A stretch of 33,857 bases of DNA from Arenicellaceae bacterium (GTDB lineage: Bacteria; Pseudomonadota; Gammaproteobacteria; Arenicellales; Arenicellaceae): positions 1-33,857 of the forward strand of contig JAQWNC010000001.1 in the NCBI GenBank assembly GCA_029246505.1, written 5' to 3'. Below are positions 1 to 33,857 of this stretch, in pieces. How positions within the stretch are numbered: position 1 is the stretch's first letter; each line of letters begins with the position of its first letter. A program made the translations under genes and the position numbers. The notes below the pieces were generated by a model. The model was not told the origin of the DNA, did not search any database, and saw only the letters and a list, made by a program, of their open reading frames with translations.

Positions 1-141
1 GAAATGGTTATGCCGGGTGACAATGTAAAAGTTAAGGTTGAGTTGATTGCACCGATTGCGATGGACGAAGGCCTGAGGTTTGCGATTCGTGAGGGTGGCC
101 GTACTGTTGGTGCGGGTGTTGTTGCGAAAATCTTCGAGTAA
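1..141 (+). CDS. tuf: Elongation factor Tu, 3' end (partial)
   Basis: The window opens inside this gene. The 46 visible codons encode the C-terminal beta-barrel (domain 3) of EF-Tu, with the MVMPGDNV stretch and the [10 protein letters not shown]...KIFE ending typical of the family, and stop at TAA 139-141. EF-Tu brings aminoacyl-tRNA to the ribosomal A site as a GTP complex. The following tRNA-Trp, secE and nusG identify this as the copy usually called tufB in gammaproteobacteria. A second copy begins at 33718. The start, GTPase domain and any upstream tRNA genes lie outside the window. Confidence 0.97.
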
Positions 142-142
142 G

Positions 143-167
143 CTCGGTCGGATAATTAACCGAGTTT
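143..167 (+). terminator. Weak hairpin after tuf
   Basis: CTCGGT (143-148) can pair with ACCGAG (159-164) across a 10-nt loop, followed by only three T residues. It begins one base after the tuf stop. It may be a weak or partial terminator or a 3'-end processing structure between tuf and the tRNA. The short T run argues against efficient termination. Confidence 0.3.
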
Positions 168-258
168 AAGGTAGCATCTATTTATAGTAGTTAAAGGTTT
201 CAGTTGTTAAGGTCTAATCAATAGTAAGGTAGAGCAAATAGGCAAAGAATTGAATAAA

Positions 259-359
259 AAGAGTTAGCGAAGGCCAGTAGCTCAATTGGCAGAGCGGCGG
301 TCTCCAAAACCGCAGGTTGGGGGTTCGATTCCCTCCTGGCCTGCCATCGACTAACTCTT
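259..359 (+). other. Inverted repeat flanking tRNA-Trp
   Basis: AAGAGTTAGCGA (259-270), ending directly before the mature tRNA, is complementary to 347-359 directly after the CCA. Twelve base pairs form with one bulged base (A350). In the precursor this would extend the acceptor stem past the unpaired GCCA end. It probably guides or limits 5' and 3' processing. The pairing is seen in the sequence; the role is inferred. Confidence 0.65.
271..346 (+). tRNA. tRNA-Trp (anticodon CCA)
   Basis: A 76-nt cloverleaf with the CCA end encoded. The acceptor stem AGGCCAG (271-277) pairs with CTGGCCT (336-342), the discriminator is G343, and CCA is 344-346. The anticodon arm carries CCA, and the T arm contains GGTTCGATTCC. 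Its place between tuf and secE is the usual gammaproteobacterial one. The 5' leader and 3' trailer are complementary to each other (see the separate entry at 259-359). Confidence 0.97.
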
Positions 360-461
360 GAATTAGTTCGGTATCTAAACTTAAATTTTTTTTAGCTTAG
401 TGAGCAGTACTGAAACAAACAGTTGTAGATTATTTTTAAACAGAAGAGATAGAGATATATT

Positions 462-821
462 GTGAACATCCTCAAATTTGTAATAGCAGTTGCATTCGTT
501 GCTCTAGGTATAGCAGCTTTCTATTATTTACCACAATGGGTCGGCAGTGATGTACCAGGGTATGCACGAGGCGGCGTAATTGTTTTAGCCGTAGCGCTGG
601 GTATCGGTACATTTTTGACTACTAACGAGGGTGGCATGCTGCTGGATTTTGGTAAAGGCTCGCGTGCAGAGTTGCGTAAAATGTTTTGGCCTACGCGCAA
701 AGAAACTATTCAGAGCACGGGAATGGTGCTTGTGATGGTGGTCATTCTTGGACTACTGCTTTGGGTTTTTGATCGAATTGTTTACAACGCGATTTATGAT
801 TGGATACTGGGTGTAGCTTAA
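462..821 (+). CDS. secE: Preprotein translocase subunit SecE
   Basis: SecE clamps SecY in the inner-membrane SecYEG translocon. The protein has 119 residues, with three predicted membrane segments at about 5-24, 36-53 and 87-110. This is the three-helix form found in gammaproteobacteria. Before the last helix lies the conserved amphipathic stretch [15 protein letters not shown] (about 69-83), the hallmark of the family. The start is GTG; upstream there is only a weak purine-rich stretch (AGAGAT) in place of a strong Shine-Dalgarno. The TAA stop overlaps the nusG ATG by one base, so the two genes are translationally coupled. It is probably cotranscribed with tRNA-Trp. Confidence 0.96.
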
Positions 822-1357
822 TGGAAGAAAAGAAATGGTTTGTGGTTCAAGCGTTCTCTGGCTACGAAAAGCATGTTCAACGGGCTTTACTTGAACACAT
901 CGAGCGCAACGGAATGGAAGAATATTTTGGCGAGATTCTGGTCCCCACCGAAGAAGTCGTTGAAATGAAAAATGGCCAAAAGCGCACTAGTGAACGTAAA
1001 TTTTTCCCTGGTTACGTGTTGGTGCAAATGGACTTGAATGACGAGAGTTGGCATTTGGTTAAAAATGTACCTCGTGTTTCCGGTTTTATTGGCGGTACGT
1101 TAACCAAGCCGGCGCCACTGACTGTTGCTGAAGCAGAAGGTATTTTGCGGCAGGTTAAAATTGGTGCAGAACAGCCACGGCCGAAATTTTCTTTTCAACC
1201 AGGCGAGCTGGTTCGAGTTGTCGATGGTCCGTTTGCGGATTTCAACGGCACCGTAGAAGACGTCAACTACGAAAAATCTAAGATACGAGTTGCCGTATCA
1301 ATTTTTGGTCGATCGACTCCAGTCGAGCTGGACTTTGGTCAAGTTGACAAGGGTTAG
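821..1357 (+). CDS. nusG: Transcription termination/antitermination protein NusG
   Basis: NusG binds the clamp of RNA polymerase and couples it to Rho or to ribosomal protein S10. The 178-residue product (E. coli 181) has the N-terminal NGN domain ([18 protein letters not shown] at the start, [10 protein letters not shown] near residue 65) and a C-terminal KOW domain from about residue 125 ([18 protein letters not shown]). I chose the ATG at 821, inside the secE stop, over an in-frame ATG at 800 that lies within secE and adds residues absent from the family. No rplK follows. Instead the convergent prfC stop lies 62 bp away, with no clear terminator in between. Confidence 0.96.
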
Positions 1358-1419
1358 ATTGAAGATTTAGGTTGAGTGTCTAAATTGAGAGCTTAGGTAG
1401 AATGTTTGGTTCGGCCTAA

Positions 1420-3018
1420 CTAGACCTCGCGGGTTGCGCGAAACTCAACGTCTGGCCACCGCTCTTGAGCTAGTTGCAGGTTGACCATATTGGGTGCGAT
1501 GTAGGTCAGGTTCTCGGCTCCGTCTAAAGCGAGATTTTGCTCGTTCTTACGGAAAAATTTTTGCTCCATTTTCGCATCTGGGAAAGCTAACCAACGGGCA
1601 GTGGCTACCTGTACAGTCTCGAATGAGCATTCAACGTTGTATTCGTTCTGCAATCGATGTGCAACAACATCAAACTGTAATATGCCGACTGCGCCAAGTA
1701 CCATGTCATTTGAAATCAGCGGGCGAAAAACCTGAGTCGCACCCTCTTCGCTTAGTTGGATTAAACCCTTTTGTAGGGCTTTTGCTTTCAGTGGGTCGCG
1801 TAAACGTACGCGCCGGAATAGCTCTGGTGCAAAATTGGGTATGCCAGTGAATTTAAGTTTTTCACCTTCGGTAAACGTGTCACCGATTTGAATGGTACCG
1901 TGATTGTGTAAACCAAGAATATCACCCGCCCAGGCATCTTCAGTTTGTTCACGGCGCGCTGCCATAAAACTGGTGGCGTTGCTAATGGTTACATCTTTGC
2001 CGATGCGAACGTGGCGCATTTTTTTACCCTTGGTGAAGTGCCCAGAGGTTATGCGCATAAAAGCAATTCGGTCGTGATGTGATGGGTCCATATTTGCTTG
2101 AATCTTAAATACGAAACCTGTGAGCTTTTTTTCACCAGCTTCTACAACGCGAGTCTCGGTTTCCCGGCCTACGGGTGGGGGAGCGTATTTAATAAAACTA
2201 TCCATTAACTCCTGTACACCAAGGTTGCTCAAGGCGCAGCCAAAGAACACCGGGGTCAGGGTTCCGTTCAAGTAATCTTCTACTACAAAGTCGTGGCTTG
2301 CGCCGACGACTAGTTCGAGTTCGTCACGCAGTTCGGCTGCGAGAGTTCCGAGCTCCTGGTCCAATATTTCGTTATCAAGCCCGTTAATTATGAAGTCTTC
2401 GGTTCGTCCATCTCGACCAGAAAATAGATGCACGGTATCATCATGTAACCGGTATACGCCGACAAACGCTTTGCCCATACCAATGGGCCACGTTAGTGGC
2501 GAGCAGCGAATGTTAAGAACCGATTCAACTTCGTCCATTACTTCTATTGGGTCTCGACCTTCGCGGTCCATCTTGTTTACAAAAGTCATAATCGGCGTGT
2601 CGCGTAAGCGGCAAACGTCCATCAGTTTGATGGTGCGCTCTTCTACACCCTTAGCGATGTCTATTACCATAAGCGCTGAATCTACCGCTGTTAGGGTTCG
2701 ATAGGTATCTTCAGAAAAGTCTGCGTGGCCGGGTGTGTCGAGCAGGTTAACGATATGGTCGCCGTAGTCGAACTGCATGACTGATGAGGTAATAGATATA
2801 CCTCGCTGTTTTTCCATCTCCATCCAATCGGATGTTGCATGACGACCTGATTTACGCGCCTTAACATTGCCCGCCATTTGAATCGCACCGCCAGATAATA
2901 GAATGCGTTCGGTAATCGTGGTTTTACCCGCATCTGGATGAGAAATAATTGCAAAAGTTCTTCTGCGCACAACCTCTTCGGGCAGCTCTTGTAGTTTAGT
3001 TTGCGGCAGGTCGGTCAT
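1420..3018 (-). CDS. prfC: Peptide chain release factor 3 (RF3)
   Basis: RF3 is the GTPase that removes RF1 and RF2 from the ribosome after peptide release. The 532-residue product (E. coli 529) has the P-loop SHPDAGKT, the switch region [17 protein letters not shown], and NKMD for guanine recognition. The C-terminal half includes [14 protein letters not shown] and [15 protein letters not shown], which separate RF3 from EF-G. An in-frame ATG at 3063 would add 15 residues. A TATAAT box at 3057-3052 lies between the two starts, so a transcript from it would lack the upstream ATG; I therefore use the ATG at 3018. The gene is convergent with nusG. prfC is not normally found in this cluster. Confidence 0.95.
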
Positions 3019-3051
3019 TAACTTATTTGAGTGTCTTTTAGCTGGCGCGCG

Positions 3052-3081
3052 ATTATAGTCCAAAGCGGGCAGTATCGATAA
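3052..3081 (-). promoter_or_regulatory. Putative prfC promoter
   Basis: On the minus strand TATAAT (3057-3052) is a perfect -10 hexamer. A weak -35 candidate, TTATCG (3081-3076), lies 18 bases upstream. Transcription would begin near 3045, about 27 nt before the prfC start. The -10 is strong, the -35 poor. Confidence 0.45.
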
Positions 3082-3196
3082 CTCTGTTGTTTACTCTATT
3101 TGACGAGTCGTTGTGTACCCGTAGTAAAAAATTGAATTGGTAAAATCCCCGAGTTTATGAAGACAGTGAAATGCCCATTATCATCTGAGCAAACTT

Positions 3197-3727
3197 TTAC
3201 GCACCGACAAATTCCAATAACTTGGAAAAATCATGTTTGTCAGTAGCTCGTAGTGCCGCAATGTACTGATCACGGCGCTCATTCATATTTTTCAATTTAT
3301 AGCCCCCTGCCCAACCAATCGCAGGTTCTCCCATAAGCTTGGTGAGCATAGCATCCGCAATAATACGTACATGGCGACCATTTCTATTTGGGAATGGGTG
3401 TATTAGGAGTAATTTGTGATGAAAGCGCGCTGCGAGCTCCATTGGTAGATAGGTCTGATGTTCTATCCAGTAGCAAGCATCATCTAATAGATGTCGCAAT
3501 TCAATTACAATCTGGAGCGAATCAATGCCTATGTTATTTTCCGTTTTTAGACAAGACTCAGCCCATTTCCATACTTGCCCAAATAACCTTTTATGCAGAT
3601 CGCGTACTAATCTCTCGGTGAGTATATCGGGGCTTTTCTGCTTTTTAAGCCAGGCCATCCCGTCAGCGATGTTGGCTTGTTCTAGCTGACCTCTTGTAGC
3701 GACATGATTAAAGAGAAGCTCTTTCAT
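3197..3727 (-). CDS. Fic-domain protein, mobile mystery protein B type, altered motif
   Basis: Fic proteins transfer AMP or related groups to protein hydroxyls. The 176-residue product resembles the family called mobile mystery protein B: NIGID near residue 66, YWIEHQTY (86-93), RFHHKLLLIHPFP (101-113) and YIAALRA near the end. The catalytic motif reads HPFPNRNGRHVR (110-121), against HxFx(D/E)GNGRxxR in typical Fic proteins. The histidine and both arginines are present. Asn stands at the metal-binding acid position, as I recall for this subfamily, but the first glycine of the anion-binding GNG is Arg (codon AGA, one transition from GGA). WAES (55-58) replaces the usual WAG. The N-terminus looks shorter than in full-length relatives. 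Activity is doubtful. The gene follows the phospho-sugar transferase by 10 bp on the same strand and is probably cotranscribed. No partner protein A gene is visible. Confidence 0.85.
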   Translation of the reverse strand: MKELLFNHVATRGQLEQANIADGMAWLKKQKSPDILTERLVRDLHKRLFGQVWKWAESCLKTENNIGIDSLQIVIELRHLLDDACYWIEHQTYLPMELAARFHHKLLLIHPFPNRNGRHVRIIADAMLTKLMGEPAIGWAGGYKLKNMNERRDQYIAALRATDKHDFSKLLEFVGA

Positions 3728-3737
3728 TGTGTTTTCT

Positions 3738-4718
3738 TTAGAATAGCTCTCGATGCTTAGCTAGATGCGTTACAAGTAGCGCCATACCTAAGTAAACTAA
3801 CACAAAACTTATCGCGCTCAGTAATTGTTGGGACTGTTGTAGAAACAACATTTTAACTGCGGCAATGCCTTGTAGCACCCCTAGCAATATAGTCAGTATG
3901 ACAAGTTTCGTGTGGGACCAGCCAGATCTGTTCAGCAGTTGATAAATGTGAGAACGGTGTGCCTGAGTTATGTTTTCGCCAGCGAGAAGTCGTCGAATCA
4001 TGGTAAACGAAGTATCGATCACAAAATGCAGTAACAGCATAGGAACAACCCACCACGGTATTTCTGGTGCGAAAGTCACTGTTGCGGCAGCAAACAAAAA
4101 CCCAAGCGAAGCGCTGCCAACATCACCCATAAAAATTTTTGCGGGTGACCAGTTAAATATGAGAAACCCAATCGAAGTGGCGGCAATTAGAGCGCCCAAC
4201 CAGAATGCTGGCTCGATACTTAAGTTATAGGCAATATGCGATAAAAATATTCCAGCAACAATTGCCGTGCTGCCAGCAAAGCCGTCTAGCCCATCCATGA
4301 AGTTAAAAGCGTTGCTCATGCCAATAATCCATACAATAGCGATTAGACTGATTAACACCTTGCTTGTGTTAGCATCATTGAGCAGTCCAGCCGAATATAC
4401 GATAAGCAGTGTTGCTGTAAATTGAGTGGCAATTCTGAGTCGTTTGCTACTGGAGCGAATATCATCCAAAAGCGACACCGCGCCAATTAGAATAAGCCCA
4501 GCGACTAGTGGCCAATTACCAGGCATTAAATACACTATGCCAGCCAACAGGCTCAGTACCAGCCCGATACCACCTGCACTTGGCGTGCTGCCAACATGCG
4601 AAGAACGCTCGTTAGCAGCATCCAAGGTTAAACGTCGTTTCAACACCCAATAGGTTAGTAGCGCAGATAGCGCTGCGTGAAAAATGAGAATCGGATATGG
4701 ATTTAGCGGTAGTTGCAT
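3738..4718 (-). CDS. WecA/WbpL-type polyprenyl-phosphate sugar-1-phosphate transferase
   Basis: A MraY/WecA superfamily integral membrane enzyme that starts a lipid-linked glycan by moving a sugar-1-phosphate from a UDP-sugar to undecaprenyl phosphate. The 326 residues contain many hydrophobic segments and the family motifs in order: NERSSHVGSTPSAGGIG (36-52), the DD pair in LLDDIRSS (83-90), NAFNFMDGLDG (136-146), FMGDVGS (196-202) and the HRSHIYQ loop (254-260). It is too short and divergent for MraY and lacks the peptidoglycan context. The HRSHIYQ loop and length resemble the WbpL group (FucNAc or QuiNAc transfer), which fits the WbpM-like gene next door on the other strand. Exact substrate is inferred only. 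Confidence 0.88.
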   Translation of the reverse strand: MQLPLNPYPILIFHAALSALLTYWVLKRRLTLDAANERSSHVGSTPSAGGIGLVLSLLAGIVYLMPGNWPLVAGLILIGAVSLLDDIRSSSKRLRIATQFTATLLIVYSAGLLNDANTSKVLISLIAIVWIIGMSNAFNFMDGLDGFAGSTAIVAGIFLSHIAYNLSIEPAFWLGALIAATSIGFLIFNWSPAKIFMGDVGSASLGFLFAAATVTFAPEIPWWVVPMLLLHFVIDTSFTMIRRLLAGENITQAHRSHIYQLLNRSGWSHTKLVILTILLGVLQGIAAVKMLFLQQSQQLLSAISFVLVYLGMALLVTHLAKHRELF

Positions 4719-4975
4719 GGTTAATGACTAAAAATATAATGGCCGAACTATCGCATCCGCCTAGCGGTAAGGCAATCACCCTGTATAATCTAGCCCAACA
4801 TATTAGGTGCATTTTGATCTGATTCAACACACCGATTTCTTAATTTGCTCCTTTCAACTATATCTATACGGTGGGCGCGATAGCTTGTAGTTGTCAAAAT
4901 AGCGTTTAAATGGCCTCATAATCAGGTGGTCGAATACCAAAACCAAAATTACAAATTACAAGAAATAAAAACCAC

Positions 4976-6835
4976 GTGCTCGACAATCTTTTAAAAAACA
5001 TACAGACACTGCCGTTTAGGTGGCGAGTTGTATTGCTTGATATTTTACTCGTGCCTGCAGCGTGGCTAGTTGGCTTTTGGTTACGTTTCAATATGGCAGA
5101 GGTCCCAGCAGTGTTTTTAGCTCAGGCGATCAACGTGTTACCGATCGTTGTCGTTGTACAGCTATGCTCTTACGTATGGTTTGGTGTACACCGGGGCGAG
5201 TGGCGTTTCGTATCTTTGCCTGATCTATCTTTGCTAATTAAGTCGGTACTGTTCGGCGTGTTAATGATCGCGCTGGCACTATTTTTTGTGGTTCGACTAG
5301 AGCAGATCCCACGCTCTGTTTTTGTGCTCTACGGCATGATGTTAGCAGCAGCGATGGCGAGCTTGCGTATGGGCTATCGCTTACTCAAAGATAAACACTT
5401 TGCCAGTCGCACGGCAGGTAAAAAAGTTCTCATTGTTGGTGCGGGTGCCGCTGGTGAGCAGCTGGTTCGTGATTTAAGAAGAAATTTCCCCGAGCTTTAT
5501 AACGTTGTCGCCTTTGTTGACGATGACGAGTCAAAAGTTGGCAGTAATATTCATCGTATTTCGATTGCCAGTTGTGTCGATGGTTTAGGCGCTCTGGTAG
5601 AGCGTTGGTCAATTGACTTGGTGCTCATTGCCATTCCCAGTGCATCGGATGATCAAATGCAGCGTATCGTTGATTTTTGTGGGCAGGCAAACGTGGCTTA
5701 CCGAACCTTACCAGGTGTACACGAACTACTAACTGGTAAGGTTAGTATTGCTGATATGCGTGGCGTGCGCATTGAAGACCTGCTCGGTAGAGACCCAGTT
5801 ACTTTAGATTGGCAAACCATTAGCCACAATATCGAGTCTAAGATAGTGCTAATCACCGGTGCCGGAGGCTCAATTGGTGCTGAGTTATGTCGCCAAATTG
5901 CAGCAGTAGGGCCAAAAGAATTGGTGCTGTACGAGCAAGGTGAATACAACCTTTATGCGATTCAAGAGGAGTTGGAGGAAAGCTTCCCCGAACTCGAGCT
6001 GCGTTGTATTTTAGGCGATATATGCGATTCTATACTGGTCACTCACGTATTTAAAAAATATTTGCCTAGTGCTGTGTTCCATGCCGCTGCGTACAAGCAT
6101 GTTCCGTTATTGGAAGGGCAGGTGCGTGAAGCGGTAAAGAATAATATATTGGGTACCAAGAATATTGTCGATGCGGCTATAAACTTTAAGGCCGAGTCTT
6201 TTTTATTGATCTCAACCGATAAAGCGGTAAACCCATCTAGCTTGATGGGCGCCTGCAAAAGAACCGCGGAGATGTATTGTCAGGCAGTGGCAGATAAAAC
6301 TAAAACGCGCGTTCTCACCGTACGTTTTGGCAATGTGCTCGGTAGTGCCGGCAGCGTTGTGCCTAAGTTCATTCAGCAAATTAAAAAGGGTGGGCCGATT
6401 ACAGTAACCGACCCAGAGATGACGCGTTATTTCATGACGATTACCGAGGCTTGTCAGCTTATATTGCAAGCTAGCGCTATAGGTGAAGATGGTCGTATAT
6501 ATGTATTAGACATGGGTGAACCCGTTAAAGTGGCCTACCTGGCTGAACAGTTAATTAAGCTGCATGGCAAAACCCCGGGTGTGGATATTGAAATAACCTA
6601 CACCGGTTTGCGACCGGGTGAAAAGCTTGAAGAAGAGTTGTTTTATGCCGATGAGCGTCTAACGGGTACCGATATTGAGAAACTGCTACTCGCCGCCAGC
6701 CGAAATATAAACGAAGAGGAAGTTTTGGGAGTTATCAGCAAACTATTAGCGCAAGTTTGTGAGGCAGACGCGGTTGTTGAATCAAAAGACTTGTGTGTGG
6801 TGTTAAATCACCTTGTACCTGAATACACAAGTTAG
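4976..6835 (+). CDS. WbpM/FlaA1/CapD-type nucleotide-sugar 4,6-dehydratase, membrane-bound
   Basis: The 619-residue product has four membrane segments in the first 130 residues, then a CoA_binding_3-like Rossmann domain (VLIVGAGAAGEQLVRDL, about 150-166), then a dehydratase domain with a second nucleotide site (ITGAGGSIGAELCRQ, from about 290). The catalytic region STDKAVNPSSLMGACKR has Ser413, Met424 and Lys428, with Met at the usual Tyr position as in WbpM and FlaA1. The family converts UDP-GlcNAc to a 4-keto-6-deoxy sugar, on the way to QuiNAc, FucNAc or bacillosamine derivatives. The start is GTG, preceded by AAGAAA. A TATAAT box without a good -35 lies at 4784-4789. It heads the plus-strand run with gmd, fcl and manC. 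Confidence 0.92.
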   Translation: MLDNLLKNIQTLPFRWRVVLLDILLVPAAWLVGFWLRFNMAEVPAVFLAQAINVLPIVVVVQLCSYVWFGVHRGEWRFVSLPDLSLLIKSVLFGVLMIALALFFVVRLEQIPRSVFVLYGMMLAAAMASLRMGYRLLKDKHFASRTAGKKVLIVGAGAAGEQLVRDLRRNFPELYNVVAFVDDDESKVGSNIHRISIASCVDGLGALVERWSIDLVLIAIPSASDDQMQRIVDFCGQANVAYRTLPGVHELLTGKVSIADMRGVRIEDLLGRDPVTLDWQTISHNIESKIVLITGAGGSIGAELCRQIAAVGPKELVLYEQGEYNLYAIQEELEESFPELELRCILGDICDSILVTHVFKKYLPSAVFHAAAYKHVPLLEGQVREAVKNNILGTKNIVDAAINFKAESFLLISTDKAVNPSSLMGACKRTAEMYCQAVADKTKTRVLTVRFGNVLGSAGSVVPKFIQQIKKGGPITVTDPEMTRYFMTITEACQLILQASAIGEDGRIYVLDMGEPVKVAYLAEQLIKLHGKTPGVDIEITYTGLRPGEKLEEELFYADERLTGTDIEKLLLAASRNINEEEVLGVISKLLAQVCEADAVVESKDLCVVLNHLVPEYTS

Positions 6836-7002
6836 CAGCACAAAGCTCTGGATTGAAAGAGGTAGTTCAAAATAAACCGTCTGAAAGAAACAGTCGATAA
6901 AAACCAGCTCGGACAAATAATCCGCATGTTTGCCGCATTTTGTACTAACCAAGACTTAATGAGATAATCTAAATAATAAGAACATAATTTTAGGTATTAA
7001 TA

Positions 7003-8124
7003 GTGGCAGGTAAGACAGCACTAATTACCGGCATCACCGGACAAGACGGATCTTATCTAGCAGAGCTTTTGTTGGAGAAGGGCTACGTAGTACATGGCAT
7101 TAAGCGGCGTGCTTCGTCGTTAAATACCGAGCGTGTGGACCATATTTATCAAGACCCGCATGTGTCTGCTCGAGACTTTGTTCTGCACTACGGTGACCTT
7201 AGTGATGCTTCTAACCTGACTCGAATTTTAAGTGAGGTAAGGCCAGATGAAGTATATAACCTGGGTGCTCAATCGCATGTGGCGGTGTCTTTCGAGGCGC
7301 CAGAATACACAGCCGATGTAGATGCACTTGGAACATTGCGGATGTTGGAAGCTATTCGTTTTTTAAAGATGGAAGATAAAACTCGCTTTTATCAAGCCTC
7401 TACTTCTGAACTCTATGGTCTAGTGCAAGAAACCCCACAAACTGAGATAACTCCATTTCATCCGCGTTCGCCCTACGGCGTCGCCAAACTGTATGCCTAC
7501 TGGATAACAGTTAATTATCGCGAAGCCTATGGCATGTATGCCTGTAATGGCATTTTATTTAACCATGAATCTGAGCGCCGTGGTGAGACTTTCGTAACCC
7601 GTAAGATTACTCGTGGACTGGCTAATATCGCTTTAGGTCTAGAAAATTATTTGTATATGGGCAACCTCGATGCGCTCCGCGATTGGGGGCATGCGAAAGA
7701 TTATGTGCGTATGCAATGGTTAATGCTGCAGCAAGAGACCGCCGAAGACTTTGTTATTGCAACCGGTAAGCAATATTCCGTGCGGGCCTTTATAGAGATG
7801 GCGGCGGCTGAATTGGGTGTTACCTTGGCCTGGCATGGCGAAGGCGCAGATGAAGTAGGGACTGTTGATTCTGTTAGCGGTGAAGCTACTGGTCACCTAA
7901 AACAAGGTCAGGCTATTATTCGGATTGATCCACGGTATTTACGCCCTGCCGAAGTTGAGACGCTGCTAGGCGACCCTACAAAAGCTAAAGCAAAGCTTGG
8001 TTGGAAAACAGAAATTACCGTTGAACAAATGATTCAAGAAATGGTTGCCCATGATCTTGATCAAGCCAAGCGGCATGCCGTACTTAAACGAGAAGGTTTT
8101 AACGTGAACGTAAGTCGCGAGTAA
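7003..8124 (+). CDS. gmd: GDP-mannose 4,6-dehydratase
   Basis: Gmd makes GDP-4-keto-6-deoxy-mannose from GDP-mannose, the first step to GDP-L-fucose. The 373 residues match the usual length. The NADP site [14 protein letters not shown] starts at residue 8, the catalytic Thr134 and Glu136 lie in STSELYG, and Tyr158-x3-Lys162 is in [23 protein letters not shown] (about 187-202) and [10 protein letters not shown] are also typical. The start is GTG with a weak AGGT upstream. The fcl gene begins 3 bp after the stop, so the two are coupled. A second, decayed gmd of another subtype lies at 10730-11455 in opposite orientation. Confidence 0.96.
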
Positions 8125-8127
8125 GCC

Positions 8128-9102
8128 GTGCCTAACCTAACACAACTTAAAATATACATAGCTGGCCATGCGGGCATGGTGGGCTCTGCTATTCATCGCG
8201 AACTATTGCGGCAAGGTCAGAGTAATATAGTGACCCGCACTCGTAGTGAGCTGGATTTGTGTGATCAGCAAGCAGTTGCTGAGTTCTTTAATCAAGAAAA
8301 GCCCGAACATGTTTATCTGGCGGCAGCTAAAGTAGGTGGCATACAAGCTAATAATACCTACCCGGCAGATTTCATTTACCAGAATATTCAAATTCAAAGC
8401 AATGTAATATATTCTGCTTGTCTGGCCGGAGTAAAGAAGCTCTTATTCCTGGGCTCATCCTGCATTTATCCGCAAATGGCAGATCAACCAATGGGTGAGT
8501 CAGCGCTTTTAACGGCTGCTCTGGAGCCGACCAACGAGCCGTATGCTATAGCTAAGATTGCCGGCATTAAGATGTGTGAATCTTATAACCGCCAATACGG
8601 TACCGATTTTCGTAGTGCAATGCCGACTAATATTTATGGTGTGGGCGATAATTTCCATCCAGAGAACTCACACGTGGTCGCGGCACTAATGCGTAGAATT
8701 CATGAGGCTAAATTAGCGAATAGTTCGGTGGTGACAATTTGGGGTAGTGGCACACCAATGCGGGAGTTCCTGAACGCGGATGATTTAGGTAGCGCTTCAG
8801 TGTTTTTGCTAAATCTTGATAAGACTAAATACGACCAACATACCCAACCTATGCTGTCGCATGTAAACGTAGGCACGGGCGTGGACTGTACGATTCGCGA
8901 ATTGGCGGAATCTATAGCTGAAGTGGTCGATTATGCAGGGCGGATGGAATTTGATCTAACCAAACCTGATGGTGCCCCCAGAAAATTACTGGATGTTTCG
9001 TTGCTTAGTAAACTCGGTTGGAACGCATCAATTAATTTAAAAGACGGACTTCAACAGACCTATGATTGGTTTCAGAAACAAGAGTCTGTTCGTGCAGCAT
9101 AG
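8128..9102 (+). CDS. fcl: GDP-L-fucose synthase
   Basis: Fcl (WcaG) epimerises and reduces GDP-4-keto-6-deoxy-mannose to GDP-L-fucose using NADPH. The 324 residues show the dinucleotide-binding loop GHAGMVGSA (13-21), the catalytic GSSCIYP (109-115), Tyr139-x3-Lys143 in [24 protein letters not shown] (168-183) and the C-terminal GAPRKLLD. The GTG start lies 3 bp after the gmd stop, and no independent promoter is visible. The gmd-fcl-manC order gives two GDP-fucose steps plus the supply of GDP-mannose. Confidence 0.95.
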
Positions 9103-9143
9103 CGCTAAAAATTTAGCTAAACTAACAAAAGCTACTTAGTAAA

Positions 9144-10544
9144 ATGATTCCAGTTATTCTATCTGGCGGCTCAGGCACACGCTTGTGGCCGCTCTCCCGG
9201 AGCATGTACCCCAAGCAGTTTCTACCTCTGGTGACTGAGAGGACCATGCTACAAGAAACAGTTTTGCGTGTTGCAGATGTACCAAATATCCGAGCCCCCG
9301 TAATTGTCTGCAACGAAGAACATCGGTTTATAGTGGCTGAGCAATTACGGGCAATAGATGTTCAAGCTAAATCAATAATTTTAGAGCCGGTTGGCCGTAA
9401 TACAGCCCCTGCAATTGCACTTGCTGCATTGAAAATATTATCGGAAGACGATGACCTAATGTTGGTGCTGCCGGCAGACCATGTAATTGGCGATGTCGTA
9501 GCTTTTTACGCAGCATTAGCTATGGCCAAGCAAGCGGCAAATTCTGGTCAGCTAGTTACATTTGGTATAGTTCCAACGCAGCCTGAAACGGGCTATGGCT
9601 ATATAAAAGCACCGGGTGGTGAGTCGGTGAATAACGTGCAAGAGTTTGTTGAAAAGCCAGATCTAGCTACTGCCAAAACTTATGTTGATTCCGGTGACTA
9701 TTATTGGAATAGCGGAATGTTTATGTTTAAGGCTTCCCGATACTTGGAGGACTTAGGGCAAACCGCCCCGGATATATTGGCAGCTTGCGAAAGAGCAGTA
9801 AGTAGCACAACGGATGATATAGATTTTACTCGAGTCGACAAGGAAGCGTTCGAGTCTAGCCCAGATGATTCAATTGATTACGCGGTTATGGAAAAAACTA
9901 AAGACGCAGGGCTAGTGCCACTGAGTGCCCAGTGGAGCGATGTAGGTTCCTGGTCAAGTTTATGGGGTTTGCTGCTAAAAGATGCGAATGGTAATACCAC
10001 TAGAGGCGATGTGCTTACTGAAGACTCCACTGGCTGTTATGTTCATGCTGATACTAAGCTGGTGACCACGCTAGGGTTACAAGATATTGTCGTAGTAGAA
10101 ACGGATGATGCAGTATTAGTTGCTGCGAAAAACCGAGTTCAAAATGTAAAAGAAATTGTGAATAACTTAAAACAGAATAACCGCCCAGAGACCGAGCTAC
10201 ACCGAAAAGTGTATCGGCCATGGGGAACTTTCGATTCTATTGACAGTGGTGAGAAATTTCAGGTTAAGAGAATTGTTGTAAATCCAGGTGCAAAGCTTTC
10301 TTTACAAATGCATCACTACAGGGCTGAGCATTGGGTGGTGGTAAGCGGTACCGCAGAAGTGACCAATGGTGAGAATACGTTCATGTTAAAAGAGAACGAA
10401 TCGACTTTTATTCCTATTGGAAAAAAACATTCCCTTGCAAATTCAGGAACTGAGCCGCTAGAAATAATTGAAGTGCAATCCGGCAGTTATTTAGGAGAGG
10501 ATGATATTATTCGTTTTGAGGATGTTTATGGTCGTGCCGAGTGA
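9144..10544 (+). CDS. manC: Bifunctional mannose-1-phosphate guanylyltransferase / mannose-6-phosphate isomerase
   Basis: This type II enzyme makes GDP-mannose from mannose-1-phosphate and GTP; its C-terminal domain interconverts fructose-6-phosphate and mannose-6-phosphate. The 466 residues begin with the nucleotidyltransferase signature SGGSGTRLWPLSR (7-19) followed by KQFLPL, and contain FVEKP (about 169). The C-terminal cupin from about residue 355 carries the metal-binding segment QMHHYRAEHWVVVSG. The ATG start is 41 bp after fcl, in the same direction. The intervening step, phosphomannomutase, is not encoded in the window. No clear terminator follows the stop. Confidence 0.95.
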   Translation: MIPVILSGGSGTRLWPLSRSMYPKQFLPLVTERTMLQETVLRVADVPNIRAPVIVCNEEHRFIVAEQLRAIDVQAKSIILEPVGRNTAPAIALAALKILSEDDDLMLVLPADHVIGDVVAFYAALAMAKQAANSGQLVTFGIVPTQPETGYGYIKAPGGESVNNVQEFVEKPDLATAKTYVDSGDYYWNSGMFMFKASRYLEDLGQTAPDILAACERAVSSTTDDIDFTRVDKEAFESSPDDSIDYAVMEKTKDAGLVPLSAQWSDVGSWSSLWGLLLKDANGNTTRGDVLTEDSTGCYVHADTKLVTTLGLQDIVVVETDDAVLVAAKNRVQNVKEIVNNLKQNNRPETELHRKVYRPWGTFDSIDSGEKFQVKRIVVNPGAKLSLQMHHYRAEHWVVVSGTAEVTNGENTFMLKENESTFIPIGKKHSLANSGTEPLEIIEVQSGSYLGEDDIIRFEDVYGRAE

Positions 10545-10729
10545 GGTGAGTGGGACTAATCTTTTGTATTTGAGGTCATAAGCAAGAATTAGGGAGTGAC
10601 GTATCCGAAATAAGGAGACTAAAAGCTAAGGTGAATGGTTTTAACTTTGTTTTTTGGTTGATGTTTACAACTGTTTCCGGCCAGTTGGATTTATTAGTTA
10701 TATGTACTTTCCTAGGTATTTGCCTGAAG

Positions 10730-11455
10730 TCATTCATTTTCATCTTTAACCATCATAGAGACTATACCGTGCATTTTGTACTAGTCTTTCCAGTCCAACT
10801 TAGTAAGTGCTTTTGATGGGTTGGCCATACTTTCGGCGATATCAGTTGGCCTGAGTAACGCAGGGTCTGTGAGCATATGTTTTTTCCAATCCACATTTAA
10901 TTCCTCGAACGCAGCAATTATAAAATCTTACAGTGAGTAACTAGCCTGGGTCACAATTACAAAATTATTTGGTTCTTCTTGCTGCAGCATTAACCACATG
11001 GCCTCTATATATTCAGGAGCCTAATCCCAATCTCTTACAATCGAGATGTTTCCGAGGTGGAGCTATTCATTCTCTCTCGCGGCGATTCTGGACGCAGCCG
11101 AGATAATTTTCTTGGTTACAAATCGTTCGGGCCGTAATGGTGAGCCGTGATTGAACAAAATTCCCGAACACGTAAAAATATCGTAGGCTTCGCGGTAGTT
11201 TGAGCTTTCCCAAAACGCTACGGATTTCGCTATCGCATGCGGGCTCCTCGGTCTAAATGGAGTTTCTTCATCAGCGGGTATGCCGCTAGTATTGCCAAAA
11301 CATTCGTCGGAGCCCACGTTATAGAGTTGTATGGGTTTATTGGTAAATCGAACCGCTTCAAGTAAATTAAGTGCGCGGACACTAACGCGAGGTATGTGCT
11401 CTACTGTGCATGGAGTTTCAGCCCACTGCACATTAAAAGAAGTTCTTTACTCTAC
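10730..11455 (-). pseudogene. Decayed, 5'-truncated GDP-mannose 4,6-dehydratase
   Basis: A minus-strand frame reads as the C-terminal two thirds of a Gmd. From about 11431 it gives LNLLEAVRF, GSDECFGNT, TPFRPRSP, NYREAYDIF, GILFNHGSPLRPERFVTKKI, then LHLGNISIVRD, APEYIEAMWLMLQQ and LLRPTDIAES down to KMHGIVSMMV. The frame is kept throughout but is cut by four internal stops at 11065-11063, 11023-11021, 10930-10928 and 10783-10781, before a final TGA at 10732-10730. The catalytic Tyr of SPYxxAK is His here (SPHAIAK). The first ~110 residues with the NADP site are missing; homology fades near 11440-11455. It belongs to the SSECFG-type Gmd group, unlike the intact gmd at 7003, so it is not a recent copy. 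The 185 bp between manC and the relic show no gene. Confidence 0.88.
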
Positions 11456-11569
11456 TTAGTTTTGTATTAAACACAAACGGCGAAGTAGTGGGATTTGTGA
11501 AAATGCGATTCAATGACGGCTGAACTATAGAAGGTGTTTACTATGGTTAGTTTGCCTACCAAGCGCGAA

Positions 11570-12388
11570 CTATATTTTTCGTTTTAATCCGGCCTTATGC
11601 ATAATGGTTGTGCCGATTTCTTCAATACTCATTTGAGTTGTATTGATAAACGGCAATTTGTGCTTTCTAAATAAGGCTTCGGCCTGCGCGACTTCCCATT
11701 GGCATTGTTTCGCGCTGGCATAACTTTCGCGGTTATAACGTTCCTGACGAATTTGTTGTAATCGGAATGGTTCGATCGTTAGTCCAAATAGCTTGTCTTT
11801 ATGGTCAGTTAACGCAGGTGGTAGTTGTCCTAATTTGAGATCATCTTCGGTTAATGGGTAGTTGGCAGCCATCACACCGTAGTGAAGTGAAAGGTACAAA
11901 CAGGTGGGTGTTTTACCTGAACGAGATACTCCTATAGCGATCATATCTGCCGCCTGATAATGGTCAACTTCAACGCCGTCGTCGGTTGCCATCGAATAAT
12001 TCACCGCACTAATACGTGCAACGTATTCGTTAAGGTTGGTTACCCCATGCGATTGCCCAACTGAATGCGATGAATCGATACCCAAAGCACTTTCCAATGG
12101 GCCAACGAAGGTATCAAATAGATCAAAAAAAACGCCGTTGCAACTAGCTATAATTTCTCGAATATCATCGTCGACCAGTGTCGCAAATATTAGTGGTTTA
12201 ATCCCTTGCTCTTCGTTTATTTGGTTAATCCTCTCTACCACTTTCGCGGCTTTTAGCTCGTTGTCTACGAACGGCAATGTTTCGGTTTTAAAATTCACCG
12301 TGGGAAACTGGCTTAACAAACTGTGCCCGAGCGCCTCGGCGGTGATGCCGGTTCGGTCAGATATAACGAAGACAAATCTTTGTGACAT
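11570..12388 (-). CDS. ppsR: PEP synthase regulatory protein (kinase/pyrophosphorylase)
   Basis: PpsR (DUF299) inactivates PEP synthase by ADP-dependent phosphorylation of a threonine and reactivates it by phosphate-dependent removal. The 272 residues (E. coli about 277) show the N-terminal VFVISDRTGITAEALG, the P-loop GVSRSGKT (153-160), TCLYLSLHYGVMAANYPL, and C-terminal YASAKQCQWEVAQAE. The ATG start at 12388 is divergent from ppsA, 205 bp apart. Pairing with its target enzyme gene is the usual arrangement and supports the assignment. Confidence 0.95.
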   Translation of the reverse strand: MSQRFVFVISDRTGITAEALGHSLLSQFPTVNFKTETLPFVDNELKAAKVVERINQINEEQGIKPLIFATLVDDDIREIIASCNGVFFDLFDTFVGPLESALGIDSSHSVGQSHGVTNLNEYVARISAVNYSMATDDGVEVDHYQAADMIAIGVSRSGKTPTCLYLSLHYGVMAANYPLTEDDLKLGQLPPALTDHKDKLFGLTIEPFRLQQIRQERYNRESYASAKQCQWEVAQAEALFRKHKLPFINTTQMSIEEIGTTIMHKAGLKRKI

Positions 12389-12457
12389 TTTTGGCGGTTA
12401 CCGATGGCAATTAACAATGACTGGTGAGTGGATATTGTAACTAGTTTGTGTCCGTCT

Positions 12458-12485
12458 CGCTCTTTACTCTTCGCTCTTTACTCTT
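12458..12485. repeat. Perfect 14-bp tandem duplication
   Basis: The unit CGCTCTTTACTCTT occurs twice back to back (12458-12471 and 12472-12485) in the ppsR-ppsA intergenic region, about 70 bp from ppsR and 109 bp from ppsA. It may be a recent slippage product or a paired regulator half-site. It lies upstream of the putative ppsA promoter. Confidence 0.8.
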
Positions 12486-12521
12486 TGTAAGGCTCAATGT
12501 CCACTTAGGTGAAATTTGTGC

Positions 12522-12549
12522 TTGTCGTTAGACTAGGTTCCATTAAAAT
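12522..12549 (+). promoter_or_regulatory. Putative ppsA promoter
   Basis: TTGTCG (12522-12527) and TAAAAT (12544-12549) are separated by 16 bp, matching the sigma-70 hexamers at 4 and 5 of 6 positions. The start codon of ppsA is 44 bp downstream of the -10 box. The 14-bp tandem repeat ends 36 bp upstream of the -35 box. Confidence 0.45.
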
Positions 12550-12593
12550 TAGGGACTCTGCGAAACATCCATTTCCCTATTCAGGAATTTTCT

Positions 12594-14963
12594 ATGAGAG
12601 ATCACATCCTTTGGTTTAACCAGTTAGGAATGAATGACGTTGGTGTCGTTGGCGGTAAAAACGCTTCCCTCGGCGAGATGATTCAAAATTTGTCTTCCAC
12701 TGGTATTGTTGTGCCAAATGGTTTTGCCACAACAGCCGACGCATTTTGGGAATTTTTGGAGCAAAGCGGCTTAAAAGACAAGATCAACAGTAAGCTTTCT
12801 GCACTGGATGTTGCAGACGTTAATGAGCTGGTTAAAGTGGGTGCAGAGATTCGTGAGTGGGTTATTAGTACGCCATTACCCGAATCATTAGAAAATGCCG
12901 TCTGTACAGCCTACGCCCAAATGATGGGCGAAGCTGGTACAGAGATTTCGGTTGCTGTGCGTTCATCTGCTACGGCAGAAGATCTTCCAGAGGCCTCATT
13001 TGCAGGCCAACAAGAAACATTTTTGAATGTTGTCGGAATAGAAGAAGTGTTGTTGCGCATAAAGGAAGTATTTGCATCTTTATATAACGACCGGGCGATT
13101 TCTTATCGTGTACATCAGGGTTTTGAGCACGCTGATGTTGCATTGTCGGCTGGTGTGCAACGTATGGTGCGCAGCGATATTGGTGCTAGTGGCGTAATGT
13201 TTTCGATCGATACTGAATCTGGTTTTGAAGATGTTGTCTTTATTACTTCGTCGTGGGGTCTTGGTGAATGCGTAGTACAAGGTTCGGTGAACCCAGACGA
13301 GTACTATGTGCACAAACTTACGCTCGCAGACGATCGCCCGGCAATCCTTACCCGCAATCGTGGCAGCAAGCTTATCAAGATGGTGTATAGCGATGTTGAA
13401 GGTCAGGCTGTTGATACTATTGATGTATCGGTAACCGACCAAATGCGGTTCTCACTCACGGATGAGGATGTTACAGGATTGGCTAAAATGGCGATGAAAA
13501 TCGAGCAACATTATGGCCGTCCGATGGATATTGAATGGGGAAAAGACGGCAACGACGGTCAGTTGTATATATTACAGGCCAGACCAGAGACGGTTGAGTC
13601 GCGCTCAGATAAAAATCAAATTACCCGTTACGAATTAAAACAGGTCGATGGCAAGGTACTTACAACTGGCCGCAGTATTGGACAAAAAATTGGCACTGGT
13701 AAGGTGCGTATTATCCCAGGGCTTGAATACCTTGACCAAGTAAAAGAGGGTGACGTTTTAATCACTGACATGACCGACCCTGATTGGGAACCGGTAATGA
13801 AAAAGGCGGCAGCTATTGTAACTAATCGGGGAGGGCGTACTTGCCATGCGGCAATTATTGCACGCGAAATTGGTGTGCCAGCGGTCGTGGGTTGTGGTGA
13901 TGCGACGAGAAAATTGAGCGATGGTAATGAGGTGACGGTGTCGTGCGCTGAGGGTGATACTGGCAAGGTTTATGCCGGCCTAATGGACTATAAAGTCAAA
14001 GAAATTGAACTAGATTCACTACCAGAGCTACCGTTTAAAGTAATGATGAATGTTGGTAACCCGGAGCGTGCTTTTGACTTTCAACGCTTGCCCGGTGCTG
14101 GCGTAGGTTTAGCGAGACTGGAATTCATTATTAACAATACTATTGGTGTGCACCCTAAAGCGCTACTCAATTATTCGATGATGGAGGTTGATTTAAAGGC
14201 TGACATTGATGTGCGTATTGCTGGTTATACTGATCCAAAGACCTTCTATGTTAAAAAACTGGAAGAAGGTATCTCTACGTTGGCTGCGGCGTTTTCGCCC
14301 AATCCGGTAATTGTTCGCATGTCAGATTTTAAGTCCAATGAGTATGCCAATATGTTGGGTGGTGAAATGTTCGAACCCGAAGAAGAAAACCCGATGATTG
14401 GGTTTCGGGGTGCAAGCCGCTATATATCATCATCGTTCCGCGAGTGTTTCGAGCTTGAATGCCAGGCACTTAAATATGTACGCGACGAAATGGGGCTGAC
14501 CAATGTTTGGCTAATGGTGCCATTTATTCGAACGTTGGAGGAGGCCGATCAGGTAATTGAGTTGCTTGCCGAAAATGGGTTGAAGAGTGGTGAGAATGGT
14601 TTGAAGGTCATCATGATGTGCGAAGTGCCTAGTAATGCGATTCTGGCTGATGAATTTTTAGAACGCTTTGATGGCATGTCTATTGGCTCAAATGATTTAA
14701 CTCAACTAACGCTAGGGCTAGACCGTGATTCAGGGCTAATTGCACACTTGTTCGACGAGCGTGACCCTGCGGTTAAAGTATTATTGTCGCGAGCAATTGA
14801 AGCCTGTAACAAAGCCGACAAGTACGTTGGTATTTGCGGGCAGGGGCCGTCGGATCATCCTGATCTGGCTAAGTGGTTGATGGAGCAGGGCATCGACAGT
14901 GTTTCCCTAAACCCGGACACCGTGGTTGAAACGTGGCTATTCTTGGCTGGGCGTAAGGTGTGA
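12594..14963 (+). CDS. ppsA: Phosphoenolpyruvate synthase
   Basis: PpsA makes PEP, AMP and phosphate from pyruvate and ATP for gluconeogenesis. The 789 residues (E. coli 792) have an N-terminal ATP-grasp-like domain ([10 protein letters not shown] from residue 21, [20 protein letters not shown] near 125), the swivelling phosphohistidine domain with [15 protein letters not shown] (catalytic His418, regulatory Thr just before it) and the C-terminal PEP/pyruvate barrel with [17 protein letters not shown] and Cys748 in [14 protein letters not shown] is 8 bases before the ATG. It is divergent from its regulator ppsR. No T-rich terminator follows; 14964-15121 holds no gene I can support, only a GC-rich 5-bp hairpin at 15077-15091. 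Confidence 0.96.
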
Positions 14964-15121
14964 CACTTTCTGTTGGCGCTATGTGTTGTTGTAGGCAAAT
15001 TTCGTAATCAGCCATTTACTAGAGTAAACTCCCTCTCAACAAATTGGCCTACGCCTAACCTAGCACTCAACATGCGGCGCCAGATGGGCGCTATTAGTGT
15101 TCGCCTCAAGCGTGCATGCAA

Positions 15122-15395
15122 TCACGCCACGCGTTCAAAGCCGGCATATTTTTTCTGGCCCTTTAGAAGCGAAAGATCATAAGCGGTTTACATATTGAGC
15201 CACAAATCGGCTCGGCTATCGGTCAAAGCCTGAATGCGCAGGGCAATACCGGCGGTAATGGTAGCTTTGCCGTTAATAATATTAGAAAGGTGCTTTTGAC
15301 TTATGCTTATACGGCGGGCAGCCGCGGTGATAGTGACGCAGTGGTATAAACCAAGTTTCGTTAAGTACTTCGCCTGGATGTGCTGGATTATGCAT
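15122..15395 (-). pseudogene. higA antitoxin remnant (XRE family), frameshifted
   Basis: The ATG at 15395 opens MHNPAHPGEVLNETWFIPL, the standard HigA N-terminus. The helix-turn-helix part (VTITAAARRISISQKHLSN, then IINGKATITAGIALRI) continues only in another frame from 15337, so an indel lies near 15338. LWLNM is followed by a TAA at 15190-15188 where relatives have Gln (MQxAYDL); in-frame coding-like sequence (TAYDLSLLKG) runs on to a TGA at 15124-15122. Two lesions make it nonfunctional. It follows the higB remnant by 6 bp on the same strand, the normal toxin-then-antitoxin order. Confidence 0.85.
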
Positions 15396-15401
15396 ATTTA
15401 T

Positions 15402-15524
15402 TTAGTGGTAATCCTCATAGTTAACAATTTCGGCATTGCCCGCATTGATGCGAAAAGTAACACGCCAGTTTTCATAAACACGAACAGATCAAATAAGCAT
15501 TTGGAAATCGTAGAGTTTCGAATT
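15402..15524 (-). pseudogene. higB/RelE-type toxin remnant
   Basis: The minus strand encodes SVRVYENWRVTFRI then AEIVNYEDYH and a stop at 15404-15402, the C-terminal third of a HigB mRNA interferase. A TGA at 15491-15489 replaces the tryptophan or similar residue that normally precedes S(V/I)R(V/I). Upstream, NSKLYDFQMLI runs without a break to the TAG stop of the rlmI-like gene, in the same frame. The toxin N-terminus is gone, so the deletion that removed it ends at or near the methyltransferase stop codon. Confidence 0.8.
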
Positions 15525-16754
15525 CTAACTTCTTGCTAACACTCTGGCGTAAATAGTTTTTAGGTAGTTTGTTTCGGACATGGCAGGGTGCACGGGGTGG
15601 TCTATGCTTTGGCCGTTTTCGTGGATGATTTGCATTTGTCGGTCTACGTGTACTGCGGCTCGGTTACTCATGGCCCTGAATTCGTTCACAGGCATATGGT
15701 ATGAGCAGGAACAGGTGACTATAAGGCCATCGGGTTTGACCAGGGAGATACCGCGTTCATTTAGCTTTTGGTACCCTTTTACACCGGCTCGATAATCCTT
15801 TTTGCGTTTGATAAATGCTGGTGGGTCGAGCACAATGATATCGGCGCTTTCGCCATCTGCTTTTAGCCCGGCAAGGACGTCGGTGGCGTTTCCTCTGGCG
15901 GTAAATACTCGATCAGAGACGTTATTACGTTGTGCGTTTTGAGCAACGTACTCAAGCGCAGATTCAGAAGTATCAATGCAGATGACTCGCTCTGCACCAT
16001 GTTTAGCCGCTTGTACGCCCCAGGCTCCTATATATGAGTAGGCATCGATAACGGTTTTACCTTGTACTAACGAGTTCAACCATTGCCGATTGTCGCGTTG
16101 GTCATAAAACCAACCGGTTTTTTGACCGTTTGCCATGGGAATCGCAAACTCGGTATCCCCTTCGCTCAGGGTTACTTCATCGGGCACTTTCCCGACGTTT
16201 TCCACATAACTGTCGAGGCCTTCTAGTGTTCGAGAACTAGTATCATTGCGTAGTACTATTCCGGCAGGTTTCATTACCTTGTTAAGGGCTTCGGTGATCT
16301 CTTGTTTTAGAACTTCCATGCCTGCGGTAGTGATTTGTACTACCAATACGTCACCGAATCGATCGACAATAAGCCCGGGCAATAAATCGCTTTCTCCGAA
16401 TACCAATCGATAAAATGGTTGAGGGTAAAACCGTTCTCGTAGGCCGAGCGCAACTTTGATGCGATGCACTATCAAAGATTTACTCATTGGGTATTTATGG
16501 TTGCGACTGGTAATTCGGGCGCTGATTAATGATTTTGGATTTGCGTAGGCGTGTGCTAGCCATTTTCCGGTCGATGAGCGCACCTCTACGGGTTGGCCAA
16601 GGCTTAGTTCCTTGAGTGGGCTGGCTTGCGTATCAACCTCGTTGCTGTAGATCCATAAGTGACCGCTGCTTAGGCGTTTCTCTTCATTTTTTTTAAGTTG
16701 GAGTACTGCGGTGGAGATTACAGCAGTAGTAGGCACAGCGGTGGAGTCGCTCAT
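15525..16754 (-). CDS. rlmI: RlmI-like class I rRNA (cytosine-C5) methyltransferase
   Basis: The family methylates cytosine in 23S rRNA (RlmI acts on C1962 in E. coli). The 409 residues have an N-terminal PUA-like region (about 15-95, with GHLWIYSNEV and WLAHAYANPKS), the linker QKTGWFYDQRDNR (211-223), SAM-binding VIDAYSYIGAWGVQAA (235-250), DPPAFIK (310-316) and the catalytic-type TCSCSYH (347-353) with Cys348 and Cys350. The ATG has TAGGA 7 bases upstream. It is about 13 residues longer than E. coli RlmI at the N-terminus. Target site is inferred from family. The higBA remnants follow directly on the same strand. Confidence 0.88.
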   Translation of the reverse strand: MSDSTAVPTTAVISTAVLQLKKNEEKRLSSGHLWIYSNEVDTQASPLKELSLGQPVEVRSSTGKWLAHAYANPKSLISARITSRNHKYPMSKSLIVHRIKVALGLRERFYPQPFYRLVFGESDLLPGLIVDRFGDVLVVQITTAGMEVLKQEITEALNKVMKPAGIVLRNDTSSRTLEGLDSYVENVGKVPDEVTLSEGDTEFAIPMANGQKTGWFYDQRDNRQWLNSLVQGKTVIDAYSYIGAWGVQAAKHGAERVICIDTSESALEYVAQNAQRNNVSDRVFTARGNATDVLAGLKADGESADIIVLDPPAFIKRKKDYRAGVKGYQKLNERGISLVKPDGLIVTCSCSYHMPVNEFRAMSNRAAVHVDRQMQIIHENGQSIDHPVHPAMSETNYLKTIYARVLARS

Positions 16755-16836
16755 TTCGTGTTCCTAAATAGTATCGCCAGCGTATCAATGCTGTAAGTTC
16801 TTTTTTCGTTATCGGTCTCGCCAGCATTGCTGAAGA

Positions 16837-17405
16837 TTAACTGCTGCGGATATCAGCAAGCCAGCGTTGCCAATCTTTGAATACAGCTTGGTTTGTGTAG
16901 TCTAATAGTATCACTGCTTACTGACTGGCGTGCCCTCGATGCGCCAAGTTTTGCAATAACTTGACTTGTCTTAAAAATAACAAGCGCGCACCCTCATCGT
17001 CGAGACATATGTATTTTTCACCACTGACTAGAGAACTGATCTCGCCACCAAACCGTTGTAGCAAAGACCAGCTGGCTCCCAAGGCTCTGCCTATCATACC
17101 GGTGGCACCTGGGCTCAAGCCGCCAACCATCGAGTGGATACCAGCCCCGAGTGCAGCACCTTTAGTGGCCGTACTGCTTACTTGTTTCCCCAGCTCACCG
17201 AGCCCTTGTTGATCAAACAGATCTAATAGACATGCGCCAGCTTTTACTTTTGCAGCTTAGGTGTGCAAGTCGTCTGCGATAAAGCTTGTTCAAAACTCAG
17301 TGATAAATTCAGGTCTTCGGGTGTGACCTCTGGTAGCGGTGCATCAGGACTCTCCTCAGCTGTAGCCCTAAGCTGCTCGAGACACACTATTACTTGATAG
17401 TTCAT
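16837..17405 (-). pseudogene. Broken gene of unknown function (one frameshift, one in-frame stop)
   Basis: I do not recognise the product. From the ATG at 17405 a frame reads 53 codons (MNYQVIVCLEQLRATAEES...PKLQK) to TAA at 17246-17244. Coding-like sequence continues at once in the -1 frame (VKAGACLLDLFDQQGLGE..., then a glycine/alanine-rich stretch GGLSPGATGMIGRALGAS) to a TAA at 16920-16918, and after that stop the same frame continues with LDYTNQAVFKDWQRWLADI to TAA at 16839-16837. Rejoined, it would be about 189 residues, the first half acidic and the middle possibly membrane-associated. It starts 18 bp after the DUF938 gene on the same strand. An intact shorter protein starting at ATG 17130 (70 codons) is possible but cuts across the conserved-looking segment. 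Confidence 0.55.
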
Positions 17406-17423
17406 ATCAAATGTTTAAATCAA

Positions 17424-18080
17424 TTATTTGAGCCGCGTTTCTTCAGTTGGTTGGCGGTTACGTTTACGCCAGACAATAAATTGGTTGTTCGAGGGCATGG
17501 CGTGATCGGCAGTACAATCAAATCCGTTGGTATTCGCAAGTTCGTTAACCCATTCATAGTCACGCACACCACTGAGAGGGTCGCGCCGCTTTAACCGGTC
17601 GTCGAAACTGGCATTGCTGAGGGTGGTAAAATTACCATTGTATTTGAATGGTCCATAAACGATTGCAAGTGCGTCTGCCTGAAATAACTGCCCTGCGTGG
17701 GACCAGAATGCTTCAACATGGCTTGTAGACATGATGTGTAGTGTATTGCAGGTAAGTAGAACATCTGGTGGTGAGCCTACCTGATTTGCGGGAAGCCAGG
17801 GGTATTCAGCAACATCTATCGTTAGGGGTGCTAGCACGTTATCGGGTGCTTCTGCATCTAGCCGTGGTTGTAAATTGATTAGACATTGCTCGATCTCACT
17901 CGGTTGCCATTTAAGATGAGGTAGCTGTCTAGCCATCCACACCGCATGTTGCCCAGTTCCACTGCCGATTTCTAAGAGATATTTTGCGTTGACCAATAGC
18001 GGTGCGATCACGTCAAATATGGCTTGTTTATTTCGCTCGCAGGGCTCGGAGTGGGGCAATGGTGTGTCTATATTTTTCAT
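17424..18080 (-). CDS. DUF938 family SAM-dependent methyltransferase
   Basis: A 218-residue class I methyltransferase of the DUF938 family; its substrate is unknown. The family start PHSEPCERNK (9-18) is followed by the SAM-binding motif LLEIGSGTGQHAVWMA (35-50), WQPSE, the family hallmark CNTLHIMS (111-118), YGPFKYNGNFT and SNASFDDRLKRRDP, ending with DHAMPSNNQFIVWR. The length is normal. It reads away from rplK; their starts are 373 bp apart. The broken gene at 16837-17405 follows it closely. Confidence 0.9.
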   Translation of the reverse strand: MKNIDTPLPHSEPCERNKQAIFDVIAPLLVNAKYLLEIGSGTGQHAVWMARQLPHLKWQPSEIEQCLINLQPRLDAEAPDNVLAPLTIDVAEYPWLPANQVGSPPDVLLTCNTLHIMSTSHVEAFWSHAGQLFQADALAIVYGPFKYNGNFTTLSNASFDDRLKRRDPLSGVRDYEWVNELANTNGFDCTADHAMPSNNQFIVWRKRNRQPTEETRLK

Positions 18081-18272
18081 TCTGTAGACTTTCGCATTTA
18101 TGGTGCTACTGATTCAAGTTATGGATTATTTAACTGTCGATGACTTCCTATAGAACTTGGATGGCTTCTGGGCGTGTTTTGAAGGTGATCGAGAGTTTTT
18201 AGTAGTTAATTTAGCTGGGTTGTGTCGCCTAAAGTTTAGGTTTTTGAATCGCTGATAACTTGCGCTAATAAA

Positions 18273-18309
18273 CTCTAATTTAGAGCGAACTTTTGAGGCT
18301 AAATTAGAG
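18273..18309. promoter_or_regulatory. Palindromic site upstream of rplK
   Basis: CTCTAATTTAG (18273-18283) is an exact inverted repeat of CTAAATTAGAG (18299-18309), with a 15-bp spacer. The left arm is itself part of a 13-bp palindrome (18273-18285). It sits 48 bp before the rplK -35 box and 193 bp before the divergent DUF938 start. It could be a regulator site or a cruciform/RNA hairpin. No T run follows on either strand, so a terminator is unlikely. Nothing else is seen in the rest of 18081-18356 apart from A/T-rich sequence near the promoter. Confidence 0.5.
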
Positions 18310-18356
18310 GCCGAATAACAGTACAAAAACAGCTTATAAATTACTAATTTTTAAGC

Positions 18357-18384
18357 TTGACCCAGCGGTATGCACGAGTATACT
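18357..18384 (+). promoter_or_regulatory. rplK operon promoter
   Basis: TTGACC (18357-18362), a 16-bp spacer and TATACT (18379-18384) form a strong sigma-70 promoter. An A/T-rich stretch at 18322-18354 ends just before the -35 box and resembles an UP element, as in highly expressed ribosomal operons. The -10 box is 69 bp before the rplK ATG. It would drive rplK through rpoC independently of nusG. Confidence 0.8.
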
Positions 18385-18407
18385 CGCACGTCCTTAAAAA
18401 CAGGGGA

Positions 18408-18429
18408 GCTGAGGGTATTTATCCTGAGC
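18408..18429 (+). promoter_or_regulatory. rplK leader hairpin, possible L1 operator
   Basis: GCT-G-AGGGT (18408-18416) pairs with ATCCT-G-AGC (18421-18429) around an ATTT loop, with a G-G mismatch. It lies in the 5' untranslated region, 24 bases before the ATG. L1 is known to repress the L11 operon by binding its leader in E. coli. That this hairpin is the site is inferred from position only. Confidence 0.35.
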
Positions 18430-18453
18430 GTTTGTACCCGCCCGGAGTAAAAA

Positions 18454-18885
18454 ATGGCAAAGAAAGTAGATGCTTACATTAAGCTTCAAGTCCCCGCTGG
18501 GGCAGCTAATCCAAGCCCTCCCGTCGGTCCTGCGCTAGGTCAACATGGTGTAAATATCATGGAATTCTGTAAGGCATTTAATGCTGCCACGCAGGATATG
18601 GAAAAAGGCATGCCTATTCCCGTTGTGATCACGGTCTACAGCGACAAGAGTTTTACCTATATTCAGAAGACTCCACCTGCTTCAGTTTTACTGAAAAAAG
18701 CGGCTGGTATTCAAAAGGGCAGTGGCGCACCACACATGGACAAGGTTGGTAAGGTTACTCGCGCCCAGCTCGAAGAAATTGCCAATATCAAGATGGCCGA
18801 TTTAAATGCATACGATATGGATCAAGCGGTTCGTATTATTGCTGGAAGTGCCCGAAGTATGGGCATTGACACGGACGAGGTGTAG
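18454..18885 (+). CDS. rplK: 50S ribosomal protein L11
   Basis: L11 forms the GTPase-associated centre of the 50S subunit and binds 23S rRNA near position 1067. The 143 residues have the N-terminal domain with the proline-rich [20 protein letters not shown] (14-33) and the C-terminal rRNA-binding domain with [17 protein letters not shown], ending [15 protein letters not shown] is 6 bases before the ATG. rplA begins 2 bp after the stop. It is the first gene after the strong promoter at 18357. Confidence 0.97.
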
Positions 18886-18887
18886 AA

Positions 18888-19586
18888 ATGGCAATTAATT
18901 CCAAAAGATCAAAGGCTAATGCCGCGAAAGTTGATCCTGATACTTTTTATGCGATGGACGCAGCATTGGGACTAGCCAAAGAGACCGCATCTACCAAGTT
19001 TGATGAGTCGGTAGACGTATCTATCAATCTAGGTGTCGATTCTCGAAAGTCAGATCAAAACGTTCGTGGTGCTACGGTATTACCAAAAGGAACTGGTAAA
19101 ATAGTTCGTGTAGCGGTATTCACCGAAGGCGACAATGCAGTAGCAGCCAAAGCAGCTGGTGCGGATATTGTCGGAATGGACGACTTAGCCGAACAGGTTA
19201 AGAAAGGCGAGATGAATTTTGATATCGTGATAGCCAGCCCGGACGCAATGCGTGTTGTTGGTCAGCTAGGTCAAATTCTTGGTCCTCGTGGCTTAATGCC
19301 TAACCCTAAGACTGGCACTGTATCGGCAGACGTTAAAACTGCAGTAGAGAATGCCAAAGCGGGTCAGGTTCAGTTTCGAAATGATAAAGCGGGCATTATT
19401 CATTGCTCGATAGGAAAGGCATCTTTTGATGTTGCTTCTCTGCAAGAAAATTTATTGGCGCTTTTAGTTGCTTTGCATAAAGCGAAGCCAACCACTGCGA
19501 AGGGCCATTATTTTAAACGAGTTTCCGTGTCTACCACTATGGGGCCCGGAATACGAGTTGATCGCGCAACGCTGCCAGTTTTTTAG
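18888..19586 (+). CDS. rplA: 50S ribosomal protein L1
   Basis: L1 forms the stalk that handles deacylated tRNA leaving the E site, and represses its own operon. The 232 residues (E. coli 234) include the family signature [20 protein letters not shown] followed by [11 protein letters not shown] (about 115-145), and the C-terminal TMGPGIRVD. The ATG is 2 bp after the rplK stop, so the pair is coupled. Confidence 0.97.
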
Positions 19587-19638
19587 CAGCAAGCGATTGT
19601 GGGTGTCCATGGTCACTTTGGTGATCGCGGGCTGTCAA

Positions 19639-19775
19639 AGACCGCAGGTGTGAGGAAACTCACTTAATGTGTAAGGACCTGAAATAGTTTAGGCGATTGC
19701 TAACCAGCGTAGATAGTGTGCCTGGTAACGGAATTCAAACTCCGGAACCTGGGTGCCATAACTGGAGGTGGCTCT
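19639..19775 (+). promoter_or_regulatory. L10 leader (autoregulatory L10-L12 binding site)
   Basis: The 189-bp rplA-rplJ gap contains AGACCGCAGG (19639-19648), then a hairpin GTGAG-GAAA-CTCAC (19650-19663) with a GNRA loop, then TTAAT. The same order, a GNRA-capped hairpin flanked by GACCGCAGG and UUAAU, forms the kink-turn that L10(L12)4 binds in the E. coli rplJ leader. CAGGT (19645-19649) can pair with ACCTG (19677-19681), closing the structure. CCAGCGTAGATAGTG at 19704-19718 recalls the downstream E. coli segment. Excess L10 would block translation of rplJ and rplL. Confidence 0.75.
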
Positions 19776-20303
19776 ATGAGCCTCAAACTTGAGCAAAAGA
19801 AGCAGGTTGTTGAGCAAGTCTCCTCTGTGTTGAGTGAGTCTCAAGCGGCAATACTCGCAGAATATCGTGGTTTAACGGTTGAACAGATGAGCGCTATGCG
19901 TCGTGAAGCACGCGATCAGGGTGTTTATTTGAAGGTCATTAAAAACACTTTGCTGCGACGTGCTGTAAAGGATTCGGATTTTGAGTGTCTTGAGGAGCAG
20001 TTTACTGGTCCGTTAGCGTTTGCAGCATCGAGTGATCCTGTTGCTGTTGCTAAGGTGTTGAGCAAGTTTGAAGATAGTTACGACGCGCTGAATATTACAG
20101 CCGGCGCAATGTCTGGAAACATGCTTAGTACTAACGAAATCAAAGCACTTTCTAAGCTTCCTGGTCGGGAAGAGTTGTTGGCTATGTTGATGGGTACGAT
20201 GCAAGCGCCAGTCGCTAAATTCGTTCAAACCCTTAACGAGGTTCCAACCGCTTTTGTTCGCGCTTTGGCAGCTATACGAGACGCAAAGGAGCCATCAGCC
20301 TGA
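19776..20303 (+). CDS. rplJ: 50S ribosomal protein L10
   Basis: L10 anchors the L7/L12 dimers on the 50S subunit. The 175-residue product opens MSLKLEQKKQVVEQVSSVL and contains AILAEYRGLTVEQMSAMR, LKVIKNTLLRRA and, towards the C-terminus, the L12-binding helix (EELLAMLMGTMQAPVAKFVQ). I chose ATG 19776, with GGAGG 7 bases upstream, over an in-frame ATG at 19716 that lies inside the L10 leader and adds 20 unrelated residues. Confidence 0.96.
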   Translation: MSLKLEQKKQVVEQVSSVLSESQAAILAEYRGLTVEQMSAMRREARDQGVYLKVIKNTLLRRAVKDSDFECLEEQFTGPLAFAASSDPVAVAKVLSKFEDSYDALNITAGAMSGNMLSTNEIKALSKLPGREELLAMLMGTMQAPVAKFVQTLNEVPTAFVRALAAIRDAKEPSA

Positions 20304-20354
20304 AAAGGCCAACCTGATCCGGTTTAATAACTTGAGTTCTATTGGAGTTTTATC

Positions 20355-20729
20355 ATGAGTAAAGAAGACATTTTGGAAGCGATTGCGGGTATGTCAGTGC
20401 TCGATCTTTCTGCGCTAATTAGCGAAATGGAAGAAAAGTTCGGCGTATCTGCAGCTGCGGCTGTTGCCGTTGCAGCACCTGCTGCTAGTGGCGATGCCGG
20501 TGGTGCCGCTGCTGAGAAAGATGAGTTTGACGTAGTGCTTACCTCTTTCGGCGAAAACAAAGTTGCAGTAATTAAAGCTGTTCGTGCGACAACTGGTCTT
20601 GGCTTGAAAGAAGCTAAAGATTTAGTTGAATCTGCACCTACACCTTTGAAAGAAGGTGTTGCCAAGGGCGAAGCTGAAGAGTTAAAGAAAGTACTTGAGG
20701 AAGCCGGAGCAGCGGTTGAGCTTAAGTAA
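20355..20729 (+). CDS. rplL: 50S ribosomal protein L7/L12
   Basis: L7/L12 forms the mobile stalk that recruits translational GTPases. The 124 residues have the N-terminal dimerisation helices ([21 protein letters not shown]), an Ala/Gly-rich hinge (about 34-56) and the globular domain with [19 protein letters not shown] and [16 protein letters not shown] lies 7 bases before the ATG. The gene follows rplJ by 51 bp. Confidence 0.97.
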
Positions 20730-20817
20730 ACAAGTTAACAATAATTCCGGTAATGATTTGCTGGTTGAAAGTAAGCTTGCGGTTTCTTTGTTGAAATCGA
20801 TTTGGCAAAAATCTGAG

Positions 20818-20836
20818 TTTTCCGAAACACGGAAAA
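20818..20836 (+). other. Hairpin 1 in the rplL-rpoB gap
   Basis: TTTTCCG (20818-20824) and CGGAAAA (20830-20836) pair perfectly around AAACA. No T run follows, so it is not a typical terminator. It may act in transcript processing or stability. Confidence 0.5.
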
Positions 20837-20859
20837 TAAGGGTTAAGTCATAAAAAATT

Positions 20860-20898
20860 GGCTGAGGCTGATGTGGTTTTCCGCGTCGGCCTTTAGCC
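20860..20898 (+). promoter_or_regulatory. Long hairpin before rpoB, candidate RNase III site or attenuator
   Basis: AGGCTGATGTGG (20865-20876) pairs along its full 12 bases, three of them G-U, with 20881-20892 around a TTTT loop. The helix extends with GGCT (20860-20863) against AGCC (20895-20898), leaving a G-T pair and one bulged T. The E. coli rplL-rpoB gap holds an attenuator and an RNase III-cleaved hairpin at the equivalent place, which lowers rpoBC expression relative to the ribosomal genes. No U tract follows here, so processing is the likelier role. Confidence 0.55.
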
Positions 20899-20984
20899 GT
20901 TTATGCGTAGGTTGATGACAAGTGAGTTGGTGAACCCCGCCGACGGTTGTTTGATTGTCTAGGGCGATTAAAAAGAGGTTTTAA

Positions 20985-23900
20985 ATGGGCTATTCCTTTA
21001 CCGAAAAAAAACGTATCCGCAAAAGTTTCAGTAAACGACCTGAAAGTGTTTTGCCGATTCCGTATTTGCTTTCCACCCAAAAAGATTCCTATTATCGGTT
21101 TCTGCAGGCTGAAAAAGAGCCTGAAAGACGTCGAACGACTGGTTTACAGGGAGCATTTAAATCGGTTTTTCCTATTCAGAGTTTTAACGGCTCTGCCGCA
21201 CTCGAATTTGTAAGTTACCGTCTTGGTACTCCGGTGTTTGACGTTAAAGAATGTCAACAGCGAGGGCTGATTTATGCCGCGCCATTGCGCGTTACTATGC
21301 GCCTGGTGATCAATAACAGAGATGACACAACTGGCAGCAAAGTGCCAAAGAATGTTATTGAGCAAGAAGTCTATATGGGTGACATGCCTCTGATGACCGA
21401 TACCGGTACCTTTGTTATTAATGGTACAGAACGTGTGGTTGTGTCACAGCTGCATCGCTCGCCAGGTGTTTTCTTCGACCATGATCGAGGCAAAACACAC
21501 TCGTCAGGTAAGTTATTATTTTCATCACGGGTAATCCCTTACCGTGGTTCCTGGTTGGATTTTGAGTTTGATCCAAAAGACCTTGTATATATTCGAATTG
21601 ATCGTCGCCGCAAATTACCAGCGTCGATCCTGTTACGTGCTCTGGGTTACAGTACCCAGGAAATCTTGGAAATGTTTTATTCCAATGACATGTTCACTTT
21701 GACGGCTAATGACATCAAGATGAATTTATTTGCTTCCCGTCTGCGTGGCGAGCAACTTAGTTTTGATATTGTCGATTCAAAAGGCGCGGTCATAGTCGAG
21801 ACTGGCCGACGCGTTACCGCGCGCCATATTCGAGAAATTGAAAAAGCCAAAATTAAAAAGCTTGTCGTTCCAGTTGAATATTTCATTGGACGAACCTTGG
21901 CGCAGGATATACCTGATGCAGAAACTGGAGAATTACTGGCTGAAGCAAATACGGTTGTAACTCAAGAGCTAATCGATGTATTGCTCGAGAAGAAAATCAA
22001 GAAAATTGAAGTTATTTACACCAATGACCTGGATGAAGGAGCATTCTTGTCAGAAACGATGCGTATTGATCCAAGTAGAACGGCTTTGGAAGCGATGGTG
22101 GAAATCTATCGCATGATGCGTCCGGGCGAGCCACCCACAAAAGAGGCGGCAACGGCACTGTTTAACAACTTGTTCTTCAATGGCGAACGCTATGACCTTT
22201 CGACCGTTGGTCGAATGAAGTTTAATCGTCGTCTAGGGCGCCCGGAAGATATAGGTTCCGGTACGCTGGATAAGGAAGACATCATTGAAGTGATGAAGAT
22301 TCTGATCGGCCTTAAAAATGGTCGTGGTGAAATTGACGATATCGATAACCTCGGTAATCGTCGAATTCGTTCGGTAGGTGAATTGGTTGAGAACCAGTTT
22401 CGCGTAGGTCTTGTTCGTGTAGAGCGTGCGGTGCGTGAGCGATTAACCATGGCTGAGTCGGAAGGTTTAACCCCGCAAGACTTGATAAACGCCAAACCGG
22501 TATCGGCGGTAGTAAAAGAGTTTTTTGGTTCCAGCCAACTTTCACAGTTTATGGACCAAACCAACCCACTATCTGAAATTACCCATAAACGCCGTGTTTC
22601 GGCTCTTGGCCCGGGTGGTTTAACGCGTGAACGTGCTGGTTTTGAAGTGCGCGACGTACATCCAACTCACTACGGTCGAGTATGTCCGATTGAAACGCCG
22701 GAAGGTCCAAACATTGGTTTGATCAATTCTTTGGCAGTTTATGCGCGCACCAATGATTATGGTTTTCTTGAAACACCTTATTTGCAAGTCGTTAAAGGCA
22801 GGATTACCGATCAGGTAAATTACTTGTCGGCGATTGAAGAGCGTAAATTTGTGATCGCTCAGGCAAATGCGAAGCTAAGCAAGACCGGTAAGCTTGAAGA
22901 TGAGCTGGTGTCTTGTCGAGCCAAGAATGAGTTCACTTTGTCTACCCCTGATCAGGTTGAATACATTGATGTTGCACCGTGTCAAATCGTATCGGTAGCG
23001 GCTTCATTGATTCCATTTTTGGAGCACGATGATGCTAACCGGGCTTTGATGGGCTCGAACATGCAACGTCAGGCGGTGCCGACTATTCGTAGCGAAAAGC
23101 CTTTAGTAGGCACGGGTATTGAACGCACTGTTGCGGTTGACTCTGGTGTAGCACTGGCGGCACGACGCGGCGGTAAGGTTGAATCTGTAGATGCCAGCCG
23201 TATTGTTGTACGAGTAAAAGATGATGAAGCTGTTGCCGGTGAAGCTGGTGTGGATATTTATAATCTCATCAAGTACACACGCTCTAACCAAAACACTAAT
23301 ATTAACCAGCGACCGTTGGTTAACGCAGGTGATGTTATTGCGCGTGGTGACGTGTTGGCGGATGGTCCTTCAACCGATATGGGTGAGCTGGCATTGGGAC
23401 GTAACGTTTTGATCGCGTTCATGCCATGGAATGGTTACAACTACGAGGATTCGATACTGATATCCGAGAATTTGGTTAAGGAAGATATATACACGACGAT
23501 TCACATTGAGGAATTATCTTGCGTAGCACGTGATGCCAAACTTGGTTCAGAGGAAATCACCCGTGATATTCCAAATGTGGGTGAGCAAGCATTAGCCCGA
23601 CTGGATGAAGCTGGGATTGTTTATATTGGAGCCGAAGTTACCGGTGGCGATGTATTGGTCGGTAAGGTGTCGCCTAAAGGCGAAACTCAGTTAACGCCGG
23701 AAGAAAAGCTGTTACGTGCGATCTTTGGTGAGAAAGCGTCTGATGTAAAAGACACCTCGCTTAAAGTGCCTTCAAGCATGTCTGGTACGGTTATCGACGT
23801 ACAGGTATTCACCCGTGATGGGGTCGAGAAAGATACTCGCGCGTTGGCAAATGAGGAGTCTGAGCTTACCCGAATTCGAAAGGATTTGGCCGATCAGTTC

Positions 23901-25073
23901 CGTATTGTTGAAGAAGATACCTACTCACGTATTCACAGCGTACTGTTAAATAGCATTGTCGAAGGTGGACCTGGCGGCTTGAAAGCTGGTTCAAAGGTGA
24001 CCGAAGCTTATTTGGCCGACTTGAGCCGCAGCAAGTTTTTTGAAATTCGATTGCGCAATGAAAAATCTAACGAGCAATTAGAGCAGTTGCGTGAAGGCTT
24101 GAACTCACAGCGAAAATACTTCGACGATTTATTTGACGAAAAACGCAACAAGCTGGAAGCTGGTGATGATCTGAAACCTGGCGTGTTGAAGATGGTTAAG
24201 GTTTTTGTAGCGGTTAAGCGTCGCTTGCAACCGGGCGATAAGATGGCTGGCCGTCATGGAAATAAAGGTGTAATTTCGAAGATTGTTCCGGTTGAAGATA
24301 TGCCGTATCAGGAAGATGGAACTACGATAGATATCGTGTTGAATCCTCTTGGTGTGCCTTCACGTATGAATGTAGGGCAGGTGTTGGAAACTCATTTAGG
24401 TTGGGCTGCCGCTGGTTTGGGTAAAAAAATCGATGAGATGTTACGTCTGCAACGCAAAAATATGGTCGGTGACATTCGTAAATTTCTTGAGAAGGTTTAT
24501 AACACGAGCGGTAAGAGCGAAGATCTTAAATCGTTAACTGACGAAGAAATCATCGAGTTAGCGGGTAATCTTCGTGGTGGTGTGCCAATGGCTACACCAG
24601 TATTTGATGGTGCTGCCGAAGAAGAGATTAAAGGAATGTTGGAACTGGCAGGTCTACCAGCCAGTGGTCAAGCTACTTTGTATGATGGGCGAACCGGCGA
24701 TAAGTTCGACCGGGATATCACCGTTGGTTACATGTATATGCTGAAACTTAACCACTTGGTTGATGACAAGATGCATGCACGTTCGACCGGGCCATATAGT
24801 TTAATTACTCAGCAGCCGCTGGGTGGTAAAGCGCAGTTTGGTGGCCAGCGTTTTGGTGAAATGGAGGTTTGGGCGCTTGAAGCTTACGGGGCGGCTTATA
24901 CCTTGCAGGAAATGTTAACAGTGAAATCTGATGACGTTTCTGGTCGAACCAAGATGTATGAAAATATAGTGAAGGGCAACTACCAGATAGAGGCGAATAT
25001 GCCTGAGTCCTTCAATGTTCTGGTTAAAGAAATTCGATCTCTAGGCTTGAATATCGAGCTACTGGAAGATTAG
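20985..25073 (+). CDS. rpoB: DNA-directed RNA polymerase subunit beta
   Basis: The beta subunit forms half of the catalytic cleft. The 1362 residues (E. coli 1342) are full length, with [15 protein letters not shown] at the start. The rifampicin pocket reads [21 protein letters not shown] (Met523 corresponds to E. coli Met515), followed by [11 protein letters not shown] and [17 protein letters not shown]. The C-terminal part contains [13 protein letters not shown] and the conserved [22 protein letters not shown]. Residue 526 is Thr where E. coli has Asn518. AGAGG precedes the ATG. rpoC follows after 93 bp. Confidence 0.98.
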
Positions 25074-25166
25074 TAGAAATACTAGCTGAATTTTCACAAC
25101 CTAATATTGATTTATGCTCCTTTAGAGCACCAGTTATTGTTACTCCGAAATCCACGAGGATAAACG

Positions 25167-28100
25167 ATGAAAGATTTGTTTAATTTGTTCAAACAACCTG
25201 AAGAGGTCGCTGATTTTGATTCGATTCAGGTCACTATTGCATCACCTGAAAAAATTAGTTCCTGGTCTTTTGGCGAAGTTAGAAAGCCTGAAACTATTAA
25301 TTACCGTACCTTTAAGCCTGAGCGTGATGGTTTATTTTGTGCCAAGTTGTTTGGCCCAATCAATGACTATGAATGTCTGTGCGGTAAGTATAAGCGCCTT
25401 AAGCATCGCGGAGTAATCTGCGAAAAGTGTGGCGTTGAAGTCACACTATCCAAAGTGCGTCGTGAGCGTATGGGTCATATTGATCTGGCCTGTCCAGTCG
25501 CCCATATCTGGTTTTTGAAATCATTACCTTCACGGCTTGGTTTGATGTTGGATATGACCGTTCGAGAAATCGAGCGTGTGTTGTATTTTGAAGCCTATGT
25601 GGTCACCGATCCTGGTGTAACGCCGCTGGAAAAATCTATGCTTATGACTGAAGAGTCGTATCTGGATGCAGTAGAACAGTATGGCGATGAGTTTAAAGCT
25701 GGAATGGGTGCTGAAGCGGTTCGTGATTTGTTAGCCGATGTTGATTCGCAACGTGAAGCAACACGCTTACGCGAAGAAATGGCTGAGACTGGTTCTGAAA
25801 CTAAGATCAAAAAAATTACTAAGCGTTTAAAGGTGCTCGAAGGATTTATTAATTCTGGTAACGATCCGTGTTGGATGATTATGGAAATACTGCCGGTACT
25901 GCCGCCAGATTTACGTCCATTGGTACCTTTGGATGGCGGTCGATTTGCGACTTCTGATCTGAACGATCTTTATCGTCGGGTAATTAATCGAAATAATCGA
26001 CTACGTCGTTTGTTAGATTTGAATGCACCAGACATCATTGTGCGCAATGAAAAACGTATGCTGCAGGAAGCAGTAGATGCGTTGTTAGATAATGGTCGAC
26101 GAGGTAAGGCAATTACCGGTGCTAACAAGCGCCAGTTGAAGTCTTTGGCTGATATGATTAAAGGCAAGCAAGGCCGTTTTCGTCAGAACTTGCTTGGTAA
26201 GCGAGTAGATTACTCCGGTCGTTCGGTGATCGTGGTTGGACCTACACTTAAATTACACCAGTGCGGCCTACCAAAGAAAATGGGCCTTGAGTTGTTCAAG
26301 CCTTTTATTTTCAATAAGTTAGAGCTGCGTGGACTGGCCACTACTATTAAGCAAGCGAAGAAGCTTGTCGAATCTGAAAGTGCCGAAGTCTGGGATATTC
26401 TTGAAGAAGTTATTCGTGAGCATCCGGTGATGTTAAACCGTGCACCCACCTTGCATAGATTGGGTATTCAGGCGTTCGAGCCAGTACTTATCGAAGGTAA
26501 GGCAATTCAGTTGCACCCATTGGTATGTACTCCGTATAACGCTGACTTTGATGGTGACCAAATGGCGGTACACGTACCGTTATCATTGGAAGCTCAATTG
26601 GAGGCGCGTACTTTGATGATGTCGACCAATAACGTGCTTTCGCCTGCAAATGGTGAGCCGATTATTGTGCCGTCCCAGGATATCGTATTGGGTCTGTACT
26701 ATATGACCCGTGAACGAATCAACGTTACCGGTGAAGGTAAATACTTTGATGGTGTTAATGACGTTGAGCGTGCAATGAACGCTGGTGCAGTAAACATTCA
26801 CGCCAAAGTTAAGGTTCGAATCACCGACTTTGTAAGGCCATCTGAAGAGGCTGAATTAGAAGAGCGTACAGCGACCTATGACACCACTGCAGGGCGAGCG
26901 TTGTTATCAGCTATTTTGCCTAAAGGTATGGCATTTGATGCGATAAATAAGGTTATGAAGAAGAAGGTGGTTTCTGACACCATTAACCTGTGTTACCGCA
27001 GCGTTGGTTTGAAAGAAACGGTCATATTTGCTGATCAATTGATGTATACCGGTTTTCGCCACGCTGCGTTAGCGGGTGTTTCGATCGGTATTGACGATAT
27101 GGTGGTTCCAGAAGAGAAGGTAGCTATTTTGGCTACATCTGAAGCTGAAGTTAAGAATATTCAGGAGCAATACACCTCAGGCTTGTTGACTGACGGTGAG
27201 CGTTACAACAAGGTCGTAGATATTTGGACCCGAACTTCTGAAAATATTGCTAACGTAATGATGGATAAGTTGGGCATCGATGTGGTTGAAGATTCCGATG
27301 GTAAGCAAGTAGAGCAAGAGTCGTTTAACTCGATTTATATGATGGCCGATTCGGGTGCGCGTGGTTCGCATGCTCAAATTCGGCAGTTATCTGGTATGCG
27401 TGGATTGATGGCCAAGCCAGATGGTTCGATTATTGAGACTCCGATTACCGCGAATTTCCGTGAAGGCTTGAACGTTTCACATTACTTTATTTCGACCCAT
27501 GGTGCTCGAAAAGGTTTGGCGGATACCGCATTGAAAACCGCTAACTCGGGTTATTTGACTCGACGATTGGTTGATGTGTGTCAGGATCTCGTGGTTATTA
27601 ATGATGATTGCGGAACTGAGCGCGGCGTGTTGCGAAAGGCTTTGGTGCAGGGTGGCGATGTGGTTATTCCATTGCGTGACCGGGTGTTGGGTCGTGTTGT
27701 TCAGGGCGATGTGCTTAGTAAGGTTGACCAGAGCGTGCTGATAGAAAATGGAACTATGATCAATGAAAAACTCTTCGATCTGATTGAATCGAATAATATT
27801 GATGGTTTATTTGTTCGTTCTCCGGTTACCTGTGAAGCGCGATTTGGCTTGTGTGCCCGGTGTTATGGTCGTGACCTCGGTCGTGGCCATATGGTCAACC
27901 GTGGTGAAGCGGTCGGTGTGGTTGCAGCGCAAAGTATTGGTGAGCCGGGAACCCAGCTTACTATGCGTACATTCCATATTGGTGGTGCTGCATCACGTGC
28001 TGCAGCAGTATCCAATATTGAAGTGAAGAGTAATGGTACCGTTAAGCTGGTAGACGTTCGATATGTAACTAACTCTGATGGTAATACTGTTGTTGTATCA

Positions 28101-29441
28101 CGGTCTGGTGAATTGCTCGTTCAGGATCAGTACGGCAGTGACAAAGAGCGTTATAAGTTGGCTTACGGTGTTGTTCTGAGTGTTAAAAATGGCGACAGTG
28201 TTAAAGCTGGTCAAATGATCGCGACATGGGATCCGCATACGCACCCGATTGTTACTGAGGTGGCTGGTAAAGTTCAGTTTACTGACATTACTGATGGTAT
28301 GACGGTAACCGAGCAAGCTGACGAAGTTACCGGGGTAACTTCCTACGTGGTAATTGATCCTAAGGATCGTCGTGGTACAGCTCGAGATATTCGCCCGGTA
28401 ATTACTCTGGTAGATAAAAAAGGCGAGCCATTGATGATTCCGGGTACTGATTTACCGGCACGTTATCAGATGGTTCCTAACGCTGTGGTTACGGTTAGCG
28501 ATGGCGGTATCGTTGGCGAAGGTGATATTTTGGCGCGTATACCGCAGGAGTCTACGGGTAACCGTGATATTACCGGTGGTCTGCCGCGTGTTGCAGAACT
28601 GTTTGAAGCACGTAAGCCTAAAGAGCCTGCGATGTTGGCGACCGCAAGCGGTGTAGTGTCATTCGGTAAGGAAACCAAAGGTAAGTTTCGTTTGGTTATT
28701 ACAGACACGAACGGTGAGTCGATCGAAACGCTGATTGCCAAGACGCGCAACATTACGGTGTTCGAAGGTGAAACCGTACAGCGTGGAGAAATGGTCGTAG
28801 ACGGCGCACCAGTGGCTGAAGATATTCTGGCGCTTCGTGGTGTTGAAGCTTTAACTGATTACATCGTTGATGAAGTACAAGATGTATATCGTTTACAAGG
28901 TGTGAAAATCAACGATAAGCATATCGAAGTCATTGTTCGACAGATGATGCGCAAAGTGCGTATTACTAATCCTGGTGACACACTACTGCTACCTGGGGAT
29001 CAGGTTGAACGAGCGCGGGTACTTAGTATCAATGAAGAGCTAGTGGCTTCAGGTAAAGATAAGGTACTGTGCGAATACTCGCCGGTACTACTCGGAATCA
29101 CCAAGGCTTCTTTGACGACTGAATCGTTTATTTCTGCTGCTTCGTTCCAGGAAACAACTCGTGTGTTAACTGAAGCATCTATAGCTGGTAAAACGGATCG
29201 TTTACGTGGGCTCAAAGAAAACGTGATTGTGGGTCGATTGATACCTGCAGGTACCGGTTTGGCACATCATGAAGATCGAGTTCGTCGCCGTAAGGAGGCC
29301 GAAGACAAAGCGGCGGAGTTAGAAGCTTTGTTGGCATCCGGTGTCGATGAGGACTTTGATGAAGATGCTTTGCCAGCAGATATATCCTTTGATTTGGATA
29401 TGCCAATTGAAGGAGATGAAAGCGTCGCAGACGCTAAATAA
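25167..29441 (+). CDS. rpoC: DNA-directed RNA polymerase subunit beta'
   Basis: The beta' subunit holds the catalytic magnesium. The 1424 residues (E. coli 1407) have the first zinc site [19 protein letters not shown] starting at Cys70, the bridge to [20 protein letters not shown], and the catalytic [12 protein letters not shown] with Asp460, Asp462 and Asp464, the same numbers as in E. coli. The second zinc site spans [11 protein letters not shown] in the second half, followed by the trigger-loop region [16 protein letters not shown]. The tail is acidic ([12 protein letters not shown]). An intrinsic terminator follows at 29504. Confidence 0.98.
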
Positions 29442-29503
29442 CAGGTCAATAAAAAGGTTTTGTTAAGGCGCAATAAAGCGCCACGTGCAAAATGCGTTAA
29501 GCG

Positions 29504-29536
29504 AACCTGGTCCTTTTAAAGGGGCCGGGTTTTTTT
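29504..29536 (+). terminator. Intrinsic terminator of rpoBC
   Basis: AACCTGGTCC (29504-29513) pairs with GGGCCGGGTT (29522-29531, two T-G pairs) around an A/T-rich loop, and the T run spans 29530-29536. It is 62 bp after the rpoC stop and just before the convergent CDF gene. It ends the rplK-rpoC transcript. Confidence 0.88.
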
Positions 29537-29544
29537 ATGAATAT

Positions 29545-30210
29545 TTAACTTTCTGCAGTTACTGCCTGATTTTTTTCCTGTAACGCCTGACGGATTATCT
29601 GAATCGAAGAACCAAGAAATAGGCTAGCTAGAATGCAGGCGGCGACTAGATCTGGCCACGCGTTACCCGTTTTCCATACCACAAATCCTGCAACGATGAC
29701 CATTAAATTCCCTATAGCATCATTGCGGCTACACAACCATACGGAACGGACGTTGGCATCCCCATTTCGATATCGCATTAATAGCAATACGCTAACGAGG
29801 TTAGCGAAAAAGGCAAGTAGGCCAACCGTGCTCATAGTTATCGCTGTCGGTTGGTTAGAATAAAAAAAGTGATAAAGCGTACTACCGAATACCCAAGCCG
29901 CCATAAAAAACAAGCTGAGGGCTTTGATAAGCGCAGCGTTGGCGCGGGTGTTTTCGGCGCGGCCGATCGCCCAGAGACTTAACGCGTAGGTGGCAGCATC
30001 ACCGAGAAAATCTAAGGCATCGGCTTTAAGGGCCTGAGACTCAGCTTGTACACCGCTAGCCATTTCGATTCCAAACATGACAGTATTTATTAGAATAACG
30101 GCGATTAGTGCTCGTTTATAGAGCGGGTCAATTCCGTCGAATTGTAAATCGTTACAGCAATTGCCGGGCATGTTGAGGCTTGATTTGTTTGGGGTTCGTT
30201 TCGATAGCAC
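29545..30210 (-). CDS. Short CDF-family cation transporter
   Basis: Cation diffusion facilitators export divalent metals in exchange for protons. The 221-residue product has six membrane segments (about 33-54, 66-84, 94-114, 124-146, 166-180 and 186-205) but ends right after the last one and lacks the usual cytoplasmic metal-sensing domain. The metal-site positions are DFLGD (67-71) in helix 2 and CSRND (160-164) in helix 5, so Asp and Cys stand where zinc exporters have His. A Cys pair lies at 18-19. The start is uncertain: GTG at 30210 or ATG at 30171, which would open MPGNCCNDLQ; neither has a clear ribosome site. It is convergent with rpoC and divergent from rpsL, splitting two blocks that are usually adjacent. 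Metal specificity is unknown. Confidence 0.87.
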   Translation of the reverse strand: MLSKRTPNKSSLNMPGNCCNDLQFDGIDPLYKRALIAVILINTVMFGIEMASGVQAESQALKADALDFLGDAATYALSLWAIGRAENTRANAALIKALSLFFMAAWVFGSTLYHFFYSNQPTAITMSTVGLLAFFANLVSVLLLMRYRNGDANVRSVWLCSRNDAIGNLMVIVAGFVVWKTGNAWPDLVAACILASLFLGSSIQIIRQALQEKNQAVTAES

Positions 30211-30460
30211 TTATTCTGTGAGATTTTAGTACGGATAGTTATAATTGTGTAGGAACGAATATATTTATCAATCTATTAATATTTAGTATTGAGGCAAAGG
30301 ATTAGTCCCTCTAAAGCCGTAGTTTTTCATGCGTATTTATCGCCAGTTATTGGAACAAAACAGTGTCTTTTTATAGGTATTCAGGTCTGCTTTTTAGGGC
30401 GCGAATCAGGCCTCCAATATCAGTGAATCAAACCTGCTTGAAAACAATATAAATACTCCC

Positions 30461-30489
30461 TTGACATGGGCACAGCAGGTGCCTAGAAT
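30461..30489 (+). promoter_or_regulatory. str operon promoter
   Basis: TTGACA (30461-30466), a 17-bp spacer and TAGAAT (30484-30489) are a near-consensus sigma-70 promoter, 61 bp before the rpsL ATG. It drives rpsL-rpsG-fusA-tuf. The rest of the 340-bp gap (30211-30460) is A/T-rich and shows no gene. Confidence 0.85.
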
Positions 30490-30505
30490 CGCGCCTCTTT
30501 TAGCG

Positions 30506-30537
30506 GATCTACTCGTTGACGAGCGGGTCTGATTTTT
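30506..30537 (+). promoter_or_regulatory. Terminator-like hairpin in the rpsL leader
   Basis: GATCTACTCG (30506-30515) pairs with CGAGCGGGTC (30520-30529) around TTGA, with one A-C mismatch and two T-G pairs. TGA then TTTTT (30533-30537) follows. It begins about 10 nt after the expected transcription start and ends 13 bp before the rpsL ATG. It could be an attenuator or a 5' stabilising stem. Confidence 0.45.
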
Positions 30538-30550
30538 CCCTGTAGTACAT

Positions 30551-30925
30551 ATGCCAACGATAAATCAATTAGTTAGAAAGCCCCGCAAGCGCCAAGTGCA
30601 AAAATCGAATGTACCGGCCTTGCAAGCGTGTCCACAACGTCGAGGTGTTTGCACCCGCGTATACACCACTACGCCTAAAAAGCCGAACTCGGCTTTGCGT
30701 AAAGTTGCTCGAGTACGCTTAACTAATGGATTTGAAGTTACCTCTTATATTGGTGGTGAAGGTCATAATCTACAGGAGCATTCGGTGGTGCTGATTCGTG
30801 GTGGTCGTGTTAAAGATTTACCAGGTGTTCGTTACCATACTGTGCGTGGTGCGCTTGATACGTCAGGTGTATCGGAAAGACGTCAAGGCCGTTCTAAGTA
30901 TGGGGCCAAGCGTCCAAAATCCTGA
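30551..30925 (+). CDS. rpsL: 30S ribosomal protein S12
   Basis: S12 sits at the decoding centre and affects accuracy. The 124 residues begin [20 protein letters not shown] and contain [18 protein letters not shown] and [13 protein letters not shown], with Lys at both positions where streptomycin-resistance changes are known (E. coli K42 and K87), so the sequence looks wild type there. It is the first gene of the str operon, 125 bp before rpsG. Confidence 0.97.
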
Positions 30926-31050
30926 TTTAGCTTTTTAAGCTGAACCGGGTAAACAAAAATTTAGTGGCGCGTTACTGCGGGTAGTATCCGTTGGTAAGTC
31001 GCCGTTAGCTCTTTTACAGATTACGACTACTTAAGTTAGCTGAGCGCGTT

Positions 31051-31521
31051 ATGCCTAGAAGAAGAGAAGTTCCTAAGCGAGAGATTTTGCCAGATCCTAA
31101 GTTTGGTGATATCACACTTGCAAAGTTTGTGAACATATTGATGGTGGATGGTAAAAAATCCATTGCCGAAAAAATTATATACGGCGCGCTTGATGTGGTT
31201 AGCGAACGTAGTAGTAAGGAACCATTGGAAGTGTTTTCTGAGGCTCTCGAAAACGTAAAACCTGTGGTTGAAGTTAAAAGTCGGCGCGTTGGCGGTGCAA
31301 CCTATCAGGTGCCTGTCGAAGTGCGAGCTTCCCGTCGGATGGCGTTAGCTATGCGCTGGGTAGTCGAATCTGCTCGTGGCCGCGGCGAAAAATCTATGAT
31401 GCAGCGCCTCGCAGGCGAGTTGATGGACGCATCTGAAAAGCGCGGCGGCGCAGTTAAAAAAAGTGAAGATGTGCATCGTATGGCTGAAGCCAACAAAGCA
31501 TTCTCTCACTTCCGTTTCTAA
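31051..31521 (+). CDS. rpsG: 30S ribosomal protein S7
   Basis: S7 starts assembly of the 30S head and contacts E-site tRNA. The 156 residues open [20 protein letters not shown] and contain [15 protein letters not shown], the beta hairpin region [14 protein letters not shown] and the C-terminal [20 protein letters not shown]. In E. coli S7 represses translation from the rpsL-rpsG gap. The 125-bp gap here has a small AGCTT-TTT-AAGCT hairpin near 30930 but no operator I can identify with confidence. Confidence 0.97.
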
Positions 31522-31555
31522 CCTCTTTCTATTCGCATTTACTGAGGTTATGACT

Positions 31556-33649
31556 GTGGCTCGCACAACTCCTATCGATTGCTACCGAAATATCGGAATC
31601 ATGGCGCATATTGATGCGGGTAAAACTACGACTACAGAACGCATATTGTTCTACACCGGGCTTTCTCACAAGTTGGGTGAGGTGCACGACGGCACGGCTA
31701 CTATGGATTGGATGGAGCAAGAGCAAGAGCGTGGTATAACAATTACTTCGGCTGCTACTACTTGCTTTTGGAGTGGTATGGCAGCGAATTATCCTGAGCA
31801 TCGGATTAATATTATAGACACCCCTGGGCACGTTGATTTCACTATCGAAGTCGAGCGTTCATTGCGTGTGTTAGATGGTGCGGTGGCAGTATTCTGTGCT
31901 GTTGGTGGTGTTGAGCCGCAATCTGAAACAGTTTGGCGCCAAGCAGATAAGTATGGCGTTCCTAGAGTAGCCTTTGTAAATAAGATGGATCGAACGGGCG
32001 CTGATTTTTCACGTGTTGTAACCCAGTTGTCAGAACGTTTAGGTGCTACTCCAATTCCAGTCCAGCTGCCAATCGGTGCTGAAGAAAGTTTTGAGGGTCT
32101 AGTTGATTTAGTGAAAATGCGTGCCATTTATTGGGATGAAGCATCGCTGGGCGCGAAATTTGAAGAGCGTGACATTCCTGCGGATTTGCAAGAAGAAGCC
32201 GCTTCCATGCGTGAGCATATGGTTGAAGCTGCTGCTGAAGCATCCGAAGAGTTGATGGAAGCATATCTGGAAACGGGCGAGCTTTCGGTTGAACAGATAA
32301 AGCAAGGTCTGCGAATTGGAACTTTGTCGAATGAAATAGTCTGCGTATTGTGTGGCTCCGCCTTTAAGAATAAAGGTGTTCAGGCCATGTTGGATGCGGT
32401 TATCGATTTTATGCCAGCGCCAGGAGACGTTCCTGCGATTCAAGGGCACCCTGAAAATGATGATGACACTATTATTGAACGTCGCTCAGATGATACTGAG
32501 CCGTTCGCTGCACTAGCCTTTAAGATTGCTACCGACCCTTTTGTTGGCCAGTTGGTATTTTTTAGGGTCTATTCAGGCGTGATGAAGTCAGGCGACAGCA
32601 TATATAACTCCGCTAAAGGTCGGAAAGAGCGGGTTGGTCGATTACTGCAAATGCATTCAAACAATCGAGAAGATATTAAAGAAGTTCGTTCGGGTGATAT
32701 TGCCGCTGCGGTTGGTATTAAGAGCGTAACGACAGGCGATACGCTGTGTGCTGCAAATGATGTTGTTGTTTTGGAACGAATGGAATTTCCTGAGCCGGTT
32801 ATTTCTCAGGCTTTAGAGCCTAGAACGCAAGCTGGCCAGGATAAAATGAGCGTTGCTCTGAGTAAATTGGCCCAAGAAGACCCATCATTTCGTGTGCACA
32901 CTGATGAAGAGTCTGGACAAACCATTATCTCTGGCATGGGTGAATTGCACCTGAATATTATTGTTGATCGCTTGAAGCGTGAATTTGGTGTTGCAGCTAA
33001 TGTTGGTACGCCTCAGGTAGCGTATCGCGAGAGTATTAGTGAAACGGTTGAGCATGAGCACAAGTATGCCAGGCAATCTGGTGGCCGTGGCCAATTTGGT
33101 CATGTCTTCTTACGCTTGGAGCCTCAAGAGCGCGGCGCTGGTTTTGAGTTTGTTGATCAAATTAAAGGCGGCGCGATACCAAAAGAATTTATTCCTTCTG
33201 TGCAGAAAGGTGTCCAAGAAGCGATGGCGTCAGGCGTGATTGCTGGTTATCCGGTGGTTGACGTAAAGGTAACGCTTTTTGACGGTTCATTTCATGATGT
33301 GGATTCTTCTGAGTTTTCATTTAAGGCTGCTGGCAGTATGTGTTTTCGTGAAGCTGCCCGTGAGGCTGGAATCAAGCTGCTAGAGCCCGTTATGGATGTT
33401 GAAGTGAGCACGCCCGAAGATTACATGGGTAATGTGAACGGAGACTTGAGTTCTCGTCGAGGTGTAATACTCGGCATGGAAGATGCTCCCGCCGGTAAAA
33501 ATATTCAGGCGACAGTTCCGTTGGCCGAAATGTTTGGTTATGCCACAGCATTGCGATCAGCTACCCAAGGTCGCGCTGCATACACCATGCAGTTCGCGAA
33601 ATATTCACCGGCGCCAGGCAATGTTGCTAGCGCTATTGTTAATCGTTAG
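31556..33649 (+). CDS. fusA: Elongation factor G
   Basis: EF-G moves tRNAs and mRNA after peptide bond formation. With the GTG start the protein has 697 residues (E. coli 704) and opens [14 protein letters not shown], matching the family N-terminus. It shows the P-loop AHIDAGKT (17-24), [16 protein letters not shown] and NKMD, then domains II to V with [19 protein letters not shown] and [10 protein letters not shown] prefer GTG 31556 over ATG 31550 because GAGG (31544-31547) lies 8 bases before the GTG but only 2 before the ATG. A longer frame from 31463 overlaps rpsG and is not plausible. rpsG ends 34 bp upstream. Confidence 0.96.
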
Positions 33650-33717
33650 TTGAATTTGATAGTTACAATTGATAGTCGTCGAAAATTCGAAGACATAAAA
33701 CAAAATAGGTAAAAGCT

Positions 33718-33857
33718 ATGTCCAAGGAAAAGTTTGAGAGAAATAAACCACACGTAAATGTGGGAACGATTGGTCACGTTGATCATGGTAAGACGACGTT
33801 AACGGCGGCGATGACAAAAGTGTTGTCTGAAAAGTACGGTGGTACTGAAGCTACTAA
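33718..33857 (+). CDS. tuf: Elongation factor Tu, 5' end (partial)
   Basis: The second tuf copy starts here and runs off the window. The 46 visible codons give [20 protein letters not shown] then [12 protein letters not shown], with the complete P-loop GHVDHGKT. It follows fusA by 68 bp with no terminator, the normal end of the str operon (tufA position). Whether its sequence equals that of the copy at the left edge cannot be tested, because the visible parts do not overlap. Confidence 0.97.

What the first reader, a model, noticed from the sequence alone, without database searches (positions are those of the whole stretch)
3380..3430. Fic protein with Arg in the anion-binding loop
The motif reads HPFPNRNGR at residues 110-118. 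The first Gly of the GNG loop, whose backbone holds nucleotide phosphates in Fic enzymes, is Arg through a single G-to-A change, and Asn occupies the metal-binding acid position. WAES replaces WAG further upstream, and the N-terminus looks short. The protein may be inactive, may use another substrate, or may be an early pseudogene that is still open.
Basis: partly seen in the sequence, partly recalled or inferred. Interest (0 to 1): 0.52.

Follow-up and report, generated by a model that had tools for sequence, protein, structure and literature searches.

The report
Decaying orphan Fic toxin-like gene
A small bacterial enzyme gene has lost its usual partner gene, its start and several otherwise fixed residues, one of them in the loop that should hold the nucleotide, so it is most likely a slowly decaying leftover rather than a new enzyme.

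Summary
A 176-aa Fic protein (3197-3727, minus strand) reads HPFPNRNGR, with Arg115 (AGA, 3383-3385) at the first Gly of the loop. It is a mobile mystery protein B (TIGR02613, 211 bits against a cut-off of 124). Asn in the acid position is the family norm (111 of 112 aligned rows, one gap), so it is no sign of decay. The Arg is abnormal: 2 of 112 rows have it, the window and one distant copy that gained it separately. WAG is intact in the 111 other rows and WAE here. The window differs at 11 of 52 columns conserved in at least 90% of the others (median 1), lost its N-terminus and three residues, and lacks the partner gene A, found beside B in 114 of 116 loci. Its terminal branch has omega 0.23 against 0.07, yet clearly below 1. 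A predicted model is less confident than a relative's, most of all at the N-terminus, residues 51-70 and the loop. In a same-genus genome the site holds no Fic gene. Best reading: an orphaned, probably inactive remnant of an A-B pair, on its way to a pseudogene. New function is not excluded. Low interest.

The parts
3197..3727 (-). Fic gene, mobile mystery protein B (TIGR02613), 176 aa, orphaned and 5'-truncated
3374..3400 (-). active-site loop HPFPNRNGR (residues 110-118)
3383..3385 (-). AGA codon, Arg115 at the first Gly of the GNG loop
3548..3565 (-). WAESCL (residues 55-60) in place of WAG[TS]FR of near relatives; Gly57 and Arg60 are fixed in the 111 other aligned rows
3688..3689 (-). site of a nine-base, three-residue deletion (ELD of near relatives) between codons 13 and 14
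3242..3244 (-). Thr162 where the 111 other aligned rows have Ala
3728..3740 (-). junction: the Fic ATG follows the stop codon (3738-3740) of the upstream gene by 10 bases; gene A and the first codons of gene B are absent
3085..3737 (-). approximate extent of the segment without a counterpart at the same place in the same-genus genome G001
3738..4718 (-). upstream co-oriented glycosyltransferase family 4 gene (PF00953); the same-genus orthologue aligns to residue 325 of 326
1420..3018 (-). downstream co-oriented gene, peptide chain release factor 3 (prfC) by its sequence (name recalled)

Best explanation
It is a leftover of a horizontally acquired mobile mystery A-B pair. The A gene and the first codons of B were lost, and what remains of B sits directly behind a glycosyltransferase gene, 10 bases after its stop codon. 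Without the partner the gene lost most of its selective value and has gathered substitutions at residues that the sampled family members do not change, among them Arg in the anion-binding loop, Glu in WAG, Leu at the Arg of the FR pair, and Thr in RAAD. The protein may still be made and partly folded, but Arg115 and the disturbed region before the flap should prevent normal nucleotide binding, so it is probably catalytically dead or nearly so. Shown: family, lesions, absence of the partner, relaxed branch, absence at the site in a same-genus genome. Inferred: horizontal acquisition, that A-B acts as a toxin-antitoxin-like pair, that the protein is inactive, that partner loss came first.
For: TIGR02613 match 211 bits. 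At the first Gly: Gly in 109 of 112 rows, Arg in 2, gap in 1 (109 of the 112 rows are distinct). 11 of 52 columns conserved at 90% or more are lost here, mean 1.7 and median 1 over 112, second only to L047. 14 private changes (three of them deleted residues) at columns invariant in 14 near relatives, against 0-6 for each of those relatives. Gene A directly upstream in 114 of 116 loci with at least 600 nt of flank, window included; the exceptions are the window and L113; no A match at E<=0.001 in the window's genome. Terminal-branch omega 0.228 against 0.069, 2dlnL 15.6 against one ratio, the largest 2dlnL of 15 terminal branches; 0.207 against 0.083, 2dlnL 9.5, with eight taxa. Private changes at codon positions 1, 2, 3 occur at rates 0.109, 0.083, 0.189 (p 0.057 for position 3), against strong third-position enrichment in L039 and L035. 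AlphaFold2: mean pLDDT 80.6, loop block 68, against 91.6 and 94 for the matching part of relative L057 with the same 42 sequences; Foldseek PDB matches at E<=0.001: 1 against 90. Of four other copies with a loop lesion, L185 (TGA inside) and L187 (TAA inside) are broken elsewhere too, and L047 has lost the loop.
Against: The frame is open over 176 codons. Branch omega is significantly below 1 (2dlnL 15.5, 27.5), so much of the branch was constrained. His110, Asn114, Asn116, Gly117, Arg118 and Arg121 are kept. Near relatives L032 and L058, which keep the loop and gene A, have higher omega on short branches (0.24 and 0.30; 2dlnL 7.2 and 9.2), and L057 and L032, with few changes, show no significant third-position enrichment either. 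L004, the other Arg bearer, has its A gene and a branch that is not relaxed (omega 0.064 against 0.051). Broken copies L048 and L049 keep an intact loop, so loop lesions are not a general mark of decay. L113 lacks gene A but keeps an intact loop. A Campylobacter Fic protein with a degenerate loop is still toxic (PMC5651007, passages).
Confidence: 0.73

Rival explanations
1. Changed function: the protein keeps a Fic fold but uses Arg115 and the altered flap base to bind another substrate or a protein partner, independent of gene A.
For: Open frame and branch omega below 1. Degenerate Fic loops are thought to mark new functions (PMC3667792, passages), and one is toxic (PMC5651007, passages). The same Gly-to-Arg change arose separately in L004, the only other family-B copy found among 21 genomes of the window's taxonomic family.
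Against: Changes are spread over the whole protein, including N-terminal loss, an internal deletion and changes such as F40L, F59C, A162T, not a clustered remodelling. Among the 52 conserved columns L004 shares only the Arg with the window and has a second loop lesion of its own. The model loses confidence at the changed sites.
Confidence: 0.13
2. Loss of function by selection rather than drift: a Fic toxin without its partner is harmful, so the loop was inactivated first and the rest decayed later.
For: Loop lesions recur: 5 of the 130 copies (window, L004, L047, L185, L187). Partner loss and a loop lesion coincide in the window.
Against: The order of events cannot be read from one copy. L113 has no gene A beside it (sequence that looks like an IS transposase by eye stands there) and keeps an intact loop, and L004 and L047 have loop lesions with gene A present. 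That B is toxic was not tested.
Confidence: 0.1
3. Sequencing or assembly error at the Arg codon.
For: No reads are available, and one base would suffice.
Against: Six other losses at conserved columns besides the N-terminal ones would need independent errors; the frame is intact.
Confidence: 0.02

Closest known systems
Mobile mystery protein B (TIGR02613), Fic family
   Same: Match over positions 12-185 of 186, Asn before the loop Gly, loop His and both loop Arg residues present.
   Different: Arg for the first Gly, WAE for WAG, Leu for the FR Arg, shortened N-terminus, no gene A.
Canonical Fic AMP transferases with HxFx(D/E)GNGRxxR (such as VbhT, SoFic; consensus from PMC3667792)
   Same: Pfam Fic domain (40 bits); FICD chains are the best fold matches.
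   Different: Asn in the acid position, as in the rest of the subfamily sampled; Arg at the first Gly of the nest.
Campylobacter fetus Fic2 (degenerate Fic toxin, PMC5651007, passages)
   Same: Degenerate loop in a Fic protein.
   Different: Fic2 sits beside Fic1, its antitoxin, and its loop differs at other positions; here the partner gene is absent.

Membership tests
Mobile mystery protein B (TIGR02613) | score above the curated cut-off of 124.4 bits (the definition of the family) | tested here: met
   211.1 bits
Mobile mystery protein B (TIGR02613) | gene A (TIGR02612) next to it (usual companion, not part of the definition) | tested here: not met
   no A gene upstream, no match at E<=0.001 in the genome; 114 of 116 loci have it
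Mobile mystery protein B (TIGR02613) | loop NGNGR (usual feature, not part of the definition) | tested here: not met
   NRNGR
Canonical Fic AMP transferase | HxFx(D/E)GNGRxxR loop | tested here: not met
   Asn and Arg at two of the positions; consensus from PMC3667792 (passages)
Canonical Fic AMP transferase | AMP transfer activity | not testable with these tools
   needs protein
Type II toxin-antitoxin toxin | toxicity relieved by the partner | not testable with these tools
   needs an experiment; one search lists 4 papers that hold the family's name, once each (listing seen only, papers not opened)
Pseudogene | frame broken, or substitution rate ratio of 1 | tested here: not met
   frame open; branch omega 0.21-0.23, below 1, although raised against the background
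AGA codon reassigned to Gly | AGA at Gly sites of core genes | tested here: not met
   AGA at Arg sites of rpoC, S12 and others; conservation of these sites recalled

The most novel reading that the evidence does not exclude
In this taxonomic family the only two family-B Fic proteins found (21 genomes searched), though from distant branches, both carry Arg at the first Gly of the loop, through AGA. The host lineage may select for a B protein that binds but cannot transfer a nucleotide, for example as a decoy or an inhibitor of intact copies.
Probability: 0.08. Interest if true: 0.5.

Novelty: new member of a known kind. Interest (0 to 1): 0.17.

Why it matters
Little by itself: it shows how a mobile Fic module may decay after losing its partner gene, and that loop lesions recur in this family. 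If the Arg form turned out to be kept by selection, it would be a natural nucleotide-loop variant of Fic worth a structure.

Tried and rejected
Codon reassignment of AGA to Gly was considered because both Arg bearers use AGA and belong to one taxonomic family; rejected. Descent of the Arg from one ancestor was rejected: the two copies lie in separate clades, each with Gly-bearing nearest relatives. A remnant of gene A in the window was sought with a profile built here; best E 1.9. Similarity of the 3' intergenic stretch to other loci: none in the best 40 rows printed. Viral contigs gave no match with the single protein and 11 loci with the alignment. Phage records gave one weak match. PADLOC gave only SoFic and PDC-S04 models for the window protein, at most 55 bits. 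The promoter scan found 3 promoter-like sites, shuffles 4.4 on average. EcFicT G55R (PMC5033356, passages) was looked at as a parallel; its position 55 lies at the start of the Pfam core (54-157), so it is not the loop, and I judged it not to be WAG without aligning it.

Sampling limits: the census is not random. Rows dropped before the column counts: 6 of 118 (L103, L111, L119, L147 partial; L048, L049 broken); all six read NGNGR. The 112 rows hold 109 distinct sequences. Plasmid copies (248 records) were not read for the loop. The omega tests use my own two-ratio codon model, on one FastTree topology per taxon set. The family-A profile was grown from one copy and the same loci that it then scored. 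The model comparison has one control.

Full report
What is there. The minus strand carries an open frame of 176 codons, 3197-3727. It scores 211 bits against mobile mystery protein B (TIGR02613; cut-off 124.4) and 40 bits against the Pfam Fic domain. The loop reads HPFPNRNGRHVR at residues 110-121, and Arg115 is AGA at 3383-3385.

Is Asn abnormal? No. In an alignment of 112 homologues (6 of 118 partial or broken rows dropped; 109 of the 112 distinct) Asn stands before the loop Gly in 111 and one row has a gap. The sampled subfamily departs from the HxFx(D/E)GNGRxxR consensus given in PMC3667792 (passages). Nothing about decay follows from it.

Is Arg abnormal? Yes. The first Gly is Gly in 109 of 112 rows, Arg in 2, gap in 1. 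In 18 further copies, none identical to the 112, it is Gly in 17 and Asp in one, L187, which has a stop inside. Among 27 loci with other or weaker Fic matches, 25 gave a loop by an expression that left this position free, 27 hits in all, every one with Gly; two loci gave none. GNG forms the anion hole in FICD (PMC4342408, passages), and backbone amides at the start of the following helix bind the phosphates (PMC3667792).

The second Arg bearer, L004, reads HCFPNRNGCHAR, also through AGA, has a second lesion (Arg to Cys) and keeps its A gene. The window and L004 are 49% identical and fall in different clades, each beside relatives with Gly, so the change most likely arose twice. Both genomes belong to one taxonomic family; among its 21 genomes no other family-B match was found (in one search a third genome had only a weak Fic match, 30% identity). 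I have no explanation for that coincidence beyond chance and a common kind of mutation. AGA is Arg in the window's genes.

How damaged is the rest? The window departs from the others at 11 of 52 columns conserved at 90% or more; five of these are missing residues (four N-terminal, one in the internal deletion) and six are substitutions. The mean over 112 is 1.7, the median 1; only L047, which lost the loop, has more (13), and L004 is third with 6. Against 14 near relatives it has 14 private changes at invariant columns, three of them deleted residues; each of those relatives has 0 to 6. Gly57, Arg60 and Ala162 never vary in the 111 others.

Selection. It has the largest 2dlnL of 15 terminal branches, but L058 (0.296; 9.2) and L032 (0.243; 7.2) are raised too, with higher point values. 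With eight taxa the values are 0.207 and 0.083, with 2dlnL 9.5 against one ratio and 27.5 against omega 1. So constraint is relaxed, not absent, over the branch as a whole. A mixture in which the last sixth or so of the branch was neutral would give the same mean (inference). A neutral stretch of that length leaves the frame free of stops in about 17% of simulations (neutral distance 0.083). L004's branch is not relaxed (0.064 against 0.051).

Partner and place. With a profile grown from L004's A gene, 114 of 116 loci with at least 600 nt upstream have A within 300 nt of B; the two without are the window and L113, where other sequence, by eye an IS-like transposase on the opposite strand, abuts B. 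TIGR02612 finds no A gene in the window's genome (97.5% complete). In the same-genus genome G001 the neighbours keep their order, but the short interval between the glycosyltransferase and prfC genes holds no Fic gene, and G001 has no family-B match (it is 88% complete). In the window the Fic ATG lies 10 bases after the glycosyltransferase stop, so read-through transcription is possible (inference).

Structure. AlphaFold2 with one set of 42 sequences gives mean pLDDT 80.6 and pTM 0.79 for the window protein and 91.6 and 0.88 for the matching part of relative L057. The loop block (residues 111-120) has 68 against 94, residues 51-60 have 70 against 92, residues 1-10 have 40 against 82. In the window model one helix runs through 38-61, where the relative's ends at 49. 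Foldseek finds 1 PDB match at E 0.001 or better for the window model and 90 for the relative. One control only, and such models are weak evidence on single substitutions.

Recurrence. Among the 130 copies read here, loop lesions are also seen in L004, L047 (loop deleted in frame, A gene present), L185 (loop Arg to His, TGA inside) and L187 (Gly to Asp and Arg to Cys, TAA inside). Two of these four have a stop as well, which leans towards decay for the window too; but the broken copies L048 and L049 keep an intact loop.

Conclusion. The gene is best read as an orphaned and probably inactive remnant of an A-B module, still open and perhaps expressed. A changed function is possible but has no positive evidence beyond the low omega and the repeated Arg. 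That the pair is toxin-antitoxin-like is an inference from Fic biology: PMC2701414 (passages) argues that small genes paired with known toxins such as Fic/Doc are probable antitoxins; the words 'mobile mystery' do not occur in its held text.

Noticed in passing
L047 1501-1854: A mobile mystery protein B that lost the whole catalytic loop by an in-frame deletion while its frame and its A gene remain.
   Followed up: partly
L004 1486-2106 (minus): Independent Gly-to-Arg plus Arg-to-Cys in the loop of a B gene with an A gene over the family cut-off and an unrelaxed branch.
   Followed up: partly
L002 1306-2376 (minus): The genome's other Fic match (38 bits) reads HIAPFSDANGQMAR, itself an unusual loop.
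   Followed up: no
window 11063-11431: A 122-aa open frame on the minus strand that looks like a fragment of a GDP-mannose 4,6-dehydratase (by eye), in the same window as a full-length gene of that kind (by eye) at 7003-8124.
   Followed up: no
L113 2300-2950: Upstream of a B gene with an intact loop, sequence that looks like an opposite-strand transposase stands where gene A should be (by eye).
   Followed up: no
L185, L187: B genes with in-frame stops that also carry loop lesions.
   Followed up: no
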